64,000 bases of DNA, from contig NZ_PYLQ01000002.1 of the NCBI RefSeq assembly GCF_003024685.1, positions 137,062 to 201,061 of the forward strand, read 5' to 3'. The notes under the pieces are model-generated. The model made no database searches, was not told the DNA's origin, and saw only the letters and a list, made by a program, of their open reading frames with translations. Both the position numbers and the translations under genes were made by a program. Positions 1 through 64,000 of the stretch are shown here, in pieces (the stretch's first letter is position 1; every line of letters starts with the position of its first letter). This DNA is from Faecalibacillus intestinalis. Its GTDB lineage: Bacteria > Bacillota_I > Bacilli_A > Erysipelotrichales > Coprobacillaceae.

Positions 1-1
1 T

Positions 2-109
2 TCTGATGATATTCGTAATCGTTTATCAGATTGTGCTAAAAGCATTACAGATATTGATTATGAAATGGAAGATATACATAATGAAGTCTTTGGGCATCAT
101 AAAATCTAA
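2..109 (+). CDS. C-terminal 35 residues of an unidentified protein
   Basis: The reading frame is open from the first full codon to TAA at 107-109 and encodes the tail of a protein that begins outside the window. The visible part is hydrophilic and acidic (ends GHHKI) with no motif I recognise. It is directly followed by a hairpin terminator, which supports a real gene end. Confidence 0.6.
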   Translation, partial: SDDIRNRLSDCAKSITDIDYEMEDIHNEVFGHHKI

Positions 110-135
110 AAGCTAACGCAAAACCGTTAGCTTTT
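108..135 (+). terminator. intrinsic terminator
   Basis: An 11-bp perfect stem (AAAAGCTAACG / CGTTAGCTTTT) with a 6-nt loop starts inside the stop codon of the partial gene. The 3' arm ends in four T, so the U-tract is short. Confidence 0.7.
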
Positions 136-328
136 ATCATATAATTATTTAATTAAAATAATAGCAAATTCCTGCTCTTTCACTTTTTCTACCTTTATCA
201 TATCATTTTCATCAGCATCATTATGTCAAAAAAATCGACCTCTTTATAGTGGACTATCTGTCCAATGACAACCTTTATATACCATGCTACTATCATTTAA
301 AGAAACAAAAGGAAAGGATGGTATTTTT

Positions 329-1309
329 ATGGTTGATTTGATTGAAAAAAATGAAGTTGTGCAGTTCAAAGATGGAAATTTTGTATTAGATATAAATGTC
401 TCTTCTAATGGTGAAACAGTATGGTTAACATTAGATCAAATGAGTAAGCTTTTTAACAAAAATAAGTCTACTATTTCTAGACACATAGCTAATATTTTTA
501 ATGAAAAAGAATTAGACGAAAAGAGTTCTGTTGCAAAAAATGCAACTCAACTAAAAAGATATGACCCTCGTACTAAGAAAGACAGAATCGCTGTAGTCGA
601 TGTTAATTATTACAATTTAGATGTTATTATCTCTGTAGGTTATATAGTTAAATCTAAACAAGGAATTCTTTTTAGAAAATGGGCTAATAGTATATTAAAA
701 GAATATCTTTTAAAAGGTTATGCTGTTAATGATCGTCATTTTCAAGATATTGATTACGTAACAACAATGCTTGATCAATATAGAAATGCAGGTGGACAAT
801 TACCGAGTAGTATTTCTATGTTAGAATTTCTAAAAGCTTATCAAAGAGGCTTTAAGATTCTTGATGATTATGATCATCATCATTTAGAGGTTCCTGTTGG
901 CCAAAAAGATACTTATGTTCTTCGTTATGATGAGTGTATAAATCTTATACATAATACGATGTTTGAAAATAGAGGAGATTTATTTTCTATTGAAAGAGAT
1001 GATTCTTTTAAAAGTAGTATTTCAACGATTTATCAAAGTTTTGGAGAGATTGATTTATATCCAACTTTAGAAGATAAAGCAAGTGCTTTACTGTATTTTA
1101 TTGTTAAAAATCATAGTTTTATTGATGGGAATAAAAGAATTGGAGCAACTATTTTTCTTTACTTCTTAAATCAGAACAATGCTCTTTATAAAAATGGTAA
1201 AGAAAGAATTAATAATGATGCTCTTGCTACTCTTACTATCCTTGTCGCAAGTTCTAGACCTGAAGATAAAGAAATTATGATACAACTTATCAAAACTATT
1301 ATTAAATAA
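329..1309 (+). CDS. RhuM/Fic fusion protein
   Basis: 326 residues. The N-terminal part (about 15-130) resembles the RhuM/KilA-like domain (VWLTLDQMSKLF...STISRHI). The C-terminal part is a Fic fold with the motif HSFIDGNKRIG at about 262-272. The core His, Phe and Arg positions are present, but the motif reads GNKR as in Doc-type proteins rather than GNGR. Fic proteins AMPylate or phosphorylate targets; the target here is unknown. The start at 329 is chosen because GGAAAGGA lies 10 nt upstream; an upstream ATG at 284 lacks such a site. No antitoxin partner is visible, so it may be self-regulated or solitary. Confidence 0.85.
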   Translation: MVDLIEKNEVVQFKDGNFVLDINVSSNGETVWLTLDQMSKLFNKNKSTISRHIANIFNEKELDEKSSVAKNATQLKRYDPRTKKDRIAVVDVNYYNLDVIISVGYIVKSKQGILFRKWANSILKEYLLKGYAVNDRHFQDIDYVTTMLDQYRNAGGQLPSSISMLEFLKAYQRGFKILDDYDHHHLEVPVGQKDTYVLRYDECINLIHNTMFENRGDLFSIERDDSFKSSISTIYQSFGEIDLYPTLEDKASALLYFIVKNHSFIDGNKRIGATIFLYFLNQNNALYKNGKERINNDALATLTILVASSRPEDKEIMIQLIKTIIK

Positions 1310-1313
1310 AAAA

Positions 1314-1339
1314 AATAAGGAATCGCTAGATTCCTTATT
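1314..1339. terminator. bidirectional terminator between RhuM-Fic and hsp20
   Basis: An 11-bp stem AATAAGGAATC / GATTCCTTATT with a GCTA loop sits between the two convergent genes. A-rich flank on the left gives a U-tract for the minus strand. It overlaps the last codons of hsp20. Confidence 0.7.
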
Positions 1340-1775
1340 CAATATAGATAGTAGAACTATTTTCTACTTGTTTCATATCTGCTTTTGGAACAGATAAACG
1401 AAGAACGCCACCTTCATATTTAGCTTTGATATCTTCTTTTGGAATATCTCCTAAATAGAAGCTTCTTGACATATTTCCAACATATCTTTCTTGTCGGATA
1501 TAATGTCCTTGTTCATCCTTTTCATCTTTATCCAATCCCTTACTTGTTGAAATTGTTAAATAACCATTTTCATAATTGATATTGATATCTTCTTTTTTAA
1601 AGCCTGGAAGATCAATATCTACTTCATAGGTATTATCTGTTTCCCTTACATCTGTTTTCATCATATTTCTTCCATGTTTTCCATATAATGGATTTTTCTT
1701 TCCAAAAAAATCTTTATCCATTTCATCAAAGAAATCATCAAATAAATTTTCTGTAAATAGACTAGGCATCATCAT
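1335..1775 (-). CDS. hsp20: small heat-shock protein Hsp20
   Basis: 146 residues, the usual length for bacterial sHsps. The alpha-crystallin domain runs from about 38 to 130 (VDIDLPGFKKEDI, GGVLRLSVPK) and the protein ends in a short IYIE tail with the C-terminal I-x-I-type anchor. It is an ATP-independent cytoplasmic holdase for unfolding proteins. Three ATG codons stand in tandem at the start; AAAGGGG upstream fits the first. Expression is expected to be HrcA-repressed, because a CIRCE element overlaps its promoter. Confidence 0.93.
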   Translation of the reverse strand: MMMPSLFTENLFDDFFDEMDKDFFGKKNPLYGKHGRNMMKTDVRETDNTYEVDIDLPGFKKEDININYENGYLTISTSKGLDKDEKDEQGHYIRQERYVGNMSRSFYLGDIPKEDIKAKYEGGVLRLSVPKADMKQVENSSTIYIE

Positions 1776-1883
1776 AAGTCATTACCCCTTTCAATCTTGA
1801 TACTTAGTTTTGCATCGTTGTTTCAAGCGGTGTTAACTTTGAAACTAGGTTCTTTATTAATCCCTTTCCTAATTTCTAAATAC

Positions 1884-1912
1884 ATTATAGTTCTTACTTT
1901 TAGCACTGTCAA
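1884..1912 (-). promoter_or_regulatory. hsp20 promoter
   Basis: On the minus strand there is a consensus TTGACA (1907-1912), 17 bp, and TATAAT (1884-1889). The -35 box lies within the spacer and inner arm of the CIRCE, so HrcA binding would block polymerase directly. All promoter bases are on the hsp20 side of the inserted element and are intact. Confidence 0.85.
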
Positions 1913-1926
1913 TAGGCGAGTGCTAA
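1900..1926. promoter_or_regulatory. CIRCE operator (HrcA site)
   Basis: TTAGCACTG-N9-GAGTGCTAA matches the CIRCE consensus (TTAGCACTC-N9-GAGTGCTAA) at 17 of 18 arm positions. The outer arm (1918-1926) is also the left core repeat of the inserted element, so the operator survives at the exact boundary of the insertion. Confidence 0.9.
1915..1926 (+). repeat. left core repeat (attL-like)
   Basis: GGCGAGTGCTAA. It pairs with GGTGAGTGCTAA at 13257-13268 (one mismatch) and contains the outer CIRCE arm of hsp20. Confidence 0.65.
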
Positions 1927-1943
1927 TTTTTTGTAAAAATTTT

Positions 1944-1970
1944 GTGAAGCCTTGATTTTACGGGCTTCAC
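1944..1970. repeat. left inner inverted segment of the element
   Basis: GTGAAGCC...GGGCTTCAC is itself a hairpin. Its right half resembles the reverse complement of 13189-13212, sharing the 12-mer TTTTACGGGCTT. Likely a recombinase or accessory binding site near the element end. Confidence 0.55.
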
Positions 1971-2011
1971 AGGAATTTTTCACTTGCTTTCGCACTCAAT
2001 TTTCTTGATTT

Positions 2012-2080
2012 GACCACATTTTTACGACAAATTCTTGGAAAAATATATTCGTCTGATTTTCTTACCACATTTTACGACAA
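2012..2080. repeat. left arm-type direct repeats
   Basis: Two related copies, GACCACATTTTTACGACAA (2012-2030) and TACCACATTTTACGACAA (2063-2080), recur at the right end (13116-13143) in the same orientation. The pattern fits arm-type binding sites of a tyrosine recombinase. Confidence 0.6.
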
Positions 2081-2091
2081 CGACTTATGGT

Positions 2092-2556
2092 TTATACCAC
2101 AGCAGGTACAGTTTCTGGCAGGTTCATTTTAGACATCTCATTCTCCACATGAGACTTCTCTGCAATATGATTGTAGACATTCATTGTGATCTGTGCATCT
2201 GAATGACCCATCACATACTGCATAACTTTGGGATTGACATTGTTCTCACCCAATCTGGCACATCCCGTATGACGAAGGGTATGCGATGAAATAGGAGACA
2301 TCAGCTCCGGCTCTCGGTTCTCTTCTTCTGCCAGTTTGCTTTCTTTCTTATTATAGGTATTGACAATATTTTTCAGAAAGCTGTTCACTCCCGCCGGCAT
2401 GATTGGACGTCCATGCTTTGTATTGAAGATGAATCCACTGCGTCCACCAATCTCCACATTACTCTGTAAACCAAGCATCAGGTTCAGCTCTCTCTGTTTA
2501 CGGAACGCATCATATACCATCTGTGTCATAGGAATGTCTCTGATTCCTGCATCCAT
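2092..2556 (-). pseudogene. tyrosine recombinase, C-terminal catalytic fragment
   Basis: 154 residues holding only the catalytic half of a phage/Tn916-type integrase: the early Arg region (DAGIRDIPMTQ), H-x-x-R box (SSHTLRHTGCARL) and the GHSDAQITMNVYNHI segment with the nucleophilic Tyr. The frame stays open upstream only to about 2612 and no arm-binding or core-binding domain exists. Its 5' end is joined to a different short gene. A normal integrase is about 380-400 residues, so this copy should be inactive. Confidence 0.85.
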
Positions 2557-2678
2557 TTTGGTTTCTGAATCATGGAAACAATATCCTTCATCACCTTGAG
2601 ATTACTAAACTTCTTGTTCATCTGTAAAAGCTGACCATCTATCTTTTTATGGATTTTTGTCTTCTTACTTTTCGCCAT
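2526..2678 (-). CDS. 50-residue lysine-rich protein at the integrase junction
   Basis: Starts MAKSKKTKIHKK and overlaps the integrase fragment in another frame. The last codons (KPKWMQESETFL) are integrase DNA read out of frame, so the natural C-terminus is probably lost at a junction near 2570. I do not recognise the family. It may be a remnant of a small element-borne gene. Confidence 0.35.
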   Translation of the reverse strand: MAKSKKTKIHKKIDGQLLQMNKKFSNLKVMKDIVSMIQKPKWMQESETFL

Positions 2679-2690
2679 CTTATGTTATCC

Positions 2691-3079
2691 TTAGAACTTC
2701 ACTACTTCCGGTTTATGTGTAAATGCTGAAAATGTAGCTGTCGTATTCTTAAAATAGAATACCTCTGTATTTCCATCATATGCTGAGTACATGTTCTTTA
2801 AAGATGGATAAGCATCAAGGACTGTCTTGCTTCTCTTCTATCATCTTCTACAAGTTCGCCTGCTACACGAAGCCACTCTCCATTCTTAAATGCACAGATT
2901 TCCACCTTTGGATTTGCATGAATCTGTTTTGAAACATCCTTCACCTTTCCGGTTTGAATATACAGTTTTCCTTCAAAAATATGTGCTGTTCCAAAAGGCC
3001 TTACCCTTGGTTGATCTCCTTCCACTGTTGCCAAATAATATGTTTCCGCTTCTTTTAAAAAATTTACTACTCGTTCCAT
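2691..3079 (-). pseudogene. pyridoxamine 5'-phosphate oxidase-like flavoprotein, frameshifted
   Basis: The first 80 residues (YYLATVEGDQPRVRPFG..., LYIQTGKVKDVSKQI) are a typical split-barrel FMN-binding domain. After EARQS the frame ends early, but the +1-shifted frame continues as LDAYPSLKNMYSAYDGNTEV and ends at 2691 with PEVVKF. A single indel near 2820 explains this. The intact protein would be about 130 residues, the normal size. Start at 3079 has AGGAGG upstream. Confidence 0.8.
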
Positions 3080-3118
3080 GGTATAAGCCTCCTGTTATTA
3101 AAATCTATCAATAAGAGA

Positions 3119-3140
3119 ATTATACCACTATTCCCCCCCC
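3119..3140 (-). promoter_or_regulatory. TATAAT box with a G8 tract in the promoter spacer
   Basis: On the minus strand TATAAT (3119-3124) precedes the split-barrel gene. Eight consecutive G (3133-3140) lie where the -10/-35 spacer should be, and no good -35 hexamer is visible. Length change of the tract would alter spacing. Confidence 0.4.
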
Positions 3141-3307
3141 TCCTTTTTTACCAAACACAGTACCATGCCTTCTACCTGTCTTCCTTTGGAAAATCTATCC
3201 TTCCCAATTGCATATTGTTACTCTCCCCACTTAACTGTTTATACTTATTTCAAGAAAAAGAGCATATGGATTTGATTCCATACACTCTATGATTGTAATC
3301 TTCATAC

Positions 3308-4819
3308 TTATTTTACAGTGTCAAAATATCCAATGATTCCAATGTATCCATCCTTCTTTAAAGGCGACCACAATGTATGCAATTTTATTCTATACATCTG
3401 ACTGTTATTTTCCACCGTCGCTTTTATCGTGGCAGATATTTCTTTATTTTGTACAGATGTCTGATGTAATAAAACACGAATACATTGAACATCTTCTTCA
3501 TTTACTCCAAATTCTTTAAACAAATTGAAATTCGGGTTATCTCTCTGACATAATATCTGATGTTCTCCATTTAATATAGTTAATTGACCTGAAACCGCAT
3601 TGTAATCAATCGAATTCTTGCCACTGTTCGATTTGAAGAAATCGATTTTTTCCTGCATGACCTTGACAAGACTCTGTGAATAAATCTGGTTCGGTAAGAA
3701 TTTATCGCTGAGTATTTCATTCGAAAGTCTCTGTATTTCATGATAATGTTTATTATCATCCATCTCTTTACCAGACATTTTTGAAAGCTGAATACTCAGT
3801 TCTTTCAAACACTTAAGGAGGATGGGATTAAATTGTCCGCATTGCCCATCCAGGATCATTTGAATCGCTGTGTCATGATCAAATGCTTTCTTATAACATC
3901 TTTCACTGGTAAGTGCATCATAAACATCAACAATCGATACCACCTGCGCACAGATTGGTATTTCTTCTCCTTTCAGGCCATCCGGATAGCCTTTTCCATC
4001 CCATCTTTCATGATGCCATCTGCAGATTTCCCATGCGGTATGTACCAGTCGATGATCTTGTGGAAAGTCCATATCCTTAATTATAGCTGCGCCAAGCTCA
4101 CTATGTTTTTTCATAATCTTAAATTCTTCATCAGTGAGTCTGCCTGGTTTATTCAATATTTCTTCCGGAATACGAATCTTACCAATATCATGAAGGGAAG
4201 AAGCAGTTGTAATCAAAGCAATATCTGCCTCTGTCAAAGGATAAGCATCTGTTACTTTTACCAGCTGTCTCAGCATCATCTCCGTTGCTGTTTTAATATG
4301 CAGAATGTGTTCTCTGCTCTCGCTATTACGAGATCCCAATATATTACTCATAATCTGGATCATGATATTATTATTTTCTTCTTTTTCGTAAACCTGATCA
4401 TAAACCACATTTATCAGATGCTTTTGGTTCATATAGAGGCCTAAGGTATTCTGAACTCTTTTCTTTACAATCACAGAATCAAACGGTCGTGTGATATAAT
4501 CTGTGATTCCCAGCTCATATGCCTTACGCATAGTATCAACAGCATCTTCAGAAGATATCATAATTACAGGAGTTTCAGCAATACATTGGCTTCTTTTCAT
4601 TATTTCCAAGACTTCAAAGCCATTCATCTGTGGCATATTGATATCTAAAAGCATCAGATCAATTCCAATATTTTCTCCTATCATCTGGATTGCCTGATTT
4701 CCATTTTCAGCTTCCAGATAATTATAAGTATCTCCAAGAATCTCCTTCAATATGTCTCTGTTTAAGTTTGAATCATCTACAATCAGAATTTTTTGTCTTT
4801 TATCCATATTTTTCATCAT
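3308..4819 (-). CDS. response regulator with HD-GYP c-di-GMP phosphodiesterase domain
   Basis: 503 residues. The receiver domain (about 8-125) has the acidic pocket (IVDDSN), phospho-Asp (LLDINMPQMNG) and the conserved Lys region. The HD-GYP domain (about 165-345) keeps HDIGKI, the HH motif (WHHERWDGKGYPDG) and VVSIVDVYDAL, so metal binding and c-di-GMP hydrolysis look intact. The remaining 150 residues form an unidentified, possibly PAS-like tail. It is last in the riboswitch-led operon and overlaps the preceding kinase stop by 4 nt (ATGA), so it is translationally coupled. It is the likely output of the two hybrid kinases. Confidence 0.92.
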   Translation of the reverse strand: MMKNMDKRQKILIVDDSNLNRDILKEILGDTYNYLEAENGNQAIQMIGENIGIDLMLLDINMPQMNGFEVLEIMKRSQCIAETPVIMISSEDAVDTMRKAYELGITDYITRPFDSVIVKKRVQNTLGLYMNQKHLINVVYDQVYEKEENNNIMIQIMSNILGSRNSESREHILHIKTATEMMLRQLVKVTDAYPLTEADIALITTASSLHDIGKIRIPEEILNKPGRLTDEEFKIMKKHSELGAAIIKDMDFPQDHRLVHTAWEICRWHHERWDGKGYPDGLKGEEIPICAQVVSIVDVYDALTSERCYKKAFDHDTAIQMILDGQCGQFNPILLKCLKELSIQLSKMSGKEMDDNKHYHEIQRLSNEILSDKFLPNQIYSQSLVKVMQEKIDFFKSNSGKNSIDYNAVSGQLTILNGEHQILCQRDNPNFNLFKEFGVNEEDVQCIRVLLHQTSVQNKEISATIKATVENNSQMYRIKLHTLWSPLKKDGYIGIIGYFDTVK

Positions 4820-6978
4820 CCCACCAATTTATGAATTACTTTTATCAGTAATTCCACATCAACAGGCTTAGCAACATGTTCATCCATCCCTGCTTCTTTT
4901 GCTTTTATTCTGTCCTCCGTGAACGCATTTGCTGTCATTGCAATGATCGGTATCTCCTTTGCATCCTCTCTGTCCAGAGACCTGATCATCTTTGCGGCTT
5001 CATAACCATCCATGACTGGCATCATAATGTCCATAAGAATGACATCAAATTCACCAGGTTCACTATTTCTGAACAGTTCAACAGCTTCCTGACCATCCCA
5101 GGCTTTTGTCAAGTCAGCACCTTCATTCTGAAGCACAAATTCGGTGATTTCCATATTCAGCTCATTATCTTCTGCCAGAAGAATATGCAGTCCCTTTATA
5201 GATTTTTCGGATGCATCCGTCTGTTCTTCACGTTTATCCGCATCCAGATCTATTTTAAATGGAACCCGAATCACAAATGTCGTCCCTACGCCTTTTTCAC
5301 TTTCAAAAGTAACGGTACCACCCATTTTCTCGACCAGTTTCTTTGTAATCGGCATTCCCAGACCTGTTCCTGTAAATTTCGTGCGGCTTCCGGTATGCTC
5401 CTGTGCAAATGGTTCAAAAATATGCTTCTGAAACTCATCTGTCATTCCGATTCCGGTATCCCGGCAGACAAATTCCATTATCGTCATTTCCGGCTGTTCG
5501 GATGGAATTTCCCTGCAGCTGATATAAATCTGTCCGTTTTCTCTGTTATATTTCACCGCATTCGACAGGATATTCATCATCACACGTTTCACATACATCG
5601 GGCTTCCAATAAGATCACGGTGTATGATTTCTTTTTTCTCCCATACAATCCGGATATTCTGTTCTGCAGCCATCTGCTCGATCACATTAAATACTTCCCT
5701 GAAAATACTGCTCAGATTAAATGGACTCTCTTCCAGAACAACTTCACCTGACTCAAGCTTACTCATATCCAGAACATCATTTACCAGTTCCAGCAACAGA
5801 TTGGAAGCCTCTTTCACCTTTGTCCTGTATTCCGTCTGCTTCTCCATATCATCTGCATAATGGTCTGCCATATTGACCATGCCTCGGATTCCATTGATCG
5901 GAGTCCGGATATCATGGCTCATACGTTGGAGGAACTCTGTTTTTGCCTCGTTGGCGGCTTCTGCCTTTTTTGCAGCTATTAATAGTTCTGCTTTATATTT
6001 TTCATCTTTTTCCTGTTCCAGTTTCTGATGTGCCCTCTTGGTTCTGTATGTCCAGAACCAGAATATACTGAACATCAGGAAATAAAGAAAAATGACACCT
6101 GCTACACTTAATGGAAGATCATGAAACACTTCTGTATCCGGAAGATATGCATAAATATAATAATCCCGCTGTTTCAGCATGATTCCGTAACATCCGCTTC
6201 CTTCATTCTTCAAGTGATAAATGTGCTGACTGTCTGTATGCTTTTTCATTGCCTGAACAACTTTGTTGTCAACCGTATTCTGCCCCAACAGGCTCTCATC
6301 GTTGCTGGCAACAACGATTCCCTCGTCTGCAACAATAATCGTTCCATCTTTCTGAGTACTATAACCATTTAAAAGACCCTGTATCGTCAAAGTATAGTTT
6401 CTGGCAAATTCCGGAGGTGTATAATAATAAACTGCAATGATACCCGGTGCATCTTTTCTGGCACAGGCTGCAATGTCGATATGTGACCCGTCTTCTCTGG
6501 TAAACCGTTCCGAATAGCTTCTTTCTTCATATCCGGTAAAATCCATGATAATATCTTTTTGCAGATACTCTGTAATCTCATTAGCCAGAGACTCATCCGT
6601 GCTGTATTCACAGTCCGTCTTTCCTTCTGCATCCAGTACAAGGATACCATCCACCCAGAGAGTCTGAAGATTTTCTTTCAGGAACTCCTGACTTAGCTGA
6701 CCGCCGTTTTCTATTTCCATGTCGATATTCGTACTCATCTGTCTGACACTTTCAATGGCACGGAGAAGACTTTTGGATTCCGAAGATTCATTATAATGGG
6801 TGTAGGTGGAACACTGCACTTTGACATAATTTACAATCTCTACCATTCTTTTCTCTGCTTCCGCTTTCTCCGCATGAAAGAAATAAAACAGAGAGACTGC
6901 TGCCACACAGATTCCAATCAGACCACCGATCAGCTGGATTCGTTTTTCTCTTTTCTTTCTCTTAATATCCAAGATCAT
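4816..6978 (-). CDS. hybrid sensor histidine kinase 1
   Basis: About 720 residues. One membrane segment near the N-terminus (LIGGLIGICVAAVSLFYFF), an extracellular sensor region of about 260 residues (Cache-like), a second membrane segment (VAGVIFLYFLMFSIFWFW), HisKA with MSHDIRTPINGI, HATPase_c with GTGLGM, and a C-terminal receiver with LMDIMMPVMDGYEAAK. The start at 6978 lies just after GGAGGTGG and overlaps the preceding lipoprotein gene by 17 nt; an upstream ATG at 7020 would overlap by 59 nt. Coupling to the solute-binding gene suggests that lipoprotein feeds this sensor. Confidence 0.9.
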   Translation of the reverse strand: MILDIKRKKREKRIQLIGGLIGICVAAVSLFYFFHAEKAEAEKRMVEIVNYVKVQCSTYTHYNESSESKSLLRAIESVRQMSTNIDMEIENGGQLSQEFLKENLQTLWVDGILVLDAEGKTDCEYSTDESLANEITEYLQKDIIMDFTGYEERSYSERFTREDGSHIDIAACARKDAPGIIAVYYYTPPEFARNYTLTIQGLLNGYSTQKDGTIIVADEGIVVASNDESLLGQNTVDNKVVQAMKKHTDSQHIYHLKNEGSGCYGIMLKQRDYYIYAYLPDTEVFHDLPLSVAGVIFLYFLMFSIFWFWTYRTKRAHQKLEQEKDEKYKAELLIAAKKAEAANEAKTEFLQRMSHDIRTPINGIRGMVNMADHYADDMEKQTEYRTKVKEASNLLLELVNDVLDMSKLESGEVVLEESPFNLSSIFREVFNVIEQMAAEQNIRIVWEKKEIIHRDLIGSPMYVKRVMMNILSNAVKYNRENGQIYISCREIPSEQPEMTIMEFVCRDTGIGMTDEFQKHIFEPFAQEHTGSRTKFTGTGLGMPITKKLVEKMGGTVTFESEKGVGTTFVIRVPFKIDLDADKREEQTDASEKSIKGLHILLAEDNELNMEITEFVLQNEGADLTKAWDGQEAVELFRNSEPGEFDVILMDIMMPVMDGYEAAKMIRSLDREDAKEIPIIAMTANAFTEDRIKAKEAGMDEHVAKPVDVELLIKVIHKLVG

Positions 6979-7777
6979 CCACCTCCAGATACTTCTGGGA
7001 ATCATCCAGATATTTTTCAATAATTTTCAGGGATGTGCCATCCTGCCGCATTTCTTCCAGCGTCTGGCTCATCTGCTCACAGATTCCTCTGTCATCATCT
7101 TTTGCAAAAGCGACACCTATTCCGGTGATCATCAGAGGCTCTTCCAGAATACGGAAGCTTACATCATAATCCTTCATATACTGAACAATAGATTCCTCGT
7201 GTGCTGCAACTGCATCTACATATCCTTTTCCCAGAAATGTATAGATCAGCTCCCTGTGTCCCAGGCTGATCAGATTGCCCAGTTTTGGGATTCTTTCATC
7301 CGTCCGGTTCAGAAAGATACCTTCCGGTTTGGTTGTTGACTGAACAGCCAGGTTCTTTCCCTCCAGGTCACTCAGTTTATAGATATCACTATTCTCATTT
7401 ACAGCGACCACCTGACGGCTTGCTATATATGGTCCCGCCCAGCGATAATCATCAAGACGCCCTTCCATGGAAAAACAGCCCATGATACAGTCAATCTCTC
7501 CGCTTTCCACCAGTTCTTTTTTCTTCTCCCAGTTGATCTGGACAACCTCCACCTGATATCCCATTCTTTTAAATGCTTCCGTAGCCAGTTCTACATCTAT
7601 GCCCGTCGGTACACCATCCTCATTCAGATAATTGTATGGTGGATAGTTGTCGCTGCCAAGCGTAATGACAGGCTTTTCGGTTTCTTCTTTCGTGTTATCT
7701 GTGTTTTTACACCCTGCCAGGGTGACTGCTAAAATTCCCGCAAGCAGAATGCCTGCAATCACTCTTTTTCCTTTCAT
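6962..7777 (-). CDS. family 3 solute-binding lipoprotein
   Basis: 271 residues with a lipoprotein signal (lipobox LAGC at about 19-22). It has the amino-acid-type periplasmic-binding fold (LGSDNYPPYNYLNEDGVPTGIDVELA, TTKPEGIF, YPD-like repeat of two lobes). Such proteins usually serve polar amino-acid ABC importers, but no permease or ATPase is encoded here. Its place between two hybrid kinases suggests a sensory role, presenting a ligand to one of them. The ligand cannot be told from sequence. Confidence 0.88.
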   Translation of the reverse strand: MKGKRVIAGILLAGILAVTLAGCKNTDNTKEETEKPVITLGSDNYPPYNYLNEDGVPTGIDVELATEAFKRMGYQVEVVQINWEKKKELVESGEIDCIMGCFSMEGRLDDYRWAGPYIASRQVVAVNENSDIYKLSDLEGKNLAVQSTTKPEGIFLNRTDERIPKLGNLISLGHRELIYTFLGKGYVDAVAAHEESIVQYMKDYDVSFRILEEPLMITGIGVAFAKDDDRGICEQMSQTLEEMRQDGTSLKIIEKYLDDSQKYLEVDDLGY

Positions 7778-7790
7778 TTTTCTTCTATCC

Positions 7791-10124
7791 CTAACTATCC
7801 TTTTCGATTCTTTTATGTATGGTTACTTTCCATTTATCACTGTTCAATGCCCTGCGGTTCGGTACCCCCCCCCCGGATTTTATACTTCTTATTGTCTTTT
7901 CCAGCACCTTCATCTCAACCGGTTTTGAAACATGTGCATTCATACCGGCTGCCAGAGAATGCTGAATATCCTCTGAGAATGCATTCGCAGTCATGGCAAT
8001 GATCGGAATCGTCTTTGCCAGTTTATGGGAACTTCTGCGGATTGCTTTCGTTGCCTCATAACCATTCAAAACAGGCATCTGTATGTCCATCAGGATCATA
8101 TCATAATCACCTGGAGCAGACTGTTCAAATGCTTTCAAAATCTCTTCGCCATTTTCACAGATGGTACATTCCGCACCTTCAATCTTTAACAGTTCCGTCA
8201 GGATCTCTGCGTTCAGCTCATTATCCTCTGCACACAGGAATCTCATGCCCTGCAGAATATTTCCATCCCGCTCATCTTCTTGTGCCGCCAGAGCAACCGT
8301 TCGATTCTCTGCAATTTTCAAATCTATGAGAACCTCAAAACAGCTTCCCTGTCCCGGTTCACTCTCCACATCAATGGTACCTCCCATTGCTTCAACCAGG
8401 TTCCTGGTAATCGCCATTCCAAGTCCGGTTCCCTGGATCTTATTCGTCACAGAACTTTCCGCACGGGTAAACGGATCAAAGATTGTCTCTTTGAAATCTG
8501 CCGACATTCCCATACCGTTGTCACTGACTAAAAAGCGGTACTTTGCATAGACAGATGACTTTGTCTCACATTCTTCTACTAGAAACTGAATTTTTCCACC
8601 TTCCTGCGTATATTTTATGGCATTCGACAGCAGATTACTGAAAATCTGCATCAAATGAACCTGATCCCCATTCACCCACTCATGACGGATGCTTTCTTTT
8701 ATAATTGTAAGCGTCTGCTTCTTTTCATATATTTGAGAATGAAATATAGTGTCAAGCTCCTGTACAAAATCCAGAATAGAAAAGTCAGAATACTTGAAGA
8801 CTGTTTTTCCTGCCTCAATCTTGCTCATATCCAGAACGTCATTGATAATTCCTAACAGATGTTGTGATGAAATATCTATTTTATCTGCATACTCTATAAC
8901 TTTTGCTTTATTACCTGCATCATGTCTGATCAAAGATGTGATACCAATGATTGCATTCATAGGTGTACGAATATCATGTGACATATTAGACAGGAAATCC
9001 GTTTTCGCCTTATTTGCATTTTCCGCTGTCTGTAAAGCCTCTGTTGTAACATTCTTTGCCTTTTTCAGTTTTTGATTGACTATTTCCATTTCCTTCATTG
9101 TCTGTAAATGAAGTTCATTATTTCTTTTTTCATATTCTGCTTTTTGATCTGCAAGACTAAGTCTGGAAATACTGTAGAATAATCCGGCAAAAAGTAAAAG
9201 TATAAAACCTGCCATGAGTGTTGTTGTACACAGCACCGTTTTCTGGTAATCCATCAGCACATTGTCCACAACTCCCTTTGCCACAATGCATACCAAAATG
9301 GTGTTGTTGCTTTCTATCGGGCAATACCCCAGATAATAGGGGTTCTGTTTTCCCAAAAGTGCAACTCCGGATTCTCTGTTATCAAACTTCTTTTTGAACA
9401 AATCAGCCTCTTCTTCTGTAATAGCCTGTTCCCCTTTTAAATGTTTTAACAAAGAATAATTACGGAAGTATTTATCACCACTCAGGTTCGTATACGTTAT
9501 ATTTCCGTCATCATCCAGCATGAAAAAATATGCTTTCCCATCATAACCTTTCAGTTTTAACATGGAATCCAGTTTCGAATGATCATACACAGTTCCAATT
9601 GCCGTATATGTTTCCCCATTGATAGTGTATTCCTGACATGGAATCGCAACCAGATAACCGTCTTTTTTCTTCTGATCATAATCAAGACACACCAGTTTTC
9701 CAATATTGTATCCATTCTTTAAGTCCAGCAGAAATTTACTTGGCATATCAATCCGCATTTTTGTTCCACATGCTGATATCGCCTGACCATTTTCCTGAAG
9801 GAATATAAGTGTACTTTCCGATTCTTTTTCCCATGCTTCAAAGAAACTTTTGTTCGTATCCGTTTCAAGAGACAGCTCCCTCTCATGAAGTAAAAATTCC
9901 TCAACCAACTGCAGCTGGCTGTAGTATCCACTCACCTGAAGATCATAGGTCTGCTGTATCTGGTCAATAACAGCTCCCATACTGCTTTTTCCATTTTCGC
10001 TGATATACTTATTAGACTTACTTATAAGATACTTTATACAAACTAAGCTTAAAAGAATAATAAGTAGTATAAGCAACAGCCTTGTTATTTTTTTTCTTTT
10101 GTTTACCTTTTGTTCTATCTCCAC
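7791..10124 (-). CDS. hybrid sensor histidine kinase 2
   Basis: 777 residues, GTG start 2 nt after the preceding stop. N-terminal membrane segment (LLLILLIILLSLVCIKYLI), extracellular region of about 240 residues, second membrane segment (TTLMAGFILLLFAGLFYSI), coiled linker, HisKA (MSHDIRTPMNAIIG), HATPase_c (GTGLGMAIT) and receiver (LMDIQMPVLNGYEATKAI). After the receiver the gene runs through a G10 tract and ends in a 30-residue tail without family resemblance. It is similar in design to kinase 1 but not a recent duplicate. Confidence 0.9.
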   Translation of the reverse strand: MEIEQKVNKRKKITRLLLILLIILLSLVCIKYLISKSNKYISENGKSSMGAVIDQIQQTYDLQVSGYYSQLQLVEEFLLHERELSLETDTNKSFFEAWEKESESTLIFLQENGQAISACGTKMRIDMPSKFLLDLKNGYNIGKLVCLDYDQKKKDGYLVAIPCQEYTINGETYTAIGTVYDHSKLDSMLKLKGYDGKAYFFMLDDDGNITYTNLSGDKYFRNYSLLKHLKGEQAITEEEADLFKKKFDNRESGVALLGKQNPYYLGYCPIESNNTILVCIVAKGVVDNVLMDYQKTVLCTTTLMAGFILLLFAGLFYSISRLSLADQKAEYEKRNNELHLQTMKEMEIVNQKLKKAKNVTTEALQTAENANKAKTDFLSNMSHDIRTPMNAIIGITSLIRHDAGNKAKVIEYADKIDISSQHLLGIINDVLDMSKIEAGKTVFKYSDFSILDFVQELDTIFHSQIYEKKQTLTIIKESIRHEWVNGDQVHLMQIFSNLLSNAIKYTQEGGKIQFLVEECETKSSVYAKYRFLVSDNGMGMSADFKETIFDPFTRAESSVTNKIQGTGLGMAITRNLVEAMGGTIDVESEPGQGSCFEVLIDLKIAENRTVALAAQEDERDGNILQGMRFLCAEDNELNAEILTELLKIEGAECTICENGEEILKAFEQSAPGDYDMILMDIQMPVLNGYEATKAIRRSSHKLAKTIPIIAMTANAFSEDIQHSLAAGMNAHVSKPVEMKVLEKTIRSIKSGGGVPNRRALNSDKWKVTIHKRIEKDS
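7865..7874. repeat. homopolymer C10 (G10 in the coding strand)
   Basis: Ten C in a row in the 3' part of hybrid kinase 2, just after its receiver domain. In coding orientation it gives Gly-Gly-Gly. Slippage would change only the C-terminal tail. Confidence 0.8.
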
Positions 10125-10126
10125 TT

Positions 10127-11971
10127 TTACTGTTCAACCTCTATATAGTCTTCCGGTGCTGACGGCTGCTGTCCTTTTGACATTGCTTTGGTCCATGCAC
10201 TTGATAATGTGGTATCTTTAAGCTGCTCAATCTCACATTTCGGATTTATTTTTTTCAAAACAGACATTGTGGTGTCTGTAAGAAGAATCGAGTATTCCTT
10301 TTCTTTGTCTATTTTCTTATCATTAACTGTTAAGTCCTTTAATGAAAATCCACTTTCCGCTTGATTGACGATCATTTTCATACCGGATGCAATTGGTAAT
10401 TCGTATTTATTGGTTACGTAAAAATTCTCATCAGCATCAGCAAGATAATTTTCCACGAGTTCATAAACCTGTTTACCATTGATTTTTGCATAATATAATG
10501 CTGTATCTGAACTCTTCGCTGTCATCATGCCAACCCGGCTGCTGGTGCATTCTCCTTTGTACATAGAGGAAGTGAAATAATAATATGGCGCCAGAGCCAG
10601 CTGTGCCTCATTTTCTTCTCTGATCGTAGTTAAAATGGAAGATGCTGCATCACGGCCATTTCTATCGTTCAGTGAGATGGAATATTCATTTTTAAAATTC
10701 ACCGTTGCTTTTTCTTCTGGATCTTTACGATTCATTACACTGCGCAAAGTATCATAAGCCTGTATTTCATCCATCTCCCCTGACAGTAATCCTTGAACAG
10801 CCTCAAGGCTTGCATCAAATGACTTTTGAGCGGAATATCGGATATAAACAGCATTATTGTTAATTTCCTCTTCCAGTCCAGGCACATCCTGCATCATGGT
10901 TGGAACATCTGTATTCAATGAAATAACACCGCTTCCATCCGCAATCAGCTTTTGCCCCTCTTCTGAAATCATACAATCCAGCACATCCAGTGCAGTATCC
11001 AGTTTCTCCCGGTCTTTTTCCAGGTTTTTGTTAAATGCAATGTTTAAGGACGGAGTCATGTACACATAGGATTCATCCGATGTCTGTGAAAAATAAGGAA
11101 TACGGATCAGCTCCGCATCCATCTGTTTCTGCAGCTGCTGCATAACCGTCGGATGTCCATGAAACATTGCTGATTTTCCTGCGGCAAACATCTGGATTCC
11201 TGTATCGACATCAATATTGATATCTTCTTTACCAAAGTGCGAGTCTTTCAGAAACTGACTGGTTTCTGAAAAAATACGTTTCCATAATGCATCATCAAAC
11301 TTTACTTCATCCGATGCAGTCTCTGCACCGTTTCGCCATTCAATACCATCCAGGCTTGTGAACTCACCGATTGCCGCCGCCTGGATGATCTCATTATTTG
11401 ACCAGTCTTCACCAAGATCCATGGAATACGGTTTTATACCATTATCATAAAACTGCTGACAGGCCTGTACATATTCCTCATAATTTTCTGGAATCTTTAC
11501 GCCATACTGATCAAACAGTGTTTTGTTGGCAATGATCGTCTGCGGAATACCACAGATTGGCAGCCACTGGATTTCATCATCCGCATTCTTATAATATTGC
11601 ACCGCATAAGAATAATACTTAGAAACAACATCATAAGAAGCAAAATCCATAAGATAAGGCTGTAAGTCCTGTGCATCCGTTCCAGAAAATCGACGTACTG
11701 TTATGATATCCGGTAATTCATCATGTTCTTTAAAATAACTGTATAAATCGGTATCATTGTTACCAATAATAAATTCAATATCCTGATCAGGAAACTGTTC
11801 ATGGATATAGGGTGCAATATTTTTCATCAAACGATTTTCCCACAGATAAACGGTAAGATGATCATCGTTTTTAGATACTTCTTTCTTTGACTGTCCACAT
11901 CCAGACAAGACAGCAGTTGCTACAAGTACACCTGACACCACTGCTATCAGACAACGTTTTGCCTTTTTCAT
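10127..11971 (-). CDS. solute-binding lipoprotein with 5'-nucleotidase-C-like domain
   Basis: 614 residues from the ATG at 11971, which has GAGGAAA 10 nt upstream; an upstream in-frame start would lie inside the riboswitch region. The signal peptide ends with lipobox LSGC. Residues about 40-420 resemble a family 1 (sugar-type) binding protein (VYLWENRLMKNIAPYI, MFHGHPTVMQQL). The C-terminal 180 residues resemble the 5'-nucleotidase C-terminal domain (KINGKQVYELVENYL, LPIASGMKM, DLTVNDKKIDKEKEYSILLTD), without the metallophosphatase half. First gene of the riboswitch-led operon. No ABC permease is nearby, so a sensory role is inferred. Confidence 0.82.
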   Translation of the reverse strand: MKKAKRCLIAVVSGVLVATAVLSGCGQSKKEVSKNDDHLTVYLWENRLMKNIAPYIHEQFPDQDIEFIIGNNDTDLYSYFKEHDELPDIITVRRFSGTDAQDLQPYLMDFASYDVVSKYYSYAVQYYKNADDEIQWLPICGIPQTIIANKTLFDQYGVKIPENYEEYVQACQQFYDNGIKPYSMDLGEDWSNNEIIQAAAIGEFTSLDGIEWRNGAETASDEVKFDDALWKRIFSETSQFLKDSHFGKEDINIDVDTGIQMFAAGKSAMFHGHPTVMQQLQKQMDAELIRIPYFSQTSDESYVYMTPSLNIAFNKNLEKDREKLDTALDVLDCMISEEGQKLIADGSGVISLNTDVPTMMQDVPGLEEEINNNAVYIRYSAQKSFDASLEAVQGLLSGEMDEIQAYDTLRSVMNRKDPEEKATVNFKNEYSISLNDRNGRDAASSILTTIREENEAQLALAPYYYFTSSMYKGECTSSRVGMMTAKSSDTALYYAKINGKQVYELVENYLADADENFYVTNKYELPIASGMKMIVNQAESGFSLKDLTVNDKKIDKEKEYSILLTDTTMSVLKKINPKCEIEQLKDTTLSSAWTKAMSKGQQPSAPEDYIEVEQ

Positions 11972-12035
11972 ACTTTTATTTTCCTCATTCTTTCCTGATA
12001 AAATCATTATTGTTACGTCTGTGAAATAACACCGT

Positions 12036-12062
12036 AAAAAAGCACCGTCAGACAGACAGTGC
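12036..12062 (-). terminator. riboswitch expression-platform terminator
   Basis: On the minus strand an 8-bp stem GCACTGTC / GACGGTGC (one G-U pair), 5-nt loop and six T follow the c-di-GMP aptamer by about 12 nt. It can stop transcription before the lipoprotein gene. Confidence 0.85.
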
Positions 12063-12073
12063 ACCTCATTTCA

Positions 12074-12145
12074 TGCAACTGGCTGCCATTTTACAGGCCC
12101 TGTAGCTTTGCGTCCCAGACTTTCATCTGGTTTGCCGATTTCCTT
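12074..12145 (-). promoter_or_regulatory. c-di-GMP-I (GEMM) riboswitch aptamer
   Basis: The minus strand carries the class hallmarks in order: GGCAAACC, a GAAA tetraloop, TGGGACGCAAAGC, GGGCCT with following A-rich segment, and ATGGCAGCC. It lies between a good promoter and an intrinsic terminator, and leads the operon ending in an HD-GYP c-di-GMP phosphodiesterase. Whether ligand turns the operon on or off is not clear from sequence alone. Confidence 0.92.
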
Positions 12146-12189
12146 ATTATAGATATAGCTTTTAAACTTATACCAAAAAAACTAATTTT

Positions 12190-12218
12190 ATTATACTTTA
12201 ACGTTCTACTATGCACAA
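12190..12218 (-). promoter_or_regulatory. promoter of the riboswitch operon
   Basis: TTGTGC (12213-12218), exactly 17 bp, TATAAT (12190-12195) on the minus strand. Transcription would start about 40 nt before the aptamer. Confidence 0.7.
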
Positions 12219-12248
12219 GAAAAAAACTACCGTTTTAACGTTCAAAAA

Positions 12249-12287
12249 CAAAAAAAGAACAGCCGATACATATACTCGAACTGTTCT
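12249..12287 (-). terminator. intrinsic terminator
   Basis: AGAACAG / CTGTTCT stem followed by seven T on the minus strand, placed immediately after the stop of the HTH remnant. It separates the right-end genes from the sensory operon. Confidence 0.7.
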
Positions 12288-12288
12288 C

Positions 12289-12456
12289 CTACTTCCGAAG
12301 TCCACGCAGCATTGACATTACTGTTTCCTGCTCATTTGTACTCAGATCGTTCCATATCCCTAGAACTTCTTTCTATTTTTCTGTCAGATTCTCTGAATTA
12401 CCTTCCTGAAAAAACTGCGATAATGTCACGCCCAAAGCTGTACATATTTTTTCAAG
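12289..12456 (-). pseudogene. XRE-type regulator, C-terminal remnant
   Basis: Reading the minus strand from 12456 gives LEKICTALGVTLSQFF, the end of an XRE helix-turn-helix. It is followed by an in-frame TAG, then VLGIWNDLSTNEQETVMSML up to the stop at 12289. The DNA-binding half is missing and the upstream DNA is in another frame. It is the decayed tail of a small element-borne repressor. Confidence 0.7.
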
Positions 12457-12701
12457 TGTTCATGGATCGATAGTTTCTTCTCTTTTCCTATCATTGTCTT
12501 TTTCTCTGTTATTGCCTTTCTTTCAGCTTTCCCCGCATCCTTAACTACTGTATTTGCTTCAACGCCAGTTCTTGGCACAGCTTCTCTGCTCTCATTCTTT
12601 TCTGCTATCTGCTGTTCTTCTTTATTAGGAAGAGACAATGCAAGATACTTTTTGATATTTTCTCCGCCTTGTAACACCTGCTCACAATATTCTATTTTCA
12701 T
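12426..12701 (-). CDS. small hypothetical element protein
   Basis: 91 residues, lysine and glutamate rich, starting on the TAATG overlap with the tnpV stop, so translationally coupled to it. The last residues (HLKKYVQLWA) come from the HTH remnant read out of frame, so the natural C-terminus is probably altered. I do not recognise a domain. Its link with TnpV suggests a transposon-maintenance or unknown accessory role. Confidence 0.5.
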   Translation of the reverse strand: MKIEYCEQVLQGGENIKKYLALSLPNKEEQQIAEKNESREAVPRTGVEANTVVKDAGKAERKAITEKKTMIGKEKKLSIHEHLKKYVQLWA

Positions 12702-13099
12702 TAGTTATCTGCTAAATTGTTTACTAGCAACATTAATACATAAATCAATTCCTTGAGAATAATCTCTTCCGCAATCGCTCTATGCTGATTAGCAGCTCTT
12801 ACCCATGCCATCTGATCTTTCTCTTTATCCGGTAATGGTTCTTTTTCTTCCAACTGTTTCAGGATCACTCCTTCCCGTTCTCTTGCTGCCTTATCTACTT
12901 CCAGAAGGTATTCTCCAATTGTATCCTGTAAAAGCATCACCTGATAGGTTGAATTTCGATGGTTTTTCAGATAATCTCTGCGAAGAAAACCATACTTGCC
13001 AAGTTGCTCCATCTGTTCACCGGATTTATAGGTGAGATTCGGGATTAGATATCCGTTTACATTCGTATACGTTAATTTCATTTTATTAGCACTCTCCAT
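12701..13099 (-). CDS. tnpV: TnpV-like transposon-encoded protein
   Basis: 132 residues matching the TnpV pattern known from Clostridium Tn4451-type elements: MKLTYTNVNGYLIPNL near the N-terminus, then YGFLRRDYLKNHR and a helical C-terminus. Its function is not established. Start at 13099 has AAGGATGAG upstream; an internal ATG at 13081 is the alternative. It marks the right end of the 11.3-kb element. Confidence 0.8.
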   Translation of the reverse strand: MESANKMKLTYTNVNGYLIPNLTYKSGEQMEQLGKYGFLRRDYLKNHRNSTYQVMLLQDTIGEYLLEVDKAAREREGVILKQLEEKEPLPDKEKDQMAWVRAANQHRAIAEEIILKELIYVLMLLVNNLADN

Positions 13100-13115
13100 T
13101 TCTCATCCTTTTTTT

Positions 13116-13143
13116 GACCACAAATTTACGACATTTACGACAA
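13116..13143. repeat. right arm-type direct repeats
   Basis: GACCACAAATTTACGACA (13116-13133) followed by TTTACGACAA matches the two copies near the left end (2012-2080) in the same orientation. Confidence 0.6.
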
Positions 13144-13188
13144 ATCTGACACTGCTTTACAATACCAGACAAAATGACTGATGCCTCG

Positions 13189-13212
13189 GAAAGCCCGTAA
13201 AACAGGCACTTC
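13189..13212. repeat. right inner inverted segment of the element
   Basis: Reverse complement of this segment (GAAGTGCCTG then TTTTACGGGCTT) resembles 1946-1970. It lies 44 nt inside the right core repeat. Confidence 0.5.
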
Positions 13213-13256
13213 TAGGATACACAAGACAGAACAAAAATCAACTTCCATTATCAAGA

Positions 13257-13268
13257 GGTGAGTGCTAA
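13257..13268 (+). repeat. right core repeat (attR-like)
   Basis: GGTGAGTGCTAA, matching 1915-1926 with one mismatch. The A+T-rich chromosome resumes at once with the 6-phospho-beta-glucosidase terminator. Confidence 0.65.
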
Positions 13269-13272
13269 AAAT

Positions 13273-13309
13273 AATAAAAAAGAAGTTTAACCCAAAAAGT
13301 TAAACTTCT
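13273..13309 (-). terminator. terminator of the 6-phospho-beta-glucosidase gene
   Basis: Perfect 11-bp stem AGAAGTTTAAC / GTTAAACTTCT with a 7-nt loop and a T-run on the minus strand. Confidence 0.85.
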
Positions 13310-13316
13310 AATATAT

Positions 13317-14819
<1,503 letters not shown>

Positions 14820-14846
14820 TTATGTCAAAAATATGAAATTTTCAAA

Positions 14847-15782
14847 CTATGCAACAAATAAAACGACACATGTATAAACAATTAACGTAATAACCATAAA
14901 TAATGAAATAAAGGCAGCAACAAAATCTTCATCTTCTTCACCTTTATAAAGTGGTGAAATCAACATCGGCATTGCAAATCCTGTTGGACACATAAAATAA
15001 ATCAATACACCCATCATATAGATCTTATCTGCCATTAAATTTGGGAAGAAGACAAAGAATCCTGCAATAACAAGCATATAAAAGATAATTCTAACTCCTA
15101 CAAGTTTTAATAATGAACCAATAGTATCTTTATTAATTTTTAAATTATAACCGATAATTAATAAAATAAGACTCACAATAGGAGCTGTTGCTTGTTGAAT
15201 TGTATTTGTATAAAGATCAATAAAAGCAGTTTGACTTAACAAGTCATATACACCTAAAACATTTAAAATGATTCCTAACATAACCGCAATCACAAATGAA
15301 TTTGTGAAAATTGTTTTCAATAATTCCTTAGTACTTGTATTTCCGGATGTCTTTTTAGCAACAAGTACAGGAATAATAATAAAAGCAATCACTGTTCCAG
15401 CAATATCATAAATAACTGTATTGCTTGCATAAGCTACACCTACAATGGATGTATAAAGTGGTAATGCAACATTTTCTCCTTCACAAGTTGTTAAAAGATA
15501 GGGTGAAATATGTTCCATTTCTTTTCCTGTAAACTTAGCAATAAATTTACCTAAAACCATAGCTAATGTAAAAGCAACTAAAACATATAGCACAATCAAT
15601 ATTGCTGAAGCTTCTATTTTAGCAGTAAATAAAACATTAAAAATTAAGATAGGAAACAATACATTGAAAACAATATGATTGGCCCCTTCTTTTTGTTTAG
15701 GACTAATAAAGTTTTTAATACGCGCGATCATTCCTAAAATGATCATAAAAAATACTGGGAATAAAGTTGATAATGCATTCAT
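14847..15782 (-). CDS. AEC-family membrane carrier
   Basis: 311 residues with about ten hydrophobic segments in two five-helix halves, as in the auxin efflux carrier/malate-permease family. N-terminus ALSTLFPVFFMIILGMIAR is typical. Substrate is probably a small organic acid, inferred from family. It is divergent from a LysR gene with a 125-bp A+T-rich space, so that regulator probably controls it. Confidence 0.88.
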   Translation of the reverse strand: MNALSTLFPVFFMIILGMIARIKNFISPKQKEGANHIVFNVLFPILIFNVLFTAKIEASAILIVLYVLVAFTLAMVLGKFIAKFTGKEMEHISPYLLTTCEGENVALPLYTSIVGVAYASNTVIYDIAGTVIAFIIIPVLVAKKTSGNTSTKELLKTIFTNSFVIAVMLGIILNVLGVYDLLSQTAFIDLYTNTIQQATAPIVSLILLIIGYNLKINKDTIGSLLKLVGVRIIFYMLVIAGFFVFFPNLMADKIYMMGVLIYFMCPTGFAMPMLISPLYKGEEDEDFVAAFISLFMVITLIVYTCVVLFVA

Positions 15783-15907
15783 AATTTTCCTCCTTGTTTT
15801 TCAAGAATATTGTAAAAAAGAAGATTTATAATTACAAATACTTATATATTATAGATATTTATTATTTTTAATTATAAATAATGATATACTTATGTTGAGG
15901 TGATTTA

Positions 15908-16795
15908 ATGGAATTACGTGTCTTAAAATACTTTATAACAGTTGCACAGGAACAAAGTTTCTCCAAGGCCGCTAAAGTACTCAATGTCTCTCAACCTGCA
16001 CTTTCTAAACAAATTAAAGATTTAGAAGATGAATACAAAACAACACTTTTTAATCGTACAACGCGAACTGTTTCTTTAACCGAAGAAGGACGGTTATTTA
16101 AGGAACAAGCTATTGAGATTTTAAATCTTGTAGACAGAAGTGAGGATTATCTTAGAAATAATAAAAAATATATTAGTGGAAATATTCATATTGGATGTAG
16201 TGAAAGTATATGTAATCGTGTTATTATGAAAGCTATTGCTAAAACTCAAAAACAATATCCCCATATTAAATTTCATCTTTATAGTGGAAATGCTCAATAT
16301 GTTGAGGAAAAGATTGATCAAAGTATTTTTGATTTAGGGATTGTTGTGGAACCTGCAAATTTTTCTAAATATGATTATTTAAAGCTTCCTGGTTATGACC
16401 TTGAAGGAATTCTTATGAAAAAGGATTCTAATCTTGCGAATAGAGATTTCATTACACCTAAGGATCTAATGAATCAGCCAATTATTATATCTAATCAAGA
16501 GATGGTTAAAAATAATATTGCAGGATGGTTAGGAGGTAATCAAAGAGCACTTAATGTGGTAGCTACTTATAATCTTTTTTATAATGCCCAATTGATGTGT
16601 GAAGAGGATGTTGGTTATGTTTTAACTTTTGAACATCTTTATCATGAAACAACTGAAGGTTCTTTGTGTTTTAAACCACTAAATCCACCACTTATGATTA
16701 AAAGTAATCTTATTTGGAAAAAGTATCGTTTGTTTTCTAAAGCTGAAGAAGCTTTTCTAGAAATTTTAAATAAAGAACTAAATGAAAAGGCATAG
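15908..16795 (+). CDS. LysR-family transcriptional regulator
   Basis: 295 residues. Winged HTH at 1-60 (FSKAAKVLNVSQPALSKQIKDLE) followed by a periplasmic-binding-type effector domain (GNIHIGCSES...). The start follows GAGGTG. LysR proteins often sit divergently next to their target, here the AEC carrier. The effector is unknown. Confidence 0.92.
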   Translation: MELRVLKYFITVAQEQSFSKAAKVLNVSQPALSKQIKDLEDEYKTTLFNRTTRTVSLTEEGRLFKEQAIEILNLVDRSEDYLRNNKKYISGNIHIGCSESICNRVIMKAIAKTQKQYPHIKFHLYSGNAQYVEEKIDQSIFDLGIVVEPANFSKYDYLKLPGYDLEGILMKKDSNLANRDFITPKDLMNQPIIISNQEMVKNNIAGWLGGNQRALNVVATYNLFYNAQLMCEEDVGYVLTFEHLYHETTEGSLCFKPLNPPLMIKSNLIWKKYRLFSKAEEAFLEILNKELNEKA

Positions 16796-16813
16796 CCTAA
16801 CTATGCCTTTTTA
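16785..16813. terminator. bidirectional terminator between lysR and hypB2
   Basis: AAAAGGCATAG / CTATGCCTTTT with a CCTAA loop between convergent genes, T-run on each strand. Confidence 0.85.
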
Positions 16814-17473
16814 ATTATTTTTATTTTCTTTGATCCATTGAATGAATTCATTCATACCTTCACCTGTTTTTGCACTTAAACAAATAATTTTTGCATTTGG
16901 ATTTAAATTTAAAATATTAACTTTTGCTTGATCAATATCAAAATCAAAATAATCAAGCGTATCAATCTTAGAAATAATAACCAAATCACATACACTAAAC
17001 ATTAAAGGATACTTTAATGGTTTATCATCTCCTTCAGGAACTGATAAAATCATCATATTTTTATGTGCACCTGTATCAAATTCTGCAGGACAAACAAGAT
17101 TTCCAATATTTTCTAAAAAGAGAAGATCAAAATCATCTACGCCAAATTCATCAACTGCTCTTGTTGTCATTTCTGCATCAATATGGCATAATCCCCCATT
17201 ATGAATTTGAATAGAAGGAACTCCTGTAAAATCTGCTACCTTTTGTGCATCAAGTGATGTTTCAATATCAACATCCATCACTCCTACTTTATAATCCTCT
17301 TTAATTTCATTAATTACATGAGAAAGAAGTGTTGTTTTTCCAGAACCAGGAGAAGACATTACATTGATCATTGTCACTTTTTTGTCCTTTAGTCTTTTGC
17401 GAAGAGCATCTGCTTCTTGATTATTCGTATTAAAAATATTTTCATGAACTTCGATTACTCTTACTTTAGCCAT
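16811..17473 (-). CDS. hypB: HypB-like nickel-insertion GTPase, copy 2
   Basis: 220 residues. P-loop MSSPGSGKTTLL, switch region with DVDIETSLDAQK, the CHIDAEMT metal-site segment, and LFLENIGNLVCPAEFD shared with HypB. The His-rich nickel-storage N-terminus of some HypBs is absent. It overlaps the upstream hypB by 8 nt and is about half identical to it by eye. HypB delivers Ni to hydrogenase maturation with HypA. No hydrogenase subunit is in the window. Confidence 0.9.
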   Translation of the reverse strand: MAKVRVIEVHENIFNTNNQEADALRKRLKDKKVTMINVMSSPGSGKTTLLSHVINEIKEDYKVGVMDVDIETSLDAQKVADFTGVPSIQIHNGGLCHIDAEMTTRAVDEFGVDDFDLLFLENIGNLVCPAEFDTGAHKNMMILSVPEGDDKPLKYPLMFSVCDLVIISKIDTLDYFDFDIDQAKVNILNLNPNAKIICLSAKTGEGMNEFIQWIKENKNN

Positions 17474-18128
17474 GGTTTACTTCCTCCATTTTTTCTTTTA
17501 GATAATTGATCCAAGGTTCAAAACCTTCATCTTTTTTAGATGAAATATAGAAGATTTGAGCGTTAGGATTTAATTCATGGATTCTTTGTTCTACTAATTC
17601 TTTATTAAAATCAAAGACAGGTAATGTATCAGTTTTATTAATTAAAACAACATCACTGACAGTATAAACCAATGGATACTTAGCTGGTTTATCATCCCCT
17701 TCAGGAACTGATAAAATCGTAATATTAATACTTGCACCGGTATCAAATTCTGCAGGACAAACAAGATTTCCAACATTTTCAATGAAAATAAGATCTACAT
17801 CATCCATTCCCATTTCATTAAGTCCTTGTTGAGTCATAGTTGCATCCATATGACACATACCACCTGTATGTAATTGAATGGCTTTTGCTCCACCATTTTC
17901 GATCGTAACAGCATCAACACTAGCATCAATGTCACATTCCATAACACCTATACGAGTGGTATCTTGTAATCTTTCAATCGTACGAAGTAATGTGGTTGTC
18001 TTCCCCGAACCTGGAGAAGACATCACATTAATCATTAATTTTTTTTGTTTTTTTAATTCATCACGAATTTTATCTGCAGTTACTTCATTTTCTTTAAATA
18101 TATTTTGTTTAAGTTCAAGAATCTTCAT
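17466..18128 (-). CDS. hypB: HypB-like nickel-insertion GTPase, copy 1
   Basis: 220 residues from the ATG at 18128, which has AAGGAGA at good spacing. P-loop [31 protein letters not shown] with conserved Cys-His, and FIENVGNLVCPAEFD. It overlaps hypA by 14 nt, so hypA-hypB-hypB is one translationally coupled run. Like copy 2 it lacks a His-rich leader. Confidence 0.92.
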   Translation of the reverse strand: MKILELKQNIFKENEVTADKIRDELKKQKKLMINVMSSPGSGKTTTLLRTIERLQDTTRIGVMECDIDASVDAVTIENGGAKAIQLHTGGMCHMDATMTQQGLNEMGMDDVDLIFIENVGNLVCPAEFDTGASINITILSVPEGDDKPAKYPLVYTVSDVVLINKTDTLPVFDFNKELVEQRIHELNPNAQIFYISSKKDEGFEPWINYLKEKMEEVNHG

Positions 18129-18468
18129 AAATACCAATCTCCTTAATATTAAACTCATTACCTCTTAATAAATAAGTATTTTCACTATGACAATAAGGAC
18201 ATGTTTTACCATAATCAATCGTACGATATTGTCCATGACAATCTTCACAATAAGTAATTGCTTCTAATGTTTCTATATACATTTTTGCATGTTCTGTCAC
18301 TGCTTCTTTTTTTCTTGCCCAATTCCAACAATCAATCAATTGATCATGAATAACACCAGAAACTTCACCAATTTCTAACTTCACATAATCAATTTTATCA
18401 ACTTTATTTTCTTGCGCAACTTTTTTTACATCTTTAACAACATAAAATGTAACACCTAATTCATGCAT
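18115..18468 (-). CDS. hypA: HypA nickel/zinc metallochaperone
   Basis: 117 residues with the invariant MHELG start, whose His2 and following Glu bind Ni, and a zinc ribbon with two CxxC-type pairs (YCEDCH, CPYCHS). It works with HypB in nickel delivery. It starts 1 nt after the stop of the iron-sulfur flavoenzyme, placing all four genes in one operon. Confidence 0.93.
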   Translation of the reverse strand: MHELGVTFYVVKDVKKVAQENKVDKIDYVKLEIGEVSGVIHDQLIDCWNWARKKEAVTEHAKMYIETLEAITYCEDCHGQYRTIDYGKTCPYCHSENTYLLRGNEFNIKEIGIYEDS

Positions 18469-18469
18469 C

Positions 18470-21274
18470 TTAATGTTCTACCTTTTTCTTTAAAATAATA
18501 TTTTTAACACGTTTTAATTGATAAGGAATAATTGCTTTAAACTTATCTTCTGCCACAACCATATTAGAACATTCTGGATGATCACGATGAAGTTTGATAG
18601 CATCAAATTCACATTTAGTTGTACATACCCCACAACCAATACATTTATTCGTATCAACGATTGTTGCTCCGCATCCTAAACATCTTGCTGTTTCCTTTTT
18701 AATTTGTTCTTCTGTAAGAATTTGTGTATTATCTTTGAATCGATCTTTAACTTCTAGGTTAATACCTTCAACTTGTTTAGGTCCACGATCATAGCTTTCT
18801 ACTAAAATATCATCTGTATCAAGTTGTTTAAACTCCCAACGGTTACGTCCTGTTTCCATATGTCCATTATGAACATAACGATGTAATGATTCAGCAGCAA
18901 TCTTACCTTGGGCAATGGCATCAATTGCGAATTTAGGTCCAGTATAAACATCTCCTCCAGCAAAGATATCTTCTTTACTTGATTGGAAAGTCACTTGATT
19001 TAATTCAATAGCTGGTCCATTGAATTTAACATCTTCACCTTTTAATAAATCTTTCCATACACTTTGTTGTCCAATCGCAAAGATTAAACGACCACATTCA
19101 ACTGTCATAGTTTCATTTTCATCATAAACTGGCGCAAATTTACCATCATTAATGACAGATAAACATTTTTTGAAAACAATACCTGTCACTTTACCATTTT
19201 CTGCAAGAATTTCTTTTGGTCCCCAACCACAATTGATTGTAACACCATCTTCTCTTGCTTCTTTGATTTCTTCAACTGAAGCTGGCATATCTGGTTCTTG
19301 TTCTAAGCTAAATTGGAATACTGAACTTGCTGCATTTCTTGCAGATACACGAGAAGCATCAATGGCTACATTTCCACCACCGACGACAACAACTTTTCCA
19401 GCAAATGGTGCATTACCACAGTTTGCATCATGTAAATAATCAATAGCTGTCATAACACCTTCTGCGTTTTCATTTTCAAGTCCTGGTAAACGACCAGCAG
19501 CGCATCCAATAGCAATATAGAAAGCTTTATAACCTTGTTCTCTTAATTGTTGAATTGTTACATCTTTTCCAACTTCAATTCCTGTTTTAATTTCAACACC
19601 CATCGCTTTTGCGACATCGATTTCAGCATCTAATAAATCTTTTTCTAGTTTATAAGATGGAATCCCATAACGTAACATTCCTCCCGGATGTTCGCTTTTT
19701 TCAAACACTGTAGGACGATAACCTGTCTCAGCTAAATAGAAAGCAGCTGTTAAACCAGCAGGTCCTGCTCCAATAATCGCAATTTTTTCATCAAAATGAT
19801 CCATATGAATACTTGCAGGAATCACAACTTTTGGAATATGTCTCGTTTTGGCATTTAGATCTTGTTCAGCAATAAATCTTTTAATTGCATCGATTGATAA
19901 AGCTTCATCGACTTTACCACGTGTACAAGCATCTTCACATCTTCTATTACAAATCGCTCCACAGACAGCTGGGAATGGATTTTGTTTTTTAATGAGCGCT
20001 AAAGCATCTTGATATCTTCCTTGAGATGCCATTTTAATATAACCTTGTACTGCAATATGAGCAGGACAAGCACTTTTACAAGGAGCTGTTCCTGTTTCAT
20101 GAGTATTAATTCTATTATTATCACGATAATTAAAATCGTATTTTTCTGGTCCCCATTTTGTAGCATCTGGTAATTCTTGTTTTGGATACTTAATTTCAGA
20201 ACCATCTTTTTTACATAATTTTTGTCCTAAACGTACAGCACCTGCTGGGCAATATTCCACACATCTTCCACAAGCCACACATTTGTCTTTTTCTACATGA
20301 GCTACATAAGCAGAACGTGACATATTTGGTGTATTAAATAATTGTGATGTTCTTAAAGCGTTACAAATTTCAACATTACAGTTACAAATACCAAAAATTT
20401 TATTTTCGCCATCAATATTTGTTATTTGGTGAACAAAACCATTATCTTCTGCACGTTTTAAAATAGCTAAAGCTTCTTCTTTAGTAATATCATGTCCTTT
20501 ACCTGTTTCACGACAATAATCGGCAAAATCACCAACACCGATACACCAACCGAAATCATCATCAGCACATCCATCACCAATTGCTTTTCTTGAAGCACGG
20601 CATGAACATCTTCCTACACCAATTTTACCTTCATATTTATCTAACCAATAAGATAATTTTTCAATATCAATCGCTTCATTTTCCATAGAAATCGCTTTTT
20701 CAACAGGAATAACATGCATTCCAATTCCTCCACCACCTGGTGGTACCATTTGTGTAATTCCAGCAAGTGGAATATAAGTCATACGTTCAAAGAAAGCAGC
20801 TACATCTGGATGATTTGTTATACGTGGATTTGATCTATCTGGTAACTCTTCCATATTAAATAACTCTGCACTTCCAGGTACAAACATTGGTAAAATATAT
20901 CTTCTTTCACTTTGTGGTGCAGTGCGACCATTATGATCATAGTGATAACCATAATCATATTCAAGTAAACCAATATAACTCATTTCATTTAATAATTTTT
21001 GAAATGCTTCTTCTTGATTTGTTTCAATCTTACATAACTTACACATTTCTTTAAAAGTATAAGGTGTACGTTTTTTCATTTGTAAAGCAATGTCAGCCAT
21101 TTCATCACTTATAATTTCAGCAAGTCCCCAATATTCTGGATCTTCTACTTTTACGCCACCAAAAATATGATCTGCCACATCAGTAATCTTTCTACCTAAC
21201 TTAACAATTTTCTCTCTTGGAGGATTGTCATGCTTGTGATTTGCATCCCACTCCTCGTTTTTTTTCATACTCAT
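18470..21274 (-). CDS. multidomain iron-sulfur FAD/NAD(P) oxidoreductase
   Basis: 934 residues. The N-terminal 350 residues have a Cys-rich region (GRCSCRASRK, ICNCNVEIC) and a 4Fe-4S motif (CVACGRCVEYCP). Residues about 395-800 follow the glutamate-synthase small-subunit/dihydropyrimidine dehydrogenase pattern: Cys-rich CKSACPAHIAVQGY, FAD fingerprint IIGAGPAGLTAAFY, NAD(P) site VVGGGNVAIDASR, and GGDVYTGPKFAIDAIAQGK. The C-terminus has another ferredoxin-like cluster (CLGCGATIVDTNKCIGCGVC). It probably moves electrons between NAD(P)H and a ferredoxin-type partner; the substrate is not clear. Operon with hypA-hypB-hypB. Confidence 0.85.
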   Translation of the reverse strand: MSMKKNEEWDANHKHDNPPREKIVKLGRKITDVADHIFGGVKVEDPEYWGLAEIISDEMADIALQMKKRTPYTFKEMCKLCKIETNQEEAFQKLLNEMSYIGLLEYDYGYHYDHNGRTAPQSERRYILPMFVPGSAELFNMEELPDRSNPRITNHPDVAAFFERMTYIPLAGITQMVPPGGGGIGMHVIPVEKAISMENEAIDIEKLSYWLDKYEGKIGVGRCSCRASRKAIGDGCADDDFGWCIGVGDFADYCRETGKGHDITKEEALAILKRAEDNGFVHQITNIDGENKIFGICNCNVEICNALRTSQLFNTPNMSRSAYVAHVEKDKCVACGRCVEYCPAGAVRLGQKLCKKDGSEIKYPKQELPDATKWGPEKYDFNYRDNNRINTHETGTAPCKSACPAHIAVQGYIKMASQGRYQDALALIKKQNPFPAVCGAICNRRCEDACTRGKVDEALSIDAIKRFIAEQDLNAKTRHIPKVVIPASIHMDHFDEKIAIIGAGPAGLTAAFYLAETGYRPTVFEKSEHPGGMLRYGIPSYKLEKDLLDAEIDVAKAMGVEIKTGIEVGKDVTIQQLREQGYKAFYIAIGCAAGRLPGLENENAEGVMTAIDYLHDANCGNAPFAGKVVVVGGGNVAIDASRVSARNAASSVFQFSLEQEPDMPASVEEIKEAREDGVTINCGWGPKEILAENGKVTGIVFKKCLSVINDGKFAPVYDENETMTVECGRLIFAIGQQSVWKDLLKGEDVKFNGPAIELNQVTFQSSKEDIFAGGDVYTGPKFAIDAIAQGKIAAESLHRYVHNGHMETGRNRWEFKQLDTDDILVESYDRGPKQVEGINLEVKDRFKDNTQILTEEQIKKETARCLGCGATIVDTNKCIGCGVCTTKCEFDAIKLHRDHPECSNMVVAEDKFKAIIPYQLKRVKNIILKKKVEH

Positions 21275-21420
21275 TAAATTTTTCCTTCCTCCCTTAATTG
21301 TTCTTTAATTAAAACAATTACGTCCAATTTATTATACATGAAACCCCTCTATTAAGTAATTGTTTATTAAATATTTGTTGATTTTTTCACATAAATTTAG
21401 ACATATCATTTAATTTGTTT

Positions 21421-21446
21421 AAAAAAAGAAGAATCAAAATGATTCT
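21421..21446 (-). terminator. terminator of the split-barrel flavoprotein gene
   Basis: AGAATC / GATTCT stem with a 5-nt loop and a T-run on the minus strand, directly after the stop. Confidence 0.6.
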
Positions 21447-21447
21447 C

Positions 21448-22044
21448 CTACTTCATTCTAGCCTTTCTATCAGCAATAATATCCGATATATCGAAAGGAA
21501 TTTCATCATCCTCTTGTTCATAAACATTCAAAAAAGGAACATCTTCAACTGTCCTTAAAGGAAACTCAGATTTAGCCGTAACATCCTTTAAATCACATTC
21601 AATAACACCAATATAAATACCAGGTACAACCTTTCTTTCACTTAATGGTTTAATCTCACGATGATTACATGTATAAAGCAAATTGTATCCCTTTTCCCAA
21701 GTTTCAGGATCATCTTTATAATCTAACATCTTCATCTTTCCTTTAGCGATAACACTACGATAATCATGATAATGCCCTTTATATTTCTTATCAGGAAAAT
21801 CATTAAAAATACTAAACTCAACACATACGCGAGGATCTTTCTTTAATAAATCAACCTTTTTTCCTACCTTCATAAAATGAGTATAAATATTTAAATGTGT
21901 ATCTGTCATTTCAAAACCAAAATTAGTTGGAACAACATAAGGATACCCATCTTCATCATTCATACCAATATTTGCAATATTCATTTCCTTCAACATTGCT
22001 TTTATTAATTCATAATCTATTACTTCTCTTTCAAATCTACGCAT
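21448..22044 (-). CDS. pyridoxamine 5'-phosphate oxidase-family (Nim-like) flavoprotein
   Basis: 198 residues; split-barrel pattern MLKEMNIANIGMNDEDGYPYVVPTNF and a mid-protein FKVGKK-like segment, typical of Nim/PNPOx-like FMN or heme-binding proteins. The reaction is unknown. GAGGTGGAA stands before the start. Single-gene unit with its own terminator. Confidence 0.82.
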   Translation of the reverse strand: MRRFEREVIDYELIKAMLKEMNIANIGMNDEDGYPYVVPTNFGFEMTDTHLNIYTHFMKVGKKVDLLKKDPRVCVEFSIFNDFPDKKYKGHYHDYRSVIAKGKMKMLDYKDDPETWEKGYNLLYTCNHREIKPLSERKVVPGIYIGVIECDLKDVTAKSEFPLRTVEDVPFLNVYEQEDDEIPFDISDIIADRKARMK

Positions 22045-22139
22045 TCTTCCACCTCGTTTACACTATACTTCCTTTTTTTCTTTTTTTAAAAATCTTTCAG
22101 TTTTTGAAAAATATCTTATAATATTTTTTGAGGTGGCTT

Positions 22140-22448
22140 ATGAATACATTAAAAATACAAATTAAACCTTTTTATAAAAATAATCCTTTTCATCTAAAAG
22201 ATGATCAAATACATATCCTATCTACAAATAAAAATGAAGAAGAAATAAAACAGCTCCTCTTACAAATGAATTATGAAAATTATTCTATTTTCATTCAACT
22301 TGAATTAGAAAATTATAACTATGGTTATCTCTTTATAGATCATAAAGAATATGAACTTTATTATTATAATGATTTTGATGATTATGAAGATGAAATTGAA
22401 TTTGCCAGCAAAAACTGGATAAAAATGATAAAAAATAGTGAGGGGTAA
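22140..22448 (+). CDS. hypothetical protein
   Basis: 102 residues, start at 22140 after GAGGTGG. Rich in Asn, Tyr and acidic residues (DHKEYELYYYNDFDDYEDEIEF), no signal or membrane segment. I do not recognise a family. It sits 1 nt before a second small gene and the pair likely forms one transcript. Confidence 0.6.
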   Translation: MNTLKIQIKPFYKNNPFHLKDDQIHILSTNKNEEEIKQLLLQMNYENYSIFIQLELENYNYGYLFIDHKEYELYYYNDFDDYEDEIEFASKNWIKMIKNSEG

Positions 22449-22449
22449 T

Positions 22450-22653
22450 ATGAAAAAAATAAATGAAACACAAAGAAAAATAATTCATATGCTTAAGGAT
22501 TTTGGTATTGATCATATTAGTATGGCTGGCATTCTAGGAACTTTAGAACAAGATAATCTAAATGAAAATGATTTTTTAGACTTTATTAAAAACAAAGAAA
22601 CACTTTCTATTAAGGACTGTACTGAACAAATATGGCATATGAGAGGATATTAA
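22450..22653 (+). CDS. hypothetical 67-residue protein
   Basis: Starts 22450 with GAGGGG just upstream. Predicted helical; the segment ILGTLEQDNLNENDFLDFI resembles small EF-hand-free regulatory proteins but no family is assigned. Ends directly at a strong terminator, supporting a real gene. Confidence 0.6.
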   Translation: MKKINETQRKIIHMLKDFGIDHISMAGILGTLEQDNLNENDFLDFIKNKETLSIKDCTEQIWHMRGY

Positions 22654-22678
22654 AAACAAGCGTATGAGGCTTGTTTTT
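22652..22678 (+). terminator. intrinsic terminator
   Basis: AAAAACAAGC / GCTTGTTTTT with a 7-nt loop right after the stop codon. Confidence 0.85.
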
Positions 22679-22722
22679 AATCTATATTATTCACGCGCGC
22701 TCTTATCATTATCATATTGATC

Positions 22723-25660
22723 TTATTCATCCTTATCTAACGTTAACAACTCCGATGCAACATCAACGGATTTTAATCTAATTAAATTATCATAAATATC
22801 TGGTCTACCTAATAAATTAATTCCCCCATGCCATACAATTTCTTGGTCAATAATAGCATAATGATTATCTAGGTTTTCACATAATTCAACAATTATACCT
22901 GCCAATTTTAAATGATATATTAAGTAATTTGCATAATCAGGATTATCAAACTGCAAATTATTAGGATCTCTTGTAATAACAATGACCGTAACTCCTTTTT
23001 CTTGTTTATTCTTCACCAAATCAATGAATTCAAATATTTTCTTTTCATCTAATTGTGGACTACATACAATTATTTCCTTATTTGACTCATGAATGTCCTG
23101 AGCAAATATTTCAGAGTAATCATTATAATTATAAATATGATGAGCTTCTTGTTTATTATTCACTACATTTGTAATAACGTCGAAACCAATTTTTCTATAA
23201 GCTCTTAGCCTCTTTTTATACATATTGTTAAAAAAGCTAATATGTAAATCTACATAATCATATACGATAGCACTTTCCTTAAATTCATAATCTCTATTAA
23301 TTCTTCCTAAAAATTGTTCTACTAATGGTTCTCCTGAAACTGGTGTTGTAAGAAAAAGTGTATCTAATCTTGGAACATTAAACCCTTCACCTACAGATTG
23401 TGAAGTAGCAACCAAAATAAACGATTCATTTTGGTTTATTTCTAACAATTGTTTTCTTACTTCGTTATTTTTCTTTTGAGTATTATCACCATAAATCAAG
23501 AAAGTATTATCAAGCACATCTTTCTTTAAAACATCATATAAATATTTAGCGTGTTCCTTATAACGAATTAAAACAATAGGACTTCTTTTATTTTTAATAC
23601 ATTCTTTTATTTTTAATACATTCTTTTATATCTGAAATTATCATTTCATTTCTAATTGTACTTTTTGCTATTAATGAATACGCACTATTTATATCTTGTT
23701 TACTATCACCTAAATTAATAACTCGTGTAAATCGCGGATAAATAAAATGATCAATGTTTTGTTGTTCTATCCTTTGTCTACTTGTGAATTGATGTCTTAT
23801 AGATCCTATCAACATATAAACTTTCTTTTCTAATTGATCGATTCTCTTATCATTTGCTGAAACACCATAAACGTATTTTGAATTCACTTTATTTAATACA
23901 TTTTCAAATACAGATGATGCACTATGATGGCATTCATCAACTATCACCATACCATAAGAATCTTTTAACTTACTTTTTCCATTTTTATCGTAAATTGAAT
24001 TGACAGATACAACATCTATTATCCCAGTTAACGTGTTTTTATTTCCATAAAGAACCCCTATAACATCATTCCTTGTTTTAATTATTCCCGTTTTAGTTTG
24101 ATAGGTTGGTAATTCTTCATTTATATCTAAAAATTTATGTAACTCTTCTACCCATTGATTAATTAAACTAACACTTTGCATAACAATCAATGTACTTACT
24201 TTTCTTTTTGAAATAAGGTAACTTGCAACAACCGTTTTTCCAAACGCTGTTGTTGCATTTAAAATACCATTATCATATTTTAATAATTCATTTGCTGCTG
24301 TATTCTGATTATCTTTTAATTGTCCTTTAAATTCTACATTGACTGGTTTTCCTCTTTCTCTTTTATCAATAATCTCATATGGAATGTTTGCCTGTGAGCA
24401 CTTATCACTAATCTTTTCCATTAATCCTCTAGGAATTTTAATATAGTCATTAATATCACTTCCCATATAAACAACCATTGGTTGATTCCAATTCGAGTAC
24501 CCTAATCTATTATTCTTATAAAATATTGGATTATCAAAAGCAACTAAACTCCTTATTTGATTTTGAATTCTAGGGCTTAAATTCAAAGTATCAATATAAA
24601 TACCATCAGCAAGCACAATTGTCATTTTTTCTACAACATCTTCTTTATAAAAAGGCTCATCTTTTTTCCATGGCTTAATTCTCGCTTCTCGATTAGGATT
24701 TATCAATAATCCTTTACCTTCTGCTAATTCGATCTTCCATTTATCAATATACCTTTCAACATCTTTTTTGGTTAATCTATTAATTTTATTAAGAACCAAC
24801 CATTGATCATAATAAGCATTCCAATTTTCATCAACAAAAGCACTATTACCATTTTTTAACGCTTTACCTTGTAATGGAAGTGCTATAACATTTCCAAGCC
24901 CTTGATTATGATCTTGTGTAGGAAACATTCGATCATAATATCTAAATGATTTTAAGTTAATTGATGCAGCTCCTTTTTCTATTAGTAAATAGCCAAAGTC
25001 TCTTGCTAAAGATGCTGATATAAATTCTTTGAATACTATCCAAGCATGTGCCCCATTTCCAGAACGAGACCTTTCTATTAAAACATCAATATTACTTTCT
25101 TCACAAATTTTTCTTAACGCATTTACTTCATCTTTCCAATCATTATTATCTATACTCTCTTCATCATGATTATCAAAATCAAAAACAATAAACTTACATG
25201 TATCATTTTCTAAAAGAGGATAAATACCTATTACATCTGTGCAATTATCTTTATGACCAAGCAAATGATTTAATCCTACATTTCTGTTTAATTCTTTCCA
25301 TTGCTTATACGGACAATCTGTACATGATGTTTTTACATTGTTTTGTTTAGGACACATACTATTCCATCTATTATTACATTGCGGAAAATAACCACCTCGT
25401 GAACCTCTTAATGCATAGACGTCTCTCCTACCTTGAAATATTGTTAAAAAAATAGCAGCCATTTCACCTGTAATATATTGATCTTTTATACAAGCACCTT
25501 GATCTTCATTATATTCAGTTAAATTATTTGTTATATTATTTGTTTGTTCATCAAATATTATATTTGATTTTTTTAATAATTCTTTTAATTTGTTATTTTC
25601 TTCTTGTAAATCCCTTATTTTTTTCCTCAATGTTTCTAAGTTATATCCTGTAATATTCAT
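22723..25660 (-). pseudogene. TOTE-type primase-helicase-PLD protein, split by a 19-bp duplication
   Basis: Removing one copy of a 19-bp tandem repeat at 23586-23623 restores one 972-residue frame. Domain order: coiled N-terminus; Cys cluster (CNNRWNSMCPK, CTDCPYKQ, about 95-125); archaeo-eukaryotic primase-like domain with DxD in FDFDNHD (about 160) and RSRSGNGAHAW (about 200); SF2 helicase with Walker A TTAFGKTVVA (about 470), DECHH (about 573) and GRINRDYE; C-terminal phospholipase-D-like segment (NHYAIID). I name it from memory of the TOTE conflict-system family, thought to act in defence or element conflict. As it stands the gene gives a 688-residue product and an unlinked C-terminal piece. 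Confidence 0.85.
23586..23623. repeat. 19-bp tandem duplication
   Basis: Two perfect adjacent copies of TTTTATTTTTAATACATTC. Since 19 is not a multiple of 3, the duplication breaks the helicase frame after IKNKR; one copy reads on as SPIVLIRYKEHAKYL. Confidence 0.95.
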
Positions 25661-25764
25661 AGAAGAATCTCCTTAAACAATTTATTACATATATTTTACA
25701 ATGTATCAAATAATAAATATATAAAAAGAGAATACTAATTTTGTATTCCCTTTAAAAATTTTTT

Positions 25765-25879
25765 ATCTCGGTGGTCATCTCGGTGGTCATCTCGGTGGTC
25801 ATCTCGGTGGTCATCTCGGTGGTCATCTCGGTGGTCATCTCGGTGGTCATCTCGGTGGTCATCTCGGTGGTCATCTCGG
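25765..25879. repeat. 12-bp minisatellite, nine copies plus a part
   Basis: ATCTCGGTGGTC repeated nine times without error from 25765 to 25872, plus 7 bases. On the minus strand it reads (Met-Thr-Thr-Glu)9 then IKNF and stop at 25752. That frame is the same as that of the AlbA_2 gene beyond its stop codon. Far higher G+C than its surroundings. Confidence 0.95.
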
Positions 25880-25913
25880 GTATATTATAAAATTATTTTT
25901 TTATAATATACCC
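25878..25913 (-). repeat. 15-bp hairpin around the AlbA_2 stop codon
   Basis: GGGTATATTATAAAA / TTTTATAATATACCC with a 6-nt loop that contains the TAA stop. It could act as a terminator or RNA 3' end, but no T-run follows; the minisatellite follows instead. Confidence 0.75.
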
Positions 25914-27290
25914 ACCATTTCTGGTTGTTCCTTCATATTCAATTATTTCCTTTTTTCTTAATCCTTTAATAGCAGTTTCTATACTACTCTTTTTTAATGT
26001 CAACATTTCTGAAATTTGTTTTGCATTTAATCCTGGATGACTAGATATAATACCATAAACCAATAATTGTTTTTCAGGTAAAGTAGTTGGGTCAAAAATA
26101 GTATTCCTATTTTCTTCGATTCTTGCTTTTCTAGAAACAATACTGTTTTCTAGTGTTAATAAAACTGACGAAGAATTAGGCTCTGTGTATATTGGATCTT
26201 TTAGAAATGATTCCTGCATTTCATCATATATACGCTTTACTCCTTCATTTAATTCTTTAACATAGCCAAATTCTGTTAACACCCTTGCAATTCGAGGATT
26301 TCTAGAATATCTAGTATATTTCATATTTTCAAGTGTCACTATATTTGGTAATTTCCCTGGACTAAAAATTTCTAAATGATCATCATATAATGAAATTCTA
26401 ATGCAATCTCCTTGTAATGAATAATTTCTATGTGTTATCGCATTAACAATTCCTTCAAACCATGGAAATTCAGGATATTCTGGAATTGTTTTAAATACAC
26501 CATCTTCTGCTAAATATTGAAAATCTCTTAATTGAGAATGCATTTCTCTCTTTATATCTTCTATAATTCTAGGAATAGCATTTTCATAATTAATTTCTTT
26601 AATAATATTTAACCTTTTCCCTGTCTCCATTCTATTTCCTTCAAACTTTAATAATCTAACACGTGCATTAGGCAAATACTTTGTAGGAAATTTTCCAAAC
26701 AATAATATACCAGCATAGGTTAAATGCCCTTTTTTCATAAGTGCCCTTGCTTCAAGAATTTCTTCTAATGATAAATTAGTATTTAAAATTTCTTTATATT
26801 TAGAAAGCAACTTGATATCAACATCTTCAAATGTAGATTCTTCTACTACTAGGTCCTCGAATCTTCTTTCACCTTTATCATATTCTAATTGAATTATTTG
26901 CTCATGATTCAATAATTTAGATTTATCACCAACTCTTAAATACACTTTGGAATCCTTAGTTTTTATCACATAATTTTCACTAGGTTCTATTTCAAACAAA
27001 AGAACTTTTTTATTTTTTATCACTCTTTCTTCATAATTAATTTTTACGTTTCCATCAACTAAGTAAGGTGCCTCTAAAAATTCATTTACTTTATGTGCAT
27101 TCATACCATCAAATCCAGTGATTTCGCCATTATCTTCTATACCAATAGCTAAAACTCCACCATTTGCATTTGCAAAGGCAACAATATGTCTAAGTATATC
27201 TGCTGGTTTTATTCTTGCACTTTTACGATCAAAATACTGATTTTCTTCACTTTCAATAAGATATTGATTAGTAATATTTTTTATTATCAT
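25893..27290 (-). CDS. AlbA_2/Schlafen-type ATP-binding protein with winged helix
   Basis: 465 residues. N-terminal AlbA_2 domain (YFDRKSARIKPADILRHIVAFANANGGVLAIGIED), central divergent-AAA region ending in a GHKL-like ATPase segment (AITHRNYSLQGDCIRISLYDDHLEIFSPG), and C-terminal winged helix (HPGLNAKQISEMLTLKKSSIETAI). Such proteins are linked to transcription control or nucleic-acid processing and often lie in accessory regions. It is upstream of, and on the same strand as, the TOTE gene, 232 nt away across the minisatellite. Confidence 0.85.
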   Translation of the reverse strand: MIIKNITNQYLIESEENQYFDRKSARIKPADILRHIVAFANANGGVLAIGIEDNGEITGFDGMNAHKVNEFLEAPYLVDGNVKINYEERVIKNKKVLLFEIEPSENYVIKTKDSKVYLRVGDKSKLLNHEQIIQLEYDKGERRFEDLVVEESTFEDVDIKLLSKYKEILNTNLSLEEILEARALMKKGHLTYAGILLFGKFPTKYLPNARVRLLKFEGNRMETGKRLNIIKEINYENAIPRIIEDIKREMHSQLRDFQYLAEDGVFKTIPEYPEFPWFEGIVNAITHRNYSLQGDCIRISLYDDHLEIFSPGKLPNIVTLENMKYTRYSRNPRIARVLTEFGYVKELNEGVKRIYDEMQESFLKDPIYTEPNSSSVLLTLENSIVSRKARIEENRNTIFDPTTLPEKQLLVYGIISSHPGLNAKQISEMLTLKKSSIETAIKGLRKKEIIEYEGTTRNGGYIIKK

Positions 27291-27445
27291 TCCTAAAGCT
27301 CCTTTCTTAAAAAAAGATTATATATTGATACCCTATTTTACCATTGTACAGTATTAATTTCATTGCTTTTTATTCTAAAAATTATAATTATATTTTTTCA
27401 CATTTAATAATATTCATTCTATAAAATTTTATTTATTACAAATTA

Positions 27446-27475
27446 AAAACCCCTTGGTAAATTCAACCTTGGGGT
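27446..27475 (-). terminator. terminator of the lysine operon
   Basis: ACCCC..GGT / ACC..GGGGT stem with a symmetric 2-nt internal loop and T-run on the minus strand, just after lysA. Confidence 0.75.
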
Positions 27476-27488
27476 ATATTTCTATTTT

Positions 27489-28787
27489 TTAATCTACATC
27501 ATATGCAACCAAATCATCAAAAGTTTGTCTACGAATGACTTCTTTAGATTTACCTTGGTATGTAAAGACTACTGCTGGTTTAGGTAATTGGTTGTAGTTA
27601 GAAGACATTGAATAGTGATAAGCTCCTGTCGAGAACATTGCTAGAATATCACCTGGTTGAGGATCTTGTAACATAATATCTCTAATTAAAATATCTCCTG
27701 ATTCACAGTTTTTACCAGCTACTGTTACTAAATGATTTGCTTCTTGTCCAGCTTTATTAGCGATAACAGCATCATATTTAGCGTTATATAATGATGAACG
27801 GATGTTATCTGTCATTCCTCCATCTACACTAATATAATCTCTAATATCTCTAATGTATTTATATGAACCTACTGTATATAAAGTAATACCTGCATTACCT
27901 ACACAATAACGTCCTGGTTCTACTAAGACCATTGGTCGTTTCATATCTCTTTTGTCGAATCCTTTGTAGATGATATCCATGATTGTAGAAACAACATCAT
28001 CAAATTCTAGTGGATGATCACTTGCTGTATATTGGATACCAAAACCACCACCAGCATTTAATTTATTAATAACGATTCCAAAGATATCATAGATTTCATA
28101 AGCAATATCTACAAATTTATTCATTGCAAGTACATAAGCTTGAATTTCTTCAATTTGACTACCTACGTGACAATGAATTCCATCAAAATTGATATGTGGT
28201 GCATCAATAACTTTTTTAATTGCTTTTAAGTATGTATTATCATGACTTGAAAAACCAAATTTTGTATCTTTGGCTCCAACACGAATATAATCATGTCCAC
28301 CTGCATAGACACCTGGTGTGATTCTGACAAGTCCATTGACTTTAACATTTAATTTTGAAGCAATTTCTTCAACAAGTTCAATTTCATAGAAGTTATCAAT
28401 GACAAAGTTTTCTACACCATTTTCTAAAGCGTATTGAATTTCTGAAGGTAATTTATTATTCCCATGGAAATAAACCTTTTTAGGATCAAATCCTGCTTTT
28501 AACGCAACACTGATTTCTCCTGCAGAAACGCAATCAATTCCTACGCCATATTCCATTGCTAATTTATAGATTGCTTTACACGAAAATGATTTTGATGCAA
28601 ATAATGGTAATGTATTTTCATATTTATCAATCATTTTTGTTTTTAATGTATTAAATTGTTTTCTAATATGTCCTTCAGACATAACATAGAGTGGTGTTCC
28701 ATATTGTTTAACTAAATCAGTTGCTTTCACATCATCTATGTATAAATCATTTCCCTTAATTTGTGCAAATTCAGTTTGTAAAACCAT
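27489..28787 (-). CDS. lysA: diaminopimelate decarboxylase
   Basis: 432 residues; fold-III PLP enzyme. The PLP Lys is in FASKSFSCKA, HCHVGSQI and GGGFGIQY bind phosphate, and CESGDILIRD supplies the second-subunit active-site Cys. Converts meso-DAP to lysine. Last gene of the riboswitch-controlled run. Confidence 0.96.
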   Translation of the reverse strand: MVLQTEFAQIKGNDLYIDDVKATDLVKQYGTPLYVMSEGHIRKQFNTLKTKMIDKYENTLPLFASKSFSCKAIYKLAMEYGVGIDCVSAGEISVALKAGFDPKKVYFHGNNKLPSEIQYALENGVENFVIDNFYEIELVEEIASKLNVKVNGLVRITPGVYAGGHDYIRVGAKDTKFGFSSHDNTYLKAIKKVIDAPHINFDGIHCHVGSQIEEIQAYVLAMNKFVDIAYEIYDIFGIVINKLNAGGGFGIQYTASDHPLEFDDVVSTIMDIIYKGFDKRDMKRPMVLVEPGRYCVGNAGITLYTVGSYKYIRDIRDYISVDGGMTDNIRSSLYNAKYDAVIANKAGQEANHLVTVAGKNCESGDILIRDIMLQDPQPGDILAMFSTGAYHYSMSSNYNQLPKPAVVFTYQGKSKEVIRRQTFDDLVAYDVD

Positions 28788-28798
28788 TTCTTTTCTCC

Positions 28799-29542
28799 CT
28801 AATAAAGTGTTTTTAATGTAAACAACCCATGATCCTTATCTTGTAAGGCTTTAGCTGCAGCTAACGCACCTTGAACAAAGACATCTTTCGATAAAGCTGT
28901 ATGTTTAATTTCAATAATTTCATCTAATCCCGCAAACATAATTTCATGTTCACCAAAAATTGTTCCACCACGAAGTGCTTGAATTCCAATTTCTTGTTTC
29001 TTTCTTTTTTCATGAAGTGCACTACGATCATATACAGGTGTTGTTTCTTTAATTTCATCTTCCATTACTTCATATAAAAGCTTTGCTGTACCTGATGGTG
29101 CATCAATCTTTTGATTATGATGTTTTTCTAAGATTTCAATATCATAACCATTATCATAGAATTCTTTAGCTACTTGTCTTAAGATCTTAGTGACCATTTG
29201 AATTCCAAAGCTTGTATTATAAGATTGGAAAATAGCTATTTCTTTAGAAGCTTCTTCAATCTTATCTAATTGTTCCTTAGAAAAACCAGTTGTTGCAAAA
29301 ACAACTTTTGTTTTATTCTTTTTAACGTAAGCTAAAATATCATCAAGATTGTTTGGATGTGAAAAATCAATAATCACATCCGCACGATCTTGGACTTCTG
29401 TTAAGTTACTATACATTGCTTCTGGTGCTTTTTCATCAAATTCATAAGAAACCACACCAATTAAATCAAATTCATCTTTTTCTCTTAATTGATGAGCAAC
29501 TTTCTTACCCATCAAACCATATCCATATAATAATACTTTCAT
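28799..29542 (-). CDS. dapB: 4-hydroxy-tetrahydrodipicolinate reductase
   Basis: 247 residues from the ATG at 29542, one nt after the dapA stop; a longer frame reaches into dapA. N-terminal Rossmann motif GYGLMGKKVA and the DapB signature EKHHNQKIDAPSGTA with catalytic His and Lys. Second step of the DAP pathway. Confidence 0.95.
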   Translation of the reverse strand: MKVLLYGYGLMGKKVAHQLREKDEFDLIGVVSYEFDEKAPEAMYSNLTEVQDRADVIIDFSHPNNLDDILAYVKKNKTKVVFATTGFSKEQLDKIEEASKEIAIFQSYNTSFGIQMVTKILRQVAKEFYDNGYDIEILEKHHNQKIDAPSGTAKLLYEVMEDEIKETTPVYDRSALHEKRKKQEIGIQALRGGTIFGEHEIMFAGLDEIIEIKHTALSKDVFVQGALAAAKALQDKDHGLFTLKTLY

Positions 29543-29543
29543 C

Positions 29544-30437
29544 CTAATACCCCAATTTTTCAAATTCATCCATTGCACCAAATAATGCTTTTTTATTTTC
29601 TTCTGTAGTTTCAATTAATGGTAATCTTAAATGTTCTCCACATACTCCCATTTTAGCAAGAGCTGCTTTAGGCATAATTGGATTAACATCAATAAATAAT
29701 AAACGTGAAATAGGATCTAAAGCATAAGCTAATGGTTGTGCTTCTTTAATATTTCCTTTTAAAATTAATTGTGTTAATTTTTCTACCGCTTCTGGATATA
29801 AGTTAGAAGTAACAGAAATAACTCCTTTTCCTCCAGCTGCCATAAATGGAAGAATATTATCATCACATCCTGAATATAAATCAAAGTCTAAATCAGCTGT
29901 TTTAGCTAACACTTCCATCGCATAAGCAATATTGTCTGTAGCATCTTTCATTGCTTGAATGTTTTTGTGTTTAGCAAGTTCAACAACAGTATCAACCGAA
30001 ATATTTAATCCTGTTCTTCCTGGTACATTGTATAAAATCATTGGAATATCAACGGCATCCGCAATTGTTGTATAATGTTGAATTAAACCTCTTTGGCTTG
30101 TTTTATTGTAGTAAGGTGTTACGACAAGAATCGCATCTGCCCCTTTTTCTTTAGCATAACGTGCTTTCTTTAAAGCTGTTTGTGTATCATTTGAACCAGC
30201 TCCACAAATAACTTTAACACCTGTTCCTTTCGCAAGTTCTAGTGTTAGATCTAATAATTTAAATTCATCTTCAATTGTAATGGTTGCTGTTTCACCTGTT
30301 GTTCCATTTACAAGTAAAGCTTGTACACCACCATCGATCATTCTTTGAACTTGTCTTTTAAATCCTTCAAAATCAATGTCTCCATTATCAAACATTGGTA
30401 ATACAAGTGCGACTGCACTTCCTTCAAAAATTGTCAT
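29544..30437 (-). CDS. dapA: 4-hydroxy-tetrahydrodipicolinate synthase
   Basis: 297 residues, TIM barrel. Schiff-base Lys in QAMKDATDN, Tyr in YNVPGRTGLN, GTTGE pyruvate motif. Condenses pyruvate with aspartate semialdehyde. Starts 2 nt after the ACT gene. Confidence 0.96.
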   Translation of the reverse strand: MTIFEGSAVALVLPMFDNGDIDFEGFKRQVQRMIDGGVQALLVNGTTGETATITIEDEFKLLDLTLELAKGTGVKVICGAGSNDTQTALKKARYAKEKGADAILVVTPYYNKTSQRGLIQHYTTIADAVDIPMILYNVPGRTGLNISVDTVVELAKHKNIQAMKDATDNIAYAMEVLAKTADLDFDLYSGCDDNILPFMAAGGKGVISVTSNLYPEAVEKLTQLILKGNIKEAQPLAYALDPISRLLFIDVNPIMPKAALAKMGVCGEHLRLPLIETTEENKKALFGAMDEFEKLGY

Positions 30438-30439
30438 AT

Positions 30440-30916
30440 TTATTTATCCTCCTCAATATGAAATCTTTCTTTTAATAATTGAATTGCTTGATCTAAATTC
30501 TCTTTATCAATAACTAAAGAAATTGTTCTTTTACTTGTCGTAATTTGATAAAAGTGAATATTAGCTTGTCCTAAGACATCAAATACTTCAGCTGCTAAAC
30601 CTGGTGTTGTTTCCACCAATTTTCCCCCAACCGCAACTTTAGCGTATTTTCTAATTTGATAAATTTGAATTTGTTTAAATTCATCTTTTAATTTCATGAT
30701 TGCTTGATTTAGTTTTAATTGGAATTCTTGATCTAATGTAATTTCAATTTGTACAAAATCATCAACAGTAACTTGTGAAATCATGTCTACATTAATTTCT
30801 TCATCTTTTAATATAGAAAAGATTTTCGCAATCATTTTAGGATGTTTTGGTACATTTAATAACTTAAGTTGAATAATTTCTTTTTCACAACTTATAGCTT
30901 CAATAATATCGTTCAT
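30440..30916 (-). CDS. stand-alone ACT-domain protein (aspartokinase regulatory-like)
   Basis: 158 residues that look like two ACT domains as at the C-terminus of aspartate kinase (FSILKDEEINVDMISQ, GLAAEVFDVLGQANIHFYQITTS). No kinase domain is attached. It leads the lysine operon right after the L-box riboswitch. It may be a lysine-sensing subunit for a separate aspartokinase; that role is inferred from context. Confidence 0.8.
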   Translation of the reverse strand: MNDIIEAISCEKEIIQLKLLNVPKHPKMIAKIFSILKDEEINVDMISQVTVDDFVQIEITLDQEFQLKLNQAIMKLKDEFKQIQIYQIRKYAKVAVGGKLVETTPGLAAEVFDVLGQANIHFYQITTSKRTISLVIDKENLDQAIQLLKERFHIEEDK

Positions 30917-30961
30917 AATTTCCTCCCTATATTTTATTCATCCTCTTATAAAAAGTGACAA

Positions 30962-30990
30962 ATAAAAAATTGCAATGAGTATCATTGCAA
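30962..30990 (-). terminator. L-box expression-platform terminator
   Basis: TTGCAATGA / TCATTGCAA with a 3-nt loop and six T on the minus strand, between the aptamer and the ACT gene. High lysine should favour it. Confidence 0.88.
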
Positions 30991-31007
30991 CAAAAAATTC
31001 GTTATCA

Positions 31008-31173
31008 ATGATAGCTCCCCATTACCTTTAGATAATGACAGTTGAATAGGTCTTTCCTAGACACCCAAGATTATACCTCATGCAATAGATACAATCTTTC
31101 GGCAAGTGCTCCTCCTTCATTACCTTGTTGCATCAAATAATAATAATCTCATAACATCTTGCGCCTCTATCTT
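31008..31173 (-). promoter_or_regulatory. lysine riboswitch (L box)
   Basis: The minus strand shows the conserved pieces in order: GATAGAGGCGC, GAAGGAGGAGCACTTGCCGA, TTGGGTGTCTAGGAAAGACC and GGGGAGCTATC closing P1. It leads a DAP/lysine operon, as expected. Confidence 0.95.
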
Positions 31174-31184
31174 TATTTGAGTAA

Positions 31185-31213
31185 ATTCTATCACATCTTG
31201 AAATAGTATACAA
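31185..31213 (-). promoter_or_regulatory. promoter of the lysine operon
   Basis: TTGTAT (31208-31213), 17 bp, TAGAAT (31185-31190) on the minus strand, about 12 nt before P1 of the riboswitch. Confidence 0.7.
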
Positions 31214-31277
31214 TAATAAGCCTTATTATTTTTCATTTAGTAGTAATTTTGATATGATAGTTTCAGGAGGGATATTT

Positions 31278-31625
31278 ATGTTATTTATTTGTTATCCAAA
31301 ATGTTCGACATGTAAAAAAGCAAAGAAGTTTTTATTAGATCATCAAATTGAATTTGATGAAAGACATATCGTTGAAGAAAAACTAAATAAAGATGAATTA
31401 AAAGCACTTTATTTAAAAAGTGGTTTACCACTTAAAAGATTCTTTAATACATCAGGTAATCTTTATAAAGAAAAACATTTAAAAGATGTTTTACCGACTT
31501 TAAGTGAAGATGAACAATTAGAACTACTTTCTACTAATGGTATGCTTGTTAAAAGACCTATACTTGAAACAAAAGACAAAGTTCTTGTTGGTTTTAAAGA
31601 AGATCAATATAAGGAACTTCTCTAA
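31278..31625 (+). CDS. ArsC/Spx-family thioredoxin-fold protein
   Basis: 115 residues; N-terminal CPKCSTCKKAKKFL with CxxC-type pair, SGLPLKRFFNTSGNLYKE and KRPILE, the pattern of YffB/ArsC-like reductases rather than the regulator Spx. Start 31278 has AGGAGG 8 nt upstream. Its stop overlaps the next ATG. Confidence 0.9.
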   Translation: MLFICYPKCSTCKKAKKFLLDHQIEFDERHIVEEKLNKDELKALYLKSGLPLKRFFNTSGNLYKEKHLKDVLPTLSEDEQLELLSTNGMLVKRPILETKDKVLVGFKEDQYKELL

Positions 31626-32389
31626 TGCCTGCTGGATATACACATTATTGTTTTGGTAAAGATGTTTATAAACATCTTGATGATCAAAATATTAAAGATT
31701 TATTACTTAGAAATGAAAATTGTTTTTTAATTGGTCTTCATGGTCCAGATATTTTCTTTTATGAAAGATGGAATAAAATAGCAAGAAAGATGCATCAAGA
31801 TAAAGCCAATACTTTCTTTGAAAAGGCACAAGATATTATTCAAAGTGAAGCACAACTTGCTTATATTCTTGGTTTTATTTGTCATTATTTATTAGATAGT
31901 CAAATGCACCCTTATATTAAAAAGATGATTAAAAATACAAATATGGATCATTTTGAAATAGAATCTGATTATGATCGTCTTCTTTTAAAAAGACATCATC
32001 AAGATCCTTTGCATAAAGAAATCTATGAACATATTCGCTTTAAAGAAAAAGAAATATGTACTATTCAATCCTTTTTTCCTGAACTATCTTATTTAGATAT
32101 TGAAAAAGCTCTTAAAGGATTAAAAAGAATTGATCATTTATTAAAAGCCCCTAGCTTTTTAAAAAGGGGGCTTATTTATGGATGTTTCCATCTCACATTC
32201 AATTTTCATAAACTCCAAGGTTTAATTATTAACTACCATCATAATAAAGAAATGGAAAAATATAATGATATTCTTGATAAAATCTACCAACAAACCTTAA
32301 AAGAAGCTCTTATTTATCTTCCTTTATATATTCAAAACTATAAAAAACACGCTCCTTTACCAGAACGCTACTATCACAACTACAAATAG
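31625..32389 (+). CDS. zinc-dependent phospholipase C-family protein
   Basis: 254 residues; MPAGYTHYCFGKDV, GLHGPDIFFY and HYLLDSQMHPY give the His/Asp metal ligands of this family. No signal peptide, so probably intracellular; substrate unknown. Translationally coupled to the ArsC-like gene by one shared base. Confidence 0.85.
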   Translation: MPAGYTHYCFGKDVYKHLDDQNIKDLLLRNENCFLIGLHGPDIFFYERWNKIARKMHQDKANTFFEKAQDIIQSEAQLAYILGFICHYLLDSQMHPYIKKMIKNTNMDHFEIESDYDRLLLKRHHQDPLHKEIYEHIRFKEKEICTIQSFFPELSYLDIEKALKGLKRIDHLLKAPSFLKRGLIYGCFHLTFNFHKLQGLIINYHHNKEMEKYNDILDKIYQQTLKEALIYLPLYIQNYKKHAPLPERYYHNYK

Positions 32390-32414
32390 TGCATCAAACG
32401 ATGCACTATTTTTT
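32386..32414. terminator. bidirectional terminator
   Basis: ATAGTGCATC / GATGCACTAT with an AAAC loop and T6, between convergent genes. Confidence 0.88.
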
Positions 32415-32958
32415 ATAAATCAAAACCATCTTTGAAAGCTTTACCAACATTTTCCCCTAAAACACGATACGTATTATTGACCATATCAAAAGCAATAATT
32501 TCCATTTTATCTACATCTATCTTACCATTTTCATCTAAATAATCTTCATCAATAGAAACATTCACAACATTTCCAATTAAGTTTCCATCTTCAAAAGATT
32601 CTACAGTACATTCTAAAGTAAGTGGATATTCTTCAATAATTGGTGCATCAACATGTTTTGAAGGTGTTACATGGACACCACTTTTAGCAATCTTATCTTC
32701 TTTATTTCCTGAAACAACACCGAAATAATCAGAAATTTTTTCAGTTTTCTTTGTCGCAAATGATAAAGTAAAAGCTTTCTTTAATTCTAAATTATCTGTT
32801 GTTTTATGTTTAGAAAGTGATACATAAACTTGATTATAATCATAAACACCACCCCAAGCAGCATTCATGACATTGGCTTTACCATCTTGATCATATGTTG
32901 CAAGCATTAAAACAGGTAAAGGCATAAATTGCATTTTATTTCCTAAATCTTTTCTCAT
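32413..32958 (-). CDS. flavin reductase-family protein
   Basis: 181 residues, FMN-binding split barrel of the flavin-reductase-like type (MPLPVLMLATYDQDGKANVMNAAWGG, SLSKHKTTDNLELKKAF). Probably an NAD(P)H-flavin reductase or FMN-binding protein. Monocistronic. Confidence 0.85.
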   Translation of the reverse strand: MRKDLGNKMQFMPLPVLMLATYDQDGKANVMNAAWGGVYDYNQVYVSLSKHKTTDNLELKKAFTLSFATKKTEKISDYFGVVSGNKEDKIAKSGVHVTPSKHVDAPIIEEYPLTLECTVESFEDGNLIGNVVNVSIDEDYLDENGKIDVDKMEIIAFDMVNNTYRVLGENVGKAFKDGFDL

Positions 32959-33011
32959 ATATATGTTTCTCCTGATTCTTATATTATACCATAGATAAAA
33001 GCCAAGCTTTA

Positions 33012-33944
33012 TTAATCTCGACTTATAATTTCTTTAATTCTCTCTAAATCCTGATCATTGATTAATGCATCAAAAATTAGATTGTATTTTTCAAGTGTCA
33101 AATTTTCTAATATTTCATCATGTTCTTGGGAAAATTTACTTTTAAAAAGCGCAATAGTATTTTCTTTAGCTTTTAATAATTCTCCTTCAGCTTTTCCTTC
33201 TTTTAATGATTCTTTACGAATTCTTTGTTCTTCTTGGTAATGTTGAATTTTAACGAGTTGTCTTTTCTCTGCTGCTAAAACAAGTCCTTCATCTTCATTG
33301 AATTGTTCAAGTTTATCTTTCATGATTGTTACCACCTCATTATCTAAGGTCATTATATCATGGGTAAGTCCTTGATATAAGATGTAGATTAAGATTTCTG
33401 ATTTACTAAAGCTTTTAATTCCTCTTTCTTTTTCAATGACTTTAATAAAAGGAAGTTGTACAAAGTAGCTTTCTATTAAATTAAACCTTCTTACATATCC
33501 ATGTCTATTTCTAGGCATATAAGCATCTATCAATTCAAGATTGTCTTTATCAATATCATCGATAAAAAGAATAGTTACTACTTTATGTAGATTTTCACTA
33601 TATTTCTTATCTCCTCGATTGACTTGATGATCAAGCATGCGAGATTCATAAGCTTGAAAACGATGATAGATTTCTCTAGAAAACTTTGTATTCTGCATTT
33701 CTATATCAATCAGTTCCCCATCTTCTGTTTTTACCTGAACATCCAAAATCATATCTTTATCACTTATATGACTGGGATTAAGTTCAGAGTTTAAGACTGT
33801 AATTTCTTGAGTTTTGATATGTGCAATCTCTTCGATGATGAGTTTTAATAGATAGTAACACTGAACATCTTTCATATTGGATAATAGATACTTAAATACA
33901 AGATCATTTTTAAAATCGGCAATTCTAGGTCTTATCTTTTCCAT
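33012..33944 (-). CDS. Rpn-family PD-(D/E)xK nuclease/putative transposase
   Basis: 310 residues. The nuclease core is MILDVQVKTEDGELIDIEMQ (about 75-95), giving the D...ExQ site. The C-terminus is Lys/Glu rich and ends in helices like other members. Family proteins are annotated as recombination-promoting nucleases. This copy is intact, unlike the one at 51349-52279. It stands next to the CRISPR locus but is transcribed away from it. Confidence 0.88.
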   Translation of the reverse strand: MEKIRPRIADFKNDLVFKYLLSNMKDVQCYYLLKLIIEEIAHIKTQEITVLNSELNPSHISDKDMILDVQVKTEDGELIDIEMQNTKFSREIYHRFQAYESRMLDHQVNRGDKKYSENLHKVVTILFIDDIDKDNLELIDAYMPRNRHGYVRRFNLIESYFVQLPFIKVIEKERGIKSFSKSEILIYILYQGLTHDIMTLDNEVVTIMKDKLEQFNEDEGLVLAAEKRQLVKIQHYQEEQRIRKESLKEGKAEGELLKAKENTIALFKSKFSQEHDEILENLTLEKYNLIFDALINDQDLERIKEIISRD

Positions 33945-34103
33945 TATAAAATTCTCCTTTCAGTATATATATAGACACTAAAAGTCAAAATTTCTTTTAA
34001 AAAATGAATTTTTTTATTTTTAATTGTTTAATTCAGTATTTTATTAAAAATATCACTATAGAATTTATATGAAAGTGTTTTCAATATACAGTTTTATATA
34101 TGG

Positions 34104-34109
34104 TATAAT
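34104..34109 (+). promoter_or_regulatory. possible -10 box of the CRISPR-cas operon
   Basis: TATAAT 23 nt before the first gene of the locus, followed by AAGGAGG. A clear -35 box is not visible (TTCAAT at 18 bp is the best). Confidence 0.45.
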
Positions 34110-34132
34110 AATATATAAGGAGGCGATTAATT

Positions 34133-35344
34133 ATGCAATACTTTACTTTTTTAGGAGTTGGTACTCTTCCGGAAGGCTATGAAGAGGCGCTTTATTCTTT
34201 TGAAGATAACAAAGAAGAAATTCATGCTTCTAAGTACGTTCAGAGCGCTATCATTGAAAAATTTCAATCAGATATTTCTGAAGTATTTGTATTTTGTACC
34301 GAGAAGTCATATAGTCTAGGTGCTAGAAACATTAAAAATGAAATAAAAACTAAATTTAATATAGATATTAAATTTATAACTATAAATGAATTCGTAAAAA
34401 TTGAAGAAATTCTACAAAAAATGAATGAAGTATTAAAAGAAGATTTTATTATTGATGTTACACATAGTTTTAGAAATATTCCAATTTCAGTGACAATGAT
34501 ATCTAATTATTTAGAAGTATCAACTAAAAAACAATTAAAGCATCTATTCTATGGTAATTATAATCGTGAAACTAATGAAGGATTAATTATTGATTTAATT
34601 AACCAATATGAAAATTCAAAAATTGCTTCATCATTAATGGCATTCGATCAATTTTTAAAGATATCAGATACATATTTATACAATTTAAATGATAATAAAA
34701 TAAATAATTTGATGAAAGGCATTTATCAATTTAATCACATGCTAGATTATTGTGAATTTGATAGCTGTGTTCATTCTATTTCTCAAATTTATAATTTCTG
34801 CCAATCCATATTAAAAGAAAAAGATAAATATATTCTTCTTACACCATATCTCAAAAGTATACAAAAGAAATTATCAAATATTTATATAGAAAAAAATGAT
34901 GCTATTAAAAAAATCAAATTTATTAAACTTTTATTAGCTCATAATTCTTTACAAATTGCTATTACGTTTACAGATCAACTAATTAGGGAAGAACTTGTGC
35001 ATTATTATTATTTTCCAGATAGTAAATCGTTTAAAGAAGAATTATTAAATAAAATTGCTAAAGAATCTGATTTTTATGACTTATCAACAGATCTTTTATT
35101 CTTTTTAAATATACGAAATTCATCTAAGAATATAAATTCAAAAGATTATATAGTAAAAATTCGTAATAAAAATAATAATCTCTCAAAAAACACTGACATT
35201 CTTGATAAAGATAGCATAAATGATTTTTATTTAAAAATAAGAAATGTTGTTAATCACGGTGGTAAAATTAAACAAAATGTAGATGTGAATAAGATAATTT
35301 TAAAATGCCTTGATAGTGTAGAAAAATTTATAAAGGAGGGCTAA
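34133..35344 (+). CDS. csx1: CARF-HEPN ribonuclease of the Csx1/Csx2 (TM1812) type
   Basis: 403 residues. N-terminal CARF domain with FLGVGTLPEGYEEALYSF and the DxTHS motif IIDVTHSFRNIP (about 107-118), which binds cyclic oligoadenylate in this family. C-terminal HEPN domain ends with R-x4-H, RNVVNH, at R370/H375, the RNase site. It is the first gene of the type III locus, 1 nt before cas10. When Cas10 makes cOA, this protein should cleave RNA non-specifically. All key residues are present. Confidence 0.88.
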   Translation: MQYFTFLGVGTLPEGYEEALYSFEDNKEEIHASKYVQSAIIEKFQSDISEVFVFCTEKSYSLGARNIKNEIKTKFNIDIKFITINEFVKIEEILQKMNEVLKEDFIIDVTHSFRNIPISVTMISNYLEVSTKKQLKHLFYGNYNRETNEGLIIDLINQYENSKIASSLMAFDQFLKISDTYLYNLNDNKINNLMKGIYQFNHMLDYCEFDSCVHSISQIYNFCQSILKEKDKYILLTPYLKSIQKKLSNIYIEKNDAIKKIKFIKLLLAHNSLQIAITFTDQLIREELVHYYYFPDSKSFKEELLNKIAKESDFYDLSTDLLFFLNIRNSSKNINSKDYIVKIRNKNNNLSKNTDILDKDSINDFYLKIRNVVNHGGKIKQNVDVNKIILKCLDSVEKFIKEG

Positions 35345-35345
35345 A

Positions 35346-37673
35346 ATGAATAATTTAAATATTGCTTATGCAGCTTTGCTTCATGATATTGGGAAATTTT
35401 ATCAAAGAACTACAAAGATTTCTTTACTAAACTCACAAGAAATTGCATCTACTCCAATACATGCAAATGGCTATCATACACATATTCATAGTGGATATAC
35501 TGCAAAATTTTTTCATGATTATCTTCATTTGAATGATCAGCTAGAAAAAGCATCTAGTGGACATCATATTAATGAGGTTGATGAATTTGATAGTATTATT
35601 CGTGATGCTGATCGAATTGCTTCTAAAATTGATAGAAATGATGAAAACTTTGATTTTGAGGAAAATCATAAAAAAACTAGATATCAATACATTACGTCTA
35701 GACTATCATCTATTATGGGAAATATAGATTTTGGACAAACAATTTATGATTCAAAGTTCAAATTAACTAGCATAGATCAATGTATGAACCCGTGTAGAAA
35801 TAATATTGAACAAAATACAATTGAAAGTATTGAGGAATATAAAAAACTATTCGCTCAATTTATTGAAGAAATAAAATTCGATAATTTATTAATTGGTAAA
35901 CCAACGCCCTATAAATATCATCGTATGTATTCTTTACTTTATAAATATACAACCTTGATTCCTTCTTCTACATATGAAACAAATAATCAAACTGTAAGTT
36001 TATTTGATCATTTAAAACTTACAACAGCTATTGCAAGCTGTTTATCACAAAATAATTGTAATAACTTTTATATGTTAGAATTTGATGTCTCTGGTATTCA
36101 AAGTTTTATTTATAAAATTACCGAAGGATCTAAAACTAAAACTAATATTGCCAAATCTTTAAGAGGACGTTCAGCATTTGTTACTCTTATTACTAATGCC
36201 ATTACATATACAATATTAGATAAATTTAAACTTACACAAGCTAATATCATTTTCAATACTGGTGGAGGAGCATTACTCTTATTACCTTATTTAGATGATA
36301 CTGAAAAAATCATTCATAATACATTCAATACTATAACAAAAGAACTTTATAAAAGATTTAATACTTCATTATCTGTTGTTTACGCAATTGAGAAAGTTGA
36401 TAAGTTTGAATTAAGTAATTTCAAAACAGAAAAGGCCCTTGCATTAAAAACAAAATTAGAGGAATATAAATTAAAAAAATTCTATCCTTTAATTAATAAT
36501 GATTTCTGTGTTGAACATTTAGAAGATAAAGAAATTTGTGAATTATGTGGTCAAAATTATGTAAAAAAAGATCATAAATGTCAAAATTGCTTAGACATTC
36601 TAAATATATCTGATTATTACACAAAACACGATAAATTCACTATCCTATACTCTAATTTAGATTATAATAATTGTTTAATGGATTTAGGTTTTATAAAAAT
36701 TTACTTTTTTGAAAAAATACCTCATGAATTAATTAATAAAAATGACTTTTATTATATAGATGCTGTTAATCATTTTGAAGCTGGAAATGTTAAACTTCTT
36801 GCTAACCTTGTTCCAAAAGAAAATAATACTATTTTAAATTTTGAAAATATTACAAAAACATTAGATAAATCTTATGGTGATGAAAAATTAGGAGTTCTTA
36901 AAATGGATGTCGATAATCTTGGAGCAATCTTTGCTTTTGGACTTAAACAAGGAAAAAATAATGATGTAACATTGCAACGTTCTTTATCAAAATATTTAAC
37001 TTTAAGTAGATTTATAGAATTATTCTTTGGATACAAATTAAAACAAATTTGTCTTGATTTAAGTAAAAAACTACAAAATAAAAACGAAAACATCTTTTAT
37101 ATTAATTATGCTGGAGGAGATGATCTTGTTATTTTAGGACCAATTTATGGAATTCTACAATTAGCCAATAAAATACATATTGAATTTAAAGAATTTGTTC
37201 AAAATCCTAATATAACATTATCAGCTGGTATACATATTCAAAATCCTAAAAAACCTATACGTTTTGGAATTAAAATGGCAGATAATGCATTAGAAGCCTC
37301 AAAATCTTATGTAAAAGATAACCGCTCAAAAAATGCTATTACAATTATGAACAGTACTTTTTCATTCGAAGAATTACCAAATATTTTAAATAAAATAGAG
37401 ACTTATCGTGGTTATTTAAATGATAAAACAAATCCATTATCTCGTACTGGATTTTATAACATTATGTCCCATATGGATAATAAAACACTAGATGAATACT
37501 ATTCAACAATTCCTATTATTCAATATTCACTATATAGACAAATCGATAATAGCCATGAGACTTTAAGAAAAAAAATATTACAAGATTTAACAACTCTAAA
37601 AACAGACGAAGAAATTAACAAACAAGTAACTATTATGAAACTCGTTATCTTATTTACAAGGGAGGTTAATTAA
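35346..37673 (+). CDS. cas10: Cas10/Csm1, type III-A signature subunit
   Basis: 775 residues. N-terminal HD nuclease motif LLHDIGKFYQ (H13, D14) with later SGHHINE; zinc ribbon CELCGQ...CQNC (about 399-418); first palm-like region at about 240-330; second palm with LKMDVDNLGA and YAGGDDLVILG (GGDD about 589-592). Both ssDNase and cOA-synthase sites look intact. It scaffolds the Csm complex with Csm4. The intact cyclase agrees with the CARF-HEPN gene just upstream. Confidence 0.95.
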   Translation: MNNLNIAYAALLHDIGKFYQRTTKISLLNSQEIASTPIHANGYHTHIHSGYTAKFFHDYLHLNDQLEKASSGHHINEVDEFDSIIRDADRIASKIDRNDENFDFEENHKKTRYQYITSRLSSIMGNIDFGQTIYDSKFKLTSIDQCMNPCRNNIEQNTIESIEEYKKLFAQFIEEIKFDNLLIGKPTPYKYHRMYSLLYKYTTLIPSSTYETNNQTVSLFDHLKLTTAIASCLSQNNCNNFYMLEFDVSGIQSFIYKITEGSKTKTNIAKSLRGRSAFVTLITNAITYTILDKFKLTQANIIFNTGGGALLLLPYLDDTEKIIHNTFNTITKELYKRFNTSLSVVYAIEKVDKFELSNFKTEKALALKTKLEEYKLKKFYPLINNDFCVEHLEDKEICELCGQNYVKKDHKCQNCLDILNISDYYTKHDKFTILYSNLDYNNCLMDLGFIKIYFFEKIPHELINKNDFYYIDAVNHFEAGNVKLLANLVPKENNTILNFENITKTLDKSYGDEKLGVLKMDVDNLGAIFAFGLKQGKNNDVTLQRSLSKYLTLSRFIELFFGYKLKQICLDLSKKLQNKNENIFYINYAGGDDLVILGPIYGILQLANKIHIEFKEFVQNPNITLSAGIHIQNPKKPIRFGIKMADNALEASKSYVKDNRSKNAITIMNSTFSFEELPNILNKIETYRGYLNDKTNPLSRTGFYNIMSHMDNKTLDEYYSTIPIIQYSLYRQIDNSHETLRKKILQDLTTLKTDEEINKQVTIMKLVILFTREVN

Positions 37674-38132
37674 ATGAGTTATAACACTAAACAACATAGA
37701 TTACCAAACAAACCACCAAAAGAAAGAAATAATATGCCCGAAAAAATAACTATCCCATTATCAGAAAAATACACTAATCCTGCTGAAATATTTCTTGATA
37801 CTGGAATAGCCTACAAAATAGCAAATAAAATGGGAGATATAGCACCACATCAATTAAGAAAAATTCTAAATGTCTTAAAAGAATCTGTAACAATCGTAAA
37901 ACGTAATCCAAATAAATTTATTGATGCTAGAAATAAACTTTATTACATTGTTCCCTTAACTGCTTATAACACAGGTAGAAATAAAGGACTTCAAGAATTA
38001 TATAATTTTGTCTATCAACATATTAATGAAAAAGCTATTCAATCACCAAAAGATATTGAAATATTAGACCAAATTTTTACAAGTATTATTGCTTACCATA
38101 AAGTATTAAATCAAAATAAAAAGGAGAAATAA
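37674..38132 (+). CDS. csm2: Csm2, small subunit of the Csm complex
   Basis: 152 residues, mostly helical, with IPLSEKYTNPAEIFLDTGIAYKIAN and the conserved RKILN..LY region. Starts directly on the base after the cas10 stop. It lines the crRNA-target duplex in the complex. Confidence 0.88.
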   Translation: MSYNTKQHRLPNKPPKERNNMPEKITIPLSEKYTNPAEIFLDTGIAYKIANKMGDIAPHQLRKILNVLKESVTIVKRNPNKFIDARNKLYYIVPLTAYNTGRNKGLQELYNFVYQHINEKAIQSPKDIEILDQIFTSIIAYHKVLNQNKKEK

Positions 38133-38134
38133 AA

Positions 38135-38767
38135 ATGTTAAAAAAGACTCATAGAATACAACTAAAAATTGAATTATTGTCAGGAATGCATATAACTGGT
38201 GGAGATGATACTTTTGATATTGGAGGTGCAGATTCACAAGTTATTAAAAATCCTCTAACTGGTGAACCCTATATACCTGGCAGTACTTTAAAAGGAAAAA
38301 TTCGCTCTCTTTTAGAATTTAAATATGGAACATTTATAAATAACGAATTAAAACCTGTACCTGAGCATAATCAATTATTAAGCTTATTTGAGCCAAATAC
38401 AAATGACATTCCACAAATGACTAGAGCTATCTTTAGAGATGCTGTTTTAACAGAATCTAGTAAAATCGAATTACAAACATATTTAGGTGAGCATACATAT
38501 ACTGAAATTAAAGCTGAAAATAAAATTAATAGATTTAAAGGGACGGCTGATGCTCCACGATTTATTGAACGTGTTCCTGCTGGTAGTAAATTTATTGGTT
38601 ACATAGATTTGCTTGAATTTGATAACGATGATTATCAAACACTTTATAAATATTTAGAAACTGGTGTAAATTTACTTAATTATAATTATATTGGTGGTAG
38701 TGGATCACGAGGATATGGGCGTATCCAAATAGAAATGGAAGAGTTGAATAACAATGAAGGAATATAA
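38135..38767 (+). CDS. csm3: Csm3, backbone RAMP and target-RNA nuclease
   Basis: 210 residues. GGADSQV places the catalytic Asp at residue 33, as in studied Csm3 proteins, followed by PYIPGSTLKGKIRSLLE and the C-terminal G-rich loop GGSGSRGYGR. Target-RNA cleavage at 6-nt steps should be possible. The gene is 2 nt after csm2. Confidence 0.94.
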   Translation: MLKKTHRIQLKIELLSGMHITGGDDTFDIGGADSQVIKNPLTGEPYIPGSTLKGKIRSLLEFKYGTFINNELKPVPEHNQLLSLFEPNTNDIPQMTRAIFRDAVLTESSKIELQTYLGEHTYTEIKAENKINRFKGTADAPRFIERVPAGSKFIGYIDLLEFDNDDYQTLYKYLETGVNLLNYNYIGGSGSRGYGRIQIEMEELNNNEGI

Positions 38768-39710
38768 GTTAGTTTTTAAACCATTATCAACTATTACCAA
38801 TATTCCAAATGCTCAAACTATTTTTGGAGCAATATGTAATATTATAGTAAATACACAAGGAGAAGAAGCTTTAAATAATTATATTAGTTCATTTAATAAT
38901 CAACCTCTTTTTATACATTCATCCATGTTTCCATTGAATATGTTACCAATGGTTCACTATAACATTTTTGATATAGATTATATAAATCATAATATTTTAA
39001 AAGAAAAAAGTATTGATCAATTATCTTATTTACAAACATTAAAAAATTATAAAAAAATAAATTATACTACAGAATCTATTTTTAATGACTATATTATTAA
39101 ATCTGATTTCAATAAAATGCGTAATGATTTACTTAATAAAAAAATAAACATTAAAAACTATTGTCTTCAAAAAGCTAGTGAAAATATATTATTTGAACAA
39201 ACCAAACAACTCAATACACATGTAAGAAAAAAAGATTACTACAACACTTCTATAGGGGATGATAATGCTTTGTATTACGATGATACTATATATACTAATG
39301 GATTATTTTATATATTAGTTAAAACAAATGAAAATATTAAAAAAATAAAAGATATATTTTCTTATTCTCATTTTTTCGGTTTTGGACCTCGCCACTCTGT
39401 TGGAAAAAACAGTTTTAAATTAATTTCTATAGAAGAAATAAAAAGAAAACCTAATTTAAATAATAAACTTTTGCTTTCTCAATCAGTTTTCGATGAATGC
39501 ATCAATTTAAGTGAATCAAACTATCAAATTATTTCTAAACAATATCATCCTTCTAAAACATATATAAATAAAGCAACTCATAAAATGAATTTATTTAATG
39601 AAGGAAGCTATTTAAAACTAACACAAGATAAAGAATGGATAGGTAAAATTCTATCATTCAATATTGATAAAAAACCATTATACTACTATGGCATTGGCTA
39701 CATTATATAG
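38754..39710 (+). CDS. csm4: Csm4, crRNA 5'-tag binding RAMP
   Basis: 318 residues, overlapping csm3 by 14 nt. N-terminal YKLVFKPLS and ANAQTIFGAIC-like helix, C-terminal G-rich segment FFGFGPRHSVGKNSF. Csm4 caps the crRNA 5' tag and contacts Cas10. Confidence 0.9.
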   Translation: MKEYKLVFKPLSTITNIPNAQTIFGAICNIIVNTQGEEALNNYISSFNNQPLFIHSSMFPLNMLPMVHYNIFDIDYINHNILKEKSIDQLSYLQTLKNYKKINYTTESIFNDYIIKSDFNKMRNDLLNKKINIKNYCLQKASENILFEQTKQLNTHVRKKDYYNTSIGDDNALYYDDTIYTNGLFYILVKTNENIKKIKDIFSYSHFFGFGPRHSVGKNSFKLISIEEIKRKPNLNNKLLLSQSVFDECINLSESNYQIISKQYHPSKTYINKATHKMNLFNEGSYLKLTQDKEWIGKILSFNIDKKPLYYYGIGYII

Positions 39711-39722
39711 GAGGTTAAAAAC

Positions 39723-40868
39723 ATGACTTATAAAATATCTATATTAACACCTGTTCATATATCATCAGGCAATAAAAATGCTTGTTTCTTATATCATCCT
39801 GATAAAAATGATCACTTTAATTGTTATAGAATAGAAGATTTATTACAATTTATTCCACCTCAAAAATTATTAGAATTACAACCAGATAATGCTAGTAATA
39901 ATGGTAAAAAAGATATTATCAAGCTATTTAATAATTATGTAAATTATAATCAATTAAAACCTCAGTACTTCTTATTTTATAAATTTAAATCTTTTTCTAA
40001 AGATGTCACTGAGCAAGTCAAATCATTAAATAAACCCTATATACCAGGTAGCAGTATAAAGGGTGCAATTATGAATGCAATTATATTTAATCTATTAAAT
40101 GATAATAAAGAAAAAATAAAAGAATTTCTTATTAATTTTAATAGAAATTTATCTAAAAACTTTGAAAAAGAACTATTGTCTTATCTTTTTGGAAAAGATT
40201 TTGAAGAGATATTTAAATTATTTTCTTCTTGTATTTGTTGTGAAGATATATTTTTTGAAACTATGATTCTTTGTGATAGTGATCGCTTAAATATGAAAAA
40301 AAGTAATCATAAAAAATCCCAAGAATTTAGTAAATTTGAATGTATTGATAACTTACAAGAAAAAGAAACAAAACTGTTTATGATAGATCAAACTAGACAA
40401 AAAGTATTTTTAAATAAATATAGCAACAAAGAAATAATTAAAAAGTTACGTATATTCTTTAATAAAAGAAATATAATTATTGCTTGTAGAAATTATTTTC
40501 GAACTATAATAAAAGATGATAAAAAATATTTTATTGAAGATCAATTTGATTATTTCAAAAAATCTGATTTTGAAGGAAGAGGTCAAATTATTGAATTTTT
40601 AAATAGTATATCTTTTGATAATAAAGATATATGTTACTTAAGAGTAGGAAATAGCACGAATTACTTTTATAAATCAATTTCTATATTTATTAAAAATAAT
40701 TTTAATGAATTTTATGATAATAATTTCAGCTTATTCGCTCCAATTAGATTAGGGAAAAAGAATTCTCCTAAAGCAGATACTATGCCTAAAACAAGAATTA
40801 TTTTTAAATATGATAGTGAATGTTATCTACCAGGATTTATTAAGGTTGAACCCTATGAAGAAAATTGA
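39723..40868 (+). CDS. csm5: Csm5, 3'-end RAMP
   Basis: 381 residues. ISILTPVHISSGN at the start and PYIPGSSIKGAIMNAI at about 104-119 are typical RAMP signatures; the protein ends PGFIKVEPYEEN. Csm5 sits at the crRNA 3' end and recruits trimming nucleases. AGGAGG precedes the ATG. Confidence 0.9.
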   Translation: MTYKISILTPVHISSGNKNACFLYHPDKNDHFNCYRIEDLLQFIPPQKLLELQPDNASNNGKKDIIKLFNNYVNYNQLKPQYFLFYKFKSFSKDVTEQVKSLNKPYIPGSSIKGAIMNAIIFNLLNDNKEKIKEFLINFNRNLSKNFEKELLSYLFGKDFEEIFKLFSSCICCEDIFFETMILCDSDRLNMKKSNHKKSQEFSKFECIDNLQEKETKLFMIDQTRQKVFLNKYSNKEIIKKLRIFFNKRNIIIACRNYFRTIIKDDKKYFIEDQFDYFKKSDFEGRGQIIEFLNSISFDNKDICYLRVGNSTNYFYKSISIFIKNNFNEFYDNNFSLFAPIRLGKKNSPKADTMPKTRIIFKYDSECYLPGFIKVEPYEEN

Positions 40869-41571
40869 AATAGAGCTTATTTTACCACAAGGAGCACTTT
40901 TTTATCAAAATATTAATTTATTTATCTATAAACAATATATCAACTTTTTATATAAATTGAATTGTTTTGCAGTAGACCAAAAATGTTGCTCCTGTCCTCT
41001 TTCTAAAGAGTGTTATTATTATCATTGCACTGGGGAAAATTTTAAATATTATCCTAATATTTTAATAGAAAACCCTATTTTTACACAAGCTATTTTTCAA
41101 AAAGAAGAAGTATTAAAAATATCATTTTTTATAATTGGTGAAGATATTAAACATATGAATTATATTAAACTCTTTTTTCAATCCTATCTTAATCAAAAAA
41201 TTCAAGGATATTTCTTTTATTTAAAAAATATAAACATGATAGATTGTAATCAAAAAAATATCAGTTTAAATCATATAATGATTTCTTCTTGCATTAAAAC
41301 AACTCATTTTACTGATGAATATAATCAAATGATCAATTATTACAATAAACATTATTTAACTCAATACAATAATTTATCTAATTATATGGTAGATATTAAA
41401 AACATTAAACATAGTCAACAAGAAGGTATTCAATTTAAAACAAAGAAAATAGTACCTAGAGGATTTACATATCATATATCGTTTAATGAAGATATTAATA
41501 TACCTTTAGATATTTTATATATTGGTATTGGACATTTCAATTTTATAGGAGGTGGAGAACTTGAGACTTAA
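40855..41571 (+). CDS. Cas6-like protein with a cysteine motif (first of two)
   Basis: 238 residues, ATG inside the end of csm5 (14-nt overlap). It has a CCSCPLSKECYYYHC cluster at about 42-56, resembling the Cys motif in Cas6 proteins of the PF10040 type. It ends with a glycine-rich loop IGIGHFNFIGGGE. A second, classical Cas6 follows. It may be an extra pre-crRNA endonuclease or a RAMP that has taken another role. A clear catalytic His cannot be assigned. Confidence 0.7.
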   Translation: MKKIEIELILPQGALFYQNINLFIYKQYINFLYKLNCFAVDQKCCSCPLSKECYYYHCTGENFKYYPNILIENPIFTQAIFQKEEVLKISFFIIGEDIKHMNYIKLFFQSYLNQKIQGYFFYLKNINMIDCNQKNISLNHIMISSCIKTTHFTDEYNQMINYYNKHYLTQYNNLSNYMVDIKNIKHSQQEGIQFKTKKIVPRGFTYHISFNEDINIPLDILYIGIGHFNFIGGGELET

Positions 41572-42298
41572 AATACAACTATCTTATAATAATTTTACGG
41601 TTCCTATGAGTTATCAAAGCATTCTACAAGGTGTTATTTATTCATTATTATCTAAAGATGAATTAGGAGATTTTTACCATAATGATGGATATCATTATGA
41701 TAAAAAAACATTTAAATGTTTTACATTTAGTCAACTATTTGGAAAATATAAAATTGAAAATAAACATTTAATTTTTGATGATGATTTTTATTTCTATATT
41801 AGTTCTTTAGATGAAAAATTTTTAAAACATATATATAAAACAATTCTTTTAAATAACTCATTATTAATTAATAAACAACAAGTAAAAATTAAAAATATAT
41901 CTATTCTTAATTTACAACCTTTTATAGGAACAAAAAAAATATGTATTGAAACATTATCTCCTATGCTTATCTATTCAACAAAAGATAATTATTCAACATA
42001 TTACAGACCTTCAGATAAAGAAAGTCTTAATTTTATTATTAACAATATTCAAGATAAGTGCCTTGCTTACCATTATCCAATAAAAGAATTAGTATTTAAA
42101 ATTGATTATATAATATATGAAAAAAGAAGAATGATGAAATTTAAAAACTGCTTCTATGAATGTTTTATGACAAAATTAGAAATTGAAACAAATTTTGAAA
42201 CATTATCACTTATTTATAACTGTGGGCTTTCAAGTAAAAATTCATGTGGTTTTGGCATGATAGATATTGCACATGAAAAAAGTAATATATCTTTATAA
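41561..42298 (+). CDS. cas6: Cas6 pre-crRNA endoribonuclease (second of two)
   Basis: 245 residues from a TTG at 41561, which has AGGAGG 8 nt upstream; the upstream GTG at 41552 overlaps that site. Double ferredoxin-like RAMP with YHNDGYHYDKKTFKCFTFSQLFG and the C-terminal G-rich loop GLSSKNSCGFGMI. Cuts repeats to give crRNAs with 8-nt tags. Overlaps the preceding cas6-like gene by 11 nt and cas1 by 26 nt. Confidence 0.88.
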   Translation: MRLKIQLSYNNFTVPMSYQSILQGVIYSLLSKDELGDFYHNDGYHYDKKTFKCFTFSQLFGKYKIENKHLIFDDDFYFYISSLDEKFLKHIYKTILLNNSLLINKQQVKIKNISILNLQPFIGTKKICIETLSPMLIYSTKDNYSTYYRPSDKESLNFIINNIQDKCLAYHYPIKELVFKIDYIIYEKRRMMKFKNCFYECFMTKLEIETNFETLSLIYNCGLSSKNSCGFGMIDIAHEKSNISL

Positions 42299-43259
42299 AA
42301 GTGGCCAATTATTATGTAAAGATTATTCCTTAATATTAAAAGATAAAAAAGATTATGTCTCTTACATTCCTATTGAACAAATAGATACGCTTATTTGTTT
42401 TGGAGAGATTTCAATAAATAAACGCACTTTGTCATTATTAAATAAACATAATATAGTTATTCTATTTTTTAATTTTTATGGTCAATATATTGGAAGATTT
42501 ACACCTAAACAATATTTAGATGGCAAAATACTAATTAATCAAATTCACATCTTTGAAAATGAAACAATACGATACCATATAGCAAGAACTATGATTATCT
42601 CATCATTAAAAAATTGTTTGGCCCTGTTGAAATATTATAATAAAAAGCAATTTCCTTTATTAGACAATATTATTGAAATAGAATCTATTATCAAAGAATG
42701 TAATAATAAATCAGTAACTGAACTTCTATTATTAGAAGCTCAAGCAAAGAAAATATATTTTAATAGCTTTGATATTATTCTAGAAAAAGAAAAGTATCAT
42801 TTTATAAAAAGAACAAAGAATCCTCCTCTAAATGAAATAAATGCTTTATTGAGCTATGGATATTCTTTACTTTACGCTAATTATATATCTGTTATAGATA
42901 GGAGTCGTCTTTACTCACAAATTTCATTTGTTCACAGTTTAACTAAATGTAGTGAGTCTTTACAATTTGATTTAGCCGATATATTAAAACCAGTATTGGT
43001 TGATAGACTTGTTCTTAGTCTTTGTAGACATAAATTATTAAAAGATGAATATTTTGATTACAAAAGTGATAGATGTTATCTCAACAAAGAAGGTGTTAAA
43101 TTCTTTGTTGAAAAATATGAAAATTATCTTTTAAAAACAATTAAAATAAACAATAAATACTATTCATATAGAAATCTTATATCTCGTGAAGTTCACTTGC
43201 TTTCTAATTACATCGCTAATGAATCAAATGATTATAAATCATATATTATGAAGTGGTAA
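42273..43259 (+). CDS. cas1: Cas1 integrase
   Basis: 328 residues from the ATG at 42273. Metal ligands match the family: E155 (LLLLEAQAK), H221 (ISFVHSLTK), D233 and D236 (LQFDLADILKP). No reverse-transcriptase domain is fused. Inserts new spacers with Cas2. Confidence 0.94.
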   Translation: MKKVIYLYKSGQLLCKDYSLILKDKKDYVSYIPIEQIDTLICFGEISINKRTLSLLNKHNIVILFFNFYGQYIGRFTPKQYLDGKILINQIHIFENETIRYHIARTMIISSLKNCLALLKYYNKKQFPLLDNIIEIESIIKECNNKSVTELLLLEAQAKKIYFNSFDIILEKEKYHFIKRTKNPPLNEINALLSYGYSLLYANYISVIDRSRLYSQISFVHSLTKCSESLQFDLADILKPVLVDRLVLSLCRHKLLKDEYFDYKSDRCYLNKEGVKFFVEKYENYLLKTIKINNKYYSYRNLISREVHLLSNYIANESNDYKSYIMKW

Positions 43260-43260
43260 A

Positions 43261-43524
43261 ATGTATATTATTTGTACTTATGATGTAAAAAGCAAGAACT
43301 GTCCGAAGTTTATGAAGTTATTAAGAAGATATCTTTTTCATGTTCAAGAATCTGTATTTGAAGGTGAACTTACACCAGCAGCATATAAAAAATTAACTAA
43401 AGAATTAGAAAAAATTATTACAGATGATGATCATGTAGCAATCTATTATTCATATAATTCTAAAATGATTAAGAAACAAGAAATCGGTAATTCTATTGAT
43501 AAAACACGTTTCATAATAGATTAA
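43261..43524 (+). CDS. cas2: Cas2
   Basis: 87 residues; ferredoxin-like fold with IICTYDV (D8) and RYLFHVQESVFEGEL, typical of Cas2. Starts 1 nt after cas1. Structural dimer of the adaptation complex. Confidence 0.94.
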   Translation: MYIICTYDVKSKNCPKFMKLLRRYLFHVQESVFEGELTPAAYKKLTKELEKIITDDDHVAIYYSYNSKMIKKQEIGNSIDKTRFIID

Positions 43525-43596
43525 TATCGACTATCCCCTAATTACTATAAGAATTTCATTACAAAAAACTTATATTTTTGATAGATAGTCGATATT
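43523..43596. repeat. 13-bp inverted repeat between cas2 and the leader
   Basis: AATATCGACTATC (43523-43535) and GATAGTCGATATT (43584-43596) are perfect complements 48 nt apart, the first starting in the cas2 stop. The right arm is followed by TTTT, so it might end cas mRNA, but the loop is long for a terminator. Confidence 0.75.
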
Positions 43597-43684
43597 TTTA
43601 ATCATTTTTCTTCTTATTTTTACATATTTTTAGTATATTAACAAATCAATTTATATTATTCATTAAATATGTTAATATTTCATT
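43597..43684 (+). promoter_or_regulatory. CRISPR leader
   Basis: A+T-rich 88-bp stretch without reading frame between the inverted repeat and the first repeat. The array is on the same strand as cas, and the worn repeat lies at the far end, so this is the leader side. TTAACA and TATATT-like boxes are present but not well spaced. Confidence 0.6.
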
Positions 43685-44390
43685 GTTAGATATCATACTT
43701 ATTAAGGATTAACGCTCATCATATATAAGTTGTTCGTTAATTACCTTGTTTTCGTTAGATATCATACTTATTAAGGATTAACGCCATATAAAGCCCCTGC
43801 AAATCCTATACTTGCTAAAATTGTTAGATATCATACTTATTAAGGATTAACGCTTATGCCCCTTTCTCAATTCTTTCTTGATTTGTTCTAGTTAGATATC
43901 ATACTTATTAAGGATTAACGCTGTTGCTAATAATATTTCCTTATTTAAGTTTGCTTCGTTAGATATCATACTTATTAAGGATTAACGCATTATCGGCGCT
44001 TGATTGTACTTTTCTTAATTTCTTTTGTTAGATATCATACTTATTAAGGATTAACGCTATTTTTACTTTTCATATATTCATACTCTTTTTCTTTGTTAGA
44101 TATCATACTTATTAAGGATTGACGCAATTTCTATTGAGCCGTCGAATTCATCAATAACTTCAGTTAGATATCATACTTATTAAGGATTAACGCACTGGTT
44201 CAAGAGCTTGTTTTAATTTACTTATTGTTCGTTAGATATCATACTTATTAAGGATTAACGCCAATTTTATTTTCATCTCAGATGTTTCTCCTTACATTCG
44301 TTAGATATCATACTTATTAAGGATTAACGCTCACCATCATTGACTAGCTGCTTTACTTCTTCTAGCGGTTAGATATCATACTTATTAAGG
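43685..44390 (+). CRISPR. type III-A CRISPR array: 11 repeats, 10 spacers
   Basis: The 31-nt repeat begins GTTAGATATCATACTT and ends GGATTAACGC. Repeats start at 43685, 43754, 43823, 43891, 43958, 44027, 44095, 44163, 44231, 44300 and 44368. Spacers are 36-38 nt. The repeat at 44095 has one A-to-G change near its end (GGATTGACGC). The last repeat is intact only for 23 nt. Spacers are all different. Orientation is inferred from leader side, cas direction and the worn 3' repeat. Confidence 0.98.
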
Positions 44391-44478
44391 CTTATTTTTA
44401 TTTCTATCTAATAATGAAAAAACTATATTTTATGTTCTTCTTTTAGTACAATGAAGTTATAAGAAAAAGGAGAAAAGT

Positions 44479-45318
44479 ATGAGTAAAATTGTATTTTTAG
44501 ATGTTGATGGAACTTTAATTGACTATGAAACAAAGTTACCTGATTCAGCAAGAAAAGCTGTTGATCAAGCCAGAGCTCATGGACATAAAGTCTATATTTG
44601 TACAGGTTGTTCTAAAGATGAAATCTTACAAAGAAATCTATGCGAGCTAGATGGGATGATTTTAGGAAATGGAACATACGTGGAAGATCATGATCATGTT
44701 ATTATGCATCAAGCGATGCCTTTAGAAGAAGTAAAAAAGGTGGTTCATTGGTGTCAAGAAAGAAATCTTGCTTTTTACTTAGAAACAAATAGTGGGGTTT
44801 ATTGTAATGATCAAATGATTAAAGATGGACCAGCTGTCATGATTAAATACGGTCAAGGTAAAGGTGCAGATCTTTCAAATGCAACAGAAAAGGCAAAAAG
44901 CTTTATTGATTCTTTTACGTTAATTCATGGAGATGAATTTTATCGTGAAGATGTTAATAAAATAGACTTTATTATTCGTGATTATCAAGATCATTTAGAT
45001 GCAATTACTGCCTTTCCTCATTTAGCACATAATACTTGGGGAGGAAAAGGGGAACTTGCATTATTTAGTGATTTGGGTCCTACAGGAATTAATAAAAAAC
45101 ATGCCATCGAAGTGTTGTTGGATTATTTAAAATTGGGTAAAGAAGATACGATTTCTTTTGGTGATGCTAAAGTTGATTTATCGATGTTTGAATGTTGTGG
45201 TTTCAATGTTGCTATGGGTAATGGTGGACCAGAGATCAAAGAGGCCGCTGATTATATTACCGATGATGTAAATGATGATGGTTTATATAATGCTTTTAAA
45301 TATTTAAAATTAATTTAA
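44479..45318 (+). CDS. HAD-superfamily (Cof-type) phosphatase, copy 1
   Basis: 279 residues; motif I FLDVDGTLIDYE, motif II in YICTGCS, motif III/IV FGDAKVDLSMFE. Cap type IIB as in Cof proteins, which act on sugar phosphates or flavin intermediates. Start follows AAGGAGAA. Very similar to the next gene. Confidence 0.9.
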   Translation: MSKIVFLDVDGTLIDYETKLPDSARKAVDQARAHGHKVYICTGCSKDEILQRNLCELDGMILGNGTYVEDHDHVIMHQAMPLEEVKKVVHWCQERNLAFYLETNSGVYCNDQMIKDGPAVMIKYGQGKGADLSNATEKAKSFIDSFTLIHGDEFYREDVNKIDFIIRDYQDHLDAITAFPHLAHNTWGGKGELALFSDLGPTGINKKHAIEVLLDYLKLGKEDTISFGDAKVDLSMFECCGFNVAMGNGGPEIKEAADYITDDVNDDGLYNAFKYLKLI

Positions 45319-45329
45319 GGAGAGAACTT

Positions 45330-46169
45330 ATGAGTAAAATTGTATTTTTAGATGTCGATGGGACATTAATTGATTATGAAGCAAAATTACCTGCTTCAGC
45401 CGCAAAAGCTGTTGATCAAGCTAGAGCCAATGGACATAAAGTGTATATTTGTACAGGTTGTTCGAAAGCTGAAATTCTACAAAGAAATTTGTGTGATTTA
45501 GATGGTATGATTGGTGGAAATGGTGCTTATGTTGAAGATAACGGACATGTTGTTATGCATCAAGGATTATCTAAAGAAGATGTAAAAAATATTGTTGATT
45601 GGTGTAATGAAAGACATATTGGTTTTTATTTAGAAGCTAATAGTGGTATGTATTGTAATGATTATATGTTAGAACAAGGACCTGAAACCATGGTAAAATA
45701 CGCTAAAGGCAAAGGGGCAAGCTTAGAGAATGCCAAAAGTTCTGCTCAACATTTTATTGATGGTTTCATTCATTTACAAGGGGATGAGTTATACCGTGAC
45801 GATGTTAATAAAATCAGTTTCATTTTAAGAACATATCAAGATCATTTAGATTCTAAAGTAGACTTCCCTCATTTAGTTGCGAATACTTGGGGAGGTAAAG
45901 GAGAAGTTGCATTATTTGGTGATTTAGGACCTACAGGTATTACTAAAAGACATGCTATTGAAGTTCTATTAGATTATTTACATGCAGATGCTAAAGATAC
46001 GATTTCTTTTGGTGATGCTAAAATTGACTTATCGATGTTTGAATGTTGCGCTTATAATGTTGCGATGGGTAATGGTGGCTTTGAAATTAAAGAAGCCGCT
46101 GATTATATTACTGATGATGTAAATGAAGATGGTTTATACAATGCCTTTAAATATTTAAAATTAATTTAA
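45330..46169 (+). CDS. HAD-superfamily (Cof-type) phosphatase, copy 2
   Basis: 279 residues, the same length as copy 1 and near-identical in the motif regions (FLDVDGTLIDYE, ICTGCSKAEILQRNL, FGDAKIDLSMFECC). The two are 11 nt apart in one operon and come from a tandem duplication. Divergence is mainly in the cap, which sets substrate choice. Confidence 0.9.
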   Translation: MSKIVFLDVDGTLIDYEAKLPASAAKAVDQARANGHKVYICTGCSKAEILQRNLCDLDGMIGGNGAYVEDNGHVVMHQGLSKEDVKNIVDWCNERHIGFYLEANSGMYCNDYMLEQGPETMVKYAKGKGASLENAKSSAQHFIDGFIHLQGDELYRDDVNKISFILRTYQDHLDSKVDFPHLVANTWGGKGEVALFGDLGPTGITKRHAIEVLLDYLHADAKDTISFGDAKIDLSMFECCAYNVAMGNGGFEIKEAADYITDDVNEDGLYNAFKYLKLI

Positions 46170-46171
46170 AG

Positions 46172-46200
46172 TTGCTTAAATTAATTTTATTTGATAGAAT
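46172..46200 (+). promoter_or_regulatory. promoter of the riboswitch-exchanger transcript
   Basis: TTGCTT (46172-46177), 17 bp, TAGAAT (46195-46200), just before the Mn2+ riboswitch. Confidence 0.7.
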
Positions 46201-46206
46201 GACCTC

Positions 46207-46333
46207 ATAAAAGGGAGTAGCTTGCCAAGCACTTGGTTCACTTCTTCGTCAGTACAGTTATAAAATTTATAACTCGGAAAGTGATTGAATAGCGAGACTT
46301 TTACTGCAATGCAGTAGGAGTCCGCTTTTTTTA
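46207..46333 (+). promoter_or_regulatory. yybP-ykoY manganese riboswitch
   Basis: The two conserved loops are visible: AAAGGGAGTAGC near the 5' end (about 46210-46221) and AGCGAGACTTTTAC (about 46291-46303) after the middle helices. The second loop is shared with the terminator, the usual ON-switch layout. It leads an ion exchanger gene. Confidence 0.82.
46292..46332 (+). terminator. riboswitch terminator
   Basis: GCGAGACT / AGTCCGC outer stem with inner TACTGCA / TGCAGTA stem, then seven T. It competes with the Mn2+-binding loop. Confidence 0.85.
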
Positions 46334-46368
46334 TACCTACTGCAAAATATAAGGAAGGAGTAATCGTT

Positions 46369-47292
46369 ATGATTCAACAAGTTATTATTTTATTAGTAGG
46401 TTTTATTTTTCTAGTAAAAGGAGCTGATTGGTTTGTAGAAGGGGCGGCAAGCATTGCTAGAAAACTGGGTATTCCCCAACTAATCATCGGTCTTACAATT
46501 GTTGCTATGGGAACCAGTATGCCTGAAGCTGCTGTAAGTATTACGGCTGCCTTACAACAAAATGCAGGGATTACTATTGGGAATGTGGTAGGTAGTAATA
46601 TCTTAAATATTTTTATTATTTTAGGAATTACAGCCTTGATCACCAATGTAAAAATACAAAAATCAACCATTCGTTATGAAATTCCCTTTATGATTTTTAT
46701 AACAATCATTCTCATGATCTGTGGTATGACGGATATGAAAATTACTTTTATTGAAGGTATTTTCCTTTGGATTCTTTTTATTGCTTATCTTGTTTATTTA
46801 TTTATCATGGCAAAAAATGGTGAAACTCAAGAAGAAGAAAAAGATATTCCTGTTTGGAAATGTCTTATATTCATCCTTATTGGAGGAATCTTAGCTGTTA
46901 AAGGAAGTGATTTTGCAGTAAGTGGAGCTAGTGCTATTGCTCGTTATTTTGGGATGAGTGAACGATTTATTGGTTTAACTATTGTTGCTTTTGGAACTTC
47001 ACTGCCCGAACTTGTTACATCAGTCACTGCAGCAAAACGTGGTAATGCTGGAATTGCGATTGGTAATATTGTAGGAAGTAATATTTTTAATATTCTTTTT
47101 GTTATTGGGACAACTTCTCTAATTTGTAATGTTCCTTTTGAAAGTAAATTTTTGGTTGATACAATCATTGCAATTATTGCTGGTTTAATTCTATGGTTTG
47201 GTACAATGAAACATCAAGAATTAAGGAAACCTTGTGGTATTGTTATGCTTCTTTGTTATATGTTTTATTTCATTTACTTATGCCTTATGTAA
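46369..47292 (+). CDS. CaCA-family cation/sodium exchanger
   Basis: 307 residues with about ten membrane segments in two inverted halves. Each half carries the alpha-repeat motif (GTSMPEAAVSITAALQQNAGITIGNVVGSNILNI and its partner around GTSLPELVTSVTAAKRG). Family members exchange Ca2+ for Na+. The Mn2+ riboswitch in front suggests that this one exports Mn2+. GGAAGGAG precedes the start. Confidence 0.9.
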   Translation: MIQQVIILLVGFIFLVKGADWFVEGAASIARKLGIPQLIIGLTIVAMGTSMPEAAVSITAALQQNAGITIGNVVGSNILNIFIILGITALITNVKIQKSTIRYEIPFMIFITIILMICGMTDMKITFIEGIFLWILFIAYLVYLFIMAKNGETQEEEKDIPVWKCLIFILIGGILAVKGSDFAVSGASAIARYFGMSERFIGLTIVAFGTSLPELVTSVTAAKRGNAGIAIGNIVGSNIFNILFVIGTTSLICNVPFESKFLVDTIIAIIAGLILWFGTMKHQELRKPCGIVMLLCYMFYFIYLCLM

Positions 47293-47410
47293 ATCTTATT
47301 TACAAAAAAATAAATTAAATATTTCTTAAATGTAAATGGTGCTCCATTTACATTTTTTTATATTTCAAAAACAAATAAAATCAATAAACTAGTAAACGAG
47401 GTGAGAAGTG

Positions 47411-47815
47411 ATGAGTCAAAGAGAAGAAAAAGTATTATCTTTACATACGCATGGTTATAACTGTGCTCAAGCTTTAATTTGTAGCTATCAAGATATTTTA
47501 CCCTTTGAAGAAAAAGAACTCTTCAAACTTACAGAAGGACTTGGAAGAGGCGTTGCTGGTTTAGAAGAAATGTGTTGTATTCCTATTTTAATTGCTATGA
47601 TCTATTCTTGTTTGAAAACATGTGATGGAAATGTAGAAAATCCTCAGTCTAAACTTAAAAGTTATGCTTGTGGTAAATGTTTAGCTATGGATTTTAAAGA
47701 ACAGGCAGGAAGTTTATGTTGCCATACTCTTTTAAAGGAAAATAAAGAGAAGAAAAGATGCTGTAGTGATTTATTAAAAATGGGAATTGCTATTTTGGAT
47801 GATTGTTTGAAATAA
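47411..47815 (+). CDS. C_GCAxxG_C_C-family cysteine-rich protein
   Basis: 134 residues with GYNCAQALI near the N-terminus and several conserved Cys (MCCIPIL, CGKCLAMDF, CCHTLL). The family's middle motif is altered here (GLGRGVAGLEEMCC). Thought to be redox or metal-binding; function unknown. Start 47411 follows GAGGTGAG. Confidence 0.8.
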   Translation: MSQREEKVLSLHTHGYNCAQALICSYQDILPFEEKELFKLTEGLGRGVAGLEEMCCIPILIAMIYSCLKTCDGNVENPQSKLKSYACGKCLAMDFKEQAGSLCCHTLLKENKEKKRCCSDLLKMGIAILDDCLK

Positions 47816-47825
47816 AAAAGAAGAA

Positions 47826-48713
47826 CTAATCTTCTTTAAGTTCTTCAATAATTTCATTATCTATTTTACGATTTGTTTCTACTCTTCTAGCAACCTTAAT
47901 TTTATAGTCTAAATTTGCTTGATAATTCAAAGAAAACAAACATGAATAAAGAATATTTAAAACAATATTCATAGATTCCAAAGAAGTAAATCCTGCAATT
48001 TTAGAAAATGATTTTTCTCGAGTAGAAATATTTAAAGAAACATCCGCTAAATCAGAAAGTCTATTTTTACCAAGACTTGTAATAGCGATAATAGGTACAT
48101 TATTCTCCTTTAAATATTGTGCAGTTTTTAAAAGAGTAGGGGTTTCTCCTGAATAAGATAAACAAATAGCACATTCATTACTGGTTGTCATAATAGCATC
48201 TTGAAATTGATTATCTTGAACAGGTTCAATATAGGCTCTTTTATGAATACGATTAAGTTTGAATACAAATTCTTCACCAATAAAATTTAAATTAGCTACC
48301 GCAAATACTTTAATAACATCTGCTTTTGCCATAATACGCAAAGCTTTTTGTAAAGTATCATGTTGAATAAGTGATGCCGTATCTTTAGCACTTTCAATAT
48401 GTAATTGTGTTATTTTATGAGCAATTTGCATCATTGTATCTTGATTTGTAAAAGGAAAGTTAGGATCTATTTCTTGAAAATGATTATTTAAATAGATGAC
48501 TTCATCTAAAAAAGATTCTTTAAAATCTGACCATCCTTGAAAACCTAGTTTATGGGCAATTCGAATGATGGTAGAAGGGGCTGTATAGGTTTCATCACCT
48601 ATCATTTTAGTAGAATAGTCTTTTATTTGTTCTTGTTTTTCTAATATGAAATCAATGATTGTTTTTTCATTATACGAGAAAATATCTTGTTTCATTTGTT
48701 CTTGTAAAAGCAT
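47826..48713 (-). CDS. RpiR/MurR-family transcriptional regulator
   Basis: 295 residues: N-terminal HTH of RpiR type (YTAPSTIIRIAHKLGFQGWSDFK) and a C-terminal SIS sugar-phosphate domain (AICLSYSGETPTLLKTAQYLK). Divergent from the two MFS carriers with a 46-bp gap, so it probably regulates them in answer to a sugar phosphate. Confidence 0.92.
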   Translation of the reverse strand: MLLQEQMKQDIFSYNEKTIIDFILEKQEQIKDYSTKMIGDETYTAPSTIIRIAHKLGFQGWSDFKESFLDEVIYLNNHFQEIDPNFPFTNQDTMMQIAHKITQLHIESAKDTASLIQHDTLQKALRIMAKADVIKVFAVANLNFIGEEFVFKLNRIHKRAYIEPVQDNQFQDAIMTTSNECAICLSYSGETPTLLKTAQYLKENNVPIIAITSLGKNRLSDLADVSLNISTREKSFSKIAGFTSLESMNIVLNILYSCLFSLNYQANLDYKIKVARRVETNRKIDNEIIEELKED

Positions 48714-48759
48714 GTCATCACCTCTTTATTTATTATATAAAAAATTAAGGGAGGAAAAA

Positions 48760-49923
48760 ATGGATTTATTAAAACATTATAAAAATAGTTATTTAAGTTA
48801 TTTCTTAATGTATTTTTTCTTTTTTTTCAGTCTTGCTTTCTTTTCAGGATTTCTATCTGTTTATTTAATGGATCAAGGCTTTAGTGCTTCACAAGTAAGT
48901 TTTGTTGTTTCTTGTTCATTTATTTTATCTGTGATCGTTCAACCTTTTATTGGTAAATTAAATGATGTTTATGAATCAAAATATGTTAATGGTGTTTTAT
49001 TATTAATTGCAGGCCTTTTAGGAATTGTCTTTATGTTCTTAAAAAATATTTATTTAATTGCACTTGTTTATAGTCTTGTTTTATCAATTACCAATGGAAC
49101 AAATCCAATCATTGAAAGAATGGCTGTTCTATCAAGATTCAAATATGGTTCTATTCGTGTGTGGGCTACCATTGGCTATGCCGTTGCGACAATTATATCA
49201 GGATATATTTATAAAAACATTGGAGCTTATAGTCTTTATGTTTTCTTTGCGATAGGAGAACTTTTATGTGTTATAGGTCTATTAGGTACGCAAAGTATTC
49301 TACCTCCTGTTGAAAAGATAAATGAAAAGATTTCGATGTCATCCGTTTTTAAGATTAAACATATTCCTTATTATTTAATTATTGTTTGCTTATTTTATGG
49401 TATTACCAATGTTCATCATCTTTATTTACCAGCTATGTTAAAACAGAGTGGATTACCAATCAATAACGTCTCAAATGTTATCTTTGTTTCTACTTTATCA
49501 GAAGTTCCTGTAACCTTATTATCTCATTTTTATATGAATCGTTTTTCAAATAAACAATTATTAATGAGTGTTTTTATTTTACTATGCATTCAATTTTTTA
49601 CTTTTAGTTTTCTATCATCACTTATTATCCAAATCATGATTGTTTTTCTTACAAAAACAGTTGCTACTATGGCTTTTGTAATGATTAATTTAAGAATTAT
49701 TTCAACCATTGTTGATAATGCTAGACAAAACACCGCTTTGTCTCTTGTTTCAGCTTGTAAAAGCTTTGCATCTATTGTCTTTCAAATGCTTGCTGGTTAT
49801 TTGATTGATTTTACAGGTTATCAAATGTTTTATTTTGTTTTATTTATTTGTAGTGTTATTGGTATTGTCCTTGTTTTCTTTTTTAAAGTACCAACCAATA
49901 AAGATTTAAAAGTATTTCATTAG
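48760..49923 (+). CDS. MFS transporter, copy 1
   Basis: 387 residues, twelve predicted membrane helices. Start at 48760 has GGGAGG upstream. N-terminus LKHYKNSYLSYFLMYFFFF, and FIGKLNDVYESKYVN as the loop 2-3 motif. Looks like the sugar/nucleoside-type branch (LacY-like PF12832/MFS_1). Substrate unknown; RpiR context suggests a sugar. Confidence 0.88.
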   Translation: MDLLKHYKNSYLSYFLMYFFFFFSLAFFSGFLSVYLMDQGFSASQVSFVVSCSFILSVIVQPFIGKLNDVYESKYVNGVLLLIAGLLGIVFMFLKNIYLIALVYSLVLSITNGTNPIIERMAVLSRFKYGSIRVWATIGYAVATIISGYIYKNIGAYSLYVFFAIGELLCVIGLLGTQSILPPVEKINEKISMSSVFKIKHIPYYLIIVCLFYGITNVHHLYLPAMLKQSGLPINNVSNVIFVSTLSEVPVTLLSHFYMNRFSNKQLLMSVFILLCIQFFTFSFLSSLIIQIMIVFLTKTVATMAFVMINLRIISTIVDNARQNTALSLVSACKSFASIVFQMLAGYLIDFTGYQMFYFVLFICSVIGIVLVFFFKVPTNKDLKVFH

Positions 49924-49932
49924 GAGGATTTT

Positions 49933-51090
49933 ATGTTAGAACGTTATAAAAATAGTTATTTATGTTATTTTCTCATGTATAATTTCTATTATTTATCATG
50001 GGCTATCTTCTCTGCTTTAATTTCTATTTATTTATTAGATAAAGGTTTTAAAGCAAGTGAAGTTTCTTTAGTTGTTTCTACTTCTTTTTTAACATCTATG
50101 ATATTTCAACCAGTGATTGGTATGTTTAGTGATCGTTATGATGTTAAAAAAGTCAACTTTGTTTTATTTACTTTAGCAGGTATTGGTGGTCTTGCCTTTA
50201 TGTTTGCTTCTTCTTTAATAACCATTACAATTGGTTATAGTTTTGTATTAACTTTAATTAATGGTACAAATCCTGTTATGGAAAAGATTGCATCCTCTTC
50301 TCCATATCAATATGGAAAAATAAGAATTTGGGGAACCATTGGATATGCTACTGGTTCATGGCTTGCAGGAATGATTTATCAACTTATTTCACCATCAGCC
50401 ATCTTTATTTGTTTTATCATTACAATGATTCTTTGTATCATTGGCCTACTAGGTACCCAAACACCTAGTGAACTTGGTCAAAACAATGAAGAAAAAACAA
50501 AAACAAGTACACTCTTTCATAACTATAAATACCTATATTATTTAATCATTGCTGCTATTTTCCAAGGAATTACAAATATGGCTAATACTTATATTCCAGC
50601 TATGTTTCAAAATGATGGTTTAAAAGTAAGTCTTGTTTCTACTATTTTATCTTTTGCTGTCTTATGTGAAGCACCTCTAGTTTTATTTTCACATAAATTC
50701 ATGGATAAACTTACTAACAAAAGATTACTTATCATTGCTTATAGTATGATTACTATTCAATTTTTATGTTATGCCTTAAATGTTTGGTTACCACTTAAAG
50801 TCATTATTACTTTAATTACAAAACATCCTTCAGGTATGTTATTTATTATGATTAATTTAAAAATTGTTAGTACACTTGTTCCTAAAGAACATCAAATTAC
50901 AGCACTTGCTTTTGTACAAACTTTAAGAAATCTAAGTTCTATTATTTTTCAAAACATTGCAGGACAAATACTTGATATTTCTTCTTATCAAATCCTATTT
51001 GCTTTATCATTAATTGTTATTGTAGTAAGTTTTGTTCTTGTTATCCTCTTTAAAGTTCCTTCTGGAAAAGATCAAAAACTCTTTAATTAA
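49933..51090 (+). CDS. MFS transporter, copy 2
   Basis: 385 residues, 9 nt after copy 1 with AGGAGG between. Same architecture (LERYKNSYLCYFLMYNFYY, GMFSDRYDVKKVNF, KVPSGKDQKLFN end matching KVPTNKDLKVFH). A clear tandem paralogue, diverged through the whole length. The two may handle related substrates or form a pair. Confidence 0.88.
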   Translation: MLERYKNSYLCYFLMYNFYYLSWAIFSALISIYLLDKGFKASEVSLVVSTSFLTSMIFQPVIGMFSDRYDVKKVNFVLFTLAGIGGLAFMFASSLITITIGYSFVLTLINGTNPVMEKIASSSPYQYGKIRIWGTIGYATGSWLAGMIYQLISPSAIFICFIITMILCIIGLLGTQTPSELGQNNEEKTKTSTLFHNYKYLYYLIIAAIFQGITNMANTYIPAMFQNDGLKVSLVSTILSFAVLCEAPLVLFSHKFMDKLTNKRLLIIAYSMITIQFLCYALNVWLPLKVIITLITKHPSGMLFIMINLKIVSTLVPKEHQITALAFVQTLRNLSSIIFQNIAGQILDISSYQILFALSLIVIVVSFVLVILFKVPSGKDQKLFN

Positions 51091-51097
51091 AAATCGA

Positions 51098-51123
51098 GGA
51101 CAATGCTTAGCATTGTCCCCTTT
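51098..51123 (+). terminator. terminator of the MFS operon
   Basis: GGACAATGC / GCATTGTCC with a TTA loop, then a short T-rich tail. Confidence 0.7.
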
Positions 51124-51134
51124 ATTCAAATAAT

Positions 51135-51338
51135 TTAATTCTTATTCTTTAAATCATTATTAAATACATCTTCTAATTCTAATTCTAATACTTCATCTTC
51201 AGGAATTTCTAAAAAAGCTATCGCTTCTTTAAAAGACATTTTGAGTTTTGTCATAATACTTTTGATATTTCTAACTCTCTCACTTTTTATTGCTTCTAAT
51301 TCTAAAATTTCACCTAAATTACACATATCCACTCTCAT
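51135..51338 (-). pseudogene. C-terminal fragment of an Rpn-family gene
   Basis: 67 residues starting MRVDMCNLGEILELEAIKSERVRNI. It repeats the C-terminal end of the adjacent Rpn pseudogene (MCNLGEALELEARQEE...VEHVRNI), so it is a duplicated tail without a nuclease domain. Confidence 0.65.
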
Positions 51339-51348
51339 AAAACATGCA

Positions 51349-52279
51349 CTATGCTTGAAAATAAGGCATAATTTCTTGTCTTTCTTTTTCTGTTAGTTTT
51401 AAAATATCCATGGCTTTTTCAAGTGAACAATGAAATTCATCAATAATATTTCTTACATGTTCTACATCCTTTCTTTTGCTTTCTTCTTGTCTTGCTTCTA
51501 ATTCCAATGCTTCTCCTAAATTACACATATCTCTCATCCTTTCTTTAAATTCTTCATCATCTAAGCCATATTCTTTTATTACTTCATTCTTTTCTTGATA
51601 ATTCAATGTATTATTCAATAATGCACCTATAGGCATTAGTATTTCATCATAGCTTTCATACTTATCATTAGGACTATGCCCTTTGCTTAAGTATATCATA
51701 AGTTGTTCTTCTTTATCATAACTTTCTCTTTTTTCTTGATAATTTCCACTTAAATGATTTTCTGCTATTTTGAGTTGATTGATGCAGCCATCTTTACTCT
51801 TTGTAGCTTGTGGCATGATCCAAAATGAATACACTTTTTTTCATTCCATCATAGTTTTCGCTATCATATTCTCTTCCCCATTGACTGGAAATCATTCTTG
51901 AACTATAGGCAATGCTTCTTGTGACAAGATGATATTTTGTATAAGGATTGTTTTGGATTTCAATATTGATGTAGACTCTTTTGGTTGATTGATCTATTTG
52001 TGGTAAATCGATATAGAAATAAATATCATAGCACATTAAGCCCTCATCCTTGATAAAAGCTTCTTTATCCATTAAATAAAAATGAGGATTGCCGATTTTA
52101 TCACCAATACGAACTCCTTTAATCAATTTTTTTATTTCATCTAATGAAAGATACTTTGCTTCTTCAACAAAATAAGAAATGATTCTTGCAAGCATATACG
52201 GATGTCCTATCAGCATTTTACAATACTGATCATACATGATTGTTTTATTAGAGCTTGTTATAAAATTTAATTGTTGCAT
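51349..52279 (-). pseudogene. Rpn-family nuclease/transposase, frameshifted
   Basis: Two overlapping frames form one gene. The first part (from 52279) has KTIMYDQYCKMLIGHPYMLARI and the D..E core (YIDLPQIDQSTKRVYINIEIQNN). After GMKK a run of seven A (51835-51841) shifts the frame; with six A it continues KKVYSFWIMPQA into the second part. One-base slippage explains the break. The whole would be about 309 residues. Confidence 0.85.
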
Positions 52280-52330
52280 AAGTAGTTCCTCCTACTATAT
52301 ATATCGTTTATTTTTTTACTTTTTTCTTCA

Positions 52331-52371
52331 AAAAAATAAAAAAACTTACGAATTTTTTATTTCGTAAGTTC
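52331..52371 (-). terminator. terminator of the arsC transcript
   Basis: AACTTACGAA / TTCGTAAGTT stem and a T-run on the minus strand, overlapping the last codons of arsC. Confidence 0.7.
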
Positions 52372-52749
52372 TTCTTTAAGTTTTAATATTTTCTCTTCGA
52401 TTTCATGAATCACTTTTATAAATTCTTGATCCTCTTTTCCCGTTGGATCATCAAGTTGCCAATTATCATCAAATTCTTTACCAACAAAAGGACAACCAAC
52501 ATTACATCCCATTGATATTAGCATATCTGCTTGAGGTATTTCATTGATCAACTTTGGATGTTGTGTCTTTTCCATATCTATTCCATACAAATTTTTCATT
52601 AAACGAACAGCGTCTAGATTTATTTGATTTTTGATTTCACTTCCTGCTGAATAGCTTTCAAAAACATCACTTGCAAGATGTTTTCCTAAAGCTTCAGCAA
52701 TTTGACTTCTACAAGAATTGTGAACACATATAAATGCAACTTTTTTCAT
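52357..52749 (-). CDS. arsC: arsenate reductase/low-Mr tyrosine phosphatase-type
   Basis: 130 residues. P-loop VHNSCRSQ, and the second and third Cys in MGCNVGCPF, matching thioredoxin-linked ArsC. Reduces arsenate to arsenite. No arsB or arsR is adjacent, though a flavodoxin remnant lies upstream. Confidence 0.9.
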   Translation of the reverse strand: MKKVAFICVHNSCRSQIAEALGKHLASDVFESYSAGSEIKNQINLDAVRLMKNLYGIDMEKTQHPKLINEIPQADMLISMGCNVGCPFVGKEFDDNWQLDDPTGKEDQEFIKVIHEIEEKILKLKEELTK

Positions 52750-52763
52750 TACTTTAAATCCTC

Positions 52764-53276
52764 TTATTTAATACTTTTAACTAATTGAATAACTTCACCT
52801 AATTTTGAAGATTCTTTTATACTTCCTTTATCTTCCATATTAGGAACACAAATAATACCAAGATCTTCCCATTTTAAATAAGATGTCATGGCTTTATATT
52901 GACTTATCGCTGCATCAAAAACATGATCAGCTCCAGCATCTAATAATAAAGCTGTTTGGTGGAAATGAAACCCTGTGCTTCCACCTGCATACATACGATC
53001 AATGACAGTTTTTAATTGAGCAGTCATATCAAACCAATAGATGGTGATGCAAAAATCATAATATCTGCTTCTTTTAAATGTGTCCATACTTGTTCCATAT
53101 CATCTTTTTGAACACATTCTCCTTGATGTGACCAACAATACTTACATCCTAAGCATCATTGATACAATATTTAATTTAACAACATCATGACCTTTAACAT
53201 TTTCCATAAATGTATTAATCATAATTTCTGTATTTCCACCTCTACGTGGACTTACATTTAATAAAACAATTTTCAC
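52764..53276 (-). pseudogene. flavodoxin/NADPH-FMN reductase-like gene with two frameshifts
   Basis: From a GTG at 53276 it reads KIVLLNVSPRRGGNTEIM (FMN phosphate loop). A shift near 53155 leads to CLGCKYCWSHQGECVQKDD with four Cys. A second shift near 53045 leads to IYWFDMTAQLKTVIDRMYAGG. Each piece alone is partial. The original was a roughly 175-residue iron-sulfur-type flavodoxin. Confidence 0.8.
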
Positions 53277-53370
53277 ATTTACTTCTTCCTTTTCCTTAAA
53301 TAATACTAACATAAATTGATTATCTTTCATTCATTTTTTATAATAAATTAAAGGAAAAGGAATGATCATT

Positions 53371-53670
53371 ATGAATGAAGAATTAATTTATCAAGTATTA
53401 GAAACAGTAGGAGAAATACCTAAAGGATGTGTGGCAACATATAAACAAATTGCTTGTTTAATTGGTAGAGAAAAAAATAGTCGTTTAGTAGGTAAAATAC
53501 TAGCAAATGCCTCATATTATGGACATTATCCTTGTCATCGTGTCGTTAATTTTCAAGGAAGACTTGTTCCTGGTTGGTTTGAACAAAAAGAATTATTAAA
53601 AAAAGAAGGAATTACTTTTAAAGATGATCATCATGTTGATTTAAAAAAACATCAATGGAAAATAAAATAA
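53371..53670 (+). CDS. methyltransferase-like DNA alkyl-repair protein (MGMT/ATL)
   Basis: 99 residues, only the C-terminal MGMT fold: VLETVGEIPKGCVATYKQIACLIG and active-site PCHRVV with Cys. So it could be a short alkyltransferase. The start at 53371 has GGAAAAGGA at about 10 nt; an ATG at 53362 is too close. A decayed copy lies at 58121-58216. Confidence 0.9.
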   Translation: MNEELIYQVLETVGEIPKGCVATYKQIACLIGREKNSRLVGKILANASYYGHYPCHRVVNFQGRLVPGWFEQKELLKKEGITFKDDHHVDLKKHQWKIK

Positions 53671-53713
53671 AAATCTAATATTTGATGAAATTCATCAAAT
53701 ATTAGATTTTTAT
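53671..53713 (+). terminator. long-stem terminator
   Basis: AAATCTAATATTTGATGAA and its exact complement flank a single A; folding leaves a small loop and a T-run. Confidence 0.8.
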
Positions 53714-53748
53714 ATACAAAATTATTTTTAATCATATATAATTGTATT

Positions 53749-53803
53749 GCACCTTTTCTTTTAATTTAGCTTGAACAACTTTATTAAAAAAGGTGCTTTT
53801 TTT
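53749..53803 (+). ncRNA. possible 55-nt hairpin RNA
   Basis: TATAAT at 53737-53742 precedes GCACCTTTT by 6 nt; AAAAGGTGC then T8 ends at 53803. The RNA would be one long hairpin with terminator. It could instead simply be a terminator. Confidence 0.3.
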
Positions 53804-53808
53804 ATACC

Positions 53809-54132
53809 CTAAATACTTTCCTTATATTCCTTTCCCCATTGTTCCATTACAGAAATCACAGGTCTCATTGATTCTCCTAAATCTGTTAAACTATATTCTA
53901 CACGTGGTGGTACTTCAGGATAAGCCACACGTTCTACAATTCCATCATCAACCATTGATTTTAAAGACTCCGTCAATACCTTTTGAGAAATATCAGGTAA
54001 TGATTTCTTTAACTGTCCAAAACGTTTTGTCCCCGTTAATAAATCTCTTAAAATCAACAATTTCCATTTACTTCCTATCAAAGAAACAGTTGTTGCTACA
54101 GGACATTCAGGTAAGTTTTCTTTCTTAATCAT
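53809..54132 (-). CDS. HxlR-family transcriptional regulator
   Basis: 107 residues: ECPVATTVSLIGSKWKLLILRDLLTG, winged HTH KRFGQLKKSLPDISQKVL and wing YPEVPPRVEYSLTDLG. The N-terminal Cys is a possible redox sensor as in HypR/YodB relatives. Target is not clear; no divergent gene is adjacent. Confidence 0.92.
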   Translation of the reverse strand: MIKKENLPECPVATTVSLIGSKWKLLILRDLLTGTKRFGQLKKSLPDISQKVLTESLKSMVDDGIVERVAYPEVPPRVEYSLTDLGESMRPVISVMEQWGKEYKESI

Positions 54133-54307
54133 AAACTCATCTCCTCATCGCATTGTTAATGATTTACTACTTTTATTGTAACATAGATATACATTTCTAG
54201 AAAGTTTAGCAGTTTTAAATAAAATATTCTAGTAAGTTAACAATCGTAATCTATAGAAGTTAAGTAAAATGTAGGAATAACAAATTTAATGCTTTAATTA
54301 TAATTAG

Positions 54308-54345
54308 AAAAAACAGATGATTCCATGTGTAGTCATCTGTTTTTA
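54308..54345. terminator. terminator at the ATPase gene end
   Basis: AAAACAGATGA / TCATCTGTTTT with a 12-nt loop and A/T-runs on both sides. Confidence 0.75.
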
Positions 54346-55554
54346 ATATTCCTTACTTAATAAGAAATCTGTTATATGCATTGTTTTAATTCCTTGATAA
54401 TTACCACCTGCAAAATCATCTGTTAAAACCACATATTTAGGATAATTATCTTTAATTTCTAATAATTGTTCATATTCCCTTTTTTGTGTTTTTTCAGATT
54501 TAATTTCTTGTGTCACTTGAACATAAATTTTCTCATTTTGTTTTGTTGCAACAAAATCAATTTCTTTATCTTTATACTTTCCAATACAAACATCATACCC
54601 TCTTCTTTTAAGTTCTAAATAAACAATATTTTCCAATGATGATGCTACGCTATCTATTGTATATCCTAAAACAGCATATCTTAAAGAAATATCAGCTAAA
54701 TAAAATTTCTCTTGTGTTTTTAAAATAGATTTCCCTTGTAAATCATAACGTGAACATCTATGAAGAATATAAGCTTTTTGCAGTTTTTCTAAATATCTAT
54801 AAACTGTTTCGTTATCTATTTTTCTTTGCTCAGACTTTAAATAATTTGAAATTGACTTAGCAGAAAAAGTATTACCAACGTTATTAAAAGTATATTTTAC
54901 CACTCTTTCTAACTGATCTATTTTCTTTACCTGATTTCGACGAACGATATCTGAAAATATTGTGGAATTATAAATATCTCTAACAATCGTATAGACTTCA
55001 TCTTGTGAGTATTCTTGTAAATGTGTCGCAGGGAAACCACCTAAACGTACATATTGATTAAACTCTTGTTTAATATCATAAATTGTTGAATAGCTTTTTT
55101 TAAACGTTAAATATTCATCAAAAGATAATGTATAAATATGAAATGTAACATACCTTCCTGTTAAATATGTTGATATTTCTGAAGACATCATTCTAGAATT
55201 TGAACCTGTTATATAAATATCAACATCATAATCAGAAGCGAGTGTATTTACTACTTTTTCCCAACCATTTATTTCTTGAATTTCATCTAAGAATAAATAT
55301 GTTTTTTTAGTATTTAAAATCTTTGTTTTTAATTCTTGATAAAGCTCTTTTGATGTCATATCTTCATATTCCATTGAATCAAAACGATAACTCAAAATTT
55401 GTTCATCAGTAATATGGTGTTCTTCTTTTAATTTTTTTTGGATCATCTTTAATATTGTTGATTTACCACATCTTCTTACACCTGTTAATATCTTAACAAA
55501 AGGTGTATCAACAAAAGGCATTATTTTATTTAAATAAAGCGGTCTTTCTATCAT
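54343..55554 (-). CDS. AAA_14/DUF4143 ATPase
   Basis: 403 residues. Walker A GVRRCGKSTIL, Walker B YLFLDEIQEI, sensor ITGSNSRMMS, then DUF4143 with a PD-(D/E)xK-like tail (YDVCIGKYKDKEIDFVATK...IYVQVTQE). Function is unknown; common in gut bacteria. Own promoter with a palindrome upstream. Confidence 0.92.
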   Translation of the reverse strand: MIERPLYLNKIMPFVDTPFVKILTGVRRCGKSTILKMIQKKLKEEHHITDEQILSYRFDSMEYEDMTSKELYQELKTKILNTKKTYLFLDEIQEINGWEKVVNTLASDYDVDIYITGSNSRMMSSEISTYLTGRYVTFHIYTLSFDEYLTFKKSYSTIYDIKQEFNQYVRLGGFPATHLQEYSQDEVYTIVRDIYNSTIFSDIVRRNQVKKIDQLERVVKYTFNNVGNTFSAKSISNYLKSEQRKIDNETVYRYLEKLQKAYILHRCSRYDLQGKSILKTQEKFYLADISLRYAVLGYTIDSVASSLENIVYLELKRRGYDVCIGKYKDKEIDFVATKQNEKIYVQVTQEIKSEKTQKREYEQLLEIKDNYPKYVVLTDDFAGGNYQGIKTMHITDFLLSKEY

Positions 55555-55576
55555 ATTATCACCTCATTTTATATAG

Positions 55577-55605
55577 ATTTTATCGCAAAAATACATAGTG
55601 TTCAA
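55577..55605 (-). promoter_or_regulatory. promoter of the DUF4143 ATPase gene
   Basis: TTGAAC (55600-55605), 17 bp, TAAAAT (55577-55582) on the minus strand, 23 nt before the start codon. Confidence 0.65.
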
Positions 55606-55608
55606 TGG

Positions 55609-55631
55609 TTTTGCGGTTTTAAACCGCAAAA
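55609..55631. promoter_or_regulatory. 23-bp palindrome upstream of the ATPase promoter
   Basis: TTTTGCGGTTT-T-AAACCGCAAAA, perfect 11-bp arms with one centre base, 3 bp before the -35 box. Likely an operator or self-recognition site. Confidence 0.6.
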
Positions 55632-55706
55632 CTATATTATTTTATAAATTATTGCAGTTATATTATAGATTTTATTATTATGATTATTAAATTATTACTT
55701 ATTTTT

Positions 55707-56110
55707 TTACAACTTTAATTTTCTATATGCATATATTTGATAAATATTCACAAATATCCAACCGATGCCACAACCTAAAGCCACAGAATTGATGAATAAG
55801 TAAATAAGATAAAATAACACGTAATGTAACATGCATCGTTGTTCCTTTAAAAGGGACATCTACTTTACCGATTCCTCGATAGAATCCTACAAAAGCATTT
55901 CCTATAAAGCAGAAAATATAGAAAAGACAAACTACAAACATATAATTAGTTAATGGATAATGCAAAGAAATATAATCACTATTCTTTAATAAAGTATCCA
56001 ATGATACATAATGAATTCCATCATGATCTTCTCTAGACGTTCTTGTATACACCATAATATCCATATCTAACGCCTGAGCAATTTTTATCACATTTTTCCT
56101 ATATGCCCAG
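55707..56110 (-). pseudogene. chimera of 2-hydroxyacid dehydrogenase and MATE fragments
   Basis: The 5' part encodes a Rossmann piece (VGAGHIGKNV across a one-base gap, then IKIAQALDMDIMVYTRTSREDHDG) of a D-lactate dehydrogenase-like enzyme. At about 55945 it joins a MATE-like tail (YIFCFIGNAFVGFYRGIGKVD), which after another frameshift ends GCGIGWIFVNIYQIYAYRKLKL at 55707. Two unrelated genes were joined by deletion and are decaying. Confidence 0.8.
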
Positions 56111-56113
56111 CTC

Positions 56114-57460
56114 CTACCCAATATTAAAAGAAAGCAATTCCTTTTTTTTACGCCTATAATAAATTAATCCTATTAAATCTGCAAGTGCCCATCCAATAGG
56201 AACAGACCACCAAATACCAGTAACACCAATCGCTGGAATTGCGGATAAAACATAAGCTAACACAACACGTGTCCCTAAAGAAAATATTGTAAGAATGACA
56301 CTCATACCAGGTTTACCTAAAGCACGATACAAACCATACAACAAAAACAAACAACCAATTCCACAATAAAAAGCACCTTCAATTTTTAAATACTTGACAC
56401 CTTCCATAATAATTTCTGTTTCTTTTGCATCTATAAAAATAGTCATTAAATTTTTAGCAAAAATACATACAATAGTTGAAATAATTATGCAAAATCCCAT
56501 AGAAAGACAAACTGCTGATTTTAATCCTGATTGAATACGCATTTTTTCTTTTGCACCATAGTTTTGAGCAATAAAAGTAGAAAATGCATTCCCAAAATCT
56601 TGTACTGGCATATATGCAAAAGCATCAATTTTAACAGCAGCAGCAAATGCTGCCATAACCACAGTTCCAAAACTATTTACTAACCCTTGTACCATTAAAA
56701 TACCTAAATTCATTACTGATTGTTGAATACATGTAAGAACTGAAAATGAGATTACTTTATGAACCCTCTTTAAATGAAAATATTGTAATTTTGTAATTGC
56801 TCGTACCTGTATATTTTTTATAAGTGAGTAAATACTGATGCCAATACCTGAAAGATATTGGGAAATCACCGTAGCAATAGCTGCACCTTCAACTCCTAAT
56901 TTTAATACAATGACAAAAAATAAATCTAATGCAATATTAAGTATTGCCGAAACAGCTAAAAATATAAGTGGCGTCATTGAATTACCAATAGCTCTTAAAT
57001 AAGAAGCAAAATAGTTATATAAAAAAATAGCTGGTATTCCTATAAAAATAACAATAAGATAGCCTTTCATATCTTCCCACACTTCATATGGAACATGTAA
57101 AAAAACAGAAAGCTGATTAAGAAAAATATAAGATATTACTGTTAGTATAAACGTGATGAGTGCAATAAAGAAAAATGATGCACATACATCTTCCTGTAAT
57201 CCTTTTTCATCTTTTTGTCCATATCTAATTGAAAACAACGCTCCACTTCCCATACATAAACCAAGGATTATAGATGTTATAAATGTCATTAAGGTAAACG
57301 ATGAGCCAACACTTGCTAGAGCATTTTTTCCAAGAAATTGACCAACAATCAATGTATCAACAATGTTATAACATTGTTGAAGTAAATCACCTAAAATCAT
57401 TGGAATTGAAAAAAGAAGCATAGACTTTAAAACTGAACCTTTTGTTAAATCTCTATTCAT
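56114..57460 (-). CDS. MATE-family efflux transporter
   Basis: 448 residues, twelve membrane helices in two halves; starts RDLTKGSVLKSMLLFSIPMILGDLLQQCYNIVDTLIVG, a typical MATE opening. Na+ or H+ driven drug/metabolite export. Full length, although the stop lies at the junction with the chimeric pseudogene. Confidence 0.93.
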   Translation of the reverse strand: MNRDLTKGSVLKSMLLFSIPMILGDLLQQCYNIVDTLIVGQFLGKNALASVGSSFTLMTFITSIILGLCMGSGALFSIRYGQKDEKGLQEDVCASFFFIALITFILTVISYIFLNQLSVFLHVPYEVWEDMKGYLIVIFIGIPAIFLYNYFASYLRAIGNSMTPLIFLAVSAILNIALDLFFVIVLKLGVEGAAIATVISQYLSGIGISIYSLIKNIQVRAITKLQYFHLKRVHKVISFSVLTCIQQSVMNLGILMVQGLVNSFGTVVMAAFAAAVKIDAFAYMPVQDFGNAFSTFIAQNYGAKEKMRIQSGLKSAVCLSMGFCIIISTIVCIFAKNLMTIFIDAKETEIIMEGVKYLKIEGAFYCGIGCLFLLYGLYRALGKPGMSVILTIFSLGTRVVLAYVLSAIPAIGVTGIWWSVPIGWALADLIGLIYYRRKKKELLSFNIG

Positions 57461-57609
57461 CTTTTATATTCCTTTCGTAATATTCATCTTACGTTTTGTA
57501 AGTATTATAATTAAATATTTATTTTCAGTCAATATCTCTAATTTTTAAAAGATTTACTTATAATAAGGAGCATGATAGTATTAAATAAATGATTAACGGG
57601 GGAATGATT

Positions 57610-58068
57610 ATGTATTTAAATGGACTTGATGAAATAGATCAAAAAATTGTTCAATTATTAATAAAAAATGCACGTTTTTCTTACTCTGATATCGGAAAAG
57701 AGGTAGGGATTTCTAGAGTTGCTGTAAAAGCTAGAATTCAAGCATTAGAAAAAAAAGGGGTTATTGAAGAATATACGACAATTATCAATCCTCAAAAAAT
57801 AAGTGGCGCTATATCTTGTTATTTTGAAATTGAAACATTGTCAAATTCGTTTACTGATGTTATAAAAATATTAAACCAAAATAATATTGTTACTCAAATT
57901 TATCGTGTTACAGGAAAAAACAAATTACATGTACACGCTGTTGCTGCTTCTAATAGTGAGATGGAGGATTTCTTACATACTACTATTGATACATTACCAG
58001 GGGTTATTAGTTGTAGTTGTAATATTATTCTTTCACGTATTAAAGATATTAAAGGATTACGTTTATAA
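57610..58068 (+). CDS. Lrp/AsnC-family transcriptional regulator
   Basis: 152 residues. HTH at about 5-60 (LDEIDQKIVQLLIKNARFSYSDIGKEVGISRVAVKARIQALEKKG in pieces) and a RAM ligand domain. Start 57610 has GGGGGA 6 nt upstream. Divergent from the MATE gene, so it likely controls it. Confidence 0.92.
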   Translation: MYLNGLDEIDQKIVQLLIKNARFSYSDIGKEVGISRVAVKARIQALEKKGVIEEYTTIINPQKISGAISCYFEIETLSNSFTDVIKILNQNNIVTQIYRVTGKNKLHVHAVAASNSEMEDFLHTTIDTLPGVISCSCNIILSRIKDIKGLRL

Positions 58069-58120
58069 TTATATATCATCTTTTTTAATAAAGGAGTTAT
58101 TTGAAAATCTATCAAGCTCT

Positions 58121-58216
58121 AGAAATAGTCATTTAGTAGGTTTTTCCAACACATCATATTATGTCAATCATCCATGTCATCGTATTATCAGAAAACTTGT
58201 GCCAATGCGAGAATAA
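58121..58216 (+). pseudogene. decayed MGMT fragment
   Basis: The frame reads RNSHLVGFSNTSYYVNHPCHRII..KLVP and resembles KNSRLVGKILANASYYGHYPCHRVV of the intact gene at 53371. Only the active-site region remains; both ends and some codons are lost. Confidence 0.75.
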
Positions 58217-58238
58217 AAAAAGCTGTAAAGAAATATCA

Positions 58239-58866
58239 TTAAGTTAAGGATAGACATATTTCTATGTTCTGTTCTTTTTCACAAATATATGACACTGTTA
58301 ATACATTTTTTGGTGAATTTAACGTTCTATCAATAAGTTCATATTTTTCTCTTACTGTTTGTTTTTCAATTGTTTTGTAATTTGTTTTCTGTTGATAGAT
58401 CTCACTCTTTTTAAAAAATCATTCTCCTGTTGGAGAACTTTGTTCTTATTCCAGTTGTTCTTCTAAAGATAAGTCTTTGGTAGATGGTCTACTACAATTT
58501 TTGCTTCTTGTGTCTTTGAAGCCATCTTCTCTTACAACCTTTTTAACGATTCGTAAAATTATTTCGTCTTCTTAATCCCAAAGCATAGGGATCAAATCCA
58601 TATTTTTTAAATATCTCTATTGGCTGCATCCTATTTTGATAATCAATCCAATTCAAGCAGAAGTTCTTTAAATTCTTCTGAATAGGTTATGCTTTTATTA
58701 CATAGGGATTTTCTTCTGATAAACTAAGCTGTTCATCTGTCAAATAATTAACTCCCATAAATACACCACCATTTCTCTAATAATCATAATACACAAAATA
58801 AAAGCCCTGTAAAACAGGACTAAGTACCAAAGTACTTTTTTTCTTGTGTCCGTTTTACAGGGTCCA
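58239..58866 (-). mobile_element. IS3-family remnant
   Basis: The right end (58847-58866) is TGGACCCTGTAAAACGGACA on the minus strand, an IS3-type inverted repeat. Inside, from 58758 to 58352, broken frames encode an OrfA: TDEQLSLSEENPYV, YGFDPYALGLRRRNNF, QENDFLK-like parts. Then KYELIDRTLNSPKNVLTVSYICE of OrfB up to 58239. Several stops and shifts; the rest of OrfB and the left end are gone. This remnant fills the gene-free stretch. Confidence 0.8.
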
Positions 58867-58962
58867 TTTTAAAAATTTCTCTCTTTTTTTTAAAAGATTT
58901 GATTATATTAAACAATTAAAATGTTAATATATACAAGGAAGGAAAATCACATTTTCATCATG

Positions 58963-59947
58963 TTAATTAATAACAAATCCATATTTTAACGGATCATCTT
59001 CATCTATTAAAAATGTACTATATCCATCAATATAGGCTACTCCCGTAATACTTGGTATAATAGCTTTATATTTATCTATTTTAGTTTCTTCTATTACTCT
59101 TCCTTTAAAAGAAACCCCGGTAAAGCTTTGATTAATAAATGTTTCATTTAACTTTAATTTATTTGTGTTATACATATATGCAAGTTTTGCACAAGTTCCT
59201 GTACCACATGGGGAACGATCAATCATGCCTTCTTCACTAATAACAATATTTTTTTGTCCATCATCTGTCTTATGATAAAATTCTACATTAACCACTCGAT
59301 TTATCGGTAAAGTAGGGTGTTTCACATCATATTTTTCGTTAATTTGTCTCAATAAATTTACTCCAAGTTCTTTAAATTTATTTGCATTATTAATATTGAT
59401 TTCTATGCCTAATTGATCAGCATCTACCAAAGCAAAAAATGATCCTGAATAACTAATATCAAAGTGGATATTATTTACGAGACAATTTTCTTCAAATAAG
59501 AAAGAAGGAATATTTTCAAAAGAAACACTTTTTGTCTTTCCATCTTCAACTTCTACATCTACATGAATAAGTCCAGCTGGCATTTCTAAAGTTAAATGAG
59601 TTACAGGTTCTACAACTTTAACTAGATTTTCATTAACCAATGTCATAGATACTCCGATAGTAGCATGCCCACACATATTTATTCATCGATTAGCATCCAT
59701 GTAAATGATACCTATATCCGCTTTTTTTTGAAATTGGTTCTACAAGAAGTGCTCCATCCATATCTTTATGACCTCTAGGTTCACACATGTGTGCTGAACG
59801 ATATTGGTCATAATTATTTTCTAAATACTCTTTATATTCCATCATACTTTTTGCTGCATACTTAGGAAAGCCTTCAGTAACGATACGTGTAGGCTCTCCT
59901 AAAGTATGTGTTTCAATCGTCTTAAAACAAATTGCTTTTTTATTCAT
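58963..59947 (-). pseudogene. proline racemase-family gene, broken
   Basis: Starts MNKKAICFKTIETHTLGEP. A run of eight A (59722-59729) shifts the frame; with seven it reads ISKKADIGIIYMDANR, then an in-frame TGA, then INMCGHATIG with the first catalytic Cys. The second is in RSPCGTGTCAK. So it was a two-Cys proline/hydroxyproline epimerase of about 330 residues, now with one frameshift and one nonsense change. Confidence 0.88.
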
Positions 59948-60254
59948 CAAAAACACACACTCCATTTGATTCAATTAATTTTTTATAATAATAAAATGAA
60001 TCTTTTCTTTTTCTTTCTAACGTTCCATTTCCAGTATTATCCAAATCTACATAGATGAATCCGTAACGTTTTTTCATTTCTCCTGTTGAAGAACTTACTA
60101 AATCAATAGGTCCCCACCAAGTATAACCAAACAAATCTACTCCATTATCAATTGCACCTAAACCATTTTCTGCAATAAATAATGGAATATGGTAACGTCC
60201 ATAGATTTCATTTAATACCCAACGTAGTCCATTAGGACAAAAGCCCAACCCCAT
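59940..60254 (-). pseudogene. 6-phospho-beta-glucosidase remnant with internal deletion
   Basis: 104 residues covering the GH1 C-terminal part: GLRWVLNEIYGRY, nucleophile region IAENGLGAID, then directly NGVDLFGYTWWGPIDL. About 40 residues present in the intact gene at 13317-14780 are missing here. The N-terminal catalytic half is absent. Confidence 0.88.
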
Positions 60255-60302
60255 TCTGATTTTTTTATTAATTAAATTCTATAACCACTTAAAAGCAAAA
60301 CT

Positions 60303-60968
60303 CTAACGTTTTGCTTCTATTTTTCCTTCTTTAATTCTTAAAGACACATCACACATCTTTGCTAGAGTAGGTGAATGGGTTACCAAAATAACACATTTAT
60401 GATGAATATGTGCTAAATCTAAGAAAGTATTCATGATCTCTATTGAATTCTTTTCATCAAGATTACCCGTGGGTTCATCACAAAGAATCAAATCGACTTC
60501 TCTTGCAATAGCACGTGCAATTGCAACTCTTTGTTGTTGTCCTCCTGATAATTGTCGAATATCTCTTTTACATTCATCTTTGGAAAGTCCAAGTTGTTCA
60601 AGAATAGATAAACAATATTCTTTTTTATCTTTTCTTTTGATTCCCGCAATTTCTAAAGCAGACATAACTTCTTTCATATAATAAATAAGATTATAAGATT
60701 GAAAGACAATTGAAATATCTTCTCGACGATATTTATTCAAACCTATTTCTTGAATATCTTTTCCTTTGAACAAAACTTTTCCATCATCAGGTTTATCTAA
60801 ACCAGAGGCAAGAGAAAGAGTTGTTGTTTTCCCGCTTCCACTCGCACCAACAACTGCATAGATTTTACCTTTTTCAAACAAATAAGAAGCATGATCTAAA
60901 ATTTGATTTTTTTCTTTGCCATCTTGATAACTATAGCTTACATTTTCTAATTCTAATAACTTTTCCAT
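60303..60968 (-). CDS. ABC transporter ATP-binding protein (MacB/LolD type)
   Basis: 221 residues. Walker [11 protein letters not shown]-loop FQSYNLI, signature LSGGQQQRV, Walker [14 protein letters not shown]-loop VTHS. Starts 1 nt after the permease gene. Together they form an exporter-type or mechanotransmission ABC system. Confidence 0.94.
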
Positions 60969-60969
60969 C

Positions 60970-62397
60970 TTAACCTTCCTTTCTAGATAAGATTTGTCTA
61001 GGTGTAAGTCTTAATACATAGGCTGCAGGTACAGCAATAGAAACAATACAGATTGCTGCTGTAACACCAGCAAGTTGAATGACAGTTTCACCTGTAATCG
61101 AAACATCTAATTCCTGATTTGATGGTCCTTGCATCATATTTCCTAAGAAATTTTCTTTTGTTTGTGTATTGTTTTTTTGTTGATTACTATCTGATTGATT
61201 TTGATTGTCATTTGGTTGATCTCCTTTTTGACCCATTTGCATGACATTTGAAGAAGGACTACTTTCTAACATATTTCCCATATAATGAGATGTTAATTGT
61301 CCTGTACCTAAAGAAATCACAAAAACAACTACTGCAATTAACCCTACTTCAATAAGTTGTTGAGCAATAATTTTAACTTTACTTTGTCCAAGTGATAAAA
61401 GAACACCAATTTCATAATATCTATTTCTAATTGTTAGAGCTAAGATTAAACAAAGAATTGCACTACCAGCAATCACTACGATCCATACAAACATCTTTGC
61501 AAATGATTGCATACTTTCAAGAGAAGAAGCATTTTGTTGATAAAGACGATTATTGGCATCTAATGAGAACGTATCAAAATCAATATCACTTTTCTTTTTC
61601 GCAAGTTCTACAAAAGCTTCTGCGTTTTCTGGATCATCTAAATAATAAATTGCTGATGTAATATTTTCACTACTTCCAGTAAGTGTTTGTCCAATTGATA
61701 AATCAGTATAAATTGTGTTTACTGGATTATTGAAATGAGCACTACCAATTTCATTTGTTGATTGAATTTCATAAATACCTACAATTGTAAGTTCTTGAGT
61801 AATTGTTTCATCATTAACCGTTGTTGTAATAGTAAAAGTATCACCAACACTTAAATCATTATCACTTGCAAGATTGGTTTCAATAACACAATTATTTGTA
61901 TTTTGATCTTTTGTTGTAAGTAAACGCCCTTTTGTAAGTTTATAATTGTTATTGGTAAAAGAATCTAAATACTTCATTGTGGTGTTGGCACTGATTGTAA
62001 AATCAACTTGATTTGAAGCTTGTTCTGGTTGATTATTACTATTATCTGATGCAGTTTCTACCGCTGAAATAGAATTACTGTTAGCTGATGTAGATATTTG
62101 ATAATTATAATTTTTTACATACTTTAAATCTTTTAAACTATCTGCCATGGTTGTTGTTAATGATGTCTCATTACTTACGGCTTCACTAGGTTTTCTGTTT
62201 TTTATCATATTTCTAAAATCAACAGAAAGAGTTACATCGTTTCCTAAACTACTACGAATTTGATCCATTGATTTTTTTGTTGCTGATTGAATAGATAAAC
62301 CAGCAATAACGAGATTTGTAATTACAACAATAATTACAAATAATAAAATCGTTTTTCCTATATTTTTCTTTAAACTTAATAGTGCATTTTTTATCAT
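60970..62397 (-). CDS. FtsX/MacB-type ABC permease
   Basis: 475 residues: N-terminal membrane helix, large extracellular domain (about 45-300), three C-terminal helices (VVIAGSAILCLILALTI, EVGLIAVVVFVISLGTG, AGVTAAICIVSIAVPAAYVL). The loop between the second and third is rich in Asn/Gln/Ser (QPNDNQNQSDSNQQKNN). Substrate could be a peptide or antibiotic; no two-component gene is adjacent. Confidence 0.9.
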   Translation of the reverse strand: MIKNALLSLKKNIGKTILLFVIIVVITNLVIAGLSIQSATKKSMDQIRSSLGNDVTLSVDFRNMIKNRKPSEAVSNETSLTTTMADSLKDLKYVKNYNYQISTSANSNSISAVETASDNSNNQPEQASNQVDFTISANTTMKYLDSFTNNNYKLTKGRLLTTKDQNTNNCVIETNLASDNDLSVGDTFTITTTVNDETITQELTIVGIYEIQSTNEIGSAHFNNPVNTIYTDLSIGQTLTGSSENITSAIYYLDDPENAEAFVELAKKKSDIDFDTFSLDANNRLYQQNASSLESMQSFAKMFVWIVVIAGSAILCLILALTIRNRYYEIGVLLSLGQSKVKIIAQQLIEVGLIAVVVFVISLGTGQLTSHYMGNMLESSPSSNVMQMGQKGDQPNDNQNQSDSNQQKNNTQTKENFLGNMMQGPSNQELDVSITGETVIQLAGVTAAICIVSIAVPAAYVLRLTPRQILSRKEG

Positions 62398-62529
62398 ACA
62401 TTTCTACCTCCGACTTTAATATACCGAGATACTTTAACAATAAAATGGAATAATTATGTTAAAAAAAGTGTTTCATCATTGCAACTCTTTTATTAAAAAG
62501 TTATCCTTATAAAGGAAAGAAGGAAAATT

Positions 62530-64000
62530 ATGAAATTAGAGGAATTGGCTATTGGAAAAAGTGCTGTTATTCTCTCTGTTGGAGGAGAAGGAGCATTAAG
62601 ACAACACTTTTTAGATATGGGATTAATTCAAGGTACAGAGGTTACCATGGTAAAGTATGCACCGATGGGTGATCCTATGGAAATTAAAATACATGATTAT
62701 GAGCTTACTTTAAGGAAAGAAGATGCTCATAAAATTGAAATTAAAGAAATAACTAAACAAACAGAAAATAAAAATGATTCATTCATTTTTCAACATAAAG
62801 ATCACCCTGGCTATGGTGAATCTAGTTATCATAAAATGAATGATCATCAAATCTATCATGAAAGTGATTTACTCACATTTGCTTTAGTAGGAAATCAAAA
62901 CTGTGGTAAAACCACACTATTCAATCAACTTACAGGTTCAAATCAACATGTTGGTAACTTTCCTGGAGTTACTGTTGATCGTAAAGATGGAAGAATTAAA
63001 GGGTATCAAAATACTCTGATTACTGATTTACCAGGTATTTATTCAATGTCACCTTATAGTAGTGAAGAAATCGTCACAAGAAACTTCTTATTAAGAGAAA
63101 GACCTAAAGCTATTATTAATATTGTAGATGCTACAAACATTGAAAGAAATCTTTATCTTACAATGCAACTTCTAGAACTTAATATGCCAATGGTTGTCGC
63201 TTTAAATATGATGGATGAAATGTTAGGTAATGGAGGAACTGTATTAATCAATGATTTAGAAGAATATCTCGGTGTTCCTGTTATTCCTATTTCTGCAGCA
63301 AAAGGAGAAGGGATTGATGAACTTGTCAGTCATGTTTTACATGTTGCTTATTATCAAGAAAGACCTCAATTCTATCAACATATAGACAATCAACAAAACA
63401 AAGCGATTGATCGTTGTTTAAATGCGATTGAACATTTAATTGAAGATCATGCCTCAAATGCAAAGATTCCATTACGTTTTGCAGCAAGTAAACTTGTTGA
63501 AAAAGATGAACTTTTATTAGAACAACTTGATCTAAGTCAAAATGAAAAAGAAACTTTAGAACACATTCGTATTCAATTAGAAGAAGAAAGTAGTCTTGAT
63601 TGTTCAGCTGCTATAGCAAGTAATAGATTTCATTATATTACAGATATTTGTAAACAAACTGTAAAAAAACCACATGAAAGTAAAGAAAGATTAAGAAGTC
63701 AAAAAATTGATCAATTCTTAACAGGAAAATATACAGGAATTCCTGCTTTTATTGGAATCATGGGAATTGTTTTCTTTCTAACATTTAATGTTATTGGAGC
63801 TTTTTTACAAGGAGTTTTAAAAAGTGGGGTGACTGTTGTCACAAATTATGTTGACACTTTACTCACAAATGCTCAAATTAATGTTGCTTTGCATTCTTTG
63901 ATTATAGATGGGATTTTTAATGGGGTAGGAACTGTTTTAAGTTTCTTACCAATTATCGTTACTTTATTTTTCTTTTTATCAATTCTAGAAGATAGTGGAT
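62530..64000 (+). CDS. feoB: FeoA-FeoB fusion, ferrous iron transporter (3' end outside window)
   Basis: Partial, 490 residues visible. FeoA SH3-like domain at 1-75 (LRQHFLDMGLIQGTEVTMVKYAP), His/Asp-rich linker, then FeoB G-domain: G1 GNQNCGKTTLFN (about 120), G3 DLPGIYSM, G4 NMMDE, G5 SAAKGEG. The first membrane helices follow (GIPAFIGIMGIVFFLTFNVIGAFLQG). Imports Fe2+. ATG at 62530 with AAGGAAAGAAGGA upstream. Confidence 0.93.
   Translation, partial: MKLEELAIGKSAVILSVGGEGALRQHFLDMGLIQGTEVTMVKYAPMGDPMEIKIHDYELTLRKEDAHKIEIKEITKQTENKNDSFIFQHKDHPGYGESSYHKMNDHQIYHESDLLTFALVGNQNCGKTTLFNQLTGSNQHVGNFPGVTVDRKDGRIKGYQNTLITDLPGIYSMSPYSSEEIVTRNFLLRERPKAIINIVDATNIERNLYLTMQLLELNMPMVVALNMMDEMLGNGGTVLINDLEEYLGVPVIPISAAKGEGIDELVSHVLHVAYYQERPQFYQHIDNQQNKAIDRCLNAIEHLIEDHASNAKIPLRFAASKLVEKDELLLEQLDLSQNEKETLEHIRIQLEEESSLDCSAAIASNRFHYITDICKQTVKKPHESKERLRSQKIDQFLTGKYTGIPAFIGIMGIVFFLTFNVIGAFLQGVLKSGVTVVTNYVDTLLTNAQINVALHSLIIDGIFNGVGTVLSFLPIIVTLFFFLSILEDSG

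Follow-up and report, generated by a model that had tools for sequence, protein, structure and literature searches.

A five-gene sensory operon behind a c-di-GMP riboswitch

In a 64-kb stretch of the Faecalibacillus intestinalis genome (64,000 nucleotides, hereafter the window), a leader RNA of the c-di-GMP-I type precedes an operon of two solute-binding lipoproteins, two hybrid histidine kinases and a REC-HD-GYP protein. The operon was acquired horizontally, and on balance we consider it probable that the riboswitch attenuates its transcription and that leader and operon together form a double-negative c-di-GMP latch. Coordinates of all features discussed below are collected in Table 1.

Table 1. 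Leader elements, operon genes and surrounding insertion, in window coordinates
Feature	Position	Strand	Basis or remark
-35-like hexamer, TTGTGC	12213..12218	-	read from sequence; TTGYGY in other copies
-10 hexamer, TATAAT	12190..12195	-	spacer to -35 of 17 nt
c-di-GMP-I (GEMM-I) aptamer, RF01051	12071..12146	-	covariance model, 62.9 bits
Antiterminator 5' strand, predicted	12073..12087	-	overlaps 3' strand of aptamer helix P3
Antiterminator 3' strand, predicted	12051..12063	-	same as 5' arm of terminator
Intrinsic terminator	12036..12062	-	stem 12062-12042, T6 tail 12041-12036
Gene 1, lipoprotein SBP_bac_1 + 5_nucleotid_C, 614 aa	10127..11971	-	Pfam
Gene 2, hybrid histidine kinase HisKA-HATPase-REC	7791..10124	-	Pfam
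Gene 3, lipoprotein SBP_bac_3	6962..7777	-	Pfam
Gene 4, hybrid histidine kinase HisKA-HATPase-REC	4816..7020	-	Pfam
Gene 5, REC-HD-GYP (REC + HD_5), predicted c-di-GMP phosphodiesterase	3308..4819	-	Pfam
Insertion of ~12 kb holding the operon	1314..~13305		both flanks abut in sister species
Hsp20 gene, of the type native to the host genus	1335-1775		inside insertion
Integrase C-terminal fragment	2092-2556		inside insertion
PNPOx-like gene	2798-3079		inside insertion
TnpV gene	12701-13099		inside insertion

Promoter, aptamer and terminator of the leader

The first-pass annotation had placed a promoter, a GEMM aptamer and a terminator in this order within a segment (12036-12218) that runs from the -35 hexamer through the end of the T tract, and the arrangement was borne out. 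An Rfam scan of the whole 64-kb window matched the c-di-GMP-I model on the minus strand, at 12146-12071, scoring 62.9 bits where the gathering threshold is 35 (E = 6.3e-10). The sole other Rfam family detected in the window is a lysine riboswitch at 31004-31177 (minus strand, 81 bits).

The promoter hexamers were read by eye, and the leader promoter is absent from the list returned by a generic consensus promoter scan. Alignment of the copies shows the promoter segment to be conserved across other loci, with TATAAT kept in every aligned leader-bearing copy and in a copy that has lost the aptamer (L028, see below). The terminator stem comprises eight pairs, five of them GC. Since about 0.7 terminator-like sites are expected by chance in 1.3 kb, where one was found, the evidence for this terminator lies in where it stands, immediately downstream of the aptamer, and not in its mere occurrence.

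The aptamer was compared within a set made up of 60 Lachnospiraceae GEMM regions, the sites of the genomes carrying the operon and the sites of the host, in the 76-nt form. When placed in register, the 39 distinct 76-nt aptamers of this set display two-sided changes in helices P2 and P3. Pairs in both helices are standard in 90-100% of these sequences, the outermost P2 pair only in 28 of 39, and up to five standard pair types occur at one position of P2, the helix with the GAAA loop. The ligand-contact residues, the roles of which are described in PMC3764141, are kept as G20 (12136), A47 (12109) and C92 (12075), in a Vc2 numbering whose register was set by conserved motifs and not by a structure. 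Covariance model, contact residues and covariation all support the leader RNA as a c-di-GMP-I riboswitch, and we infer that it binds c-di-GMP. A reservation applies to the strength of binding because P1 is not evident: single-sequence folds yield no stable or clear P1 helix, and the Rfam model leaves P1 unpaired. In characterised class-I aptamers, P1 supports ligand binding.

An A at position 20 is associated with relaxed or cGAMP-type specificity. The window has a G at this position, and a cGAMP-preferring aptamer is not favoured. An A is found at position 20 in another aptamer of the host (L083 4226-4301, C3:34225-34300), which leads a putative surface protein of 1794 aa. Three natural aptamers (L132, L135 and L155), two of them leading hybrid-kinase operons, carry U where C92 sits and may have an altered ligand or function. 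The Eubacterium ramulus aptamer (L030) has a U at position 41 of P3, resulting in a U.U mismatch by which it may be weakened.

Receptors, kinases and the predicted phosphodiesterase

The five genes are co-directional and all intact in the window; at two junctions they overlap, and at the other two they lie 2 and 13 nt apart. Their annotation as two lipoproteins, two hybrid kinases and a REC-HD-GYP protein agrees with Pfam and with the lipoboxes read from the sequence of both solute-binding proteins (LSGC and LAGC). Gene 1 likely starts at the ATG at 11971, which is common to other copies; its GTG start (12064) is disfavoured because it would fall inside the terminator. Gene 4 is listed with a TTG start and may really begin downstream.

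In gene 1, a family-1 solute-binding domain is fused to a 5'-nucleotidase C-terminal domain, the catalytic metallophosphatase domain being absent. Paralogues about 30% identical to gene 1 are found in several kinase operons. Because its AlphaFold model has a mean pLDDT of 55, the matches of that model to oligosaccharide-binding proteins such as RafE, which have low TM-scores and agree with Pfam, are not counted as evidence. In systems such as LuxPQ and TorTS, an extracytoplasmic binding protein and a membrane hybrid kinase are encoded side by side and no transporter genes accompany them, and the same layout is present here. They belong to other sequence families and have another output, and it is gene order alone that points to a receptor-kinase partnership in the window.

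The first-pass annotation had taken the last gene product to act on the ligand sensed by the leader. Gene 5 shares with PmGH of Persephonella marina (4mcw, PMC4159591) all eight metal ligands (E185, H189, H221, D222, H250, H276, H277 and D305), Lys225 and the GYP motif, and its HD and HHExxDGxGYP motifs are present. It differs from PmGH in having an N-terminal receiver, an extra C-terminal region and an Asn in place of the catalytic Asp183, a residue whose replacement by Ala left PmGH inactive (PMC4159591). The same Asn occurs in the two closest copies of gene 5 and in the other REC-HD-GYP protein of the host, and may be a feature of this HD-GYP subgroup. Judged by its metal site, gene 5 is likely active as a c-di-GMP phosphodiesterase, with a reservation at Asp183.

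Pfam family searches of the host genome gave 15 GGDEF, 5 EAL and 5 HD_5 matches. By these matches, c-di-GMP is made in the host. Next to the 15 GGDEF and nine other predicted phosphodiesterase matches, a single HD-GYP protein may fail to move the pool that is sensed by the RNA.

Both kinases have C-terminal receiver domains, and for this reason an Hpt protein is expected between them and the receiver of gene 5. Pfam detected no Hpt in the operon. A search with the Hpt family found a single one in the host genome, on a different contig (C27:17651). In this region (L082 16020-18648), it immediately follows a second REC-HD-GYP gene, and close behind it comes a further c-di-GMP-I riboswitch, which scores 81 bits and heads a pilin-like gene. 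In the Clostridium fessum version of the operon, a 117-aa Hpt gene is the last of the run. The step from kinases to HD-GYP proposed at first pass thus has both its ends in the operon, kinases of the HisKA-HATPase-REC type and an output protein with a REC domain, but most likely needs a host Hpt encoded elsewhere.

Foreign origin of the operon

A segment of about 12 kb holding the operon is missing at the same place from two sister species and was therefore inserted. In these species, the gene ending at 1313 abuts the GH1 gene ending at 13317, with approximately 30 bp between them. GC content amounts to 35-45% over 2-13 kb, compared with mostly 20-33% in the remaining window. The operon genes have copies of 89-97% identity in several Lachnospiraceae genera. 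For gene 1, six Lachnospiraceae records from different genera contain copies with 95-97% identity over the best segment; among 392 genomes of the phylum of the host, a close copy is present in the host only and the next best match has 22% identity. Between the host and these carriers, RecA identity is 64-67%, and the RecA proteins of the carriers are 78-88% identical to that of Blautia schinkii. The operon is thereby established as a recent horizontal acquisition, and GC content and distribution suggest transfer from Lachnospiraceae, distantly related gut bacteria, to the host. An assembly chimera is not favoured, as the 294-kb contig extends beyond the insertion on both sides and the two flanks are adjacent in the sister species.

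In the search for a vehicle, no match was found among plasmids or viral contigs. No repeat shared by both ends of the island was apparent by eye, and no long inverted repeat joining them came out of a repeat scan run on each end separately. The integrase C-terminal fragment and TnpV are the only transfer or integration genes in the insertion. Positions 12317-12459 contain what is left of a gene for a small XRE-type regulator, cut at ~12459; L026, L029 and L093 have the complete gene ahead of the leader.

Relatives and mosaic history

The leader and all five genes are found in E. ramulus, where gene 3 is split, with a DNA identity of 93% over 12303-4822 and likewise 93% over 4814-3248. Fusicatenibacter has the leader and genes 1-4, and in B. 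schinkii, Blautia P3087 and C. fessum another kinase comes after gene 2. The same leader directly heads an SBP3-kinase-HD-GYP run in Blautia P3087. These arrangements in E. ramulus and a Blautia mean that the association between leader and operon is not a one-off. Against the relatives, dN/dS ranges from 0.06 to 0.22 across all five genes and protein identity from 82 to 97%, both ranges leaving out the distant C27 paralogue; for gene 5, dN/dS against E. ramulus is 0.13. Such values in all five genes indicate that the operon is maintained by purifying selection.

Homologues of genes 3 and 4 stand directly behind a leader of their own in L085 and in L097, in the latter with an HD-GYP gene next. 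Closely similar leaders are followed by a single kinase gene in L088, by a divergent paralogue of gene 1 in L089 and by another kinase unit in L093. The window operon looks like a leader-gene 1-gene 2 unit fused to a gene 3-gene 4-gene 5 unit that has been stripped of its own leader, with the end of gene 2 as the presumed junction. In the Hominisplanchenecus copy L028 (9817-9965), the alignment jumps from 12138 to 12042, a deletion that takes out the aptamer and almost the whole terminator and spares the promoter and gene 1. With its split gene 2, this copy is no clean control.

Hybrid-kinase operons are led by 14 of the 19 c-di-GMP-I sites in six carrier genomes, a biased set that was chosen for carrying the operon. 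Elsewhere in the family, a hand count found a hybrid kinase within the first two genes at 9 of 60 sampled sites and, at three more, a gene for a receiver, kinase or HD-GYP protein at a greater distance. With nine in 60, kinase operons are not what every GEMM of the family leads, most of the other sites being without a kinase, SBP or HD-GYP gene just downstream.

Direction of control

In folds of the growing transcript, P2 and P3 form first, the antiterminator appears at 120-130 nt and the terminator competes after approximately 135 nt. These cotranscriptional folds pair GGCAG.CAGU.GCAU (12087-12073) with 12063-12051. As isolated hairpins, the antiterminator has an energy of -16.1 kcal/mol versus -13.4 kcal/mol for the terminator. 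Folding makes aptamer and terminator mutually compatible and the antiterminator a competitor of both, and no pairing in which the terminator needs a free aptamer strand was found in the folded leader. Since the antiterminator uses the strand needed by ligand-bound P3, ligand binding should result in termination, and the leader is predicted to be a transcriptional OFF switch. The antiterminator arrangement is kept in 10 of 11 close leaders, the exception being L085; compared with shuffled sequences, its complementarity is marginal for most leaders (P ~0.03-0.16) and reaches P of 0.71 in L085.

The closest parallel is Cd1, the class-I OFF switch of the Clostridioides difficile flgB operon (PMC9262584, PMC11477304). 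Measurements on Cd1 showed an antiterminator formed by the switching strand and an aptamer strand, with aptamer and terminator able to coexist (PMC9262584), and PMC11477304 describes the class-I c-di-GMP switches of C. difficile as OFF. Cd1 and the window leader have in common an RF01051-type aptamer, transcriptional OFF control and an antiterminator made of the aptamer 3' strand and the terminator 5' arm, as predicted here by folding. Whereas Cd1 heads flagellar genes, the genes behind the window leader encode receptors, hybrid kinases and a predicted c-di-GMP phosphodiesterase. With a phosphodiesterase operon under OFF control, the loop would be double-negative and therefore self-reinforcing, not homeostatic.

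The proposed circuit and its alternatives

The first-pass annotation had joined these parts into a feedback loop and had given it no sign. The riboswitch and the REC-HD-GYP protein are real, and the loop is now predicted by folding to be double-negative. Without ligand, 12087-12073 would pair with 12063-12051 and RNA polymerase would read through; with c-di-GMP bound, this strand would be held in helix P3, the terminator would form and the operon would be shut. Once expressed, the two lipoprotein receptors would deliver solutes to the pair of hybrid kinases in the membrane, from which phosphate would pass to the gene-5 receiver, probably via an Hpt encoded elsewhere in the genome, and the HD-GYP protein would degrade c-di-GMP. 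Low c-di-GMP would then keep the operon on and high c-di-GMP would keep it off, which is the latch; for external solutes to flip it, the cell would already have to be low in c-di-GMP. Both the phosphotransfer and the latch are deduced from the parts described above.

Ordinary output control by a GEMM RNA is, in our judgement, rather unlikely: the sensory operon would be off in sessile, high-c-di-GMP cells and the HD-GYP protein, one among many, would exert no measurable feedback on the RNA. In most relatives the same leader indeed heads HD-GYP-free operons, with genes 1 and 2 followed by a different kinase in L026, L029 and L032 and a kinase alone in L088. The GEMM sites of the carrier genomes (14 of 19) and of the family elsewhere (9 of 60) lead hybrid kinases whatever the output gene, and a review states that c-di-GMP riboswitches often stand before c-di-GMP-controlled processes, not metabolic genes (PMC11477304). 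This reading leaves the strong selection on the HD-GYP gene within the operon (dN/dS 0.13 versus E. ramulus) and the GEMM that leads SBP3-kinase-HD-GYP directly in Blautia P3087 to be accounted for. The sign could also be the opposite one. If c-di-GMP raised expression of the phosphodiesterase operon and thereby lowered its own level, negative feedback and homeostasis would follow, which is the more intuitive physiology, and PMC12564702 describes Vc2, a class-I switch, as gene-on. Such an ON switch is nevertheless highly improbable, given that the antiterminator competes with aptamer and terminator, that no fold makes the terminator need a free aptamer strand, and that the Firmicute class-I examples compared are OFF (PMC9262584, PMC11477304).

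It is similarly improbable, if less so, that the operon is a decaying passenger, a foreign relic of little effect in its host. An integrase fragment and a TnpV gene do stand on either side of it, the upstream XRE-type gene is cut at ~12459, and copies elsewhere are damaged, with gene 3 split in E. ramulus and gene 2 in L028. In the window, however, the leader and the five genes are intact, and dN/dS against relatives stays at 0.06-0.22. The double-negative latch, which we prefer to these alternatives, can be extended to a horizontally mobile and self-contained device, in which one leader serves interchangeable receptor-kinase-HD-GYP modules and spreads with them among distant lineages of gut bacteria. 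Each new host would lend its Hpt and be put into a bistable c-di-GMP state gated by solutes. We put this extension forward as a speculation, and a doubtful one.

Relation to known systems

The cmrRST system of C. difficile (PMC11477304) likewise has a c-di-GMP riboswitch in control of several signal transduction genes, among them those for a sensor kinase and response regulators. Its aptamer is of class II and acts as an ON switch, and PMC11477304 describes no hybrid kinases or HD-GYP protein for cmrRST. As far as the summaries in PMC12564702 and PMC3971182 go, the work of Weinberg and Sudarsan includes GEMM RNAs before diguanylate cyclase or phosphodiesterase genes. Compared with the GEMM RNAs summarised there, the window offers the same self-control of the messenger, a c-di-GMP-sensing leader on a turnover gene, but with the enzyme closing a receptor/hybrid-kinase operon that has moved between distant gut bacteria. 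GEMM leaders on c-di-GMP enzymes are already known, and it is the mobile, kinase-rich setting that is unusual here. A literature search in which few subscription journals were covered retrieved no paper on this receptor-kinase-HD-GYP arrangement or on its transfer.

If sign and enzyme hold, the operon would represent a natural double-negative c-di-GMP switch with sensor, input and output encoded together, moved as one unit between bacterial groups of one gut niche. Natural comparisons for it exist: in L028, the same promoter and first gene are found with aptamer and terminator deleted, and in L085, L088, L089, L093 and L097 nearly the same leader stands before different receptor-kinase modules.

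What the first reader, a model, noticed from the sequence alone, without database searches (positions are those of the whole stretch)
22723..25660. TOTE-type primase-helicase-PLD gene switched off by a perfect 19-bp tandem duplication
Everything else in the 972-codon frame is open and motif-complete. Loss of one copy by slippage or recombination would restore it, so this may be a reversible on/off state of a conflict protein rather than simple decay.
Basis: partly seen in the sequence, partly recalled or inferred. Interest (0 to 1): 0.65.

Follow-up and report, generated by a model that had tools for sequence, protein, structure and literature searches.

The report
TOTE gene broken by tandem duplication
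A bacterial gene for a large primase-helicase protein, thought to act in conflicts with foreign DNA, has been cut in two by a recent 19-base stutter in its sequence; it looks like an ordinary young mutation, and nothing yet shows that it is an on/off switch.

Summary
A perfect period-19 tandem array (23583-23629; 28 bases match at offset 19) lies in the only TOTE gene of this genome, on the minus strand at 22723-25660. It shifts the frame between the two helicase lobes: AEP primase plus first lobe (688 aa, 25660-23594), then second lobe plus PLD-like domain in another frame (23625-22723). Homologues from other genera, up to 70% identical, carry the segment once. No dinucleotide shuffle of the window gave a comparable array. 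Both halves are otherwise intact and equally constrained, so the break is young.

The unit is bounded by a 9-base direct repeat, so one slippage event explains it. Homologues have no repeat tract there, same-genus genomes lack the gene, and one genome of the species is held; reversibility, rate and benefit are untested. A published Bordetella pertussis case (30-bp duplication, lost under selection, return not seen) shows such lesions can be lost; that is revertible decay, not phase variation. 'Motif-complete' is also wrong for the PLD part: the canonical HxK is missing here and in 12 homologues.

Verdict: a real, recent loss-of-function allele; low to moderate interest.

The parts
22723..25660 (-). 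TOTE-type AEP primase / SF2 helicase / PLD-like gene, interrupted by a frameshift
   Evidence: Pfam hits in both pieces; intact homologues of 892-1012 aa
23594..25660 (-). First open frame, 688 aa: AEP-TOTE (residues 68-303) and first helicase lobe (ResIII 447-602)
22723..23625 (-). Second open frame (300 codons plus stop): second helicase lobe and PLD-like domain; first ATG/GTG/TTG in frame is a GTG at 23517
23583..23629 (.). Perfect tandem array, unit 19 bp, 2.47 copies; one extra unit relative to homologues, unit bounded by the 9-base word TTCTTTTAT
25725..25753 (-). Terminator-like hairpin between the upstream SLFN gene and the TOTE gene, suggesting separate transcription
   Evidence: consensus match only
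25765..25879 (.). Separate perfect array of ATCTCGGTGGTC, 9.6 copies, upstream of the TOTE gene (neighbour, not part of the break)

Best explanation
This is a young loss-of-function allele of a chromosomal TOTE gene. During replication the strands misaligned at a 9-base direct repeat lying 19 bases apart in an A/T-rich, lysine-rich stretch, and the 19-base unit was copied twice. Because 19 is not a multiple of three, translation leaves the frame at the start of the second helicase lobe and stops inside the array. The cell should make, at most, a 688-aa primase plus half-helicase, without a complete helicase and without the PLD-like domain, so the system is most likely off in this genome. Two perfect adjacent copies can in principle be lost by slippage, so the lesion is young and revertible, but it is an accident and not an evolved switch. 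Shown: the array, the frame shift, its absence in homologues, the intact remainder. Inferred: the slippage origin, loss of function, revertibility.
For: Period-19 run of 28 bases against at most 13 in 30 shuffles. At this segment 13 of 14 homologous loci displayed read through in one frame without the extra unit; the 14th, L015, was printed in a wrong frame by my script but aligns intact. In L003 (70% aa identity) the hits of the two pieces overlap by 27 nt, against 8 nt in the window: 19 nt extra. dN/dS against the G019 homologue is 0.196 for the first piece and 0.138 for the second, aa identity 0.699 and 0.693, with no further stop in either. The 9-base word TTCTTTTAT recurs at spacings 19 and 38. 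Most relatives are intact: 11 of the 13 family genomes with a match at E<=1e-40, out of 43 searched, have a frame of at least 895 aa. Broken copies elsewhere arise by other changes: G036 (three frames, no tandem array), G493 (three stops).
Against: No reads, no second isolate and no expression data were available, so 'accident' rather than 'switch' rests on the absence of a conserved tract and on one genome. The gene's perfect remainder also fits a switch observed in its off state. Two of the three perfect arrays on the 294-kb contig lie 2.1 kb apart, which hints at locally raised slippage.
Confidence: 0.75

Rival explanations
1. Reversible on/off state: cells gain and lose the unit often enough that a subpopulation keeps a working TOTE gene, a bet-hedge against foreign DNA.
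For: Perfect copies with 28 bases of homology at offset 19; both halves intact and constrained. A 30-bp inactivating tandem duplication in B. pertussis is lost under selection and the gene works again (PMC8546581, passages seen).
Against: In that precedent the way back was not seen. The tract is not conserved in homologues. Same-genus genomes have no TOTE gene to compare. The review's criteria, reversible switching in both directions and a rate detectable without selection, are untested.
Confidence: 0.1
2. Assembly or sequencing artefact: the real chromosome carries the unit once.
For: The genome is a draft in 53 contigs; no reads could be examined.
Against: The array is 47 bp, far shorter than usual reads, lies inside a 293,905-base contig, and no similar perfect 19-bp-class duplication occurs elsewhere on that contig.
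Confidence: 0.07
3. The gene is still functional: ribosomes shift frame at the array, or the two frames give two cooperating polypeptides.
For: The frames overlap by about 30 nt (23594-23625), and the second frame has a GTG at 23517.
Against: A +1 shift would be needed (frame arithmetic on the coordinates); I saw no known +1 site by eye, and the longest A run there is five. The first start codon of the second frame lies about 77 nt beyond the stop, inside the second helicase lobe. Nearly all homologues are single chains.
Confidence: 0.05

Closest known systems
TOTE conflict-system AEP proteins (Pfam PF22548 AEP-TOTE with SF2 helicase and PLD-like domain)
   Same: Domain order and length after allowing for the break; nearest intact copy 70% identical over 686 residues
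   Different: Broken by the 19-bp duplication; PLD-like domain without canonical HxK, but so are 12 aligned homologues
B. pertussis BP3410 manganese exporter inactivated by a 30-bp tandem duplication (PMC8546581)
   Same: A perfect short tandem duplication within a coding region, absent from nearly all homologues, in an otherwise intact gene
   Different: There 30 bp (a multiple of three), found in about 98% of strains, and loss shown under manganese; here 19 bp, frame-breaking, one genome, loss not shown
Simple-sequence-repeat phase variation (review PMC11868660)
   Same: Slippage between repeats could change the frame
   Different: Two copies of a 19-mer rather than a long tract of short units; tract not conserved; no switching shown

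Membership tests
TOTE AEP-helicase-PLD proteins | AEP-TOTE primase domain (PF22548) | tested here: met
   253.1 bits, cut-off 27
TOTE AEP-helicase-PLD proteins | Both lobes of an SF2 helicase in one chain | tested here: not met
   ResIII/DEAD in the first frame, Helicase_C in the other; one chain in the intact homologues. The gene is a broken member by descent, not a working one as read
TOTE AEP-helicase-PLD proteins | C-terminal PLD-like domain | tested here: met
   PLDc_2 29.8 bits, cut-off 27
TOTE AEP-helicase-PLD proteins | Canonical HxKx4D nuclease motif in the PLD-like domain (claimed by 'motif-complete') | tested here: not met
   Missing in the window and in 12 of 12 homologues aligned; so not a defining trait of this branch; motif recalled
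Phase-variable locus (criteria of PMC11868660) | Switching mediated by variation at a single locus | tested here: inconclusive
   Only one allele is held; same-genus genomes lack the gene
Phase-variable locus (criteria of PMC11868660) | Reversible switching in both directions | not testable with these tools
   Needs cultures or reads
Phase-variable locus (criteria of PMC11868660) | Rate detectable without selection | not testable with these tools
   Needs cultures or deep reads
Phase-variable locus (my added expectation) | Repeat tract conserved at the place in relatives | tested here: not met
   No such tract in the homologues
Gene inactivated by a revertible short tandem duplication (BP3410 type) | Perfect tandem copy absent from homologues, remainder intact | tested here: met
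Gene inactivated by a revertible short tandem duplication (BP3410 type) | Spontaneous loss with return of function | not testable with these tools
   Needs the isolate

The most novel reading that the evidence does not exclude
The locus is a slippage-controlled defence gene: a low-frequency subpopulation keeps a single-copy working TOTE allele that rises under attack by phages or plasmids, while most cells carry the off allele to avoid self-damage; the 12-bp array 2.1 kb away would mark the same locally slippage-prone islet.
Probability: 0.08. Interest if true: 0.6.

Novelty: new member of a known kind. Interest (0 to 1): 0.25.

Why it matters
If only decay, it is one more young pseudogene of a patchily distributed conflict gene, useful as an example of how such genes are lost. 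If loss of the unit occurs at a useful rate, it would show that costly defence genes can be parked in a revertible off state, as one published metal exporter is, without a classical repeat tract.

Tried and rejected
Searches for close relatives in named collections gave little: genome contigs returned only distant helicase matches and viral contigs none. TOTE-like proteins exist on plasmids (90 of 154 matching records cover at least 80% of the query, all under 60% identity), while 0 of 718 matching phage records cover 80% of it.

A functional pairing with the neighbouring SLFN/AlbA_2 gene was considered and dropped: its best relatives in G020 and G014 lie away from their TOTE genes, and a terminator-like hairpin lies between the two genes.

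A frequent duplication mode in TOTE genes was considered and dropped: 34 loci scanned (22, 12; they include broken, partial and non-TOTE ones) held no comparable array. L016 has a 12-bp unit outside the matched stretch; L047 has a 10-bp unit with a run of 11, whose coding status I did not check. L059 (G177, 540 aa) looks like a different architecture and was not counted as a broken TOTE gene. G047 (L012) lies against a contig end. The weak matches of G471 and G047 (below the cut-off) were left out of my counts.

Literature: 'TOTE conflict' and TOTE with primase, helicase and Aravind found 0 papers each, so the family's published description is recalled only. Searches gave listings; of these only three papers were opened: passages of PMC8546581, passages and section 6 of PMC11868660, passages of PMC7824862 (no TOTE). 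No claim of absence from print is made.

No structure was predicted: the domain boundaries already place the break.

Full report
What is there. The array at 23583-23629 is real and perfect: 28 successive bases equal the base 19 further on, and Tandem Repeats Finder gives period 19, 2.5 copies, 100% match. In 30 dinucleotide shuffles of the window the longest comparable run was 13. On the whole contig, 293,905 bases, only three perfect arrays with unit of 10 or more and run of 13 or more were found: a 13-bp one, this one, and the 12-bp array at 25765-25879. It is therefore not one of many repeat-built switches on this contig; the rest of the genome was not scanned.

What it does to the gene. 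On the minus strand one frame runs from 25660 to 23594 (688 aa) and holds AEP-TOTE (residues 68-303) and the first helicase lobe (ResIII 447-602). The second frame is open from 23625 to 22726 and holds Helicase_C and PLDc_2. The break falls at the start of the second lobe. By sequence the first lobe is nearest to XPB-type helicases (XPBII, 6p4f, 6.3e-13), the primase part to 7nqf (2.9e-9), and the second lobe to UvsW (2oca, 7e-5) among solved structures.

Duplication or ancestral sequence? It is a duplication in this genome. Fifteen of 60 genomes searched, own included, held a match with E below 1e-50. At the place of the array, 13 of the 14 homologous loci that I displayed read through in one frame without the extra unit; L015 was printed in a wrong frame by my script but is aligned intact. 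In L003, 70% identical, the two window pieces hit the homologue with a 27-nt overlap, while in the window they overlap by 8 nt, a difference of 19. The unit is bounded by the 9-base word TTCTTTTAT, recurring at spacings 19 and 38, the usual setting for a slippage duplication (inference).

How old? Against the G019 homologue the first piece has dN/dS 0.196 and 69.9% aa identity; the second, which should no longer be translated, has 0.138 and 69.3%. No further stop or shift exists in either. Synonymous sites are near saturation (dS 1.1 and 1.6), so this argues against long neutral decay but cannot date the event.

How common are broken copies? In the family, 13 of 43 genomes match at E<=1e-40 and 11 of these 13 have a frame of at least 895 aa; the others are the window (692) and G036 (619). 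In a phylum sample, 21 of 392 genomes exceed the Pfam cut-off and 19 of these 21 have frames of at least 867 aa; the others are the window and G493 (341 aa, three stops). G036 is broken across three frames without any tandem array. Three of the seven Acinetobacter rows listed (H6-H8) match in two pieces and carry no annotated gene there; one of them (H6) differs from an intact relative (H3) by two mismatches and one single-base indel over 7.8 kb. Breaks of this gene therefore occur repeatedly and by different routes, which fits ordinary loss.

Surroundings. The five same-genus genomes lack the gene. In G003 and G004 the DNA left of it (up to about 22429 and 22401) lies on other contigs than the lysA side (from about 27426 and 27440), so TOTE and SLFN stand in a variable junction. 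Genes are gained and lost here, which again fits turnover (inference).

Interpretation. A slippage accident in a patchily distributed conflict gene explains everything seen. Loss of the extra copy is plausible: in B. pertussis a 30-bp tandem duplication inactivates a manganese exporter, is lost under manganese stress with return of function, and the return to two copies was not seen (PMC8546581, passages). The review of phase variation demands a single locus, switching both ways, and a rate detectable without selection, and gives the group A streptococcal mga tract as one that cannot be so classed without evidence of spontaneous reversion (PMC11868660, section 6). The present locus has none of these shown. 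I therefore call it a young, possibly revertible, loss-of-function allele (0.75), and keep a true switch at about 0.1.

Limits. One genome per species is held, so no second allele was seen; reads, expression and phenotype were out of reach. The TOTE name and its role in conflict come from Pfam's label; no paper on it was found.

Noticed in passing
25765-25912: Perfect 12-bp array (ATCTCGGTGGTC x9.6) beside an A/T-rich hairpin (GGGTATATTATAAAA / TTTTATAATATACCC). G003 and G004 carry the hairpin next to lysA with about two 12-bp units and with 11-bp units respectively; the hairpin arms differ by paired changes. Function unknown; unit length and copy number vary between sister species.
   Followed up: partly
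22430-27425: Variable junction: left and right flanks lie on different contigs in G003 and G004, and each genome has different genes beside the lysA hairpin.
   Followed up: partly
25893-27290: Intact SLFN_AlbA_2 / HATPase_c_4 gene whose last codons form one arm of the hairpin; PADLOC labels it with a pAgo model (1.1e-44), probably a shared-domain effect.
   Followed up: partly
43677-44394: CRISPR-like array, repeat GTTAGATATCATACTTATTAAGGATTAACGC with spacing near 67; neighbouring genes not identified.
   Followed up: no
31004-31177: Lysine riboswitch ahead of the dap/lysA genes (gene names by eye).
   Followed up: no
L119 and L120 (Acinetobacter towneri plasmids): A plasmid TOTE-type helicase intact in one plasmid and split by a single-base indel in a near-identical one; could be real or a sequencing error.
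   Followed up: partly
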